Below are positions 1 through 45,653 of a DNA stretch of 45,653 nucleotides, one piece after another (within the stretch, counting starts at the first letter, position 1; each line of letters begins with the position of its first letter). The DNA lies in assembly GCA_017469925.1 (NCBI GenBank), contig JAFUFK010000003.1:77281-122933 (forward strand), given 5' to 3'. Under the pieces are notes generated by a model. It did no database searches. It had not been told where the DNA came from and worked only from the letters and a program-made list of their open reading frames with translations. Origin of the DNA: Bacteroidaceae bacterium. GTDB lineage: Bacteria; Bacteroidota; Bacteroidia; Bacteroidales; Bacteroidaceae. Both the position numbers and the translations under genes were made by a program.

Positions 1-897
1 GACGTGTTCAAGGTGCATGCCTGGATGGACACCCTCCTCGTAGAACGTCTGGAGGAACGTGCCCGACTGGTGGAACAGCGATTGAAGGCGACCAACGGCA
101 ACTGGGAGTGGGCGCTCTTCGTCACGCTGGCCCGAAACTTCGGGTTCGGACTCAACGGCGATGCCTTCGAGACGTGGGCCAAGCGCATCCCCTTGGACAA
201 GACGGGTAAGCACCGCGACGACCTGTTCCAGATTGAGGCCATCTTCCTGGGCATGGCCGGACTGCTCGAAGACGTCTCACTGCCTCAGAAGGCCGTGGCC
301 GACGACTACTTCCGCCGGCTGCAAAAGGAGTTCCAGTACCAGTGTCGGCTCTTCTCGCTCGGAGCCATCATGCCCTACCAGCAGTGGAAGTACCTCCGAC
401 TGCGCCCCCAGAACTTTCCGCACATACGTCTGGCCGAACTGGCGTGGATGTACCACAAGGGCGGAGTGACCCTTTCTGTGCTGAAGGATGCCGTCATGGA
501 GGAACAACCCCTGGAGGCGCTGCGCCGTACACTGGTGGCCGAGACGTCGGAGTACTGGCAGAACCACATCATCTTCGGCAATCCTATTGAGAAACGGTCC
601 CTGCGTCTGAGCAAGAGTTCGCAGAACCTGCTGATTATCAACACCGTCGTGCCCGTGCTCTATGCCCACGCCATGACCCACGACAACTGGCTCCTGCGCG
701 AACGTGTGCTGAACCTCCTACGCCTCTTGCCTGCCGAACAGAACTACATCATGCGTCAGTGGGCGGGATGTGGGCTCCGGGTAGATACGGCCGCCGACAG
801 CCAAGCCCTGATAGAACTGAAACGACAATATTGCGACCGCCACGACTGCCTGCGATGCAGTTTTGGCTACGAATTCCTTAGCGCCAAACAATTATGA
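1..897 (+). CDS. DUF2851 family protein, 5' end outside the window
   Basis: The frame is open from base 1 (GAC), so the N-terminus is missing; 298 residues remain. Blocks such as WEWALFVTLARNFGFG, the RPQNFPHIRLAELA segment and a C-terminal cysteine/histidine cluster (CDRHDCLRC) match what I remember of DUF2851, a Bacteroidetes family of unknown function. No signal peptide or membrane segment is visible in the part present. The stop codon overlaps the ATG of the thioesterase gene (ATGA), so the two are probably translationally coupled and form an operon with dprA. The family assignment is from memory of conserved blocks; the biochemical role is unknown. Confidence 0.8.
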   Translation, partial: DVFKVHAWMDTLLVERLEERARLVEQRLKATNGNWEWALFVTLARNFGFGLNGDAFETWAKRIPLDKTGKHRDDLFQIEAIFLGMAGLLEDVSLPQKAVADDYFRRLQKEFQYQCRLFSLGAIMPYQQWKYLRLRPQNFPHIRLAELAWMYHKGGVTLSVLKDAVMEEQPLEALRRTLVAETSEYWQNHIIFGNPIEKRSLRLSKSSQNLLIINTVVPVLYAHAMTHDNWLLRERVLNLLRLLPAEQNYIMRQWAGCGLRVDTAADSQALIELKRQYCDRHDCLRCSFGYEFLSAKQL

Positions 898-1280
898 CAC
901 ACGAACTAAGAATGAAGGTGCGCGACTATGAGTGCGACCTGCAAGGCATCGTCAACAATGCCAACTACCAACACTACACCGAACATGCCCGCCACGAGAT
1001 GCTCCTGGGACTGGGCGTCTCCTTTGCCGACCTGCACCAGCGGGGTATCGACGTCGTGGTGGCCCGCATCTCGCTCAGCTATAAAGCTCCGCTCCGTAGC
1101 GGCGACGAGTTCCTCGTGCGCTCCGAGGTCAGGAAAGAGGGGGTGAAGTATGTTTTCCGTCAGGACATCATTCGCCTGAGCGACAATCGCCTCTCGTGTC
1201 GCGTTGAGGTGGTCAATGCCGTACTTATCGACGGCAAACTGGCCGCCGAGTGCCCCGAACTGGACAGACTACTCTCATGA
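894..1280 (+). CDS. YbgC/FadM-type acyl-CoA thioesterase
   Basis: A 128-residue single hotdog-fold protein. The N-terminal segment YECDLQGIVNNANY is the 4-hydroxybenzoyl-CoA thioesterase signature (D-x-x-G-x-V-N-N-x-x-Y), with the catalytic Asp at about residue 14; it is followed by YTEHARHEML. Length fits the family (about 130). Family members hydrolyse short or medium acyl-CoA thioesters in the cytoplasm; the substrate here cannot be read from sequence. The start ATG overlaps the DUF2851 stop (ATGA) and its own stop overlaps the dprA ATG in the same way, so the three genes are tightly coupled. Confidence 0.88.
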   Translation: MTHELRMKVRDYECDLQGIVNNANYQHYTEHARHEMLLGLGVSFADLHQRGIDVVVARISLSYKAPLRSGDEFLVRSEVRKEGVKYVFRQDIIRLSDNRLSCRVEVVNAVLIDGKLAAECPELDRLLS

Positions 1281-2386
1281 ACGACGAACTGATATACCTG
1301 ATGGCGCTAACGCGCGTGTTGCCCTATCAGTCACAGGTGCAGCGCATGTTGTTGGATGCGGTGGGCAGCGCCACGAAACTCCACGAGGCACGTACCTCTC
1401 TCAGGGACCTTGTACCTGATGCCACCGACCGCCTTGCAGCTACCGTGGCACAGATGGGTCAGCACCTGGAACGTGCCCGGCAGGAAATGGACTTTGCCCT
1501 ACGGAACCAGATACGCATCATCGCCCTTTCCGACACGGACTACCCTGCCCGACTGCGCGAGTGCCCCGACGCACCCATAATCCTCTTCTACCGCGGTACG
1601 GCCGACCTCAACAGTCGTCACATCCTCAGCATGGTGGGTACCCGCAAGGCTACGGAATACGGAAAGACGTTCTGCCAACACTTCATGCGTGACTTGGCGC
1701 AACTTTGTCCCGATGCGCTGGTCGTCAGCGGACTGGCCTATGGCATTGACATCAACAGCCATCGGCAGGCTCTTACGAACCGGTTGCAGACCATAGGTGT
1801 GCTGGCTCACGGACTGGACCAAATCTATCCGCGCCTCCATCGCCAGACGGCCATCGAAATGCTGCGACAGGGCGGACTGCTGACCGAGTTTATGAGTGGG
1901 AGTATGGCCGAGAAGGTCAACTTCGTCAGCCGTAACCGCATCGTAGCCGGCATGGCCGATGCCACCATCGTAGTGGAGAGTGCCGACCGAGGGGGTAGCC
2001 TCATCACTGCCCGCATTGCCACTGAATACAATCGCGACGTCTTTGCCGTACCCGGTCGCATCGGCGACACGGCGTCCGCGGGTTGCAACCAACTCATCCG
2101 TGACAACCGCGCAGGCCTGCTCGAAACGGCCGAAGACTTTGTCGTCACAATGGGATGGGCCACCCTGGCACAGGAAAAACGACCCGTACAGCGAGAGATC
2201 TTCCCCACCCTTTCCCCCGATGAAATGGTAATTTTTGAGGCTTTGAAGGATTCTGAAGGCAAGCACCTAAACTTGCTTTCCCTTGAGACCCACCTGCCCG
2301 TTGGCCGCCTCAGCAGTCTGCTCTTCGACATGGAGATGCGGGGCCTCGTACGTCTCATGAGCGGCGGCATGTACCGATGGGTATAA
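1277..2386 (+). CDS. dprA: DNA processing protein DprA
   Basis: A 369-residue protein. DprA binds incoming single-stranded DNA and loads RecA during natural transformation. The central Rossmann-like fold is clear: MVGTRKATEYG, then VVSGLAYGIDINSHRQAL, the TEFMSG and NFVSRNRIVAGMAD segments and the GSLITARIA block. An N-terminal helical domain and a C-terminal winged-helix-like domain (about residues 310-369, ending MSGGMYRWV) flank it. The ATG at 1277 was chosen over an in-frame GTG at 1250 because it overlaps the thioesterase stop (ATGA). The gene is convergent with the glycosyltransferase, with only 8 bases between their stops. Confidence 0.93.
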   Translation: MNDELIYLMALTRVLPYQSQVQRMLLDAVGSATKLHEARTSLRDLVPDATDRLAATVAQMGQHLERARQEMDFALRNQIRIIALSDTDYPARLRECPDAPIILFYRGTADLNSRHILSMVGTRKATEYGKTFCQHFMRDLAQLCPDALVVSGLAYGIDINSHRQALTNRLQTIGVLAHGLDQIYPRLHRQTAIEMLRQGGLLTEFMSGSMAEKVNFVSRNRIVAGMADATIVVESADRGGSLITARIATEYNRDVFAVPGRIGDTASAGCNQLIRDNRAGLLETAEDFVVTMGWATLAQEKRPVQREIFPTLSPDEMVIFEALKDSEGKHLNLLSLETHLPVGRLSSLLFDMEMRGLVRLMSGGMYRWV

Positions 2387-2394
2387 GAGGGGGA

Positions 2395-3303
2395 TTAGCG
2401 ACGCCAGCGGCGTAACAGCGCGCGAGCAATATCTCCCGATGAAACCGATAGTTTTCGACGATTACGGACAATATTTCCCAGCGCTTTGTGGTCGGCCTCA
2501 GCCATGTGGGCAACGCAGGCCCGGTGGTAGTAGGCATCGATGACGGGGAGCAACTCATTCTGTCTCTTGAACCCCATTTCCTCAACAATCTGCCTGACCT
2601 GTTCGATGTACTGGCGAAAGGCCACGAGTTTTTCATCCATGTCCCGGGCGTCGGACGAAATGTTTGCCCCGCTGTCGCAGAAGGTGGTCAGGCACTCAGG
2701 CGTAGAGGCAATACCCCCATGCCGGGCAAAGCGAAAAATGGACAGGTTGTCGGAGCCCCAGGCATAGGGCAGAGGGGTGTATCCACCAGCCTCGCGCATC
2801 GTCTGCGTACGTACCATAAACTCGCTGATGGTCTGTCGGCGACGGCTGTGATAGAGGTCCCACATGTAATCCTCGAGGCTCTCCCATTCAGGTGACTCTG
2901 GATAAAGGCTCACTTCGCGCCCTTCCCCATCAACGACGCGCACACGGGAGCGCAGGACGTTGCACTCGGGATGTTGCTCTGCCAGGCGAAGCAGGGTCTC
3001 GACAAACGTAGGGGCATACTGGTCGTCGTCGCACAAGAGGCAAAACCACTCGCCACGGGCCCGACGCAGGCACTCGTTCCAATTCCGAGAAGGGTCGCCC
3101 TTGCCCACATTCCTTTCGTTCACGAAATAGCGAATGCGCGGGTCGTCAAAAGCCCGTACCACCGAATCCACGTCCTCTGGCGACTGGTCGTTGACTATCA
3201 CTACCTCAGTATTCCCGTACGTTTGCCTAAGCGCCGAGGCGATACTCCCACGCAGTCGGCCTGCCTTATACGCTGGAATGGCTATGGTTACGAGTGGCTT
3301 CAT
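2395..3303 (-). CDS. Family 2 glycosyltransferase
   Basis: A 302-residue GT-A fold glycosyltransferase. It starts MKPLVTIAIPAYKAG (the usual beta1 strand), has VVIVNDQSPEDV (nucleotide-binding Asp), and LLCDDDQYAP at about residues 88-97 gives the metal-binding DxD-like motif. A helical C-terminal part of about 90 residues ends in a basic tail (RALLRRWRR). No membrane segment is obvious, so it is probably cytoplasmic or peripheral. The donor and acceptor sugars cannot be predicted. It lies on the same strand downstream of the fumarate reductase genes but is separated from them by a hairpin terminator, so it is probably transcribed separately. Confidence 0.88.
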   Translation of the reverse strand: MKPLVTIAIPAYKAGRLRGSIASALRQTYGNTEVVIVNDQSPEDVDSVVRAFDDPRIRYFVNERNVGKGDPSRNWNECLRRARGEWFCLLCDDDQYAPTFVETLLRLAEQHPECNVLRSRVRVVDGEGREVSLYPESPEWESLEDYMWDLYHSRRRQTISEFMVRTQTMREAGGYTPLPYAWGSDNLSIFRFARHGGIASTPECLTTFCDSGANISSDARDMDEKLVAFRQYIEQVRQIVEEMGFKRQNELLPVIDAYYHRACVAHMAEADHKALGNIVRNRRKLSVSSGDIARALLRRWRR

Positions 3304-3322
3304 GTCTCATTTTCAACGAATA

Positions 3323-3366
3323 GGGAAAAAACATACCACCGCCGACTAATCAGCCAGCGGTGGTAT
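3323..3366 (-). terminator. Intrinsic terminator after frdB
   Basis: A perfect 10-base-pair inverted repeat (3333-3342 with 3357-3366, arm ATACCACCGC) with a 14-base loop. Read on the minus strand it is followed by a T tract (complement of the A6 run at 3326-3331). It lies 14 bases past the frdB stop and separates the fumarate reductase operon from the glycosyltransferase gene. Confidence 0.85.
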
Positions 3367-3380
3367 ATGAATATTGGAAC

Positions 3381-4139
3381 TTAATCCGCAAGCTTTGCAC
3401 AGATGAACTCGCGGTTGAGGCGGGCGATGTTGGCGATGGTCTCGCACTTCGGGCAGACAGCCTCGCAGGCACGGGTATTGGTGCAGTTACCGAAGCCCAG
3501 TTCGTCCATCTTAGCCACCATGTTCTTGGCACGACGGGCAGCCTCTACGCGACCCTGGGGAAGCAGGGCAAGCTGAGAAACCTTCGAGGAGACGAAGAGC
3601 ATGGCGGAGCCATTCTTACAAGCGGCGACGCAGGCACCACAACCGATGCAGGAGGCGCAGTCCATAGCCTCGTCGGCATCCTCCTTGGGGATGAGGATGG
3701 CGTTGGCATCCTGAGCCTGACCGGTGCGGATGGTGGTGTAGCCGCCGGCCTGCATAATCTTGTCGAAGGCAGAGCGATCGACCATACAGTCCTTGATGAC
3801 GGGGAAACCAGCCGAACGCCAGGGCTCTACGGTGATGGTGTCGCCGTCCTTGAAGCGACGCATGTAGAGTTGGCAGGTGGTGGCACCACGCTCGGTCTTG
3901 CCGTGAGGCGTACCATTGATGTACAGTGAGCACATACCGCAGATGCCCTCGCGACAGTCGTGGTCGAAGACGAAGGGCTCCTTGCCGGCACCGATGAGTT
4001 CCTCGTTCATGATATCGAGGGCCTCCAGGAACGAAGTGTCGTCGGGTATGTTCTTCAATTCGTGGGTATCGAAGTGGCCCTTGTCCTTCGGGCCGTTCTG
4101 CTTCCAGAACTTAATCGTTACACTTATATTCTTTGCCAT
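3381..4139 (-). CDS. frdB: Fumarate reductase/succinate dehydrogenase iron-sulfur subunit
   Basis: A 252-residue electron-transfer subunit linking the flavoprotein to the membrane cytochrome. The N-terminal plant-type [2Fe-2S] ligands are CREGICGMC (C62, C67, C70) plus a later Cys (C89). The C-terminal half has two ferredoxin-like groups: C161-x2-C164-x2-C167-x2-C170-x3-C174, and C219, C225 and C229-Pro, as expected for [4Fe-4S] and [3Fe-4S] clusters. It lies 5 bases after frdA and is last in the operon. In Bacteroidales this complex works mainly as a fumarate reductase in anaerobic succinate formation; the direction is inferred from the group, not from this sequence. Confidence 0.95.
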
Positions 4140-4144
4140 AGTTG

Positions 4145-6124
4145 TTAGTTCTTATAGTTACGGGTTTGTACCTTGATTGCCTCATACTCCAGGGGCTCCT
4201 TGATGAGTTCGGGATCCTTACCTTCGCCCTTGTACTCCCAGCAGCCAACGTAGAAGAAGTTCTCGTCGTCGCGCTTGGCCTCGCCTTCCTCGGTCTGGTA
4301 TTCCTCGCGGAAGTGACCGCCGCACGATTCGTTACGGCTGAGGGCATCGTGAGCCACGAGTTCGCCCATCGTGATGAAGTCGCGCAGGTGGATAGCCTTG
4401 TCCAGTTCGACGTTCAGGCCCTCCTTTGTGCCAGGCACGAACAGGTTGGTGTCGAATTCCTTCTGCAGGGCACGCATCTTCTCGATACCGGTCTTCAAGC
4501 CTTCTGCCGTGCGACCCATACCTACGTACTCCCACATGATGTGGCCGAGTTCCTTGTGGATGCTATCTACGGAACGCCTACCCTTGATGTTCATCAGGCG
4601 GTCGACTTCTGCCTCAACAGCCTTTTCTGCCTCCACGAACTCGGGCAGGTCGGTCGATACCTTCGGCCAGATAGCCTGGTCGGCCAGGTAATTCTGGATG
4701 GTGTAGGGCAGCACGAAGTAACCGTCGGCCAGGCCCTGCATTAGGGCGGAGGCACCGAGACGGTTGGCACCGTGGTCGGAGAAGTTGCACTCGCCGATAG
4801 CGAAGAGGCCGGGGATGGAGGTCTGTAGTTCGTAGTCCACCCAGATGCCGCCCATCGTGTAGTGGATGGCGGGGTAAATCATCATGGGCTTGTAGTACTT
4901 CACGCCGTTGATTTCATTGGCCAGGTCGCCGGGATAGACATCGGTAATCTCCTCGTACATGTCGAAGAGGTTGCCGTAACGCTGCTTCATGGCATCGAGG
5001 CCAAGGCGGTTGATACTCTCAGAGAAGTCGAGGAACACGGCCAAGCCGGTGTTGTTCACGCCGAAGCCCTTGTCGCAACGCTCCTTGGCAGCACGAGAGG
5101 CCACGTCACGCGGCACGAGGTTACCGAAGGCGGGATAGCGACGTTCCAAGTAGTAGTCGCGGTCTTCCTCGGGAATCTCCCAACCTTGCAGCGTGCCTTC
5201 CTGCAACTTCTTGGCATCCTCCAACTTCTTGGGCACCCAAATACGACCGTCGTTACGCAGCGATTCGGACATCAGCGTCAGTTTCGACTGCTTGTCGCCG
5301 TGTACGGGGATGCAAGTGGGGTGAATCTGCACGTAAGAAGGATTTGCGAAGTAAGCACCCTTGCGGTAGCACTGAACGGCTGCCGTGCAGTTGCAACCCA
5401 TAGCATTGGTAGAGAGGAAATAGGTGTTGCCGTAACCGCCAGTAGCGATAACCACGGCATTGGCGGAGAAGCGCTCCAGTTTACCGGTCACGAGGTTCTT
5501 GGCGATGATGCCACGGGCACGGCCATTGACGATGACCACGTCCTCCATCTCGTAGCGGGTGTAGAGTTTCACCTTGCCGGCGTTCACCTGGCAACTCAGC
5601 GAAGAGTAGGCACCGAGTAGCAACTGCTGACCCGTCTGACCCTTGGCGTAGAACGTACGGCTCACCTGAGCACCACCGAACGAACGGTTGGCCAACATGC
5701 CACCATACTCGCGAGCGAAGGGAACGCCCTGAGCCACGCACTGGTCGATGATGTTGTTCGACACCTCAGCCAAACGATAGACGTTGGCCTCACGGGCACG
5801 ATAGTCGCCACCCTTCACAGTGTCGTAGAACAGACGATAGACGGAGTCGCCGTCGTTCTGGTAGTTCTTGGCCGCATTGATACCACCCTGTGCAGCGATG
5901 GAGTGTGCGCGACGGGGCGAGTCCTGGATGCACAGGTTGATGACGTTGAAGCCCATCTCGCCCAGCGAGGCTGCAGCGCTGGCACCAGCCAGACCCGTAC
6001 CAACCACGATGACGTCGAGCTTCAGTTTGTTCTTGGGGTTCACCAGTCGCTGATGAGCCTTATATTCCTTCCATTTCTCAGGCACTGGACCTGCGGGAAT
6101 CTTAGAATCTATAACTTTTGCCAT
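4145..6124 (-). CDS. frdA: Fumarate reductase/succinate dehydrogenase flavoprotein subunit
   Basis: A 659-residue catalytic subunit. The FAD Rossmann motif [19 protein letters not shown] is near residue 41, followed by [14 protein letters not shown], whose His is the usual covalent FAD attachment site. The HPTCIPV region and the substrate-binding blocks ([25 protein letters not shown]) are present. Length is as usual for the Bacteroides/Wolinella type B enzyme, longer than the E. coli subunit. It follows frdC after 42 bases that hold a short heptamer repeat, and precedes frdB by 5 bases. It interconverts fumarate and succinate on the cytoplasmic side of the membrane. Confidence 0.96.
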
Positions 6125-6136
6125 AATATTTCTTTA

Positions 6137-6164
6137 GTTACGAGTTACGAATTACGAGTTACGA
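6137..6164. repeat. Heptamer repeat (about 4 copies) between frdC and frdA
   Basis: Four consecutive 7-base units, GTTACGA, GTTACGA, ATTACGA, GTTACGA, fill most of the 42-base gap between the frdC stop and the frdA start. Such a run can change copy number by slippage, which would alter the spacing ahead of the frdA ribosome binding region. Confidence 0.8.
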
Positions 6165-6166
6165 AA

Positions 6167-6871
6167 TCAAGCACCGCAACAAGAGGCAGCGCAACAGAGG
6201 CTGGGGGCACAGCCGAAGGCGAAGGCCAGCACAACGACGAGGAACATGAGCATCACGAGGGTCACGTAGATGATGCCGATGCACTTCCAGCGGTCGAGCC
6301 ACGTCTTACCGCTCCAACCGAGGGTCTGCATAGCCGACCAGAAGCCGTGGGTCAAGTGGAACCAGATGGCCAGAATCCAGATGACGTAGAGCACCACGTA
6401 GCAGGGATTCGAGAACGTGTTCACGATCTTGGCGAAACCGTCGGCGGGAGCCGGGTCGAAATGAATCGACGGGAACAGTTCGGCGAACATCATGTTCCAC
6501 CAGAAGTTGTAGAGGTGCAGAATGAGGCCCAAGCAGATGATGATGCCCAGGACGAGCATGTTCTGGCTGGCCCACTCCACCTTAGCGGGTTTGTCGGTCA
6601 CGGCGTACTGGCTGGTGCCGCGTGCCTTCTTGTTCTGGAAAGTCAGAATGAAGGCATACACGATGTGCAGCAAGGCCAGTGCGGCCAGGCCGAGCGTAGC
6701 CACGACGGCATACCAGTTGGCACCCAGAAGTTCGCAAATCATGTTGTAAGCGTCCTTCGAGAATAAGGCCACTACGTTCATGCTGCCGTGGAACGTGAGG
6801 AACAGGATAAGTGCCAAGCCGGTCACGGACATAATCACTTTCCTGCCGATGGATGAATTAGTTAACCACAT
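6167..6871 (-). CDS. frdC: Fumarate reductase/succinate dehydrogenase cytochrome b subunit
   Basis: A 234-residue membrane anchor with five hydrophobic segments (for example VIMSVTGLALILFLTFHG, ALALLHIVYAFILTF and a final LVMLMFLVVVLAFAFG). Histidines in or near the helices (FHGSMN, LLHIVYAF, ILHLYNF, WFHLTHGFW) are candidate haem b ligands. It resembles the single-polypeptide dihaem cytochrome b of type B fumarate reductases. It is first in the operon, with the flavoprotein and iron-sulfur genes following. The last 14 residues carry five cysteines (CAPSLCCAASCCGA), which I would not expect from the core family. Confidence 0.93.
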   Translation of the reverse strand: MWLTNSSIGRKVIMSVTGLALILFLTFHGSMNVVALFSKDAYNMICELLGANWYAVVATLGLAALALLHIVYAFILTFQNKKARGTSQYAVTDKPAKVEWASQNMLVLGIIICLGLILHLYNFWWNMMFAELFPSIHFDPAPADGFAKIVNTFSNPCYVVLYVIWILAIWFHLTHGFWSAMQTLGWSGKTWLDRWKCIGIIYVTLVMLMFLVVVLAFAFGCAPSLCCAASCCGA

Positions 6872-6936
6872 AAAATTTAGGATTGATTTAAGTTATTAAT
6901 AATTTGTTACTAATCAGTTTTAGGTATTACGCGCCA

Positions 6937-6967
6937 CAAATTTAAGATTTTTTTACCATTCTGCCAA
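6937..6967 (-). promoter_or_regulatory. Promoter of the fumarate reductase operon
   Basis: On the minus strand a TTG (-33-like, 6965-6967) is followed about 20 bases later by TAAATTTG (6937-6944), matching the Bacteroidetes -7 box TAnnTTTG. Transcription would start near 6930 and leave a leader of about 60 AT-rich bases before frdC. Confidence 0.5.
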
Positions 6968-6985
6968 GTATTTCGGCCAAAAGGT

Positions 6986-7019
6986 ACGAAAACGGCACAC
7001 AGGAAGCCCGTGTGCCGTT
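6986..7019 (-). terminator. Intrinsic terminator after the sulfatase gene
   Basis: A perfect 10-base-pair stem, AACGGCACAC (6991-7000) with GTGTGCCGTT (7010-7019), and a 9-base loop. On the minus strand the stem ends in TTTT, about 21 bases after the sulfatase stop codon. Confidence 0.8.
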
Positions 7020-7040
7020 GGTTCGGATTGATAGTTAAGG

Positions 7041-10000
7041 CTATTTTAATACCACCTTACGCTGATTTTGGATATAGATACCCTTCTGCTGCGGTTGCAC
7101 TCGCCGACCGCTCAAGTCGTAGATACCAGAGGCATCGGCGGCTTGCCGGATATCCTTGATACCGATGACAATATCAGAAGGCAGGCCCTCGGCGCCCGAA
7201 TCGGCAGTCATGTAAGCCGTAAAGCCCCAGATGACTTCGTCGGCAGCCTTCACCATCGTCTCGCCGTTCCATACGAGTTCCTCGCCAGTGGTGTACTCAG
7301 TGGTATAGGTGCCCTTGAGTTGACTTTCGGCATGGATATCCTCAAAGCCTAATGCCAACCTGTAAGCTCCCGACTCGCCCGAAAGCAGCACGGGGGTAGC
7401 CGCAGGAATAAGGTTGCCCAGCGAGGTTAGTTCGAGTTTGCCGTCGCCCACACCGACAAGGTATGCCACAAGGCCAGTGGGCAGGGTTGCCGTTTGCGGC
7501 AGATAGGTACTGCCCCAGCCATTCTCGCCGATGGTGACGGGAACTTCGGTCACATATTCGAGCAAGAAGTTGTTGTAGGTATTGTTGGCGTTCGAACGGT
7601 ACATAATGGAATGATTGCTATTGTTGACCATCAGGTTGCGCTCACCCTTCGACCCGTCGAGGGCCACGATATAGTAAGCACCCACCGTACCGTCGGCCGA
7701 CTTGCGGAAGTCCATCTTACTCTTCACGGCACCAGGCACGTGGAGCCAGTTGGTATCCATGTAGAGACCGTTGAGGAAGTTCACGAGATACTGCCCGTCG
7801 TAGTAGAAGATGCCGTAGTCGTCGGGCTCGGTGCTGAGCGACATGCACTCGGGGTCGTCGCCACCCAAACTCTCATCGTAGCTGCGCGCATAGCCCAACG
7901 TCTTGGCACTACGAATGCGCAGGAAGGAGTGGGCGCGCGGCTGGTTGATGGTCAGGTGGCTATAGACGGCCTTCACGCGGTCGTTGTAGTCGTTAAGTTT
8001 ATCCAATACGGCTTGGCTCTCGCCGGGACTGGCCTCCAGGTAGGCCTCTACTTCGGCCATCAAGGCGGCATAGTCTTCGTCGCCCTCGGCCTGGCTGTAG
8101 CAGTTGAGCAGGTCGGGCTGGATGAAGTCGGTATATGTCTTGGCCGTATTGAAGTTGGTGCGCAGGGAGGTGCGGGCGGCCAGTATGCGGGCAGCCAGTT
8201 CCTCATCGGGGTCTCCCACTACGACTTTCTCTATGTGGAATATGTTACCGTCCCACTTATAGTCGTAGAGTTTGATGCTCGTGTCGCTCGAACCCACATA
8301 CCAATTGACCTTGAACTCGGTGTTGTCACAGATGAGGTATCCGGAATAGACCTGTCCCGTCGTAGCATCGGTGCCACCCTGGTCGCTGACGTACGGCTTG
8401 ATGTACCAGTCGCAGCCCTCGCTGTTCCACGAGGCTTCGCCTGCCATCAGGAGGTCGTTGGCGTTGTTGTGTATCTTCGCCGTAAGCACGCCGTCGGCTG
8501 CCGAACCTGTGAAGTAGAACTGCGTAGCCTCGTCGGGATTGTCCGTAAGTCCCAGTTTCTGGCTATTGCTACGAAACATGGCATAGTTAATCTTACCCTG
8601 AGCCGCAAAGCGGGCATTTCGGATGCGATAATAGACGGGCTCGGCAGGATTGGTCGTCACCTCGGGCAGGCCGGCATTAGGGTCGTCGGGACCAGCGTCA
8701 GGGCTGATGAACTTGAAGCGGCAACCACGGTCGGCATAGCTACTGCCGTCGTAGGGCATTACGACCCAGTTCATGTTGCAGTCGGCACCGTGCGACGAGC
8801 CTCGGTTGCTGATGTAGAGGCCGTCGATGGTAATGCCGAAGTAGCCGCTATAAGAGGTCATTACGGTCTGAAATTCAGTTGGTTGCGACTCGGCGCCATA
8901 TTGCAGGTACGAGGCCGTCACCTTGTCGGTGGCCGAATAACCGCTACGGGTAAGCCCCTCGGTATAGCTTACGGGCTTGCCGTCGGCCGTATAGATACAG
9001 AGGTGGAACTCGTCGCTACCCTGCGTGAAGTAGAACTGTTGCTTCTGGGCATCAGTGCCCTCGAGGCGGTCGAGTGTCACCTGGACGGCAGGGTATCCGT
9101 TCTCCTGACCCAGGGTCCAGTAGAAGGGGCCTCCCTCGTCGGCACTCGAATTGCGGGCGTCCTGTACGAGGTAGAGGTGTTTCTCGCCATCCTGGGTGCT
9201 CAGTTCGATGCCCAGGTCGTTGACATTCATGGGGTCGCCGGGCGCAGCTATCTGCACACCATCGACGGGCCAGGGCACATACTCGCCCGTAGTGGCCAGG
9301 GTCGGACGCTTAGCCCCATAGGCCTTCAGCGAGTCGGTCAGTTCCTGAGCGAGTTGGAGGGCCAGTTCGGGCATCTCCTGGGCCAGGTTGTGCTCCTCGC
9401 CGATGTCATCGCGCACGTTGTAGAGCCGGCGCTCCTGGTTCTCCCAGAAGTAGAGCAGATGGTAGTCGCCCTTCATGATGGCGCTCCAGGCTCCGTAGCC
9501 TTCCGACTTGTCCTGAGACTCACCCCAGCGGTTGGGATAGTGCCAGATGGCCACACGGTCGCGAGCAATCGAGGGGTCGCGCAGGACATCGACAAAACTC
9601 TTTCCATCGACCGTCTGCACGGTTTGGTACTCCGATACGCCAGCCATCTCGAGGATGCTGGGGAAGAAGTCCTCAATCATGACGCGATTATCGTTTTTCG
9701 AGCCTTCCTCGACGACATTAGGCCACGACACAATCATCGGCTCGTGGACACCACCGTCGTAGCCGCTGCCCTTACCGCCTCGGCTGGGGAAGTTGGGGTC
9801 GTGGTTGAGCCGGCCCTGACGAGGACTTACGCCCTGACCGCCGTTGTCGGACATGAAGAGGATGATGGTGTTGTCGGCCACTGCCGGATGGGCATCGAGC
9901 CAATCCATCAGGTCTCCCAGGCTCTTATCCATGCCCTCGATGAGGGCAGCCCGGTTGACCTCACTCGTCGATAGCGTAGCCTGGAACTGCTCGTCGTACC

Positions 10001-10805
10001 GGCCCGTGTAGTTGCCTGTAAAGCGCGTATCGGCGTCGTAGGGCGTGTGGATGGCGTAATGCGACATGTAGAGGTAGAAGGGGCGGTCGCCCTCGAGCGC
10101 CTTATCGAGGTTCTTGATGGCCTCCTGCGTAAGGGCTTCGGTCAGGAATATGCCTTGCGAAGCATACTCCTCCAGGCCACCGATGGCCTGGATGGCGCTG
10201 CCGTAGTTGTCCTGAGCCAGATAAGTACCCGGTCCGCCGGCATATCCACCGGCAATGTTCACATCGAAGCCGAAGTTCGAGGGATTGGCTCCTGAGGTGC
10301 TGGAGGCACCAAAGTTGCCCTTACCGCAATGGATGGTCAGGTAGCCTGCGTCGTGCAGGAGTTGGGGAAGCGGTGTAATGAGGGTCGAATGGATGCGGTC
10401 GGTCGAGGTGGCCGTTGCAGCGGGTTGTACGCCGTTGTAGTTCCAGTCAGGCAGGGTTACGTTACTGCCCGAGGCGTTGGTGTTCTGGTTGTACGACTCA
10501 ATCCAGTTGGTCACACCGTGGCGTGCGGCATTCATGCCCGAGAGCAGGGAACAGCGCGAGGGCGAGCTCACGGGGCAAGCATAAGCTCGGGTGAACATCA
10601 TTCCTTGGTCGGCCAGGCGCTCCATGTTGGGCGTACGATAGCGGTTGTTCTGTGGCGTTTCCTCGGTCCAGAAGGGGAGCGAGGTGTCCTGCCAACCCAT
10701 GTCATCGACAAGGAAGAAGATGATGTTCGGGCGGTCGGCATTCTGTGCCACGGCCGTCGCTGCCGTCAGGAGCGGCAACGTACTGCGAAGAAGTTTGGTA
10801 AGCAT
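7041..10805 (-). CDS. Exported S1-type sulfatase with a long C-terminal extension
   Basis: A 1254-residue protein. Residues 1-21 form a signal peptide (ending TAVAQ). The sulfatase domain spans about 25-490: PNIIFFLVDDMGWQD gives the metal-binding Asp pair, and SSPSR at 80-84 fits [C/S]-x-P-x-R with Ser80 as the formylglycine precursor, so maturation would need an anSME-type enzyme. HCGKGNFG and FMSDNGGQG follow as expected. About 700 further residues hold beta-rich segments, a helical stretch (about 860-945) and a tail GIYDLSGRRV...GIYIQNQRKVV like those on many Prevotella exported proteins, possibly a sorting or anchoring signal. It probably desulfates host or dietary glycans; the substrate is unknown. 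It has its own promoter and terminator, and no SusC/SusD pair is nearby. Confidence 0.9.
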   Translation of the reverse strand: MLTKLLRSTLPLLTAATAVAQNADRPNIIFFLVDDMGWQDTSLPFWTEETPQNNRYRTPNMERLADQGMMFTRAYACPVSSPSRCSLLSGMNAARHGVTNWIESYNQNTNASGSNVTLPDWNYNGVQPAATATSTDRIHSTLITPLPQLLHDAGYLTIHCGKGNFGASSTSGANPSNFGFDVNIAGGYAGGPGTYLAQDNYGSAIQAIGGLEEYASQGIFLTEALTQEAIKNLDKALEGDRPFYLYMSHYAIHTPYDADTRFTGNYTGRYDEQFQATLSTSEVNRAALIEGMDKSLGDLMDWLDAHPAVADNTIILFMSDNGGQGVSPRQGRLNHDPNFPSRGGKGSGYDGGVHEPMIVSWPNVVEEGSKNDNRVMIEDFFPSILEMAGVSEYQTVQTVDGKSFVDVLRDPSIARDRVAIWHYPNRWGESQDKSEGYGAWSAIMKGDYHLLYFWENQERRLYNVRDDIGEEHNLAQEMPELALQLAQELTDSLKAYGAKRPTLATTGEYVPWPVDGVQIAAPGDPMNVNDLGIELSTQDGEKHLYLVQDARNSSADEGGPFYWTLGQENGYPAVQVTLDRLEGTDAQKQQFYFTQGSDEFHLCIYTADGKPVSYTEGLTRSGYSATDKVTASYLQYGAESQPTEFQTVMTSYSGYFGITIDGLYISNRGSSHGADCNMNWVVMPYDGSSYADRGCRFKFISPDAGPDDPNAGLPEVTTNPAEPVYYRIRNARFAAQGKINYAMFRSNSQKLGLTDNPDEATQFYFTGSAADGVLTAKIHNNANDLLMAGEASWNSEGCDWYIKPYVSDQGGTDATTGQVYSGYLICDNTEFKVNWYVGSSDTSIKLYDYKWDGNIFHIEKVVVGDPDEELAARILAARTSLRTNFNTAKTYTDFIQPDLLNCYSQAEGDEDYAALMAEVEAYLEASPGESQAVLDKLNDYNDRVKAVYSHLTINQPRAHSFLRIRSAKTLGYARSYDESLGGDDPECMSLSTEPDDYGIFYYDGQYLVNFLNGLYMDTNWLHVPGAVKSKMDFRKSADGTVGAYYIVALDGSKGERNLMVNNSNHSIMYRSNANNTYNNFLLEYVTEVPVTIGENGWGSTYLPQTATLPTGLVAYLVGVGDGKLELTSLGNLIPAATPVLLSGESGAYRLALGFEDIHAESQLKGTYTTEYTTGEELVWNGETMVKAADEVIWGFTAYMTADSGAEGLPSDIVIGIKDIRQAADASGIYDLSGRRVQPQQKGIYIQNQRKVVLK

Positions 10806-10848
10806 AGGCGTTAGGTTTAAGAGTGGTTAGTTTGTGCCTTTACGCTCA

Positions 10849-10880
10849 CAAAGCTAAACAATATTTCGCAATTGTGCAAA
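10849..10880 (-). promoter_or_regulatory. Promoter of the sulfatase gene
   Basis: Minus-strand TTTG (10877-10880), a 20-base spacer, then TAGCTTTG (10849-10856): a full match to the Bacteroidetes -33/-7 pattern, about 45 bases before the start codon. Confidence 0.8.
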
Positions 10881-10926
10881 CGCCGAGGCGTTTTTGTTGC
10901 AACAATAGGGAATTAAGTCCTAAACG

Positions 10927-11000
10927 CCTAAGGGCTTCGGGCGAAACACCTAAGGGCTTCGGGCAGAAGACCTAAGGCATTTGGGCAGAAGACCTAAGGG
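10927..11000. repeat. 22-base tandem repeat array, 3.3 units
   Basis: Units begin at 10927, 10949, 10971 and (partial) 10993. Each starts CCTAAGG; units 1 and 2 share CCTAAGGGCTTCGGGC, and unit 3 is CCTAAGGCATTTGGGC. The period is exactly 22 bases. It lies in the divergent gap between the sulfatase and mnmG, upstream of the mnmG promoter, so it is probably not transcribed with mnmG. Confidence 0.92.
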
Positions 11001-11036
11001 AAAAAGAGGAGGGAACGGAGCGAAAAAGCAAATTTA

Positions 11037-11069
11037 TTGAGGCTTTTCCGAGAAGATTTAGTATATTTG
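11037..11069 (+). promoter_or_regulatory. Promoter of the mnmG operon
   Basis: TTG at 11037-11039, a 22-base spacer and TATATTTG at 11062-11069 match the Bacteroidetes pattern with a slightly long spacer. It is 22 bases before the mnmG ATG, so the leader would be short. Confidence 0.65.
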
Positions 11070-11091
11070 CAGTGCCAAACCAGAAGGGAAT

Positions 11092-13062
11092 ATGCTGGAG
11101 AAGTTCGACGTCATCGTAGTAGGAGCCGGCCACGCCGGTTGTGAAGCAGCTTGTGCAGCGGCTCAGATGGGCGCGCAGACGCTGCTCATCACGATGGACA
11201 TGAATAAGATTGCCCAGATGTCGTGCAACCCAGCCGTAGGCGGCATTGCCAAGGGACAAATCGTTCGCGAGATAGACGCCTTGGGCGGCCACATGGGGCG
11301 GGTGACGGACCAGACAACCATACAATTCCGCATGCTCAATCGCTCGAAGGGGCCCGCCATGTGGAGCCCTCGCGCCCAGTGCGACCGCGGTCACTTCATC
11401 TGGGCTTGGCGCCAAGTGGTGGAGAACCAGGCAAACCTCTGGATTTGGCAAGACCAAGTCCGTGAGCTACTCGTCAAGGACGGACGTGTGGTGGGCGTAG
11501 AGACCCTATTGGACGTCACCTTCGAGGCACGTTGCGTCATCATTACCGCAGGCACGTTCCTCAACGGCCTCATGCACATCGGTCGCACCCAACTGCCTGG
11601 CGGACGTTGTGCCGAACCGCCCTCGCTCCGGCTCTCCGAGAGCATCGCCCAGCACGGCATCACCGTGGGCCGCATGAAGACGGGTACCCCCGTCCGCATC
11701 GATGGGCGCTCGGTTCACTTCGAAGAGATGACTCGCCAGCCGGGCGACCATGATTTCCATAGGTTCTCGTACCTTCCCCCAGCCCTCCAAGACCCACCCC
11801 CTGCCCTCCCTTGTAGGGAGGGAGTAGTAACTTCCGATGGCGCATCTTTATTACATTCTGCTCCCTCCCTACAAGGGAGGGCAGGGGGTGGGTCTTCTTT
11901 GCCCTGCTGGATTACCTATACCAATCCCCAGGTTCACGAACGGCTGCGGCAGGGCCTGCCCGACTCGCCGCTCTACAACGGCCAGATACAGTCGATAGGG
12001 CCGCGCTACTGCCCCAGCATCGAGACGAAGCTCGTGACCTTTGCCGACAAGGAACAGCACCAGCTCTTCCTCGAACCCGAAGGCACGAATACCCAGGAAT
12101 ACTACCTCAACGGCTTCTCCTCCTCCCTACCCATCGACGTGCAGCTGGAGGCACTGCGCCTTATCCCTGCCTTCCGCGACCTGCGCGTCTATCGGCCAGG
12201 CTATGCTATCGAGTACGACTACTTCGACCCTACCCTACTCCACCACACGTTGGAGTCGAAGCGCGTCGAAGGCCTGTTCCTGGCAGGTCAGGTCAACGGA
12301 ACCACCGGATACGAGGAGGCCGCCGGGCAGGGCTTGGTGGCTGGCGTGAATGCTGCCCTGCGTTGCAGCGGCGGAGGCGAGTTCGTGATGGGGCGCGACG
12401 AGAGCTACATCGGCGTGCTCATCGACGACTTGGTAACGAAGGGGGTTGACGAACCCTACCGCATGTTTACGAGCCGCGCCGAGTTCCGCATCCTGCTCCG
12501 TCAGGACGATGCCGACGCCCGTCTTACCACGCGCGCATATAATATAGGATTAGCCACCAGCGAGCGCTATCGCTATTGGGAGGAGAAGCGCGGAGAGATA
12601 GAGAGGCTAACCAGTTTTTGTCAGAATTTTTCAGTCAAGGCCCGGCTTATCAACCCCGCCCTGGAGGCCCTTGGCGACACCCCACTGGCTAAGGGTTGTA
12701 AACTTATCGACCTCATTAGCCGGCCAGGCCTTTCGTTCGACAACCTGGCTCCGCACATTGCCCCTCTGGCCGACGCCCTCAGCCAAGTGCCGAACCGTCG
12801 GGAGGAGATTGCAGAAGCGGTCGAGATACTCATCAAGTACCGGGGCTACATCGAGCGCGAGCGTCAAATGGCCGAGAAGGCCCAACGGCTGGAGAGCCTG
12901 CACATCCGTGGCCGCTTCCGCTACGACGAGATACAGTCGCTCTCGACCGAAGCCCGCCAGAAACTTACCCATATCGACCCAGAGACCCTCGCACAAGCCA
13001 GTCGCATCCCCGGTGTTTCACCCAGCGACATCAATGTCCTGCTCGTACTCATGGGACGATAG
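11092..13062 (+). CDS. mnmG: tRNA uridine-5-carboxymethylaminomethyl modification enzyme MnmG
   Basis: A 656-residue FAD enzyme that, with MnmE, modifies U34 of certain tRNAs. FDVIVVGAGHAGCEAA is the FAD-binding motif; SCNPAVGGIAKGQ, GPAMWSPRAQCDR, PGGRCAEPPS and the later GPRYCPSIETKL and FLAGQVNGTTGYEEAAGQG are standard blocks. It is about 30 residues longer than usual because a palindromic element (11789-11896) is inserted in frame, adding roughly residues 233-269 just before LPCWITYTN. Read-through is clean, so the gene is probably functional with a surface loop enlarged. A parS-like palindrome covers the stop codon. It is first in a run with apt, uvrC, dtd, a MazG-like gene and deoC. Confidence 0.96.
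   Translation: MLEKFDVIVVGAGHAGCEAACAAAQMGAQTLLITMDMNKIAQMSCNPAVGGIAKGQIVREIDALGGHMGRVTDQTTIQFRMLNRSKGPAMWSPRAQCDRGHFIWAWRQVVENQANLWIWQDQVRELLVKDGRVVGVETLLDVTFEARCVIITAGTFLNGLMHIGRTQLPGGRCAEPPSLRLSESIAQHGITVGRMKTGTPVRIDGRSVHFEEMTRQPGDHDFHRFSYLPPALQDPPPALPCREGVVTSDGASLLHSAPSLQGRAGGGSSLPCWITYTNPQVHERLRQGLPDSPLYNGQIQSIGPRYCPSIETKLVTFADKEQHQLFLEPEGTNTQEYYLNGFSSSLPIDVQLEALRLIPAFRDLRVYRPGYAIEYDYFDPTLLHHTLESKRVEGLFLAGQVNGTTGYEEAAGQGLVAGVNAALRCSGGGEFVMGRDESYIGVLIDDLVTKGVDEPYRMFTSRAEFRILLRQDDADARLTTRAYNIGLATSERYRYWEEKRGEIERLTSFCQNFSVKARLINPALEALGDTPLAKGCKLIDLISRPGLSFDNLAPHIAPLADALSQVPNRREEIAEAVEILIKYRGYIERERQMAEKAQRLESLHIRGRFRYDEIQSLSTEARQKLTHIDPETLAQASRIPGVSPSDINVLLVLMGR
11789..11896. repeat. Palindromic element inserted in frame in mnmG
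   Basis: Two perfect 36-base inverted arms (11789-11824 and 11861-11896) around a 36-base centre. Each arm runs GACCCACCCC, CTGCCCTCCC, TTGTAGGGAG from the outside inwards and contains a smaller palindrome CCCTCCCTTGTAGGGAGGG. The insert is translated as a Pro/Gly/Arg-rich stretch including [10 protein letters not shown] and [11 protein letters not shown]. Related copies are at 26626, 43317 and 44501. Confidence 0.93.
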
Positions 13063-13076
13063 TTTCACGTGAAACA
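13061..13076. promoter_or_regulatory. parS-like site
   Basis: GTTTCACGTGAAAC (13062-13075) is a perfect 14-base palindrome, identical to the core of the widely conserved chromosomal parS site bound by ParB; the flanks are A/A rather than T/A. It overlaps the last two bases of the mnmG stop codon and sits in the gap before apt. parS sites cluster near the replication origin, so this hints that the window is origin-proximal. Confidence 0.75.
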
Positions 13077-13092
13077 TACAACGACAAACACT

Positions 13093-13623
13093 ATGAACAA
13101 CCCTATCCTACTACAGAACCTTCGCAACGTACCCGACTTCCCCATTAAGGGAATTCAGTTCAAGGACGTCAGCACCCTTTTCAAGAATCCCGAGTGCCTC
13201 CGCATCATGGTGGACGAACTCTATGACCTCTACAAGGACAAGGGCATCACCAAAGTCGTGGGCATCGAAAGTCGCGGTTTCGTCATCGGTGCTGCCCTCG
13301 CCCTTCGATTGGGTGCAGGCTTTGTCATGTGCCGAAAGCCAGGCAAACTGCCCGCCGAGACCCGCCAGGCCACCTACATGAAGGAATATGGAAAAGACAC
13401 CATAGAGATACACACCGACGCCATTACCGAGGACGATGTCGTGTTGCTCCACGACGACCTGCTTGCCACAGGGGGGTCGATGAAGGCCGCTTATCAGCTC
13501 GTGCAGGAGTTTTGTCCGAAACAGGTATTCATCAACTTCATCATCGAACTGACCATCGAAGGATTGAACGGGCGCGCCGTCTTTGACGAAGAAACCGAAA
13601 TCACGACACTCATCAAGATTTGA
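13093..13623 (+). CDS. apt: Adenine phosphoribosyltransferase
   Basis: A 176-residue type I phosphoribosyltransferase that makes AMP from adenine and PRPP. VPDFPIKGIQFKDVSTLF is the conserved N-terminus; ESRGFVIGAALA and the PRPP loop VVLLHDDLLATGGSMKAA are present. Length is typical (170-180). The ATG at 13093 (MNNPILLQNL) was preferred to an in-frame GTG at 13069 because the latter lies inside the parS-like palindrome and adds a low-complexity leader. The stop overlaps the uvrC start. Confidence 0.94.
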   Translation: MNNPILLQNLRNVPDFPIKGIQFKDVSTLFKNPECLRIMVDELYDLYKDKGITKVVGIESRGFVIGAALALRLGAGFVMCRKPGKLPAETRQATYMKEYGKDTIEIHTDAITEDDVVLLHDDLLATGGSMKAAYQLVQEFCPKQVFINFIIELTIEGLNGRAVFDEETEITTLIKI

Positions 13624-15446
13624 AGGAGGAAACCAGAGAATACCTTAAAGGGATTGTCAGCAACCTGCCCGACACCCCCGGCTGTTACCAGTATCTCGAC
13701 GAGACTGGCACCATCATCTATGTGGGCAAGGCCAAGCGTCTGAAGCGGCGCGTGTCCTCTTACTTCCAGAAGGAACACCAGAACCTGAAGACGGCCCACC
13801 TCGTCGAGTGCATTCGCGACATCAAGTACGTCATCGTAAAGACCGAAGAGGACGCCCTCCTGCTCGAAAACAACCTTATCAAACAGTGGAACCCCAAGTA
13901 CAACATCCTGCTCAAGGACGGCAAGACCTACCCCAGCATTGTGGTGACAAACGAGGAGTTCCCGCGCATCTTCCAGACCCGCAAGATAAACAAGAGATTT
14001 GGCACCTACTTTGGTCCCTATAGCCACGTAGGTGCGATGCACATGATGCTCGAACTCATCCGCAACCTCTACCCCATTCGCCGCTGCAAGATGGCCGTTA
14101 CACGAGAGGGCATCGAAAAGGGACGCTACCGCGAGTGTCTCGACTATCACATCCACAATTGCATAGGGCCCTGCATCGGCAAGATTTCGCACGAGGACTA
14201 CATGAAGTGGATTGCCGAAGCCAAGGAGATACTGAAAGGTAACACACGCGACGTAGAACGACGCCTACAGCAGGAGATGATGCAACTGGCCGAAGAGATG
14301 CGTTTCGAGGAGGCTGAACAGGTAAAGCGCAAGTACCTGATGCTCGAGAGCTATCGCAGCAAGAGCGAGGTCGTAAGCAGCGTGGTCTCGAACGTAGATG
14401 TGTTCAACATCGAAGCGGGCGAGAAGGAGGCTTACATCAACTATCTGCACGTCGTGAATGGGTGCATCACCCAGGCCTTTACGTTCGAAATGAAGAAGCG
14501 TCTCGACGAATCGCCCGAGGAACTGCTTGTGCTCGGCATCGGTGAAATGCGCAAGCGATACCCCAGCGGCAGCCGGGAAATCATCGTACCGTTCCCCGTG
14601 GAACTATCGCTCGACGGCGTAGAGTTCACCATACCCCAGAAGGGCGATAAGCGCAAGTTGCTGGAACTCTCACGCATGAATGTCCTGCAATACAAGAAGG
14701 ACCGCCTGCTCCAATCCGACAAGCTGAATCCTGAGCAGAAGGGCGTGCGCCTGATGAAGGAGTTGCAAGCCCTGCTGGGGATGGACAAGATGCCCGTCAC
14801 CATCGAATGTTTCGACAACTCTAACAGCCAGGGCACCGACCCCGTAGCCGGCTGCGTGGTATTCCGCATGGGCAAACCCTCGAAGAAGGACTATCGCAAG
14901 TACATGATTAAGACCGTCGAGGGCCCCGACGACTACGCCTCGATGCAGGAGGTCGTACGCCGCCGCTATAGCCGCATGATGGAGGAGCAGACTCCCCTAC
15001 CCGACCTCATCATTACCGATGGCGGACGAGGCCAGATGGAGGTCGTGCGCCGCGTCGTGGAGGACGAACTCGGGCTGCACATTCCCATAGCCGGACTGGC
15101 CAAGGACAATCGCCACCGCACCCATGAACTGCTCTACGGCTTCCCCCCGCAAGTCGTCGGCATGAAGACGGACTCTCCCCTCTTCCGCCTGCTTACGCAC
15201 ATACAGGACGAAGTACACCGCTTCGCCATCACCTACCACCGCGACAAGCGCAGCAAGCACCAGCTGGCATCAGAACTCGATGAAATCAAGGGAATTGGAC
15301 CCAAGACGCGAGAGGTTTTGATTAAACACTTCCGCTCGGTCAAGCGCATTCGCGAGGCTTCGAAGGAGGCGTTAACAAGTGTTATAGGGGTTAATAAAGC
15401 TAAAATATTACGCGAGGCGCTTGCACAAGCCGATAAAAATCTATAA
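13620..15446 (+). CDS. uvrC: Excinuclease ABC subunit C
   Basis: A 608-residue nucleotide excision repair nuclease that makes the two incisions around a lesion with UvrA/UvrB. Domains: GIY-YIG nuclease at about 15-92 (GCYQYLDETGTIIYVGKAKRLKRRV), a UVR motif near 202-240, the RNase H-like domain (IECFDNSNSQGTDPVAG, LIITDGGRGQ) and a C-terminal helix-hairpin-helix (LDEIKGIGPKTREVLIKHF). The start appears to be TTG at 13620, overlapping the apt stop (TTGA), since no ATG or GTG lies close in frame; coupled translation with apt would explain the weak start. Confidence 0.93.
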   Translation: MKEETREYLKGIVSNLPDTPGCYQYLDETGTIIYVGKAKRLKRRVSSYFQKEHQNLKTAHLVECIRDIKYVIVKTEEDALLLENNLIKQWNPKYNILLKDGKTYPSIVVTNEEFPRIFQTRKINKRFGTYFGPYSHVGAMHMMLELIRNLYPIRRCKMAVTREGIEKGRYRECLDYHIHNCIGPCIGKISHEDYMKWIAEAKEILKGNTRDVERRLQQEMMQLAEEMRFEEAEQVKRKYLMLESYRSKSEVVSSVVSNVDVFNIEAGEKEAYINYLHVVNGCITQAFTFEMKKRLDESPEELLVLGIGEMRKRYPSGSREIIVPFPVELSLDGVEFTIPQKGDKRKLLELSRMNVLQYKKDRLLQSDKLNPEQKGVRLMKELQALLGMDKMPVTIECFDNSNSQGTDPVAGCVVFRMGKPSKKDYRKYMIKTVEGPDDYASMQEVVRRRYSRMMEEQTPLPDLIITDGGRGQMEVVRRVVEDELGLHIPIAGLAKDNRHRTHELLYGFPPQVVGMKTDSPLFRLLTHIQDEVHRFAITYHRDKRSKHQLASELDEIKGIGPKTREVLIKHFRSVKRIREASKEALTSVIGVNKAKILREALAQADKNL

Positions 15447-15455
15447 TTTCGCAAC

Positions 15456-15908
15456 ATGAGAGTCGTCGTTCAACGAGTGAAAGAGGCCAGCGTAAGCATC
15501 GCCGGGAGCCTGAAATGCCAAATCCACACAGGATTACTGGTACTTTTGGGCATCGAGGAGGCCGACACACAGGACGACATCGACTGGCTCACACGCAAGA
15601 TTATTGCCCTGCGCGTATTCGACGACGACAATGGTGTGATGAATCGCAGCATTATGGATGCCGGTGGCGACATTATCGTGGTCAGCCAATTCACCCTTAT
15701 GGCCAGCACGAAGAAAGGCAACCGCCCGAGCTACATTCGTGCGGCTCGTCCCGAAACGGCCATTCCCCTGTACGAGGCTTTTTGTGAGCAAATTACTTCA
15801 CTCCTGGACAAGCCCATAGGGACGGGCCAGTTTGGGGCCGACATGCAGGTTTCACTCATTAACGACGGCCCTGTCACCATCTGTATAGACACTAAAAATA
15901 AAGAATAA
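15456..15908 (+). CDS. dtd: D-aminoacyl-tRNA deacylase
   Basis: A 150-residue protein that hydrolyses D-amino acids and glycine mischarged on tRNA. The whole length matches DTD: MRVVVQRVKEASVSI at the N-terminus, the active-site SQFTL motif (about 77-81), GNRPSYIRAA and the NDGPVTI motif (Gly-cisPro) near the C-terminus. It follows uvrC by 9 bases, and the MazG-like gene starts directly after its stop. Confidence 0.95.
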   Translation: MRVVVQRVKEASVSIAGSLKCQIHTGLLVLLGIEEADTQDDIDWLTRKIIALRVFDDDNGVMNRSIMDAGGDIIVVSQFTLMASTKKGNRPSYIRAARPETAIPLYEAFCEQITSLLDKPIGTGQFGADMQVSLINDGPVTICIDTKNKE

Positions 15909-16232
15909 ATGACACTGAAGGAAGCACAGGAGCGCGTCGATGCGTGGATTCGGGAGTACGGAGTCCGTTACTTCTCGGAACTGACCAATATGGCCGTACT
16001 GACCGAGGAAGTCGGTGAATTGGCCCGAATCATGGCCCGGAAATATGGCGACCAAAGCTTCAAGGCTGGCGAATCGCAAGACCCCAGCGAGGAGATAGCC
16101 GACGTCCTGTGGGTACTCATCTGCCTGGCCAACCAGACGGGAGTTGACCTTACGGAAGCCCTTGAGCAAAGCTTCGAAAAGAAGACCAAACGCGATAAGA
16201 CAAGACACATAAATAACCCTAAATTACAATAA
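15909..16232 (+). CDS. MazG-like nucleotide pyrophosphohydrolase
   Basis: A 107-residue all-alpha NTP-PPase. The metal-binding pattern is LTEEVGELARIMARK (ExxE) and EEIADVLWVLICLAN (ExxD). It is a single short domain, as in housecleaning dNTP pyrophosphatases of this superfamily; the preferred nucleotide is not readable. The start codon directly abuts the dtd stop, and deoC begins 2 bases after its own stop, so it belongs to the same operon. Confidence 0.87.
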   Translation: MTLKEAQERVDAWIREYGVRYFSELTNMAVLTEEVGELARIMARKYGDQSFKAGESQDPSEEIADVLWVLICLANQTGVDLTEALEQSFEKKTKRDKTRHINNPKLQ

Positions 16233-16234
16233 TT

Positions 16235-17173
16235 ATGAGCGAACATTGCAACTGTGGTCACGAACATCACGACCACCATCACATGGAAGAAATGAGTAAG
16301 TACGACCAGATGCTGGCACTGTACGAAACCCACCTCGACGATGCCGAAGTAGCTGCGAAAGTGGCCCGTCTCATCGAAGAAAAGGTGCCCGAGAACGATA
16401 CCCTCGAAGTAAAGAAATTCCTGATGGGAAGCGTAGAACTGACCACGCTGAAGACCACCGACTCCGACGAGAGTGTACTGGCCTTTACGGAGCGCGTCAA
16501 CCAGTTCGAGGATGCCTACCCTGCCCTACCCCATGTGGCTACGATTTGCGTCTATCCCTGCTTTGCCAAGATTGTCAGCCAGAGCCTTGAAGTAGAAGGC
16601 GTAGAGGTGGCCTGCGTAAGCGGCAGTTTCCCCTCCAGCCAGGCACTGATTGAGGTAAAAGTGGCCGAGACAGCACTGGCCGTAAAGGATGGTGCTACGG
16701 AGATCGACATGGTCATGAGCGTCGGCAAATTCCTCTCTGGCGACTACGAAACGGTGGCCGACGAAATCTTCGAACTGAAGGCCATCTGTGGCGAGCGCAG
16801 TCTGAAGGTAATCCTCGAAACAGGCCTCCTGGGCTCGGCCGAAAACATCAAGAAGGCCAGCCTCATCGCCATGTATGCCGGTGCCGACTACATCAAGACA
16901 AGCACGGGCAAGGAGAAGCCTGCCGCAACTCCCGAGGCAGCCTACGTCATGTGCCAGGCCATCAAGGAGTATTACGAGAAGACGGGAATCCAGGTTGGCT
17001 TCAAGCCTGCCGGCGGACTCAATACCGTTCACGATGCACTCATCTACTACACCATCGTAAAGGAAGTGCTCGGCGAGCAGTGGCTGACCAACAAGTACCT
17101 GCGACTCGGCACGAGCCGGCTGGCCAACCTCCTCTTGAGCGAAGTCGAGGGTCAGGAGATTAAATTCTTCTGA
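16235..17173 (+). CDS. deoC: Deoxyribose-phosphate aldolase
   Basis: A 312-residue TIM-barrel class I aldolase that splits 2-deoxyribose-5-phosphate into glyceraldehyde-3-phosphate and acetaldehyde. VATICVYPCF, EIDMVMSVGKF, LKVILETGLL and DYIKTSTGKEKPAAT are family blocks; K221 in the last should be the Schiff-base lysine, and GFKPAGGLNT contains the proton-relay Lys. It is longer than the E. coli enzyme (259) because of an N-terminal extension that begins with a His/Cys-rich stretch (CNCGHEHHDHHHM, residues 5-17), a possible metal-binding tail. Last gene of the mnmG run. Confidence 0.94.
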   Translation: MSEHCNCGHEHHDHHHMEEMSKYDQMLALYETHLDDAEVAAKVARLIEEKVPENDTLEVKKFLMGSVELTTLKTTDSDESVLAFTERVNQFEDAYPALPHVATICVYPCFAKIVSQSLEVEGVEVACVSGSFPSSQALIEVKVAETALAVKDGATEIDMVMSVGKFLSGDYETVADEIFELKAICGERSLKVILETGLLGSAENIKKASLIAMYAGADYIKTSTGKEKPAATPEAAYVMCQAIKEYYEKTGIQVGFKPAGGLNTVHDALIYYTIVKEVLGEQWLTNKYLRLGTSRLANLLLSEVEGQEIKFF

Positions 17174-17324
17174 TTTTGACCCTCTGAGCGTGCAAAATTT
17201 GCGCACTCCCCCACGGAAAATTTATTTTGCGCGATTCTCACGAGGTCAATTTTGGGGTTAAATCGCTGATTTTGTGGCAATAAACCCCAATAAATTAGTA
17301 ACAAGAATTTAAGCGAAATAGAAT

Positions 17325-18170
17325 ATGAAGACGCTAAAATTGATGCTGATGGCCGTTTTGGCACTCTCGCTCTCCTCTTGTGTCGTCAGTAAGAAGAAAT
17401 TCGACATTGCTGAGAGCGGACGCCTTGCTGCCCTCTACAGTCGAGACAGTTTAGCCGACATCTTGGGTGCGGCCCGAGCAGACTATGCTGCCCTAACTCG
17501 CGAGTGCGACAACCTGCGAGGCGATACGACACAACTTCGCAAGGGCATCCGCAACTACCAGTCGCTGCTCGATGCCAACAAGAGCGAGCGCGACAAACTA
17601 TCGGCCGAACTCAGCCAACGCATGAAGGAACTCGACGAACGTGGCGAGACCATCCGACAGCTACGGCAGGTCGTGGACGAACAGAACGAACGCGTGCGCT
17701 CGCTCCTCGACAACGTCAAGTCGGCCCTGAAAGGATTCTCAAGCGACGAACTGACCGTGCGCGAAGAAGGTGGTAAGGTCTATGTCGCCATGAGCGACAA
17801 ACTGCTCTTCGAGTCGGGCAAGGCCGTCGTCAACGAGCAAGGCAAGGTGGCACTGGGCAAGTTGGCCGAAGTGCTGAATCGCCAGACCGACATCGACGTT
17901 TTCATCGAAGGCCACACCGACTCTGTGCCCATCAACACGGCTATCTTTAAGGACAATTGGGACCTCTCCGTCATTCGTGCCACCAGCGTAGTGCGCATAC
18001 TTACAGACGATTACGCCGTCAATCCCTTACAGATTCAGCCCTGCGGACGCGGAGAGTTCAAGCCAGTCGATACGAATGCAACCGGCGAAGGACGTGCACG
18101 AAACCGTCGTACGGAAATCATCATTGCTCCTCGTCTCGACAAACTTTACGAACTCATCCAGGCACAATAG
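17325..18170 (+). CDS. OmpA-family lipoprotein
   Basis: A 281-residue outer-membrane lipoprotein. The signal peptide ends with lipobox LSSC (Cys19). Residues about 60-125 form a heptad-rich coiled coil (KSERDKLSAELSQRMKELDER and onwards). The C-terminal domain (about 150-275) is the OmpA/MotB peptidoglycan-binding fold: LLFESGKAVV, FIEGHTDSVPI, WDLSVIRATSVVRIL, and NRRTEIII. It probably tethers the outer membrane to peptidoglycan. The 151-base upstream gap contains an inverted repeat TTGGGGTT/AACCCCAA but no convincing -33/-7 pair. A 22-base repeat array and a terminator follow. Confidence 0.92.
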   Translation: MKTLKLMLMAVLALSLSSCVVSKKKFDIAESGRLAALYSRDSLADILGAARADYAALTRECDNLRGDTTQLRKGIRNYQSLLDANKSERDKLSAELSQRMKELDERGETIRQLRQVVDEQNERVRSLLDNVKSALKGFSSDELTVREEGGKVYVAMSDKLLFESGKAVVNEQGKVALGKLAEVLNRQTDIDVFIEGHTDSVPINTAIFKDNWDLSVIRATSVVRILTDDYAVNPLQIQPCGRGEFKPVDTNATGEGRARNRRTEIIIAPRLDKLYELIQAQ

Positions 18171-18188
18171 TAATCGGGCCGAAACAAA

Positions 18189-18331
18189 CCAGTCACTGGT
18201 TAAAATGAAAGGAGTGACTGGTTGCGCCGAAACCAGTGACTGGTTAAAGCGAAACCAGTGACTGGTTAAAATGAAACCAGTGACTGGTTAAAACGAAACC
18301 AGTGACTGGTTAAAACGAAAGGAGTGACTGC
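18189..18331. repeat. 22-base tandem repeat array, 6.5 units
   Basis: Units start at 18189, 18211, 18233, 18255, 18277, 18299 and 18321 (the last is a partial that merges into the terminator). The common unit is CCAGTGACTGGTTAAAACGAAA-like (consensus in parts: CCAGTGACTGG, TTAAAA, CGAAA). Units at 18277 and 18299 are identical. Each carries a small palindrome around CCAGTGACTGG. Located in the convergent gap between the OmpA gene and the polyprenyl synthase gene. Confidence 0.95.
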
Positions 18332-18361
18332 TTCAGACTAAGCAAGTCACTCCTCTTTTTT
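18321..18361 (+). terminator. Terminator after the OmpA gene, built from a repeat unit
   Basis: GGAGTGACT (18321-18329) pairs with AGTCACTCC downstream, with an inner GCTT/AAGC extension, followed by a T-rich tail (CTCTTTTTTC). The left arm is the last unit of the 22-base array, so the array and the terminator share sequence. Confidence 0.8.
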
Positions 18362-18381
18362 CTATCCTTACGAGCATGGGG

Positions 18382-19359
18382 TCACACGTCCCTGCCAACC
18401 ACAAACGCTACATACTTCCTAAGCGCATCAGCTACTGGCGAATCGCTCTCCAGCGACGGAATCATGGCGATGGAATTGTATGCCATTTTGTCAATATTTT
18501 TCATTGTATAGACAAGCCCTCCTTCGTCGATGGTAAAGCGGACAAGCGCATCTATCTCTTCGCCCGTAGCTTCAGCGCGCCGAACCTTCAGGGCCACCTC
18601 CGTCATCTCGCTATTGCCCGCCTCTAACAGGGCATGAATGACGGGCAGCGTCAGCTTGCCTTCGCGCATATCATTGCCGCTGGGTTTACCCGTATCGTGC
18701 TGATTATCATAGTCAAGAAGGTCGTCACGCATTTGGAAGCACATGCCCACGCACTCGCCAAACTCTCTCAGGCGACGGATGTCGCCCTCCCCTGCCCCGG
18801 CCAGCATGGCACCACACTTGGCACAGGTCTCAAAGAGCGAAGCCGTCTTCTTACGAATGACCTCGAAGTAGTCTTCTTCTGAGATACTGGTTTTGTCAAT
18901 ATTTGCGAGTTGCAGAAGTTCTCCATCCGAGAGCGTCTGACCCAGTTCCGACACCCACGTCACTACCCTACCCGACCCCGTCTGTGCAGCATGGTAGAGC
19001 GCCTTCGAAAGCAGGAAGTCGCCCACCAGGACAGCCACCTTGTTGTCTAACAGGGCATTCACCGACTTCTGTCCCCGTCGGCGGTCGCTCTCATCTACCA
19101 CATCGTCGTGGACGAGCGAAGCCGTGTGCAAAAGTTCCAGCGATACGGCAGCATGCAGTACGGCCTCATTCACCCGGCCCACCGAGCGGGCAGCCAACAA
19201 TACCAATATGGGACGCATCATCTTGCCCTGCCGCTGGAGCAGGTGGTTCAGTGCCACTCGCAACAGGGGGTTCTCTGTCGTCAGCGTTCCTTCGAAAAGT
19301 TCACGATAAGCCTTCAGTTCCGCCTCTATCGGGCGGCGTATCTCGGTCAGTTTATCCAT
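18382..19359 (-). CDS. Polyprenyl (octaprenyl-type) diphosphate synthase
   Basis: A 325-residue trans-prenyltransferase of the all-alpha isoprenoid fold. The first Asp-rich motif is DDVVDESDRRRG and the second DDLLDYD; GKMMRPILVLL and GKLTLPVIHAL are also typical. It condenses isopentenyl diphosphate units to a long-chain prenyl diphosphate, probably the quinone side chain, which fits a menaquinone-using anaerobe. Chain length cannot be read. The start at MDKLTEI (19359) was chosen rather than a start ten residues upstream. Divergent from polA with a 101-base gap. Confidence 0.92.
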   Translation of the reverse strand: MDKLTEIRRPIEAELKAYRELFEGTLTTENPLLRVALNHLLQRQGKMMRPILVLLAARSVGRVNEAVLHAAVSLELLHTASLVHDDVVDESDRRRGQKSVNALLDNKVAVLVGDFLLSKALYHAAQTGSGRVVTWVSELGQTLSDGELLQLANIDKTSISEEDYFEVIRKKTASLFETCAKCGAMLAGAGEGDIRRLREFGECVGMCFQMRDDLLDYDNQHDTGKPSGNDMREGKLTLPVIHALLEAGNSEMTEVALKVRRAEATGEEIDALVRFTIDEGGLVYTMKNIDKMAYNSIAMIPSLESDSPVADALRKYVAFVVGRDV

Positions 19360-19430
19360 CTTCTTACGTTCTTGGGCACAAAAATACAAAAAAGAAGTTG
19401 AAAAAGTGTCCTCTATTCATTTATTTTGCC

Positions 19431-19438
19431 TAACTTTG
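19431..19438 (+). promoter_or_regulatory. -7 box of the polA promoter
   Basis: TAACTTTG matches TAnnTTTG, 22 bases before the polA ATG. No clear TTTG was found about 20 bases upstream, so the -33 part is weak or absent. Confidence 0.45.
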
Positions 19439-19460
19439 GCATTACAAATACGAACCGACC

Positions 19461-22313
19461 ATGGAAAAACTGTTCCTACTGGATGCTTATGCGCTGATTT
19501 TTCGTGCCTACTATGCCTTTATCAAGAATCCGAGAATCAACTCGAAGGGAATGAACACGAGCGCCATCATGGGGTTCGTGAATACGCTGGAGGAAGTCTT
19601 GCAAAAGGAACAACCGACACACATCGGCGTGGCCTTCGACCCCTCGGGGCCGACCTTCCGCCATGAGGCATATCCCCAGTACAAGGCACAGCGCGAGGAG
19701 ACGCCCGAAGCCATCCGCGTGGCCGTACCTTACATCAAGAAGATTCTTGCCGCATACCATATCCCCTTGCTCGAAGTCCCTGGTTTCGAGGCAGATGACG
19801 TTATTGGCACACTGGCCCACCAAGCCGACCAACAAGGCATCGAGACCTTCATGATGACCCCCGACAAGGACTATGCCCAGTTGGTGACCCCACATGTCCG
19901 TATGTATCGCCCCAGCGTGGGCATCAAGGACTCGGAAGTACTTGGTCCACAGGAAGTAATGGCGAAGTATGGGCTTACGGATTGCCTCCAGGTCATCGAC
20001 ATGCTGGGACTGATGGGCGATGCGGCCGACAACATCCCGGGATGTCCTGGGGTAGGGGAGAAGACGGCTCAGAAACTCATTCAGCAATTCGGAAGCGTCG
20101 AATCCCTACTGGCACGCACCGACGAACTGAAGGGTGCCCTTCGGCAAAAGGTGGAGGACAACCGCGAGCAGATAACCTTCTCGAAGTGGCTCGCCACCAT
20201 CAAGACCGACGTGCCCATACAACTCGACATGGCGGCGCTGGCCGTGAAAGAGGTTGACCTCGACACCTTGAAGCAACTCTACGAAGAACTGGAATTCCGT
20301 GCCTTGCTCGCAAAGCGCACAGAACGCAGCGAGAAAGAACTGGAATTCCGTGCCTTGCTCGCAAAGCGCACAGAACGCAGCGAGAAGACGGAGCACACGG
20401 AGAAGAAGAAGGCAAACGTGCAACTCGACCTCTTCGGGAATCCCATTGGCGGACAGGAAACGTCCGAACAGCCTGAAACTCAGGCAGCAATGCCAACCAG
20501 CCTCCAAACCTGGCACGACCTGAATCCCAACTACCAACTCGTCGATACCCCTGAGGCGATGGCCACCTTGCGCGACACATTGCTCAAGGCCGAAGCCATC
20601 TGCATGGACACCGAAGCCACCTCCGTAGAAAGCATGCGCGCCCGACTCGTTGGCCTTAGCTTCGCCATCCGCGAAGGGGAAGCCTGGTACGTGCCTGTGC
20701 CGCAGAGCCGCGAAGGGGCGAGTAGGGTAGTGGAGGTGTTCCGTCCCGTCTATGAAAGCGAGATTACGAAGATTGGGCAAAACCTGAAGTACGACCTCAT
20801 GGTACTCCAGAACCACGGCATCACCCTGCACGGACAGATGCTCGACACCATGATTGCCCACTACCTGATAAGCCCCGAACTGCACCACGGCATGGACTAC
20901 ATGGCCGAGACCCTGCTCCGGTACCAAACCATCCACATCGAAGAACTCATCGGCCCCCGGGGGAAGAAGCAACGCTCTATGGCTGACCTCACGCCGCAGG
21001 AAGTCTATGTCTATGCCTGTGAGGATGCCGACGTAACCTTGCGCCTGTGGAACGTGCTGAAGAAGAAACTGAAAGAAGCGGATTGCGAAAGCCTCTTCTA
21101 CGAAATAGAAATGCCACTGATGCCCGTCCTGGCCTACATGGAGCGCAATGGCGTGCGCATCGACACCGAAGGCCTTCGCGAGACCAGTCGCCTCTTCACC
21201 CAAAGAATGCAAGAGATTGAGGACGAAGTACACCAACTGACGGGCGTGCCCGACCTGAATATCTCCTCCCCCAAACAAGTGGGCGAAGTACTCTTTGAAC
21301 GGCTGAAGATTACCGACAAAGCCAAGAAGACCAAGACGGGCCAGTACGTAACCTCGGAGGAGGTGCTGGAGTCGTTGCGCTCGAAGCATCCTGTCGTAGA
21401 AAAAATCCTCGCCTATCGCGGGCTGAAGAAACTCCTGGGCACGTATATTGACGCCCTGCCCATGCTCATCAACCCCGTGACGGGACACATCCACACCTCC
21501 TTCAACCAGACTGTGGCCGCCACAGGTCGCCTATCGAGTAGTAATCCCAACTTGCAGAACATCCCCGTCCGCGACGCTGAGGGCAAGGAGGTACGTCGCG
21601 CCTTCATCCCCGAGCCCGGGCAGGAATTCTTCTCGGCCGACTACAGCCAGATAGAACTGCGCATCATGGCCCACCTGAGCCAAGACCCCAACCTCATCGA
21701 GGCCTTCCGCTCGGGTCACGACATCCACGCCGCCACGGCCGCCAAGATATTCCACAAGGCAATAGAAGACGTAACGAGTGACGAACGGCGCAAGGCCAAG
21801 ACGGCCAACTTCGGCATCATCTACGGCATCAGTGCCTTCGGCCTGGCCGAGCGCATGGGATGCAGCCGTACGGAGGCCAAGGAACTCATCGACGGCTATT
21901 TCCAGACCTACCCGAAGGTGAAGGAATACATGAACCGCAGCATAGAGATGGCACGCGACCGTGGCTTCACGGAAACTCTGTTCCACCGTCGTCTCGTACT
22001 GCCCGATATCAACAGCCGTAACGCCGTAGTGCGCGGATATGCCGAGCGCAACGCCATCAACGCCCCCATCCAGGGCACGGCTGCCGACATCATTAAGATT
22101 GCCATGATACGCATCTATCGCCGTCTCACGGAAGAGGGTTTCAAGAGCCGCATGATACTGCAAGTCCACGACGAACTGAACTTCACCGTCCTGCCCGAGG
22201 AAAAGGAACGTCTCGAGGCCATGGTTATCGAAGAGATGCAGCAGGCCTGCCAACTCTCCGTCCCCCTCGTAGCCGACTGCGGCTGGGGCACGAACTGGCT
22301 GGAGGCGCACTGA
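19461..22313 (+). CDS. polA: DNA polymerase I
   Basis: A 950-residue repair and Okazaki-fragment polymerase. The 5' nuclease covers about 1-290 (LLDAYALIFRAYYAF, GFEADDVIGTLA, GDAADNIPG). The 3'-5' exonuclease (about 350-530) keeps its acidic residues: MDTEAT, NLKYDLMVL and YACEDAD. Polymerase motifs A (ADYSQIELRIMAHLS), B (RRKAKTANFGIIYG) and C (QVHDEL) are intact. In the linker, residues 276-292 and 293-309 are an exact 17-residue tandem duplication (ELEFRALLAKRTERSEK), from a 51-base repeat at 20286-20387. Otherwise length and order are normal for Bacteroidetes. Confidence 0.96.
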   Translation: MEKLFLLDAYALIFRAYYAFIKNPRINSKGMNTSAIMGFVNTLEEVLQKEQPTHIGVAFDPSGPTFRHEAYPQYKAQREETPEAIRVAVPYIKKILAAYHIPLLEVPGFEADDVIGTLAHQADQQGIETFMMTPDKDYAQLVTPHVRMYRPSVGIKDSEVLGPQEVMAKYGLTDCLQVIDMLGLMGDAADNIPGCPGVGEKTAQKLIQQFGSVESLLARTDELKGALRQKVEDNREQITFSKWLATIKTDVPIQLDMAALAVKEVDLDTLKQLYEELEFRALLAKRTERSEKELEFRALLAKRTERSEKTEHTEKKKANVQLDLFGNPIGGQETSEQPETQAAMPTSLQTWHDLNPNYQLVDTPEAMATLRDTLLKAEAICMDTEATSVESMRARLVGLSFAIREGEAWYVPVPQSREGASRVVEVFRPVYESEITKIGQNLKYDLMVLQNHGITLHGQMLDTMIAHYLISPELHHGMDYMAETLLRYQTIHIEELIGPRGKKQRSMADLTPQEVYVYACEDADVTLRLWNVLKKKLKEADCESLFYEIEMPLMPVLAYMERNGVRIDTEGLRETSRLFTQRMQEIEDEVHQLTGVPDLNISSPKQVGEVLFERLKITDKAKKTKTGQYVTSEEVLESLRSKHPVVEKILAYRGLKKLLGTYIDALPMLINPVTGHIHTSFNQTVAATGRLSSSNPNLQNIPVRDAEGKEVRRAFIPEPGQEFFSADYSQIELRIMAHLSQDPNLIEAFRSGHDIHAATAAKIFHKAIEDVTSDERRKAKTANFGIIYGISAFGLAERMGCSRTEAKELIDGYFQTYPKVKEYMNRSIEMARDRGFTETLFHRRLVLPDINSRNAVVRGYAERNAINAPIQGTAADIIKIAMIRIYRRLTEEGFKSRMILQVHDELNFTVLPEEKERLEAMVIEEMQQACQLSVPLVADCGWGTNWLEAH
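20286..20387. repeat. 51-base tandem duplication inside polA
   Basis: Copies at 20286-20336 and 20337-20387 differ only in the last base. The frame is kept. It falls in the charged linker between the 5' nuclease and the 3'-5' exonuclease domains, so it looks like a recent, tolerated duplication. Confidence 0.95.
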
Positions 22314-22345
22314 TTAAATGTAAACATTTTAATACCATAAATGCC

Positions 22346-23929
22346 ATGAAACGATTTGCTTTCTTTTTCTTGCAATTTGCTTTTTGCATTGCAGCACAGG
22401 CACAGACTCCTCCCACCATGGGCTGGAGTTCGTGGAACACGTTTGCGCTGAACATCAGTGAGGAAGTGATTAAGGGACAAGCCGATGCGATGGTCAGCAC
22501 GGGGCTGAAGGACGCAGGCTATGAATACATCAACATCGACGACGGATACTGGGACGGACGTGGCGAGGACGGCCATCTGCGACTGAACACGAAACTTTTC
22601 CCCAGTGGTATGCGCTCGCTGGTGGACTACATCCACGCCAAGGGACTGAAGGGCGGCATCTACAGCGATGCCGGCGACAACACCTGCGGTTCGGGCAACC
22701 GCCACGCCTGGGGCATCGGTGTGGGCTTTGCGGGCCATGAGGAGCAGGATTGCAAACTCTACTTCCGCGACTGGGACTTCGACTTCATCAAGGTGGACTA
22801 CTGTGGCGGTGCCCACATGGGACTGGACGAACGCGAACAATATACCAAGATATCGAACGCCATCAAGAACTGCGGCAAGCCCAACATCCAGTTCAATATC
22901 TGCCGCTGGGCCTATCCTGGCACGTGGGTGAAGGATGTCAGCCTGTCGTGGCGTACAACGGGCGACATCAACGACTCTTGGCCTTCCGTTCGCAACATCC
23001 TGCGCGAGAATCTCTATCTCTCGGCCTATAGCGGACCGGGCTATTACAATGATATGGACATGCTCGAAGTGGGCCGCCGACTGACTCCTGAGGAGGACAA
23101 GACTCACTTTGGACTATGGTGTATCATGAACTCACCACTGCTCATCGGTTGCGACATGCGAAACATCCGTCCCGAAGCACTGGAATTGATGAAAAACCCC
23201 GAACTCATCGGGCTAAATCAGGATAAGACCTTCCAACAGGCCTATCCTGTGAAATATACCCACGGGTGCTACATCTTGGTACGCGACGTGGAGGAACTGA
23301 ACGGACTTACCCGAGCCTTTGCCGTCTATAACCCGACCGACGAACCGGCCAACGTCACCGTCATGTTCTCCGACCTTTGCCTGGGTGGCACGGTGCGCTT
23401 GCGCGACCTCTTCGAACGTCGCGAGATAGGCGTCTTCCGCGGTGGTTATCAGGTGGTGGTCCCTGCCCACGGTACACACATCTACAAGGCTGTCGGCGAG
23501 AAACGTCTGGAACGTCGCCGCTACGAGGCAGAGACGGGCTACATCCCCGCTTATCAGGAAATCCGCAACAACCAGGCCGAGAAGACCGGTATTTACACCG
23601 CCAACGACAATTGCTCCAGTGGGTACAAGGCCGGTTGGCTGGGCCAGAGCGAGGAGAACCATCTCGAGTGGAACAACGTCTATGTCAACAAGAGCGGCAA
23701 GCGCCAGCTCACTATCGCCTACCTGACAGGCGAAGACCGCTCGTTCACCGTCACCGTCAATGGCAAGAAACCACAGACGCTGACCGTCAAGGCCGACAAG
23801 TGGGATAGGGTAGCCACCATCACGGTGCCCATCAAACTGAAAAAAGGCCGCAACACCATTTGTCTCTCGAATCCCAATGGTTGGATGCCCGACATCGACT
23901 ACATAGAAGTAGGGAGTGAGAAGAAATAA
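22346..23929 (+). CDS. Exported GH27 alpha-galactosidase with C-terminal accessory domain
   Basis: A 527-residue glycoside hydrolase. Residues 1-20 form a signal peptide (FCIAAQA). The GH27 barrel starts PPTMGWSSWNTF and INIDDGYW; the nucleophile is the Asp of FIKVDYCGG and the acid/base the Asp of WRTTGDINDSW. SPLLIGCDMR closes the barrel, a small beta domain follows, and residues about 390-525 look like a carbohydrate-binding beta-sandwich (YEAETGYIPAYQEI, YVNKSGKRQLTIAYLTG, ending VGSEKK). It removes terminal alpha-linked galactose (or possibly N-acetylgalactosamine) in the periplasm or at the surface. It lies 32 bases after polA and may be co-transcribed with it. Confidence 0.93.
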   Translation: MKRFAFFFLQFAFCIAAQAQTPPTMGWSSWNTFALNISEEVIKGQADAMVSTGLKDAGYEYINIDDGYWDGRGEDGHLRLNTKLFPSGMRSLVDYIHAKGLKGGIYSDAGDNTCGSGNRHAWGIGVGFAGHEEQDCKLYFRDWDFDFIKVDYCGGAHMGLDEREQYTKISNAIKNCGKPNIQFNICRWAYPGTWVKDVSLSWRTTGDINDSWPSVRNILRENLYLSAYSGPGYYNDMDMLEVGRRLTPEEDKTHFGLWCIMNSPLLIGCDMRNIRPEALELMKNPELIGLNQDKTFQQAYPVKYTHGCYILVRDVEELNGLTRAFAVYNPTDEPANVTVMFSDLCLGGTVRLRDLFERREIGVFRGGYQVVVPAHGTHIYKAVGEKRLERRRYEAETGYIPAYQEIRNNQAEKTGIYTANDNCSSGYKAGWLGQSEENHLEWNNVYVNKSGKRQLTIAYLTGEDRSFTVTVNGKKPQTLTVKADKWDRVATITVPIKLKKGRNTICLSNPNGWMPDIDYIEVGSEKK

Positions 23930-23981
23930 CCCATTAAACGATTAAACTTTCAACCTATTAAACTTTTAACCATTTACAAGT

Positions 23982-25319
23982 ATGGATGTAAAACAAATCA
24001 TGACGCAACTGGAAGCTAAGCATCCAGGCGAAAAAGAGTTCTTGCAGGCAGTACACGAGGTATTGCTCAGTATCGAAGACGTTTACAACCAGCACCCCGA
24101 GTTCGAAAAGGCTAAGCTCATCGAGCGCCTCGTAGAGCCCGAGCGCATCATCACCTTCCGCGTGCCTTGGGTCGATGACAAGGGCGAGGTTCAGGTCAAC
24201 CTGGGCTATCGCGTGCAGTTCAACTCAGCCATTGGCCCGTACAAGGGTGGTCTGCGATTCCACGCATCGGTCAACCTCAGCATCCTGAAGTTCCTCGGCT
24301 TCGAGCAGACCTTCAAGAACGCTCTGACCACTCTGCCCATGGGCGGTGGCAAGGGCGGTAGCGACTTCAGCCCCCGTGGCAAGAGCGATGCCGAAATCAT
24401 GCGCTTCTGCCAGGCCTTTATGAACGAACTGTATCGCTACATCGGTCCCGAAATCGACGTACCAGCCGGTGACATCGGCGTCGGTGCCCGCGAGGTAGGT
24501 TACCTCTTCGGCCAGTATAAGAAGCTGACGCGCGACTGGAGCGGTGTGCTGACGGGCAAGGGCCTGGAGTTCGGCGGTTCGCTCATCCGTCCCGAGGCCA
24601 CTGGCTTCGGTGGTCTGTACTTCGTCAACGAGATGTTGCAGACCCGTGGCATCGACATCAAGGGTAAGACCGTGGCCATCAGCGGTTTCGGTAACGTAGC
24701 CTGGGGCGCAGCCACGAAGGCTACCCAACTCGGTGCCAAGGTGGTGACCATCAGTGGTCCCGACGGCTACATCTACGACCCCAATGGCATCTCGGGCGAG
24801 AAGATTGACTACATGCTCGAACTCCGTAATTCGGGCAACGACATCTGCCAGCCCTATGCCGACGAGTTCCCCGGCTCCACCTTCGTACCTGGCAAGAAGC
24901 CTTGGGAGGTGAAGTGCGACATCGCCCTGCCTTGCGCTACGCAGAACGAACTGAACGGCGACGATGCTCGTCAGCTCATTGCGAACGGCGTCACCTGCGT
25001 GGGTGAAATCTCGAACATGGGCTGCACGCCCGAGGCCATCGATGCCTTCATCGAAGCCGAGATGCTCTATGCCCCCGGCAAGGCCGTCAACGCTGGCGGT
25101 GTAGCCACCAGTGGCCTGGAGATGAGCCAGAACGCCATGCACCTCTCGTGGACAGCCGAGGAAGTGGACCAGAAACTCCACCAAATCATGCACGCCATCC
25201 ACAAGCAGTGCGTCAAGTACGGCACACAGCCCGATGGCTACATCAACTACGTTCGCGGTGCCAACGTGGCCGGCTTCATGAAGGTTGCCAAAGCTATGAT
25301 GGCACAAGGTATCGTATAG
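23982..25319 (+). CDS. gdhA: NADP-type glutamate dehydrogenase
   Basis: A 445-residue hexameric-type glutamate dehydrogenase linking 2-oxoglutarate plus ammonia to glutamate. PYKGGLRFHASVN, PMGGGKGGSDFSPRGKS (catalytic Lys) and DVPAGDIGVGAREVGYLFG are the substrate domain; AISGFGNVAWGAA is the dinucleotide-binding motif. Length matches the bacterial NADP enzymes. The 52-base gap upstream contains ATTAAAC three times but no clear promoter. The last seven codons (MMAQGIV) are partly repeated 65 bases downstream. Confidence 0.95.
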   Translation: MDVKQIMTQLEAKHPGEKEFLQAVHEVLLSIEDVYNQHPEFEKAKLIERLVEPERIITFRVPWVDDKGEVQVNLGYRVQFNSAIGPYKGGLRFHASVNLSILKFLGFEQTFKNALTTLPMGGGKGGSDFSPRGKSDAEIMRFCQAFMNELYRYIGPEIDVPAGDIGVGAREVGYLFGQYKKLTRDWSGVLTGKGLEFGGSLIRPEATGFGGLYFVNEMLQTRGIDIKGKTVAISGFGNVAWGAATKATQLGAKVVTISGPDGYIYDPNGISGEKIDYMLELRNSGNDICQPYADEFPGSTFVPGKKPWEVKCDIALPCATQNELNGDDARQLIANGVTCVGEISNMGCTPEAIDAFIEAEMLYAPGKAVNAGGVATSGLEMSQNAMHLSWTAEEVDQKLHQIMHAIHKQCVKYGTQPDGYINYVRGANVAGFMKVAKAMMAQGIV

Positions 25320-25382
25320 CGGAAAGCTCGGCAAAGCGAAGCGAAGCCAAGATATTTCCGCTGATGGCACAAGGCATCGTAT
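25297..25382. repeat. Duplicated gdhA 3' end around a small inverted-repeat insert
   Basis: A 21-base stretch at 25297-25317 (starting TGATGGCACAAGG, ending ATCGTAT) recurs at 25362-25382 with one mismatch. The interval begins AGCGGAAA and ends TTTCCGCT, a perfect 8-base inverted repeat. It could be a small insertion with target duplication or a simple local duplication. Confidence 0.75.
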
Positions 25383-25404
25383 GATGTCGCCATTAAAAAA
25401 TCGT

Positions 25405-25445
25405 ATTCCCCGCCGAAGGAACCTCCTCGGCGGGGAATTTTGTTT
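25405..25445 (+). terminator. Intrinsic terminator after gdhA
   Basis: A 12-base-pair stem, ATTCCCCGCCGA (25405-25416) with TCGGCGGGGAAT (25427-25438), and a 10-base loop, followed by TTTTGTTT. Confidence 0.9.
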
Positions 25446-25463
25446 ACACCTCTGAATATAATA

Positions 25464-25495
25464 TTTGTCCAACTCAAATATTTTCCATACCTTTG
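25464..25495 (+). promoter_or_regulatory. Promoter of ychF
   Basis: TTTG (25464-25467), 20 bases, TACCTTTG (25488-25495): a full Bacteroidetes -33/-7 match, 27 bases before the ychF ATG. Confidence 0.85.
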
Positions 25496-25522
25496 CAAAT
25501 CGTAAATCCATAAATAATCAAT

Positions 25523-26626
25523 ATGTCACTGAAAGCTGGAATCGTGGGACTGCCCAACGTGGGCAAATCCACCCTCTTTAACTGCCTGTCGAGCGCAAAG
25601 GCACAGGCAGCAAATTTTCCTTTTTGTACCATAGATGCCCAGATGGGTCAGGTGAGTGTTCCCGACGAACGCCTGACCAAACTTGCTGAACTCGTCCATC
25701 CCGGGCGCATCGTACCGGCCGTGTGCGACATTGTGGATATTGCAGGTCTCGTGAAGGGTGCCTCGAAGGGTGAGGGCTTAGGCAACCAGTTCCTGGCCAA
25801 CATCCGTGAGTGCGACGCCATCATACACGTTCTGCGCTGCTTCGACGATGCCAATATCGTGCATGTTGACGGCTCGGTGAACCCCGTGCGCGACAAGGAA
25901 ATCATCGACATGGAACTGCAACTGAAGGACTTGGAGACCATCGAGAGCCGCATGCAGAAGGTGGAGAAGCAGGCCCGCGTCGGTGGCGACAAGCAGGCAA
26001 AGATAGAACTCCAGGTGCTGGAGGCCTACAAGGCTGCGCTGCTGCAAGGCAAGAGTGCCCGCACGGTGGAGTTCGAGACCGAAGACGAGCAGCTGGCCGC
26101 CAAGAACCTCTTCCTGCTGACCACGAAGCCCGTCCTGTACGTCTGCAACGTCGATGACCAGAGCGCCTCGTCGGGCAACGAATACACGCGACGCGTCCAG
26201 GAGGCCATCAAGGACGAACAGGCCCAGATGCTCATCATCTCCGCCCAGACGGAGGCCGACATCGCTGAACTGGAAACCTACGAGGAGAAGCAGATGTTCC
26301 TGGAGGACATGGGCCTCTCGGAGAGCGGTTGCAACCGCCTCATCAAGGCCATCTACTCGTTGCTGAACCTGCAGACGTTCATCACCGCCGGCGAGATGGA
26401 GGTGAAGGCCTGGACGTTCCGCCGCGGTTGGAAGGCTCCGCAGTGCGCCGGCGTCATCCATACCGACTTCGAGAAGGGATTCATCCGTGCCGAGGTCATC
26501 AAGTACGACGACTACATTAAATACGGTAGTGAGGCTGCCGTCCGCGAGGCCGGTAAGATGGGCGTCGAGGGCAAGGACTACGAAGTGCAGGACGGCGACA
26601 TCATGCACTTCCGCTTTAACGTATAG
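25523..26626 (+). CDS. ychF: Redox-regulated ATPase YchF
   Basis: A 367-residue OBG-family P-loop NTPase (OLA1 type, which prefers ATP). Walker A is GLPNVGKST near the N-terminus; the G3 region reads [21 protein letters not shown] coiled-coil domain follows ([18 protein letters not shown]), then a C-terminal TGS domain ([17 protein letters not shown] to [11 protein letters not shown]). It associates with ribosomes and is implicated in stress response. The stop codon overlaps by one base the palindromic element at 26626. Confidence 0.95.
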
Positions 26627-26775
26627 ACCCACCCTAACCCTCCCTTGTAGGGAGGGAATAGTTACAATCACTATGAATAAAAAGATTATTTTATTACTTA
26701 TAATGTGCCTCATCACATCTACGCTGATAGCACAAGTAACCACTCCCTCCCTACAAGGGAGGGCTGGGGTGGGTC
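26626..26775. repeat. Palindromic element between ychF and lgt
   Basis: Left arm from 26626 (GACCCACCCT, then CCCTCCCTTGTAGGGAGGG) and right arm 26744-26775 are inverted copies matching at 30 of 32 positions, with further partial match inside. The centre (about 85 bases) is AT-rich and unrelated to the centre of the mnmG copy. It holds the ATG used as the lgt start. Confidence 0.9.
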
Positions 26776-27599
26776 TTTTGTTGTATATCCATTGGAATCC
26801 CGAAATCTTTGCATTCCACATTGGTTCTTTTGGCATACGCTGGTATTCGTTGTGCTGGGCCATCGGTCTGTTTAGTGTCTATCTGTTGGAGCATCGGCTA
26901 TATCGCGAACAACGCATACCCGAGGAGAAGTTCGACCCCTTGGTCTATTACTGCTTCTTCGGCATCCTCATCGGTGCCCGTCTGGGCCATTGCCTGTTCT
27001 ATGAGCCTGAGTACTTCCTCGCCCATCCGCTGGAAATGATACTCCCTATGAAGCAGGACGCCATGGGCTCGTGGCACTACACAGGCTACGAAGGACTGGC
27101 CAGCCACGGCGGCACGCTGGGCCTGATGATTGCCCTCTGGCTCTTCGTACGCCAAACGGGCTTAAAGTTACTGACCGTGCTCGACAATATCGCCATCGTC
27201 ACGCCCATCTGCGCCTGTGCCATCCGCATGGGCAACCTCATGAACTCCGAGATTATCGGCCGCCCCACCGACGTGCCCTGGGCTTTCATCTTCGAACGCG
27301 TAGATATGCTTCCGCGCCATCCTGGCCAACTCTACGAAGCCCTGTGCTATGCCCTGTTCTTCCTCGTCCACTGGTACTTCTATCGCCGTCAACCGCAGAA
27401 GGTCGGCACGGGTTTCTTCTTCGGCCTCTGCCTCTTCCTCATCTTCACCTCCCGCATCTTCATCGAGTACAGCAAGGAGAACCAGGTTGATTTCGAGAAC
27501 GGCATGCTCTTCAATATGGGTCAAATCCTTAGTGTTCCCTTCGTTCTCCTCGGCCTTTGGTGCATGTGGCGGAGTAGGGGAGTGGAAGTGAAGAAATAA
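26673..27599 (+). CDS. lgt: Prolipoprotein diacylglyceryl transferase
   Basis: Lgt transfers diacylglycerol from phosphatidylglycerol to the lipobox cysteine of prolipoproteins at the inner membrane. Family motifs are present: SHGGTLG and the Lgt signature [22 protein letters not shown], plus several membrane segments. From the ATG at 26673 the protein has 308 residues, but the first about 36 (a hydrophobic [16 protein letters not shown] segment, then [11 protein letters not shown]) come from the palindromic element. The conserved protein begins near [13 protein letters not shown], so TTG at 26778 or 26781 (about 272 residues) is a real alternative start. The element may thus have replaced the original start region. 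Confidence 0.9.
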
Positions 27600-27620
27600 C
27601 GCTTTTTATTACATTCAATC

Positions 27621-27674
27621 CGAAAATATCGCGATTTTTGCGGAATAGAATCCAAAAATATCGCGATTTTTTGG
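27621..27674. promoter_or_regulatory. Paired operator-like repeats ahead of the ATPase-WYL operon
   Basis: The sequence AAAATATCGCGATTTTT occurs twice, its ATCGCGAT palindrome starting at 27628 and 27660, 32 bases (about three helical turns) apart. The second copy runs into the -33 element of the promoter, a typical place for repressor binding. The binding protein is unknown; the WYL protein of the operon is a candidate. Confidence 0.7.
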
Positions 27675-27701
27675 GATTATATGCATAATTCTCTAACTTT
27701 G
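27670..27701 (+). promoter_or_regulatory. Promoter of the ATPase-WYL operon
   Basis: TTTG (27670-27673), 20 bases, TAACTTTG (27694-27701): a full Bacteroidetes match, 26 bases before the ATG at 27728. Confidence 0.85.
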
Positions 27702-27727
27702 CAGCGTAAATCTTAAACAAAAGAAAG

Positions 27728-28882
27728 ATGATACGCCGTAGCATAGAGAAAAGCATCCGACAGCGGATGTTCGATGGAAAAGCCATCGTCATCATGGGAG
27801 CCCGACAAGTGGGTAAGACAACACTCATCAAGCAAATCCTTGATGGCACAGAGGAAAAGATTTTCTGGCTCAACGGTGACGAGATAGACACTCGCAACCT
27901 TTTTGAAAACATATCAGCCACCCGATTGAGCAGCATCGTCGGGAACCATCGCATCGTGGTCATCGACGAAGCACAGCGCATCAGTGACATTGGTCTCAAA
28001 CTGAAACTGATAACAGACCAGATGCCCAATGTGCAACTCATTGCTACGGGCAGTTCGTCGTTCGAACTGGCTAACAAAATCAACGAGCCACTCACGGGGC
28101 GGAAATGGGAATACAGGCTATTCCCGCTCTCTTTTGCCGAACTTGTGGAGGAAACAAACCTAATGGAAGAAAAACGGATGCTCCCTCATCGGCTCGTATA
28201 TGGTTCGTATCCCGAAATCGTGACACACCCCGGCGACGAAGAAGCCCGACTGCGCCAACTTACAGATAGTTACCTCTACAAAGACCTCCTTGAATTCGAC
28301 AAAATCCAAAAGTCCGATAAACTGATAAAACTCGTGCAAGCCCTGGCCTATCAAATTGGTTCCGAGGTGTCGTACAACGAACTGGCACAACTCTGTGGCC
28401 TCGACCCCAAGACGGTGGACAGCTACATCACCATACTGGAACAGGCATATATCGTATTCCGTCTCGGCTCTTTCAGCCGCAATCTTCGCAACGAACTGAA
28501 GAGCAGCCGCAAGATATATTTCTACGACAACGGCGTGCGCAATGCAGTTATCAGCAACTTCTCGCAGATAGAAAACCGCACCGATGCCGGGGCGCTATTC
28601 GAGAACTATGCCGTCAGCGAGTGCATGAAATACAAAGCCTATACACCGTGGTATGCCAATAGTTGGTTTTGGCGCACGACGGCCATGCAGGAGATTGACT
28701 ATATTGAAGAAAAGGACGGCCAAATCCATGCCTACGAGTTTAAGTGGAATCCATCGCGCAAAGCCACGCCTCCCCTTTCTTTCCGCAATGCTTACCCCGA
28801 TGCCCAGTTTTCGGTCATCAATCGGGATAACATCGAGGATTTATTATTGTTCAGACCATCACAAAGTACAAAATTGCCATGA
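27728..28882 (+). CDS. AAA ATPase with DUF4143 domain
   Basis: A 384-residue protein of the AAA_14/DUF4143 family. Walker A is GARQVGKT (24-31), Walker B VVIDEAQ with D80/E81, and a sensor-like ATGSSSFEL follows. The C-terminal half is DUF4143 with PD-(D/E)xK-like residues in EIDYIEEKDGQIHAYEFKW. These proteins are abundant and often multi-copy in Bacteroidetes; their function is not established, though many sit in mobile or defence regions. Its stop overlaps the start of the WYL gene (ATGA), so the two are coupled. Confidence 0.88.
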   Translation: MIRRSIEKSIRQRMFDGKAIVIMGARQVGKTTLIKQILDGTEEKIFWLNGDEIDTRNLFENISATRLSSIVGNHRIVVIDEAQRISDIGLKLKLITDQMPNVQLIATGSSSFELANKINEPLTGRKWEYRLFPLSFAELVEETNLMEEKRMLPHRLVYGSYPEIVTHPGDEEARLRQLTDSYLYKDLLEFDKIQKSDKLIKLVQALAYQIGSEVSYNELAQLCGLDPKTVDSYITILEQAYIVFRLGSFSRNLRNELKSSRKIYFYDNGVRNAVISNFSQIENRTDAGALFENYAVSECMKYKAYTPWYANSWFWRTTAMQEIDYIEEKDGQIHAYEFKWNPSRKATPPLSFRNAYPDAQFSVINRDNIEDLLLFRPSQSTKLP

Positions 28883-29826
28883 AGACATCAGCATTATTCC
28901 AAGAATACATTTGGCTCGTGAACACCATCCGGAGGGCAAGAAGAATCACCTTTGAGGAAATCAACGAGCGATGGCTGGAAACGGAAATGAGCGGAGGGGT
29001 GGAACTGGCGCGCTCCACCTTCAATCGCCACAAGGATGCCATAGAGGATATGTTTGGCATCTACATCGATTGTGACCGCCAGAACGGTTACAAGTATTTC
29101 ATCGGGAACGAAGAAGTCCTGCGCGGAAATTCTGTCCAGAACTGGATGCTGTCCTCGCTATCGGTCAACAACATCATCAGTGAAAGCCTGTCGCTGCAGA
29201 AACGTATTCTCCTGGAACCCATCCCCATGGGAAATGAATACTTAGAAAAGGTCATTGAGGCCATGAAGCGTGGTGTCCGCATACAGATTCTGTACAGGAA
29301 ATACGGCACAGAGCAGCCCAAGGAACTGAACTTTGAGCCTTATTGCCTGAAACTTTTCAAACAGCGCTGGTATGTGCTGGGGCATTTCCATCGTGAAGTA
29401 AAGGATGGGCCAGACATAGACTATTTCGGCACTTTCTCTTTCGACCGCATCCTGAGCCTGGAACTTACCACAACGAAATTTGAGATAGATCCCAATTTCG
29501 ATGCCGAAGCATATTTCAGCGAATGCTACGGAGTGATGGCAAACGACGAGACGCGGCCTGTGAAGATAGTTATCCGAGTCTTCGATTACGAAAGATACTA
29601 CCTGAAAGACTTGTCCATACACCATAGCCAACGTGAAATAGGACGGGGCGAAGACTACATCGACTTTGAATTATTTGTACGACCGACATACGACCTGGAA
29701 AAACACCTTGTCAGCCTTGGCGACCAGGTAAAAGTCCTTTCTCCACAGTGGCTTGCAGACGAAATCGCACAAATACACTACGATGCGGTGTGCCTGTATG
29801 ACCCTGAAATGGGCGAAGATGAATAA
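28879..29826 (+). CDS. WYL-domain transcriptional regulator
   Basis: A 315-residue protein with an N-terminal DNA-binding region (about 5-75, winged-helix-like: ITFEEINERWLE, LARSTFNRHKDAIEDMFG), a WYL domain (about 125-210, with KQRWYVLGHF and FSFDRI) and a C-terminal WCX-like part (RPVKIVIRVFDYERYYLKDL). WYL proteins sense ligands, often nucleic acid or cyclic nucleotide signals, and many control phage-defence operons (CapW/BrxR type). Its ATG overlaps the ATPase stop. It is the likely regulator of the next two genes, whose promoters share an inverted repeat, although direct binding is an inference. Confidence 0.88.
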   Translation: MKTSALFQEYIWLVNTIRRARRITFEEINERWLETEMSGGVELARSTFNRHKDAIEDMFGIYIDCDRQNGYKYFIGNEEVLRGNSVQNWMLSSLSVNNIISESLSLQKRILLEPIPMGNEYLEKVIEAMKRGVRIQILYRKYGTEQPKELNFEPYCLKLFKQRWYVLGHFHREVKDGPDIDYFGTFSFDRILSLELTTTKFEIDPNFDAEAYFSECYGVMANDETRPVKIVIRVFDYERYYLKDLSIHHSQREIGRGEDYIDFELFVRPTYDLEKHLVSLGDQVKVLSPQWLADEIAQIHYDAVCLYDPEMGEDE

Positions 29827-29847
29827 TAGCCTACAACTTTTCGTAGG

Positions 29848-29884
29848 TTGTCTCACGATTTGAGACAAGTAATGCGTATATTTG
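29848..29884 (+). promoter_or_regulatory. Inverted-repeat operator and promoter of the PUA-like/HsdR_N gene
   Basis: TTGTCTCA (29848-29855), 5 bases, TGAGACAA (29861-29868), then 8 bases and TATATTTG (29877-29884), a good -7 box. No TTTG lies at the usual 19-21 bases upstream; the operator occupies that place. The same layout recurs before the gene at 31591. Confidence 0.75.
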
Positions 29885-29919
29885 CCGTGACTTTTTTATG
29901 AATTATAACTTATAATGCA

Positions 29920-31449
29920 ATGAACACAGAATTTTGGAAAATCTACAAAGAGGAATCAGAGCGAGGAAAGAGAACTATTATGCTCTTTAATCCTGAGCGT
30001 GGAGAACATTTCGACATTGCCGACGAAATATTCAAATTCCAAGAGCAAAAAGAAAGCAATTTGAATGCAGAAATTTTGTCTGCGCGTTATACATTTTTAG
30101 CTGCTAACATGGAGGTGAACAATCTATCCCTTGTTGGAGAAGACAATCGAAGCCTATATAAGCACTTCATTGATGAGTTTGAAATAAGGGATTATCGCGT
30201 AGACGAAAATGGGAAGATTGTACTGCTTGACATTATCGTTCAGAAAGATGACTACCGGGCAAAACTAGATTGGGTTGCAACTTTCTCTACTTATCTCTAC
30301 TTGGCCTATGAATTCTACAAACCAATTCTGTTCACCCACAATTTCAGTTTCATTCAACGCGCTTGCGACGTTCTGGATATAGTTCTTCCACCTATTCCAC
30401 ACACAAACGACCATCGTCAATACCTATACTATTACTTTGACCTTTGCGAGACATTCAACGCATTTCAAAAAGAAAACAATCTCACTGATGCGGAGTTCTG
30501 CGCCTGTCTCTACGACTTCTCATCTATGTATCTGGACACAAAGAAAGACGATACGGAACTTACTGCTCCGACAAACATCTGGCTAACTGGTGCAAGCAAA
30601 GCGGACATTAAGTATATTGAGGAAACTGGTATCAATGAGTCCGTATGGGCGTGCAACGAACGGACACGCAGAGGCGACATAGTGATTTTGTACGCACTCG
30701 CTCCGCATAGTTGCATACACTCGATATGGCGTGCAAACTCCGGCGGTCAGTTCAACCCGTTCGACTTCTACCATTGCCGCACGACGGTACGAGACGGCGT
30801 TATCATCCCTCCTATATCTAACAAGGAACTGAAAGTGCATCCATATTTCTCGCAATTGCCAATCGTAAGGCGCAACATGCAGGGAGTAAATGGCATCGAA
30901 CTTTCTGCACAAGACTACATTGAACTCCTGAAGATTATTGAAAGCAAAGGATTCGATACAGGCAAATTGCCACAACTATATATCCCTACTGACTACAATA
31001 CGCCAGAAGTGCACGTTGAAAAGGACGTAGAAGAAAAAATTCTTATCCCCTTACTTGAGAAATTGGGTTATACGTCCGAAGACTATACAAGACAATTGTC
31101 ACAAAAAGCAGGGCGAGGATTAAAGGCAATTCCAGACTTTGTATTCTTTCCCCACGGAGAAAAGCATTTCCATACTGCCCCGTTTGTCATTGAGGCAAAA
31201 CGCGACATGCGTTCCGCGCGAGAACTGGATGCTGCATTTGAACAAGCCCTATCATACTCGCGCATGTTGCAAAACTCTATAATGGGCATTTGCGACAAAG
31301 AACGCTTGATTTTGTATTCTGTAGAGAACGGCGTGGCGGACCGCAGTAACCCAATCTTTGAAAATCATTGGGCTGTAATTTATACAGATGTGTCCATTTT
31401 CCAAAAACTAAAGAAGTTAATAGGAAGAGATATAATCTGCAAACTCTAA
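29920..31449 (+). CDS. PUA-like/HsdR N-terminal (PD-(D/E)xK) domain protein
   Basis: A 509-residue protein. Residues 1-210 are of unknown fold. Residues about 219-340 (WLTGASKADIKYIEE, VWACNERTRRGDIVILYA, SCIHSIWRANS) look like a PUA/EVE-type module (GD followed by a beta strand, then a returning strand). Residues about 365-475 match the type I restriction HsdR N-terminal nuclease-like domain: VEEKILIPLLEKLGY, IPDFVF (D406), FVIEAKR (E425, K427). No helicase motor is present. A plausible reading is a nucleic acid reader joined to a nuclease fold, but activity is not demonstrated. The gene is visibly more AT-rich than its housekeeping neighbours, suggesting transfer. Confidence 0.75.
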   Translation: MNTEFWKIYKEESERGKRTIMLFNPERGEHFDIADEIFKFQEQKESNLNAEILSARYTFLAANMEVNNLSLVGEDNRSLYKHFIDEFEIRDYRVDENGKIVLLDIIVQKDDYRAKLDWVATFSTYLYLAYEFYKPILFTHNFSFIQRACDVLDIVLPPIPHTNDHRQYLYYYFDLCETFNAFQKENNLTDAEFCACLYDFSSMYLDTKKDDTELTAPTNIWLTGASKADIKYIEETGINESVWACNERTRRGDIVILYALAPHSCIHSIWRANSGGQFNPFDFYHCRTTVRDGVIIPPISNKELKVHPYFSQLPIVRRNMQGVNGIELSAQDYIELLKIIESKGFDTGKLPQLYIPTDYNTPEVHVEKDVEEKILIPLLEKLGYTSEDYTRQLSQKAGRGLKAIPDFVFFPHGEKHFHTAPFVIEAKRDMRSARELDAAFEQALSYSRMLQNSIMGICDKERLILYSVENGVADRSNPIFENHWAVIYTDVSIFQKLKKLIGRDIICKL

Positions 31450-31511
31450 AGCCGTCAATCCACTTTCTTACGATCTAAAACCATTCAAAAAACAACAATT
31501 TACAAAAAGTT

Positions 31512-31553
31512 GGAGGTTGTCCCATGATTTGAGACAACCTCCTTTTAACTTTG
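31512..31553 (+). promoter_or_regulatory. Inverted-repeat operator and promoter of the PUA-like/HD gene
   Basis: TTGTCCCA (31517-31524), 5 bases, TGAGACAA (31530-31537), 8 bases, TAACTTTG (31546-31553). The outer bases extend the stem (GGAGG/CCTCC at 31512-31516 and 31538-31542) and TTTT follows, so it could also act as a terminator for the preceding gene. Confidence 0.75.
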
Positions 31554-31590
31554 TGGCAGAATTACACGTTTAACCATTAAAAGGAGAACT

Positions 31591-32709
31591 ATGAAGACAT
31601 TTATTCTTTTCTGGAATCCGACCATTTCGGATTGGAAACTGGACGACTGCCAAGAGTGTATTGAGAACGAAATCCTCTATGACTTCAATTGGGCGGTTTG
31701 GGAGCACAAAGAAGCACACAAGGGCGACCGCTTTTTCATGGTAAGATGCGGAGACGGCCATACAGGCATCTGCATGAGCGGCCATTTCAGGTCGGAGCCA
31801 TATATCGGGGACGACTGGTCAGGAAAAGGGCGCGAAGTCCATTATTGTTTTTTAGATGTGGAAGTATATATACACCCTGAATTATGCCCCATCCTTCCGA
31901 CTGCGACCTTGCAAGAGGAGATTCCTGGATTTGACTGGACGGGTGGTCATTCCGGACGTGTGCTTGATGCGGAATCAGCCGATAAACTTGAAAGACTCTG
32001 GAGCGCATTTTTGGAGCAGCATGACGGCATGTTCCATAAGTATGCTTATAAGCAAACAGAGTATGACGAGGACGATGATTATGATGATGACGATGACGAG
32101 CGGGAATTTTGGGTCGACGTAAAAGATACTGGTGAGATTGTCATTGAAGATGATTTCGAGTACGAAATAGAAGTAAGAGGCTGGACACTTGACGAGACTA
32201 AAGAAAAACTTTACAATGTCCTCTCTGCACTTGGGGCAGACGTGTCAAATGTACATTTAAGATACTCGGATGTCATGCAAAAAATGGAGCCTTTGTATGA
32301 AAAAGCACTATCCATAGCCTCCAGCAAACACCATGGCCAGATGGACAAAGGAGGGCAACCGTATCTCGGGCACTTAGTCAGAGTTTCAAATGCTTGCACC
32401 TCAGATAAGGCAAAGATTGTAGCCCTGCTTCACGATTCCATCGAAGACACGGATGTAACTCCAGAATATCTGAGGACTGAAGGCTTTCCCGAAGACGTTG
32501 TCAAGAGCATTCTGGCTGTTACAAGGAAAACCGATGAAGAGTATGAAGATTTCATGCAGCGTGTTGCCAAAAACCGCTTAGGGCGAGAAGTAAAGATTAG
32601 AGATTTAGAAGATAACATGGACGTTCGCCGCTTAGAAGAATTGACAGACAGCAACATAGAACGTCTGAAAAAGTATTTTAAGGCATGGAGATACCTGAAA
32701 GGTAAATAA
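31591..32709 (+). CDS. PUA/EVE-like domain fused to a MESH1-type HD hydrolase
   Basis: A 372-residue two-domain protein. Residues 1-145 (FILFWNPTISDWKL, WEHKEAHKGDRFFMVRCG, HTGICMSGHFRSEPY, DWSGKGREV, WTGGHSGRVL) resemble the PUA/EVE-like N-terminal module found on some restriction endonucleases, which can recognise modified bases. An acidic linker follows (about 157-170). Residues about 230-365 match the RelA/SpoT/MESH1 HD hydrolase: HHGQMDKGGQPYLGHL, ALLHDSIEDTD (H281, D282, E285, D286) and IRDLEDNMD. The expected substrate type would be a pyrophosphorylated or other nucleotide. I know of no characterised protein with this combination. AT-rich, with the same operator as the preceding gene. 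Confidence 0.78.
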   Translation: MKTFILFWNPTISDWKLDDCQECIENEILYDFNWAVWEHKEAHKGDRFFMVRCGDGHTGICMSGHFRSEPYIGDDWSGKGREVHYCFLDVEVYIHPELCPILPTATLQEEIPGFDWTGGHSGRVLDAESADKLERLWSAFLEQHDGMFHKYAYKQTEYDEDDDYDDDDDEREFWVDVKDTGEIVIEDDFEYEIEVRGWTLDETKEKLYNVLSALGADVSNVHLRYSDVMQKMEPLYEKALSIASSKHHGQMDKGGQPYLGHLVRVSNACTSDKAKIVALLHDSIEDTDVTPEYLRTEGFPEDVVKSILAVTRKTDEEYEDFMQRVAKNRLGREVKIRDLEDNMDVRRLEELTDSNIERLKKYFKAWRYLKGK

Positions 32710-32730
32710 CGGCATGTGAAAAGAGAATTT

Positions 32731-32805
32731 GGGCAAGTAGAGCCATGATGTCGGAACGGTGGCTGCGAAAGCACGGGGAGTAGGTTCGAATCCTACCGCT
32801 TGTCC
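32731..32805 (+). other. tRNA-like sequence, probably degenerate
   Basis: GGGCAAG (32731-32737) can pair with the terminal CTTGTCC (32799-32805), and a perfect T arm with loop TTCGAAT (stem GTAGG/CCTAC) precedes it. Total length 75. However, two bases separate the T arm from the acceptor strand and I cannot fold a 5-base-pair anticodon stem with a 7-base loop. It may be a decayed tRNA, a tRNA end left by integration, or a non-canonical small RNA. It borders the AT-rich accessory block. Confidence 0.45.
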
Positions 32806-32830
32806 AAATTCCAATTTATTGGGTTAAACA

Positions 32831-32862
32831 TTTGGTGGATATAGATTTTATTCTTACCTTTG
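32831..32862 (+). promoter_or_regulatory. Promoter of a putative small RNA
   Basis: TTTG (32831-32834), 20 bases, TACCTTTG (32855-32862): a full Bacteroidetes match. No open reading frame of note follows before the terminator at 33016. Confidence 0.75.
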
Positions 32863-32867
32863 CAACA

Positions 32868-33018
32868 TCAAACACAAAGTGAAGCCTTCGAAGTTACCGC
32901 AATTGGAGCGGAGGAATATGAGGGAACACTTTTGAAATTCGAGGTTTAACCCTCTATACTTGATTACTTGAGGCTGCCGCGATTGGTGCGGCGAGGTGCA
33001 AGTAATCAAGTTTTTTAT
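32868..33018 (+). ncRNA. Putative structured small RNA, about 150 nt
   Basis: Between a strong promoter and a strong terminator there is no coding potential but clear structure: hairpin CCGC-AATTGGA-GCGG, a stem GAGGG/CCCTC, and a terminal hairpin with GCCGC-GATTGGT-GCGGC at its tip. The two small hairpins have nearly the same loop (ATTGG core). The start is estimated from the -7 box. I cannot assign it to a named RNA family from sequence alone. Confidence 0.6.
32958..33016 (+). terminator. Terminator of the putative small RNA
   Basis: A perfect 12-base-pair stem, ACTTGATTACTT (32958-32969) with AAGTAATCAAGT (33000-33011), encloses an internal loop and a second stem, and is followed by six T residues (33011-33016). 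Confidence 0.85.
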
Positions 33019-33066
33019 AAACGGATTTCCTAAAATATAAACAGTTTGCCCTATAAGTCCCCGTTT

Positions 33067-33154
33067 GTGCCATAGGTGGCACAAATGTGTGCCGTCAGTG
33101 GCACGAACCTGTGCCATCGGTGACACGAACGTGTGCCACCAATGGCACAAAACG
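33067..33154. repeat. 22-base tandem repeat array, 4 units
   Basis: Units start with GTGCC at 33067, 33089, 33111 and 33133. Each has the form GTGCC-N5-TGGCAC (one TGACAC) plus a 6-base tail, so each is a small hairpin. Located in the convergent gap between the small RNA and the sialate O-acetylesterase gene. Confidence 0.93.
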
Positions 33155-33170
33155 AGGCTCTCGGGAGTTG

Positions 33171-35246
33171 TTACCAATCGTCGGTACGGAAGGGACCGAC
33201 GGGCAGGCCTGACTGGGTGACGAGATTTGTCTCGGGATTGTCAGCCCAAGCGTAGCGAACGGCGATGGGGTAGGGGACTTCGGGGCACTCCACCACGATG
33301 CGACTCATGAAACGTTCGCCCTCGGTATGGGCCTTAGCCACGTGCCAACGATGGTCGGGCCCGGCGATGGTGAAGCCCTTAATGTCGGCATTCTGTGCCA
33401 AAGCGTCGCTGCCCCAGGTGGGACGGAAGGTGAGCACGGCCTTACCCTCGCTGACGCGCATCTGGTAGAATTCGGGTGCGGCACAGGGCTCTTCCTGGCC
33501 GTAAGTACGATTAAGGGCAAGCAAGGCCAACCGACGACCCACTTCCTGCTTGTTCTTCGGGTGGATATCGTTGGCCTCACCGATGTCGATATTCACCATC
33601 ATGCCCACACCGTCGAGCTGCAGGGCCTTGCGCTGCGATTCGCGGAGGAATGCCCATCCCGAATTGGGTTGCACATCCCTGCGGGTGAGATAGTTGGCCA
33701 ACTGAACGAAGTAGAAGGGAAGTACCTTGCTGTCCTGCTGCTGGAAGAAACCGCGACGACGGTCGCCCTGCTGAGGGGCAGGCTTGGGATAGGGAGCGAC
33801 CTCGGCATTACGGTTGAAGCGCTCCTGCCAGTCGAGGATGAGCGTCTGGAACAGGCTTTCGTACTGCGTGGCGCGCCCGACGTTGGAACAGCCCTGATAC
33901 CAGAGGAAACCACGGATGGGCATGTCGAGGAACGGTGCGACCATTGCATTATACAGATTGCAGGGAAACCAGGAGTCGTTGGGGCGCTTGGGTTGCGGGT
34001 CGTTGCTGGGCATGTCGTTCTTCGACGCGCTCTTCTTGTACCGCCAAGCACCAGACAGCGGAAGGCTGGCGGTGCCGTTCTGCACCTGCATGTCTTCGAC
34101 CTTCCCTAAGAATCCACCCTCGCCTCCCGTGTCAAAGACGCGCACGGTGACGACGTTGCGCCCTGCCTTGACCAACCGGCCTGGGACGTTGTATTGACGT
34201 TTGTTGTTCCAATTGTTCGTGGTTCCCACACGCTCACCGTTCCAGTAGGTGACGTCTTGGTCATCGACCTCTCCCAGGCACAACTTCACATCGCGTCCGG
34301 CCCATGCAGCAGGGACATCGACCACGCGACGGAACCACACGATGCCGTCCCAGCGTGCAAACTCGTTCGTACTCCAGCGCACAGGTTGCTCCATCGTCTG
34401 CCAGTCCGATTCGCTGAGGTCGGTGGCTGCCCAAAGGGCGCGTTGGGTATTGCCGTCCGCCAGCCCCTTGTCGAGACCGAACACCCGCTGTTGCCATGCG
34501 GCGTTCTCCTCCTGATACACTTCCTCTATCTTGGCTTCGTCGAACCCCGTGTCGCCAATCTTCTTGAGAAACTCCTCAAAGCCTGTCACGCCGCGCAGCC
34601 GTTCATGGCTGACCCAACTCTCGGCTGGCGTGCCACCCCACGAACTGTTGACCACGCCCACGGCCACGCCCAACTTCTGCGACACCTCACGGGCAAAGAA
34701 ATAGGCCGCAGCCGAGAAACTCTCGGCCATCTCCGGCGTACATACTGCCCAGCCCTTCGTATGTCCGTAGGGGACTTTGCCCTGAGGCGTGTGTGCCACC
34801 GTCTTCTCTACCTGGAAGAGACGCACCAGCGGGTGGCGGGCATCCTTCACCTCCTGCTGCCAGTTGCCGACGGAAGCCCAGTTGCTGTGCAGGGGCATCT
34901 CCATGTTCGACTGCCCCGAGCAGAACCACACCTCGCCCGCCATCACGTTGTCGAGCACCAACTTCCGTCCGTCGTCGAAGGTCAGCGTGTAGGGTCCTCC
35001 GGCCTTCGGCACACGCAGGTCGAAGTCGAAGGCTCCCGTCTGTTTGTCGGCCTTCACTCTTGTCGTTTGTCCGTCCCACGAGGCTGTGATTTTCACCGCA
35101 GCTCCCCGCTTGGCCGTGGCCTTCAGGTGCATGACGGTCTGCTGTTGCAGCACCATGTTCGACGTCATCCAGCCAGGCAATCCCACCTCGGCTTGCATGG
35201 CAGCAGCCACTATGCTCACTGCCCAGAATAGCATAAATCTTTTCAT
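33171..35246 (-). CDS. Exported sialate O-acetylesterase-type SGNH esterase
   Basis: A 691-residue exported esterase. The signal peptide is MKRFMLFWAVSIVAAAMQA. The SGNH motif WFCSGQSNMEMPL gives the catalytic Ser; WGGTPAESW gives the Gly block, and NDIHPKNKQEVGRRLA near the C-terminus the Asp/His pair. A beta-sandwich insert (about 280-410) contains DRW-like sugar-binding segments. Family members remove acetyl groups from sialic acids or plant glycans; the substrate is open. The start at 35246 was chosen rather than one 21 codons upstream, because the promoter (35287-35317) would lie inside the longer frame. Confidence 0.92.
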   Translation of the reverse strand: MKRFMLFWAVSIVAAAMQAEVGLPGWMTSNMVLQQQTVMHLKATAKRGAAVKITASWDGQTTRVKADKQTGAFDFDLRVPKAGGPYTLTFDDGRKLVLDNVMAGEVWFCSGQSNMEMPLHSNWASVGNWQQEVKDARHPLVRLFQVEKTVAHTPQGKVPYGHTKGWAVCTPEMAESFSAAAYFFAREVSQKLGVAVGVVNSSWGGTPAESWVSHERLRGVTGFEEFLKKIGDTGFDEAKIEEVYQEENAAWQQRVFGLDKGLADGNTQRALWAATDLSESDWQTMEQPVRWSTNEFARWDGIVWFRRVVDVPAAWAGRDVKLCLGEVDDQDVTYWNGERVGTTNNWNNKRQYNVPGRLVKAGRNVVTVRVFDTGGEGGFLGKVEDMQVQNGTASLPLSGAWRYKKSASKNDMPSNDPQPKRPNDSWFPCNLYNAMVAPFLDMPIRGFLWYQGCSNVGRATQYESLFQTLILDWQERFNRNAEVAPYPKPAPQQGDRRRGFFQQQDSKVLPFYFVQLANYLTRRDVQPNSGWAFLRESQRKALQLDGVGMMVNIDIGEANDIHPKNKQEVGRRLALLALNRTYGQEEPCAAPEFYQMRVSEGKAVLTFRPTWGSDALAQNADIKGFTIAGPDHRWHVAKAHTEGERFMSRIVVECPEVPYPIAVRYAWADNPETNLVTQSGLPVGPFRTDDW

Positions 35247-35286
35247 AACTCCCTTAGATTGGTCTTGTTTTTCACGTATTTTGCCG

Positions 35287-35317
35287 TAAAGATATACATT
35301 TTTGAGCATATACCAAA
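35287..35317 (-). promoter_or_regulatory. Promoter of the sialate O-acetylesterase gene
   Basis: Minus-strand TTTG (35314-35317), 19 bases, TATCTTTA (35287-35294), one base off the TAnnTTTG consensus; about 40 bases before the chosen start codon. Confidence 0.65.
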
Positions 35318-35370
35318 CTGGAAAAACGGATTATCACAAATAAATAATTCTCCGTTTCATTTATTTTGTG

Positions 35371-35378
35371 TATCTTTG
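35371..35378 (+). promoter_or_regulatory. -7 box of the mutS promoter
   Basis: TATCTTTG matches TAnnTTTG, 31 bases before the mutS ATG; a clear -33 TTTG at the right distance is not seen. Confidence 0.5.
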
Positions 35379-35409
35379 CAACTAAATCAGTAACTCACTA
35401 CATACCACT

Positions 35410-38013
35410 ATGGCAAAAGCGGAAGGGTTGACACCGATGATGAAACAGTTCTTTGACCTGAAGGCAAAGCACCCCGATGCGATACTGCTGTTCCGTTGCG
35501 GCGACTTCTACGAGACCTACTGCCAGGATGCCGTAGAGGCATCGGCCATACTGGGCATCACGCTGACGAAGCGGAACAACGGCGGAGAGAACCCGACGGA
35601 GATGGCGGGCTTCCCCCACCATGCGCTGGACACGTATCTGCCGAAACTCATCCGGGCGGGCCGCCGAGTGGCCATCTGCGACCAACTGGAAGACCCGAAA
35701 CTGACGAAGAAACTGGTGAAGCGCGGCATCACGGAACTGGTGACGCCGGGCGTGGCCATGCGCGACAACGTGCTGAACTACAAGGAGAACAACTTCCTGG
35801 CCGCCATCCACTTCGGCAAGGCCACGTGCGGCGTGGCGTTCCTCGACATCAGTACGGGCGAGTTCCTCACGACCGAGGGCACGACGGAGTACGTGGAGAA
35901 ACTGTTCGACAACTTCGACCCGAAGGAGGTGCTCTTCGAGCGCGGACGGCGGGCACAGTTCGAAGCCTCGTTCGGCTCGCGCCATTGCGTCTTCGAGATG
36001 GACGATTGGGTGTTCACCGAGCAGTTTGCCATGAAGAAGTTGCTCACCCACTTCCAGGTGAAGAATCTGAAAGGCTTCGGCGTGGAGCACCTGAAGAGCG
36101 GCATCGTGGCCAGCGGCGCCATCCTCCAGTACCTCGAAATCACGCAGCACATCCAACTGCGCCACCTGACGGCCCTGCGCCGCATCGAGGAAGACCGTTA
36201 CGTGCGGCTCGACAAGTTCACCCTGCGCTCCCTGGAACTGCTCTATTCGATGCACGAGGAGGGCAAGTCGCTGACGGACGTTATCGACCGCACCATCACC
36301 CCCATGGGAGCCCGTATGCTCCGCCGCTGGATAACCTTCCCACTGAAGGACGTGCGCCTCATCGAGCAACGCCTGGACGTGGTGGATTACTACTTCCGTG
36401 AACCAGAATTCCGCGATTTCATCGAGGAAAACCTGCATCCCATCAACGACCTAGAGCGCATCATCTCGAAGGTGAGCGTGGGACGTGTCTCGCCGCGCGA
36501 CGTGGTGCAACTGCGCAAGGCCCTGGAGTCGGTGGAGCGCATCAAGGCGGCCTGTGAACAGACGGACAACGAGACCATCCACCGCATCGGCGAGCAACTG
36601 AATCCCTGTGCGGAGATTCGCCAGCGCATCGCCCGTGAGATTCAGCCCGACCCACCCCTCATGGTGAACAAGGGCAACGTCATCGCCAGCGGCGTGAGCA
36701 AGGAACTGGATGAACTGCGCGACATCGCCTACGGCGGCAAGAACTACCTTCTGAAACTGCAACAGGAGGAGGCCGAGCGCACGGGCATCGCCAGCCTAAA
36801 AATCGGCTACAACAACGTCTTCGGCTATTACCTGGAGGTCCGAAACACGTACAAGGAGCAGGTGCCGCCCGAGTGGATTCGCAAGCAGACACTGGTCAGC
36901 GCCGAACGCTACATCACGCAGGAACTGAAGGAGTACGAGGAGAAAATCCTCGGTGCCGAGGACAAGATACTCTCCCTCGAGACCCAACTCTTCAACGACC
37001 TCGTACTGGCCCTCGCCGAATACACGCCGCAGATACAAATCGACGCCAACCTTATCGCACGGCTCGACTGCCTGCTCTCCTTCGCCATGGCCGCCCGTGA
37101 GCACAACTACATCCGCCCCGTGGTCGATGATTCCTTCGTCATCGACATCCGTCAGGGTCGCCACCCCGTCATCGAGACGCAGATGCCCCCGGGCGAACGG
37201 TACATCCCCAACGACGTGTTCCTCGACAACGAGACGCAGCAAATCATCATCATCACGGGTCCCAACATGGCCGGTAAGAGCGCCCTGCTCCGCCAGACGG
37301 CCCTCATCACCCTGATGGCCCAGATAGGTTGCTTCGTGCCTGCCGAACGTGCCCGCATCGGCATGGTCGATAAGATATTCACCCGCGTCGGTGCCAGCGA
37401 CAACATCTCCATGGGCGAGAGCACCTTCATGGTGGAGATGAGCGAAGCCTCGAACATCCTCAACAACCTCTCGCCCCGTTCGCTGGTCATCTTCGACGAA
37501 CTCGGACGCGGCACCTCCACCTACGACGGCATCAGCATCGCCTGGGCCATCGTCGAGTACATCCACGAGAACCAGCGTGCCCATGCCCGCACACTCTTCG
37601 CCACGCACTACCACGAACTGAACGAGATGCAATCGACCTACTCGCGCATCAAGAACTTCAACGTCAGCGTCCGCGAAATCGACGGCAAGGTCATCTTCCT
37701 GCGCAAGTTGGAGCGCGGCGGCTCGGAGCACTCCTTCGGTATCCACGTGGCCAAACTCGCCGGTATGCCCTCGAGCATCGTCAGCCGTGCCGACCAGGTG
37801 CTCACCCAACTGGAAGCCACGAAGAACAACGAGGTGGGCGGCAGCATCCAAATCACGAAGAAGCAAGAAAGCGTCCAGATGAGTTTCTTCCAACTCGACG
37901 ACCCCGTCCTTGCCCAAGTGCGCGACGAAATCCTCAACCTCGACGTCAATAACCTCACGCCCCTCGAGGCCCTGAACAAACTGAACGACATCAAGCGCAT
38001 CGTGAAGGGGTAA
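35410..38013 (+). CDS. mutS: DNA mismatch repair protein MutS
   Basis: An 867-residue MutS1-type protein. The mismatch-binding domain holds the FYE motif in [12 protein letters not shown]. The core and clamp domains follow, then the ATPase with Walker [12 protein letters not shown] near residues 615-625, the [11 protein letters not shown] signature, Walker [16 protein letters not shown] and ATHYHEL. The C-terminal helix-turn-helix part is present. Full length for the family. It recognises base mismatches and recruits MutL. The gene stands alone with its own -7 box; the next gene has an independent promoter. Confidence 0.96.
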
Positions 38014-38064
38014 AGTATTTGCCATCACAAATTGTGATTGCAAATGCAATTCCTCCCGTTAATA

Positions 38065-38096
38065 TTTGTTGCTTCGCGGATTATTCCCTATCTTTG
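38065..38096 (+). promoter_or_regulatory. Promoter of the second AAA/DUF4143 gene
   Basis: TTTG (38065-38068), 20 bases, TATCTTTG (38089-38096): a full match, 44 bases before the ATG at 38141. Confidence 0.85.
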
Positions 38097-38140
38097 TACC
38101 CAAAATCTGTGCAAATGCACACTTTTTAGGAATAGGAAAC

Positions 38141-39394
38141 ATGGAGTTCAAGCGAAACGTCTATCTGCAACACCTGATTTCAGGGAAAGGAAACGGGCTG
38201 GTGAAGATTGTCACTGGCATACGGCGGTGTGGCAAGTCGTATTTGCTGTTTAACCTCTTTCGCAATCACTTGCTACAGAGCGGTGTGGACGAGGAACATA
38301 TCTTCATGATGGCCCTTGATGATTGGAAGAACCGGAAGTTCCGCGACCCAGATGTTTTGATGAATGAGATAGAACGACGACTGGTGCGCGACGGCAACAG
38401 GTATTACATCCTGCTCGATGAGGTACAATTGCTGGAGCATTTTGTTGAGGTTTTGCTTAGCCTGATGCACGACGAGCAATGCGACGTCTATGTGACTGGC
38501 TCCAACTCTCGCTTCCTGTCAAGCGATGTCGTGACTGAATTTCGTGGGCGTGGTGATGAGATACGTGTCTTTCCCCTTTCGTTTTCGGAATTCTATGAAG
38601 GTGTGCAAGGCGACCTGCGTCAGGCTTGGCTAAACTACTCCACTTGGGGCGGACTGCCACAAGTAGCATTATTAGAAGATGAGGCGAAAAAACGGCGGTA
38701 TCTCTCCAACCTCTATGCATCAACCTATCTGCATGACATCATAGAACGCAATGGCGTGAAGAACGACGATGGCCTGCGCGATGTGGTGCGTGTGCTGGCA
38801 TCTTCCATCGGAGCATCCGCCAATCCCAAACGCATAGCCAACACTTTTGCTAGCGTGGAGGGGAAGCATATTACTAACAAGACCATTGATAGTTATATCG
38901 GCTATCTGGAAGATGCTTTCCTGGTTAGTGAGGCTTTGCGCTACGACGTGAAAGGACGCAAGTATATCGGCACCGAGACCAAGTATTTCTTTACCGACAT
39001 CGGCTTACGTAATTCCATTCTCGGTTTTCGTCAGCAAGAACCTACGCACATCATGGAGAACATCATCTACAATGAACTGCTAATGCGAGGCTATCAGGTG
39101 GATGTGGGGCTTGTGGAACTATGGAACACGGACAACCAAGGCAAACGCAGTCGTGTCCGTCTGGAAATAGACTTTGTGCTGAATTGTGACACGGAGCGGA
39201 TTTATGTCCAGTCGGCCTACCGTCTGCCCTCCGAGGAGAAGTGGGGGCAGGAACAACGTTCACTTCTGGGTATTTCAGACAATTTTCGCAAAGTCATCAT
39301 CGTCGGTGACGATGTGAAAGGCTGGACCAATGACCAAGGTATCCGCATCATTGGTCTATGGGATTTCCTGCTCGGTGTAGAAGGGATTGAATAG
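38141..39394 (+). CDS. AAA ATPase with DUF4143 domain (second copy type)
   Basis: A 417-residue protein of the AAA_14/DUF4143 type. Walker A is GIRRCGKS (26-33), Walker B ILLDEVQLL, and VTGSNSRFLSSDVVTEFRGRG follows. The C-terminal nuclease-like region reads RLEIDFVLN...RIYVQSAYRL, so the E-x-K of an active PD-(D/E)xK site is not present in the usual form. Function unknown; it differs clearly from the ATPase at 27728, so it is not a recent duplicate. It stands alone between its own promoter and a hairpin terminator, like a cassette. Confidence 0.87.
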   Translation: MEFKRNVYLQHLISGKGNGLVKIVTGIRRCGKSYLLFNLFRNHLLQSGVDEEHIFMMALDDWKNRKFRDPDVLMNEIERRLVRDGNRYYILLDEVQLLEHFVEVLLSLMHDEQCDVYVTGSNSRFLSSDVVTEFRGRGDEIRVFPLSFSEFYEGVQGDLRQAWLNYSTWGGLPQVALLEDEAKKRRYLSNLYASTYLHDIIERNGVKNDDGLRDVVRVLASSIGASANPKRIANTFASVEGKHITNKTIDSYIGYLEDAFLVSEALRYDVKGRKYIGTETKYFFTDIGLRNSILGFRQQEPTHIMENIIYNELLMRGYQVDVGLVELWNTDNQGKRSRVRLEIDFVLNCDTERIYVQSAYRLPSEEKWGQEQRSLLGISDNFRKVIIVGDDVKGWTNDQGIRIIGLWDFLLGVEGIE

Positions 39395-39430
39395 CATCCT
39401 TACAAAGGACTCGAAATTATTAGCACAGCA

Positions 39431-39474
39431 GAAAAGAGATGCGCGACCTCCGTCGGGAAGCCGCGCATCTTTTC
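39431..39474. terminator. Hairpin terminator between the ATPase and the HU-like gene
   Basis: GATGCGCG (39438-39445) pairs with CGCGCATC (39462-39469), extended by GAAAA/TTTTC. A T run lies on the + side and the A run gives one on the - side, so it may serve both convergent genes. A TTCACTCTTCAC-type short repeat follows on the + strand. Confidence 0.75.
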
Positions 39475-39499
39475 ATTCTTCACTCTTCACTTTTCACTC

Positions 39500-40027
39500 T
39501 TACTCGGTGATGTCCCCTGGGTCGCCCCAGCCGCTGTTGCCGCCGCCGGAATTGCCGCCCGTACCGCCCCCGGCAGCCTCGGTGGCACCCTTCTTCGCCT
39601 CCTTCTTGGCCTCGGCCATGGCCTTGTGGGTCAGGGTGTATTCCCACTTGATGTCTGGGTCGCCCTTCAGGTCGGCAAAGAACTTCGAGCGCTCCCAGTG
39701 GACGTAGATGTTCTTCACGTGTACGCTGGGGTCGAACGAGTCTGCATCGTCCACGCCCTCGCTGCGCAGGGTGACGTAGAAGGCACCCATCTCGCCGAAG
39801 TTCACTTTCTTGCCCGCAATCAGTTGTTCGCGCAGACAATCGACGGCGGCGGTCAGCACACCCGTGATGACGTCCCGCGTGAAGGGACTGCCGTGCGCCT
39901 GGATGTGACGGGCAAACTCCGTCACGTCCATCAACTCGGCGTACTGCGCCATCGGATATACCTTCTTCTCGCTGTTTTTGTCCGACGGATTCGTCAGACG
40001 TGCAGACAGACTGTACTTTATTGGCAT
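39500..40027 (-). CDS. HU-like DNA-binding protein (HU/IHF superfamily)
   Basis: A 175-residue protein beginning MPIKYSLSARLTNP. Residues 1-125 match the HU-like family of Bacteroidetes: LMDVTEFARHIQAHGSPFTRDVITGVLTAAVDC and VNFGEMGAFYVTLRSEGV. The C-terminal tail is Gly/Ser/Asn-rich with GDPGDITE at the end. These genes accompany the VirE/BT4734 and smalltalk genes in many Bacteroidales genomes; I infer a role in a mobile module, perhaps as an architectural protein. ATG at 40027 was preferred to the TTG two codons upstream. Confidence 0.87.
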   Translation of the reverse strand: MPIKYSLSARLTNPSDKNSEKKVYPMAQYAELMDVTEFARHIQAHGSPFTRDVITGVLTAAVDCLREQLIAGKKVNFGEMGAFYVTLRSEGVDDADSFDPSVHVKNIYVHWERSKFFADLKGDPDIKWEYTLTHKAMAEAKKEAKKGATEAAGGGTGGNSGGGNSGWGDPGDITE

Positions 40028-40087
40028 CGTCAATACGTTTTTAAGGTTTCTAATTCGCTTTTTCTCATTCGTCGTTGCTACTCAGTC

Positions 40088-40156
40088 GCTTCAACATACC
40101 TACCTTGCGGCTTCAAGATACCTATTTTGCACCCCTCAACGTAGGTACGTTGAAGC
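40088..40156. repeat. 22-base repeat, two direct units and one inverted unit
   Basis: GCTTCAACATACCTACCTTGCG-type unit at 40088-40109, a second at 40110-40131 (GCTTCAAGATACC...), and an inverted relative ending TACGTTGAAGC at 40156. The inverted copy can pair with the first unit, forming a hairpin in the gap between the smalltalk and HU-like genes. Confidence 0.8.
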
Positions 40157-40163
40157 ATGAACA

Positions 40164-40280
40164 TCACTGCCCCATGCACGACTGCACGGCGAGGGAGCCG
40201 ACAATGGAGGTGATGATGGTGGCGATGATTTGGAACGCCTTACGGACTTTCTCCCACTTGATTCTTTTCTTCATACGCAT
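40164..40280 (-). CDS. Smalltalk-family small protein
   Basis: A 38-codon reading frame coding for MRMKKRIKWEKVRKAFQ, followed by IIATIITSIVGSLAVQSCM-GQ: a basic N-terminus, one hydrophobic helix and a Cys near the end. This fits the 'smalltalk' family, tiny proteins that I remember beside HU-like and amidase genes in Bacteroidales. The function is unknown. A start at the second Met (40274) is equally likely. No amidase gene, its frequent partner, is present here. Confidence 0.8.
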   Translation of the reverse strand: MRMKKRIKWEKVRKAFQIIATIITSIVGSLAVQSCMGQ

Positions 40281-40653
40281 AACGTTTTTAAGTTAGACAA
40301 TATTGAGGGGCGGACGGGACCGGGCGGGCCTCAGACGGCGGTCTGTTGGATGTTGTCGCAGTGCTTACGTCTCCCGGCTGCCTCTCTGCGCCGTGGCCGT
40401 GCCCCTGCCTCCGCATCCGCTTCCCTCGGGATTACGAGTACAAAAGTACGACATCCAGCGGCCCCACTTTCCGTTCCCGTCGCTTTCCGCCCGATAAAGC
40501 AGTTTAGGGCGCGATAAGGCGGGCTATGAGCCTAATAAGCGTAAATTTTCGTTAACATGAAAATGCCCCTTCAAAATCAACGCTTTTGGGAGCAGGCTCG
40601 GACAAGTAATGAGGTGTAAGATGTAAAAAGTAATAACTTTGTTAGTAATAAAC
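40281..40653. other. Gap without a supported gene
   Basis: About 370 bases between the smalltalk gene and the promoter of the third ATPase. The left part is GC-rich and the right part AT-rich. A 42-codon minus-strand frame (starting MRRQGHGHG) exists but has no recognisable family or ribosome binding site, so no gene is called. Repeated GTTAGTAATAA begins at its right end. Confidence 0.5.
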
Positions 40654-40684
40654 TTGTTAGTAATAATTTTATTTTATATCTTTG
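40654..40684 (+). promoter_or_regulatory. Promoter of the third ATPase gene
   Basis: TTG (40654-40656), 20 bases, TATCTTTG (40677-40684). The upstream stretch holds GTTAGTAATAA in two close copies, possibly an operator. Confidence 0.75.
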
Positions 40685-40697
40685 CACCCAGAAATCA

Positions 40698-41846
40698 ATG
40701 TTAGGACATATGACTATCGAAAATCCATTTGTCTTTGGCAGGGCTGCCGAAGGTTCTTATTTTACTGATAGGGCAGAGGATGCCAAGCGGCTCCATGCCA
40801 ATCTCACACATGGGATTAACACCATTCTTATTTCCCCTCGCCGATGGGGAAAGACTTCGCTTGTGAAGAAAGTCATCGCTGATATTGACAGATCAGACAT
40901 CAAACCTGTTTTTATCGACATCTTCCAATGCAAGTCAGAGTACGAGTTTTACCATGCCTTTGCCTCGGCTGTCATCAAGCAGACCTCGTCAAAACTCGAC
41001 GAGTGGGTTGAAACAGCCAAGACTTTTCTTTCCAATATTTCGCCCAAGTTCTCGTTTGGCTCGGACCCGATGAATGATTTCTCCTTGTCGTTTGAATGGA
41101 GTCCTAAGGATGATACAGAAACCGACATCTTGCAACTGCCAGAAAAAATAGCTCAAAAAAAGAACGTGCATCTTGTGGTGTGCTTGGATGAGTTTCAGCA
41201 GATAGCAGACTTCGATGACTCATTGAAATTCCAGAAAAAGCTGCGTGCAGTATGGCAGCACCAGCAGAACGTCACGTATTGCATGTTTGGCAGCAAGAAA
41301 CATCTGATGGAAAACATCTTTAACGACAAGAGCATGCCGTTCTATAAGTTTGGAGATATGATGTTCCTGAAGAAGATACCCACAGAGGAATGGGTACTGT
41401 TCATTTGCGCCAAATTCCATGAAACGGGCAAGATAATCTCTGCCGAACAGGCTGCTAAAATCTGCGAAGTGACAGAAAATCTCTCTTCATACGTTCAGCA
41501 CTTGGCGTGGGTGGTGTGGTATAAGACAGACAAGGTAGTAACAAATAAGGATGTAACTGCGGCTATCGACGACTTGGTGGAGCAGAACAAAGTTTTCTTC
41601 CAAAGAGAAGTGGAGCAATTGTCTGAACACCAACTCAACTTTCTCAGGGCTTTAGCAAATGGTGTGACTACTGGTTTTAGTCGTAAAGAGGTCATTAGGA
41701 AATATCGTCTGGAGTCTTCAGCCAATGTGCAATCGGTCAAAAAGGCCTTGTTAAAGAAAGACCTTATTGATGTGGATGGACAGGAAATCTCTTTCAATGA
41801 TTCCCTTTTCAAACAATGGCTGAAACGACAGAATTTTTATGAGTGA
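40698..41846 (+). CDS. Solitary ATP-binding protein (AAA, archaeal-type ATPase-like)
   Basis: A 382-residue P-loop protein. Walker A is SPRRWGKTS (46-54), preceded by FVFGRAAEGSYFTDRAEDAK, a block common to this ATPase family; Walker B is HLVVCLDEFQQI. The C-terminal part (about 300-380) resembles a winged helix (TTGFSRKEVIRKYRLESSANVQSVKKALLKKDLI). It probably binds DNA and ATP; the role is unknown. It lies on the opposite strand to the surrounding VirE-smalltalk-HU module, with its own promoter, so it appears to be inserted into that module. Confidence 0.82.
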   Translation: MLGHMTIENPFVFGRAAEGSYFTDRAEDAKRLHANLTHGINTILISPRRWGKTSLVKKVIADIDRSDIKPVFIDIFQCKSEYEFYHAFASAVIKQTSSKLDEWVETAKTFLSNISPKFSFGSDPMNDFSLSFEWSPKDDTETDILQLPEKIAQKKNVHLVVCLDEFQQIADFDDSLKFQKKLRAVWQHQQNVTYCMFGSKKHLMENIFNDKSMPFYKFGDMMFLKKIPTEEWVLFICAKFHETGKIISAEQAAKICEVTENLSSYVQHLAWVVWYKTDKVVTNKDVTAAIDDLVEQNKVFFQREVEQLSEHQLNFLRALANGVTTGFSRKEVIRKYRLESSANVQSVKKALLKKDLIDVDGQEISFNDSLFKQWLKRQNFYE

Positions 41847-42053
41847 GGTCGCGAACGATTTGCTTTCAGAGCAAAATTCAAACTGGACTTTTCTGACTAC
41901 CATACCAGGAAGCACGACCTTTGCAGATAATTTATTATCTTTGCCACGAAATAAGTGATTGCATGGCAGAAGAGACATGGAGCGGATGGGCTGACCTGTT
42001 TTCTCCTTTTCAATTACAGCATCCGCGTACACACGTACTTCTTTAGGAGTCAT
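41751..42053 (-). pseudogene. Truncated open frame after the DUF4248-like gene
   Basis: The ATG overlaps the DUF4248-like stop (ATGA), and the first residues MTPKEVRVYADAVIEKEKT look protein-like. The rest is low-quality and ends within the 3' end of the ATPase gene on the other strand. A reasonable reading is a coupled gene cut off when the ATPase cassette arrived. The remaining bases between the two genes include an AT-rich inverted repeat (AGATAAT/ATTATCT). Confidence 0.35.
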
Positions 42054-42232
42054 TCCACGTCTATGCAGTACCGTTCGGCGATGAAGCGGACGACGTTCGG
42101 GGGCAGGACGCGGGCCTTCGGTTGCAGGCCCATGGCTTCGAGGTCGGTGCGGTAGCGTTCGCACCAGGCCATCAGCGTATTCACACTTACACCGGCACGG
42201 TCGGCCAATTGTTGTTTCGACATTGCTTTCAT
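42050..42232 (-). CDS. Small DUF4248-like HTH protein
   Basis: A 60-residue protein, MKAMSKQQLADRAGVSVNTL then MAWCERYRTDLEAMGL, ending VVRFIAERYCIDVE. The layout (K-x-x-LA, a helix-turn-helix, Trp, then a Pro and a final helix) resembles DUF4248 proteins next to VirE-type genes. A longer frame reaches 42262 but the extra residues look random. It probably regulates or assists the VirE/VapE gene; this is inference. Confidence 0.65.
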   Translation of the reverse strand: MKAMSKQQLADRAGVSVNTLMAWCERYRTDLEAMGLQPKARVLPPNVVRFIAERYCIDVE

Positions 42233-42294
42233 AGTTCGTAGGTTTTTTCCATACACATACACATCTTACACGGATATTTGCAATCTCTCTCACA

Positions 42295-42337
42295 CGTACG
42301 CAGGAACTCCCGGAGCGGCGAAAAGTTCCTGCGTACG
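42295..42337. repeat. Large perfect hairpin between the VapE and DUF4248-like genes
   Basis: A 14-base-pair stem, CGTACGCAGGAACT (42295-42308) with AGTTCCTGCGTACG (42324-42337), and a 15-base loop. No T run follows on either strand, so a simple terminator is unlikely. It could be an operator, an RNA attenuator or an origin-type palindrome of the element. Confidence 0.85.
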
Positions 42338-42349
42338 CACGAGGGACTT

Positions 42350-43276
42350 TTAGGAAACATCTGTATCATCTGTATGTGTATCGGTTTTGTTCTCTGTTTC
42401 GGCCGTGGATTCATGTGCCATGTAGTGGCGAATCTGGTGCATCTCATCGCCTGTGCGGCGCACAACGATGTAGCCGCGCGTGTTGCGGTAGGTGCGACGT
42501 TCGTAGCCCTGCTCTACGAAGGCACGCCCCAGGGCCACGGTGGAGAGTTTCTGCGTGATGCCCATGCCCACGATTTGCAGGGCCAGTGCCACGGACATAA
42601 ACTCGCCGCCCTCACGCTCACTGGGTCGGCGGAAGTACATCTGCACCAGTTCGTGTTCCAGCCGTGGCGTCTCGAACTGGCGGTTGTGGGCCGAGAGGCG
42701 CAGGATTTCCTCGCGGGAGAACCAGTAGCGGAAGCCCTGGCGATAGAGGGTGTAGGCCTGACGGTAGATGGCCTCGTAGTCGAAGGGCGTTTCGCGGGGC
42801 GAACGGATGTGCTCCACCTCGAACGGCAGCCAGCGGCGGTTGCCCGTGGGGTCGGAGAGGAACTGGACGTTGTTGCCCGTGCCGCAGAACGAGGCGATGT
42901 GCTTGCGGTGCTCGTGGAAGTGGGCGTAGGCGGCGCGCTCGTCGATGGAGGGCATCGTCACGGCGGCCTTCAGTTGGTTGAGGTCGCGGGGCGACATGGT
43001 GTCCAGTTCCTCGCAGCATACGAGGCCGTACTGCGCCAGGGTCAGCAGGTCGTCGCGCCCCATGCGGTTGGCGTTGGTCTTGGTGTAGAAATATCTTGAC
43101 AATTCGGGCGGCAGGAGGTAGTTGAACCACGTGGTTTTGTAACTGCCCTGTTCGCCGATAAGCACCAGTATGACGTTGTTTACCACCGCATCGTCCACCC
43201 ACGCGGCCACCATGCCCACGAGCCACTTCCGCAGGTACAGGCAGAACAGCCGTTGCTCCGCCTCGCCGCCCTTCAC
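42350..43276 (-). CDS. VirE/VapE domain protein, C-terminal part of a split gene
   Basis: A 308-residue frame with the P-loop helicase-like domain of the virulence-associated E family: VLIGEQGSYKTTWFNYLLPPE (Walker A GEQGSYKT), CCEELDTMSPRD, and NRRWLPFEVEHI. It has no N-terminal domain of its own; the previous frame carries it. The assigned start is GTG, but the frame reads upstream through DPIRTLAETVTVKGG, so it is the continuation of the gene at 43279-44571 after a -1 shift. VapE-like proteins occur in phage-like and integrative elements, probably in replication or packaging. Confidence 0.85.
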   Translation of the reverse strand: MKGGEAEQRLFCLYLRKWLVGMVAAWVDDAVVNNVILVLIGEQGSYKTTWFNYLLPPELSRYFYTKTNANRMGRDDLLTLAQYGLVCCEELDTMSPRDLNQLKAAVTMPSIDERAAYAHFHEHRKHIASFCGTGNNVQFLSDPTGNRRWLPFEVEHIRSPRETPFDYEAIYRQAYTLYRQGFRYWFSREEILRLSAHNRQFETPRLEHELVQMYFRRPSEREGGEFMSVALALQIVGMGITQKLSTVALGRAFVEQGYERRTYRNTRGYIVVRRTGDEMHQIRHYMAHESTAETENKTDTHTDDTDVS

Positions 43277-43278
43277 CG

Positions 43279-44571
43279 TTACCGTCTCGGCCAGGGTGCG
43301 GATGGGGTCAGGACCAGACCCACCCCCCGCCCTCCCTGTGAGGGAGTGGGGAGGGTCTCCAGATATTCCCTGAACGGATGGAATTCAGGCACGAAGTCGC
43401 TCTCTATCACGCGGTAGATGTCCTGTGCCCTGACGGCCTTGCGCTTCGACAGTTCCGCCCACAGCGAATTGACCACGCGGTCGGTGATGGGTTGCCAGTC
43501 TGGCCCGTATTCCACCCGCCCCGTTATCACATTATGCCGTAATCGGATATGTTCCTTTAGGAACGCCTGTATCTCCTCCACCGTGGCCAGACCGCCATTG
43601 TCCGAACCATGCCCGTGAGGGCGTTTCTGTCCGCCCCGTGTACCATGTTCCTCCGTCTTCTCGTAGCACGATGCCACCACTTCAGCCGCCTTGTCGTAGT
43701 TGGGAAATTCCTTGACAGCCCACTCCACGGCCGCCTCCCTTGTACACCCGAACTGGTTCAACCGGTAGCCCACGCGCATCACGTAGTCGTTGTGCGAGCC
43801 GGGCGCATACACCGCCCCCTCGCTCTCCACCTCCGGCCTGATGGTCTTCGCGTAGAGCGCGCGGATGCGGGCCAGTTCGCGGTTGCGCTTGCGGCTCTCC
43901 TTCATCGGCTGCTGCATCCGTTCCCATTCGCCCTCTATCCATTCTCGGCTGAACGCCTCGGCCTCGGGGTTGTAATAGACCTCGCTGTCGTGCGCCACCA
44001 CGGACAGGCGCGTCACGTTCTTGCAATGGCCGTCCGCCTCGGCCCCCAGGAGCCGCTCGTAGTAGGCATTGCCCGCCGCGAACGCCTTCCGGTAGAACTG
44101 CACCTGCTGCCGGAGTTCGAACCCCTCATCCAGTTCGTAGCGGTACAGCACCCGCAGCCCCTCCCCGCTGATGGTCGTATAGCACAACAGCGTATGCGGG
44201 TCGGCCATAATTAAGGATTTCAATCCTTCCATTTTTCCATTTTTCAATGTTTCAATTTTATCAATATCGACCATCGCCATGCCCGTCAGCCTCACGACAT
44301 GCTTCTGTGCCTTGCCGCCCTCGAAGATGCACGGCACGGCGAAGAGCATACTCTCGTTCTTCAGCGAGTCCTGCCTGTCCTGCCGATACCCTTCGGTCAG
44401 TTCCCGCGTCCGCCGGTCAGAGCGAATCGCCTCCACCATCGCCTCCAGCGTACTGCTCCGAGGCACCGTGTCCCAGAAGTTCCGAAATACTGATACAGCG
44501 GACCCACCCCCCTGCCCCTCCCGTGAAGAGAGGGGAGTGGTCACATTCTCCAATTGTGTCTTGTTTGCCAT
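43279..44571 (-). CDS. BT4734/VirE N-terminal domain protein, N-terminal part of a split gene
   Basis: A 430-residue frame with the BT4734/BF3469-type N-terminal domain: SVFRNFWDTVPRSSTLEAMVEAIRS, ESMLFAVPCIFEGGKAQKHV, MVDIDKIETLKN and LLCYTTISGEGLRVLYRY. It runs to FHPFREYLETLP and then enters a palindromic element (43317-43357) and stops, while the VapE domain continues in the -1 frame. One extra base in the C6 tract of the element would rejoin both. Near the start, a second diverged copy of the element encodes PLSSREGQGGG. Either a pseudogene, a phase-variable gene or a sequence error. Confidence 0.83.
   Translation of the reverse strand: MANKTQLENVTTPLSSREGQGGGSAVSVFRNFWDTVPRSSTLEAMVEAIRSDRRTRELTEGYRQDRQDSLKNESMLFAVPCIFEGGKAQKHVVRLTGMAMVDIDKIETLKNGKMEGLKSLIMADPHTLLCYTTISGEGLRVLYRYELDEGFELRQQVQFYRKAFAAGNAYYERLLGAEADGHCKNVTRLSVVAHDSEVYYNPEAEAFSREWIEGEWERMQQPMKESRKRNRELARIRALYAKTIRPEVESEGAVYAPGSHNDYVMRVGYRLNQFGCTREAAVEWAVKEFPNYDKAAEVVASCYEKTEEHGTRGGQKRPHGHGSDNGGLATVEEIQAFLKEHIRLRHNVITGRVEYGPDWQPITDRVVNSLWAELSKRKAVRAQDIYRVIESDFVPEFHPFREYLETLPTPSQGGRGVGLVLTPSAPWPRR
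43317..43357. repeat. Palindromic element copy at the VirE/VapE frame break
   Basis: GACCCACCCCCCGCCCTCCC... to ...GTGGGGAGGGTC: a 41-base imperfect palindrome of the same type as the mnmG copy, with ends GACCC/GGGTC. It contains a C6 tract (43323-43328). Confidence 0.85.
44501..44543. repeat. Diverged half copy of the palindromic element near the VirE gene start
   Basis: GACCCACCCCCCTGCCCCTC followed by a diverged inner palindrome and GAGTGGTCAC. It corresponds to one arm of the mnmG element and is translated in frame as TPLSSREGQGGGS on the minus strand. Confidence 0.75.
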
Positions 44572-44680
44572 ATATTCCTAAATCTTCTTAGGCAAAGTTA
44601 CGGCAATTCGCAGAGAGCAACAAGCATCTGCACGGCGATGTTCGTTCGCCGCGCGATTATTCAACCCATAGGTTACAAAC

Positions 44681-44910
44681 TCAGTCCCGGAAAAGGTCGC
44701 GGACGCGCACATCGAGCGCATCCGCTATCTGGTGCAGCCGTTCCAGCGAAGGGTCGCACCGCCCACTTATGAACTTGCTCATGGCCTGGGGCGAGACGCC
44801 AATCCGCCGGGCCAAGGCCGTTGCACTTACGTTTTTTCCCACATCACACGCAGCAGTTGCAACTGCGAGTCGTACTGTCTTGTTTTTGCTTTCATTGCTT
44901 TTGTTACCAT
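44681..44910 (-). CDS. XRE-family helix-turn-helix regulator, apparent frameshift
   Basis: The HTH part NVSATALARRIGVSPQAMSKFISG, followed by RCDPSLERLHQIADALDVRV, is convincing. In its own frame the upstream residues are poor (a longer frame starts at 44965 inside a palindrome). In the neighbouring frame ATG at 44910 or 44895 gives MKAKTRQYDSQLQLLRVMWEK, a natural N-terminus that joins exactly at a T6 tract (44832-44837, A6 on the coding strand). One extra base would give an intact 76-residue XRE protein. It is probably the repressor of the VirE module. Confidence 0.7.
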
Positions 44911-44930
44911 TAAAAATCAGACAAAATATG

Positions 44931-44966
44931 TATGGTAATGCCTGTGCTGGCACAGGCATTACCATA
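44931..44966. promoter_or_regulatory. 36-base palindrome upstream of the XRE gene
   Basis: Two perfect 17-base arms (44931-44947, 44950-44966; arm TATGGTAATGCCTGTGC) with a 2-base centre. Upstream of a regulator gene and without a T run, it fits an operator, though a transcriptional hairpin is possible. Confidence 0.7.
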
Positions 44967-45030
44967 GAAATAATTGGCAGAGTAGAAGCTAGCTTGCTCT
45001 GCTCATTTGGGTTAACGAAAACCTTCTTTT

Positions 45031-45189
45031 TTATTCCTCACTAAAGTCTTCCTTGCCAACACCGCAGAGGGGACAAGTCCAGTCATCGGGGAGGTCCTCA
45101 AACGGGGTTCCTGCAGGTATGCCATTTTCAGGGTCGCCCACAGCAGGATCATACTCATAACCGAAAACATCGCAAACGTACTTTTTCAT
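45031..45189 (-). CDS. Rubredoxin with one iron ligand replaced
   Basis: A 52-residue protein, [15 protein letters not shown] to [15 protein letters not shown]. Rubredoxin binds one iron by two C-x-x-C-G knuckles. The second knuckle is intact (C39, C42), but the first reads C6-D-V-F9-G: Phe stands where Cys is expected (codon at 45163-45165, TTC; TGC would need one base change). The rest of the fold ([25 protein letters not shown]) is normal. It lies next to a flavodiiron protein gene, for which rubredoxin is the usual electron donor in oxygen or NO reduction. Confidence 0.92.
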
Positions 45190-45217
45190 TTTTCTTCTTT
45201 GTTTTAATTGTTAAAAA

Positions 45218-45653
45218 TTATGCTATTGTCTTGGCAAATTCCCGTCCGTATTCCTTGCAGTCATCAAGTGCAGTAGTATCGGGTACCCAGAGTTTGCCAA
45301 TGCCATCGTTCACCAGTTCAAAGCCGGCCTCGGCGAGTTTGGCGCTGATTTGTTTTACGGAGCCGCCACCCCAGCCGTAGGAGCCGAAGGCTGCTGCCCG
45401 TTTGTTTTTGAACTTCAGACCGCTCATCATTTCCAAGAGTCCTGCAATGGCGAAGGAGTGGCCGTTGTTGATGGTGGGTGAGCCGACAAGGACAGCACGT
45501 GAACGGAAGATTTCGGTGATGACATCGTTCTTGTCGTCGTGGGCAATGTTCTTGATGACCACCTTCGTGTCGGGAGCCACCTCGCGGATGCCGTCGGCAA
45601 TGGCCTCGGCCATCTTGCGGGTCGATTGCCACATGGTGTCATAGACAATCGTC
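45218..45653 (-). CDS. Flavodiiron protein, C-terminal flavodoxin domain (5' part outside the window)
   Basis: The frame is open to the window end; the visible residues start TIVYDTMWQSTRKMAEAIADG, the FMN phosphate-binding loop of A-type flavoproteins. VLVGSPTINNGHSF and AAFGSYGWGGGSVKQI follow, which are also typical. The diiron beta-lactamase-like domain would lie beyond the window. The enzyme reduces O2 to water or NO to N2O in anaerobes, receiving electrons from rubredoxin, whose gene follows after 28 bases. Confidence 0.9.
   Translation of the reverse strand, partial: TIVYDTMWQSTRKMAEAIADGIREVAPDTKVVIKNIAHDDKNDVITEIFRSRAVLVGSPTINNGHSFAIAGLLEMMSGLKFKNKRAAAFGSYGWGGGSVKQISAKLAEAGFELVNDGIGKLWVPDTTALDDCKEYGREFAKTIA

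Follow-up and report, generated by a model that had tools for sequence, protein, structure and literature searches.

A WYL-linked operator that takes the place of the -33 element before variable genes in Prevotella-like Bacteroidota

Introduction

In a Bacteroidaceae genome and in relatives of the same family, a 21-bp near-palindrome, TTGTCYCA-N5-TGRGACAA, lies at a fixed spacing before the -7 box of promoters that have no -33 element; it is linked to genes for one family of WYL proteins and heads variable cargo genes. We infer that the WYL protein binds the operator, activates the gene behind it, responds to a ligand and serves immunity. A DriD-type homodimeric activator of the operator genes is, with its ligand and targets, the probable mechanism. 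A wider reading is put forward tentatively, as a possibility that we hold a little below even: Prevotella-like Bacteroidota may have an inducible, SOS-like immune response, in which a DriD-type WYL activator would sense nucleic-acid debris and exchangeable, dispersed defence genes would join by acquiring a 37-bp operator-promoter cassette that replaces the -33 element, with effectors that include a new fusion of an EVE reader and a (p)ppApp hydrolase. No WYL regulon in Bacteroidota was described in the titles and abstracts searched, a body of literature that left subscription papers mostly outside its scope.

Materials and methods

The window is the whole stretch of 45,653 nucleotides analysed (contig JAFUFK010000003.1, positions 77,281 to 122,933). 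Its genome (2.87 Mb in 28 contigs, 86% complete) was scanned for the operator. The -7 box consensus applied was TAnnTTTG (PMC7366714), and 16 sites served to train the operator matrix. WYL loci were taken by protein, as the best 80 of 276; 13 of the 80 overlap DNA of loci used before, and the spacing test was repeated without them. One earlier spacing count is not independent, its loci having been partly picked by the operator pattern, and one locus scan omitted L129-L157 (short copies of regions, mostly covered later at larger size). A further analysis drew solely on loci that appear in a place map. For the cargo set, 154 sites with at least 5/6 box matches gave 138 distinct contexts, of which 113 had an ORF of at least 55 aa.

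Results

Two operator promoters in the window

The features are as follows; operators and protein functions are predicted.

27670..27701, + strand: promoter of the ATPase-WYL operon, TTTG-N20-TAACTTTG, canonical-looking, -33 element present
27728..28882, + strand: P0001, AAA_14/DUF4143 ATPase, in an operon with the WYL gene here, outside the conserved unit
28879..29826, + strand: P0002, WYL-WCX transcription factor of 315 aa, proposed operator reader (Pfam; homologues adjoin the same operator)
29848..29868, + strand: operator 1, TTGTCTCACGATTTGAGACAA, predicted, occupying the -33 position
29877..29884, + strand: -7 box TATATTTG, exactly 8 nt after operator 1
29920..31449, + strand: P0003, 509 aa, with a candidate C-terminal PD-(D/E)XK/HSDR_N-like nuclease (sequence motif, sub-cut-off Pfam match)
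31517..31537, + strand: operator 2, TTGTCCCATGATTTGAGACAA, predicted; the palindrome reaches 31512-31542
31546..31553, + strand: -7 box TAACTTTG, exactly 8 nt after operator 2
31591..32709, + strand: P0004, 372 aa, EVE/YTH-fold domain (about aa 1-145) and (p)ppApp-hydrolase-like HD domain (aa 231-371)

The original prediction had described two matching sites, each exactly 8 nt before a -7 box in a promoter lacking TTTG at -33, and both points were borne out: the sites are where it placed them, and direct reading of both promoters found no TTTG 19-21 nt upstream of either box. With up to 3 mismatches, the window holds 4 operator matches, that is, the two sites on both strands (expected 0.57), a number that 2 of 100 shuffles attained. 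Across the whole genome, the operator occurs at up to 2 mismatches only at these two places, against 0 hits for the reversed-pattern control. The two operator-headed genes had been called AT-rich, which agrees with their GC content (41-45%, versus 53-61% in the flanks). A tRNA-like element downstream of P0004, looked at as an integration scar, is single-copy and received no tRNA call.

The WYL gene and the neighbouring ATPase

P0002 matches the Pfam families WYL (3e-11) and WCX (4e-8) and has no Pfam HTH match; its N-terminal part is conserved. It accounts for the one WYL match in the window's genome at E <= 1e-20. As a single sequence searched against the PDB, P0002 gave no DriD match at E <= 0.01 and nothing useful. 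A profile of its homologues reached DriD chains (1e-4 to 3e-4; 7TZV, 9PFQ, 9PFV and 9PGA are DriD structures, PMC12340889) and PafBC (0.003), both weak matches, with the DriD match confined to the C-terminal part of the WYL protein; CapW came last among the WYL structures listed (0.49).

An AAA_14/DUF4143 ATPase gene does form an operon with the WYL-WCX gene upstream of the two cargo genes, as predicted, the reading frames overlapping by 4 nt. Its membership of the unit was not sustained: a relative, 24% identical, was found in just 1 of 80 WYL loci, so the ATPase was ruled out as a partner and judged incidental to the conserved unit.

Where operator position 5 is not C, 7 of 17 loci have serine at WYL residue 44; where it is C, 0 of 29 do. 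These counts were read from a list of the 46 of 84 loci with an operator, and close relatives break the pattern. The most informative covariation columns lie outside the putative DNA-binding N-terminal part.

Spacing, orientation and linkage at WYL loci

An operator site was recognised in 57 of the best 80 WYL loci and none in the other 23, and in 40 of the 80 it lies within 400 bp of the WYL gene; shuffled loci gave 0 sites. Among 81 operators, 61 have an exact TAnnTTTG at spacing 8, and none has one at any other spacing from 0 to 40 on that strand. The result was the same in the 67 previously unseen loci (55 of 68 operators with the box at spacing 8, none elsewhere), and with an untrained symmetric core 53 of 65 fell at spacing 8 and 2 elsewhere. 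The letters of the spacer vary while its length is fixed. TTTG at a gap of 19-20 was absent from all 61 operator promoters, compared with 39 occurrences at 250 other boxes.

WYL is the only gene family common to most loci (73/80); the next reaches 11/80. Operator promoters aimed at the WYL gene itself are rare (2/81, the window not among them), and some operator lies within 400 bp upstream of WYL in 4/80 loci. In many species this operator, again with 8-nt spacing, adjoins homologous WYL genes; it also stands before non-homologous genes, and one locus (L241) repeats the entire WYL-P0003-P0004 block with both operators. This recurrence supports the proposal of a single regulon with the WYL regulator. 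Co-occurrence elsewhere was found in part: P0003 relatives adjoin this WYL family in 8 of 80 WYL loci, but in five other genomes of the family the stretch examined around a P0003 relative contains no WYL gene and no operator.

Distribution across genomes

Operator plus -7 box, by the strict pattern, occurs at 61 sites in 28 of 251 family genomes, against 0 control hits, with a maximum of 7 sites per genome. Without the box and with at most 1 mismatch, the operator is noisy (46 of 251 genomes versus 28 with the reversed control); therefore, the -7 box is needed for specificity. Sites are concentrated where a close WYL homologue is present: 18 of 34 such genomes have a site, versus 10 of 217 others (Fisher p 1e-11). 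Close here means at least 50% identity, a line chosen after the list had been seen; genomes were counted by hand, and the Fisher table was likewise entered manually. The strict pattern found no site in 16 of the 34 genomes with a close WYL. Conversely, 10 of the 28 site-bearing genomes have no close WYL; 4 of these 10 have no WYL hit at all and 2 others have partial matches of 51-59% identity. Completeness is at least 97% for 3 of the 10 and below 90% for 7.

In a scan of 295 genomes of the order, 2 genomes other than that of the window had 3 sites between them and the control gave 4 hits, so the operator pattern gives no evidence of the system outside the family. Viral contigs contained no exact match to the strict operator-promoter pattern and no relative of P0003.

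Genes behind the operator

The cargo is variable and often restriction- or DNA-processing-like, though some of the ORFs are surely spurious and families were scanned for single cluster representatives only. Representatives include GmrSD, a DrmD-like SNF2 protein, HsdM, T5orf172, HNH, UvrD-PDDEXK, EVE and HIRAN, so the defence-like genes foreseen for the regulon were present in several cases among the operator-headed representatives scanned. Other cargo is not defence-like: a serpin, lipoprotein-like and small hydrophobic proteins. Segatella baroniae B14 carries the WYL gene and the operator before an EVE-domain gene.

In the window, P0003 had been read as an HsdR_N nuclease fold joined to a PUA/EVE-like part. 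The nuclease half holds as a candidate: the C-terminal part resembles Pfam HSDR_N below the Pfam cut-off and has an E...PD...(E)xK...Q motif, assigned by eye, whose putative PD-(D/E)XK residues (E371, D406, E425, K427 and Q442) are invariant in 10 aligned sequences. The PUA/EVE half found no support: hhalign detected no similarity between P0003, whole or in pieces, and the EVE domain of P0004 (probability under 1%). The P0003 structure model (mean pLDDT 42) is too poor for structure search, and P0003 as a single sequence against the PDB returned nothing useful.

P0004 fared better. At the N-terminus it has the EVE/YTH fold and at the C-terminus an HD domain of the small-alarmone-hydrolase kind, alignable over its whole length, in agreement with the predicted union of a PUA/EVE-like part and a MESH1-type HD hydrolase. 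The fusion partner of the EVE/YTH-fold domain is (p)ppApp-hydrolase-like: residues 231-371 match the full domain of the (p)ppApp hydrolase of Bacteroides caccae (7smg) with 57-59% identity, whereas the N-terminal EVE/YTH-fold domain is additional in P0004. A full-length P0004 homologue (L094) has neither WYL nor operator core in the stretch examined, and a P0004-like gene at another locus (L091) is accompanied by a WYL of 43% identity, the operator core being absent.

Discussion

In the mechanism that we consider probable, the WYL domain would take up a signal, probably ssDNA or some other nucleic-acid product that arises when phages attack or DNA is damaged. The signal-bound WYL homodimer would then bind the 21-bp operator, which in promoters without a usable -33 covers that region and ends 8 nt before the -7 box, and would hold RNA polymerase there, so that the gene is turned on. 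The targets here would be the PD-(D/E)XK nuclease-like P0003 and P0004, a putative EVE-fold reader of modified bases with a (p)ppApp hydrolase as its fusion partner; relatives would have a changing set of targets that includes restriction-like, nuclease, helicase and HIRAN/EVE/ASCH genes.

The main rival, which we regard as unlikely, is a repressor of the CapW/BrxR type that sits on the operator over -33, blocks RNA polymerase and is released by a ligand that arises on phage infection, so that the two genes are derepressed. The WYL regulators of CBASS and BREX do repress (PMC9122588, PMC9122601), the inverted repeat bound by BrxR likewise has a 5-bp spacer (PMC9122601), the operator covers a promoter region, and a repressor could also occupy -33. 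However, the sites of CapW overlap -10 and that of BrxR falls between the predicted -10 and brxR (PMC9122588, PMC9122601), whereas the site here ends 8 nt before -7. A repressed promoter would be expected to retain its -33, yet TTTG was found at the usual gap in none of the 61; repression does not need an exact spacing before unrelated genes; and the operator promoter is seldom aimed at WYL (2/81), although some site lies upstream of it in 4/80. As regards mechanism, the CapW/BrxR analogy drawn in the original prediction is therefore not supported. A DriD-like activator is favoured because the operator replaces -33 at a fixed phase and because, in the WYL profile search, DriD and PafBC rank ahead of CapW, the last of the WYL structures listed. 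With the operator at the position of a normal promoter element, the arrangement seems closer to an on-switch than to the off-switches of related defence regulators.

It is very unlikely that another factor reads the operator, be it a regulator without linkage to the site or an alternative sigma factor of fixed -33/-7 spacing, and that WYL is a mere frequent neighbour. A sigma factor would likewise fix the distance to -7, and the 10 site-bearing genomes that lack a close WYL, of which 4 have no WYL hit at all, fit this reading; but 7 of these 10 are below 90% complete. The near-palindromic form of the site is what a dimer requires, and the box is an ordinary TAnnTTTG. Sites are strongly enriched in WYL-bearing genomes; by the strict pattern no genome has more than 7, yet half of the WYL loci have one within 400 bp; and no non-WYL gene family exceeds 11/80 loci. 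It is extremely improbable that the inverted repeats represent terminators or copies of a dispersed repeat. Site 2 has a 13-pair stem and, on the minus strand, scored as a terminator-like hairpin, but such hits are at shuffled level (3 versus a mean of 2.8), site 1 has no T run and the sequence downstream of sites is not generally T-rich. This reading was rejected on account of the hairpin level, the mere two copies in the genome and the tie of the sites to the box, which has a single spacing and orientation.

If the activator reading is true, the WYL activator mechanism known from DriD and PafBC extends to one of the major phyla of gut and rumen, and one WYL regulator controls many restriction-like genes rather than one system. 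The 37-bp signature would then find uncharacterised defence genes in Prevotella-like genomes without homology, and how Bacteroidota switch their defences on would become testable in laboratory strains, e.g. Segatella baroniae B14.

Among known systems, EVE-linked defence proteins, including the EVE-HNH protein VcaM4I and YafY(WYL)-EVE operons, share the EVE fold with P0004, and a WYL-type factor adjoining an EVE gene was noted before (section 8, PMC7641849). The partners there are EhpR/SRPBCC, and the section on WYL-EVE neighbours describes no operator (PMC7641849). In the text of PMC7641849, alarmone, SpoT and Prevotella are absent and HIRAN occurs only inside an author's name. CapW and BrxR are WYL dimers on imperfect palindromes in defence-gene promoters, as is predicted here, but they repress, and act on their own gene too, through operators that overlap or follow -10. 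The operator here lies upstream of the box, and the ATPase-WYL promoter of the window has a -33 element.

The PafBC motif has 8 nt before -10, and the operator position here fits a PafBC-type site that replaces the -35 contact of sigma domain 4. The mycobacterial activators PafBC and SiwR have their site near -26, between -35 and -10, and PafBC is inserted between sigma domain 4 and DNA (PMC11804915, PMC10693628). Unlike the protein proposed here, PafBC is a heterodimer in which only the PafB DNA-binding domain contacts the promoter (PMC12340889); the near-palindromic site suggests a WYL homodimer, and, together with the single WYL gene of the unit, speaks against a PafBC-like heterodimer.

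Another close counterpart is DriD, a WYL activator of Caulobacter crescentus. The two consensus sequences differ (ATACGAC-N7-GTCGTAT for DriD, TTGTCYCA-N5-TGRGACAA here), sequence similarity is by profile only, the phylum and the primary sigma factor are different, and several targets here are restriction-like and often adjoin the regulator. In both proteins, an N-terminal part is followed by WYL and then WCX (315 aa here, 327 aa in DriD). DriD has a 7-7-7 (21-bp) site that overlaps -35 at a constant distance from -10 in non-optimal promoters with a poor -35, does not regulate its own gene and acts on dispersed targets (PMC12340889). The same arrangement was found here, a pseudo-palindrome of about 20 bp over -33 at a constant distance from -7.

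Operators and promoters of the locus

Two 21-bp inverted repeats (TTGTCYCA-N5-TGRGACAA), each 8 nt upstream of a -7 box (TAnnTTTG), are present exactly as the original prediction claimed. The -7/-33 consensus was taken from an excerpt of PMC7366714. The features concerned are as follows.

27728-28882, +, AAA_14/DUF4143 ATPase
28879-29826, +, WYL-WCX protein (WYL), its start overlapping the ATPase stop
29848-29868 and 31517-31537, operators
29877-29884 and 31546-31553, -7 boxes, each 8 nt after an operator
29920-31449, +, P0003, 509 aa, with a PD-(D/E)XK/HSDR_N-like C-terminus
31591-32709, +, P0004, 372 aa, with an EVE/YTH fold and a (p)ppApp-hydrolase-like HD domain

No third match to the operator turned up in the 2.87-Mb genome when as many as two mismatches were allowed, and the reversed pattern gave none at all. 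The AT-richness noted for P0003 and P0004 was also borne out (41-45% GC vs. 53-61% in the context). The ATPase-WYL operon has its own promoter with a -33 element, TTTG-N20-TAACTTTG (27670-27701). At the -33 of this promoter, AAATATCGCGATTTTT, which has the palindromic core ATCGCGAT, occurs twice without mismatch (27624-27639 and 27656-27671; 32 nt apart), and the rest of the genome holds no further copy at up to one mismatch; the pair is possibly a separate operator governing WYL supply.

Directly after P0004 comes a single-copy tRNA-like sequence (32722-32816) with the T-arm AGGTTCGAATCCTACC and an outer stem of some 14 pairs; its fold z-score is -2.8. It was recognised by neither ARAGORN nor Rfam and is a possible tRNA remnant or integration scar. 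In the gap between P0004 and the next minus-strand gene lie four copies of the 20-nt repeat TGTGCCATAGGTGGCACAAA (33066-33151; 22-nt period), every copy being roughly palindromic.

Spacing in loci selected by the WYL protein

Since selection on the operator was to be avoided, a second sample was fetched from another collection with the WYL protein profile alone, and the best 80 of 276 loci were analyzed. They were mostly rumen/gut MAGs labelled Prevotellaceae, Bacteroidaceae, or Bacteroidales; the isolates were P. ruminicola KHT3, S. baroniae B14, Bacteroidales bacterium KHT7, and two S. copri. A site was present in 57 of these 80 best loci. When scored blind to the box, 61 of 81 distinct sites had an exact TAnnTTTG at spacing 8; at any other spacing of 0-40 on the same strand there was none, and on the opposite side there were four. 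One shuffle of the loci yielded no sites. An untrained symmetric core found 76 sites, 58 with the box at spacing 8, with 4 boxes at other spacings, and the reversed core found none. Thirteen loci share DNA with loci fetched earlier; the test was repeated on the other 67, where 55 of 68 sites had the box at spacing 8 and none elsewhere (symmetric core: 53 of 65, two elsewhere). Among 136 distinct 37-mers (operator, spacer, and box), preselected by at least 5/6 box letters at that very spacing, spacer letters were low in information and spacer length was constant. In 40/80 loci, a site and the WYL gene were no more than 400 bp apart, and WYL was the sole gene family shared by a majority of the 80 loci (73/80 by clustering; runner-up HIRAN, 11/80).

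Distribution of the operator and its linkage to WYL

Across 251 family genomes, the operator with spacer and box (up to three mismatches) occurred at 61 sites in 28 genomes, and the reversed control at none. The search without the box at up to one mismatch was noisier (46 genomes vs. 28 for the control). Among 295 genomes of the order, the pattern with box gave three sites beyond the window's genome vs. four control matches; hence, within the reach of this pattern, the signal is restricted to the family.

WYL homologues (E ≤ 1e-20) occurred in 129/251 genomes. Sites were found in 18 of the 34 genomes with a close WYL (at least 50% identity, counted by hand from the homologue list) vs. 10 of the 217 others (Fisher p 1e-11). 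Of these ten, four had zero WYL matches, two held partial matches of 51-59% identity, and seven were less than 90% complete.

Two genomes carry 6-7 operator promoters each, several away from any WYL gene (L158-L163 of G137; L178, L179, and L231-L233 of G066). G137 has a WYL gene; G066 has no WYL match in an 84% complete assembly. Diverged WYL loci (L190, L191, L192, L189, and L078) carry variant operators, e.g. TGTACC...GGTACA and TGTTTC...GAAACA, still spaced at 8 nt, which suggests related regulons with altered specificity.

Conserved and exchangeable parts

Co-occurrence of P0003 and P0004 with this WYL family, the check set by the original prediction, held in part. One locus, L241, mirrors the block (WYL, operator, P0003 homologue, operator, P0004 homologue) with identities of 80% (WYL), 77% (P0003), and 67% and 66% (the two P0004 domains), and the 80 WYL loci contain relatives of P0003 (8), the P0004 EVE domain (11), and the P0004-type HD domain (7). 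Against this, the stretches fetched around the P0003 relatives of five further genomes in the family (L106-L110) and around a full-length P0004 relative (L094) contained neither WYL nor operator core. Another locus (L091) has a 43% identical WYL and lacks the operator core. WYL and operator are thus the conserved element, and the genes behind are exchangeable and also found elsewhere. The ATPase, originally counted in the unit, is incidental, with a relative in 1/80 loci.

The 138 distinct site contexts led to 113 genes, 25 contexts having no gene under the rule used. EVE domains occurred in 12, P0003-like proteins in 6, and P0004-type HD domains in 5. Further clusters, each named here for the domain in the one member tested, were HIRAN (15 members), PDDEXK_1 (10, mostly ~920 aa), and ASCH-like (6, slightly below cut-off). 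Single representatives matched ADP-ribosylglycohydrolase, UvrD-PDDEXK, T5orf172, HNH, an SNF2 helicase (best PADLOC model DrmD), ORF6N slightly below cut-off (PADLOC candidate PDC-M59A), an HsdM N-terminus (191-aa ORF, 237 nt after the box), a GmrSD N-terminus (S. copri), and, below threshold, UDG. Not defence-like were a serpin (2 genomes) and, by eye, lipoprotein-like and small hydrophobic proteins.

Directly under the operator in L092 (7258-7536), L123 (6428-6703), and L167 (1637-1912) are 92-93-aa proteins with a hydrophobic stretch, two of them near a WYL gene; the one tested (L123) had no Pfam match. They are possible membrane effectors. In L103 (103-3657), a UvrD-PDDEXK helicase-nuclease ends in a P0004-type EVE domain.

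Mode of regulation and comparison with known systems

WYL-EVE association alone is not new, because section 8 of an earlier census (PMC7641849) noted WYL-type (YafY) factors beside EVE genes. The fixed operator geometry, a Bacteroidota regulon, and an EVE-(p)ppApp-hydrolase fusion were not found in passages of that census, nor among the titles and abstract beginnings listed by literature searches, where the fusion was not sought by name.

Computation shows the operator with its spacing and rarity, its WYL linkage, the recurring block, the diverse cargo, and the P0004 folds. On the favoured reading, the WYL protein would bind the operator and, once bound, activate the gene behind it, possibly triggered by ssDNA or a related ligand, and the cargo may protect against phage. 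The main alternative, a repressor of the CapW/BrxR type to which the original prediction pointed, is less likely. Excerpts place CapW sites over the -10 (PMC9122588) and the BrxR site between the predicted -10 and brxR (PMC9122601), whereas the site in the window replaces the -33, so the analogy found no support at the level of mechanism. TTTG at a gap of 19-20 occurred at 0/61 operator promoters but was seen 39 times among 250 other boxes preceding ORFs, which describes the architecture and is no independent test, since the operator occupies that stretch. Spacing is exact ahead of unrelated genes, and only 2/81 operator promoters are aimed at the WYL gene itself.

The WYL profile matched DriD chains at E-values of 1e-4 to 3e-4, PafBC at 0.003, and CapW at 0.49. 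Structures 8TP8, 7U02, and 9CU3 we take to be DriD, too. Structures 7TZV, 9PFQ, 9PFV, and 9PGA are identified as DriD by the preprint PMC12340889. Because of the replaced -33, the exact spacing, the rare self-targeting, the different known repressors, the likeness to DriD and PafBC, and this ranking, we favour WYL as probably a DriD-like activator. PafBC and SiwR work from about -26 (parts of PMC11804915 and PMC10693628). According to the DriD preprint (PMC12340889), DriD is ssDNA-activated and acts at poor promoters through a 21-bp pseudo-palindrome, ATACGAC-N7-GTCGTAT, which lies over the -35 at a constant distance to the -10, much as the 21-bp operator of the window replaces the -33 at 8 nt before the -7 box.
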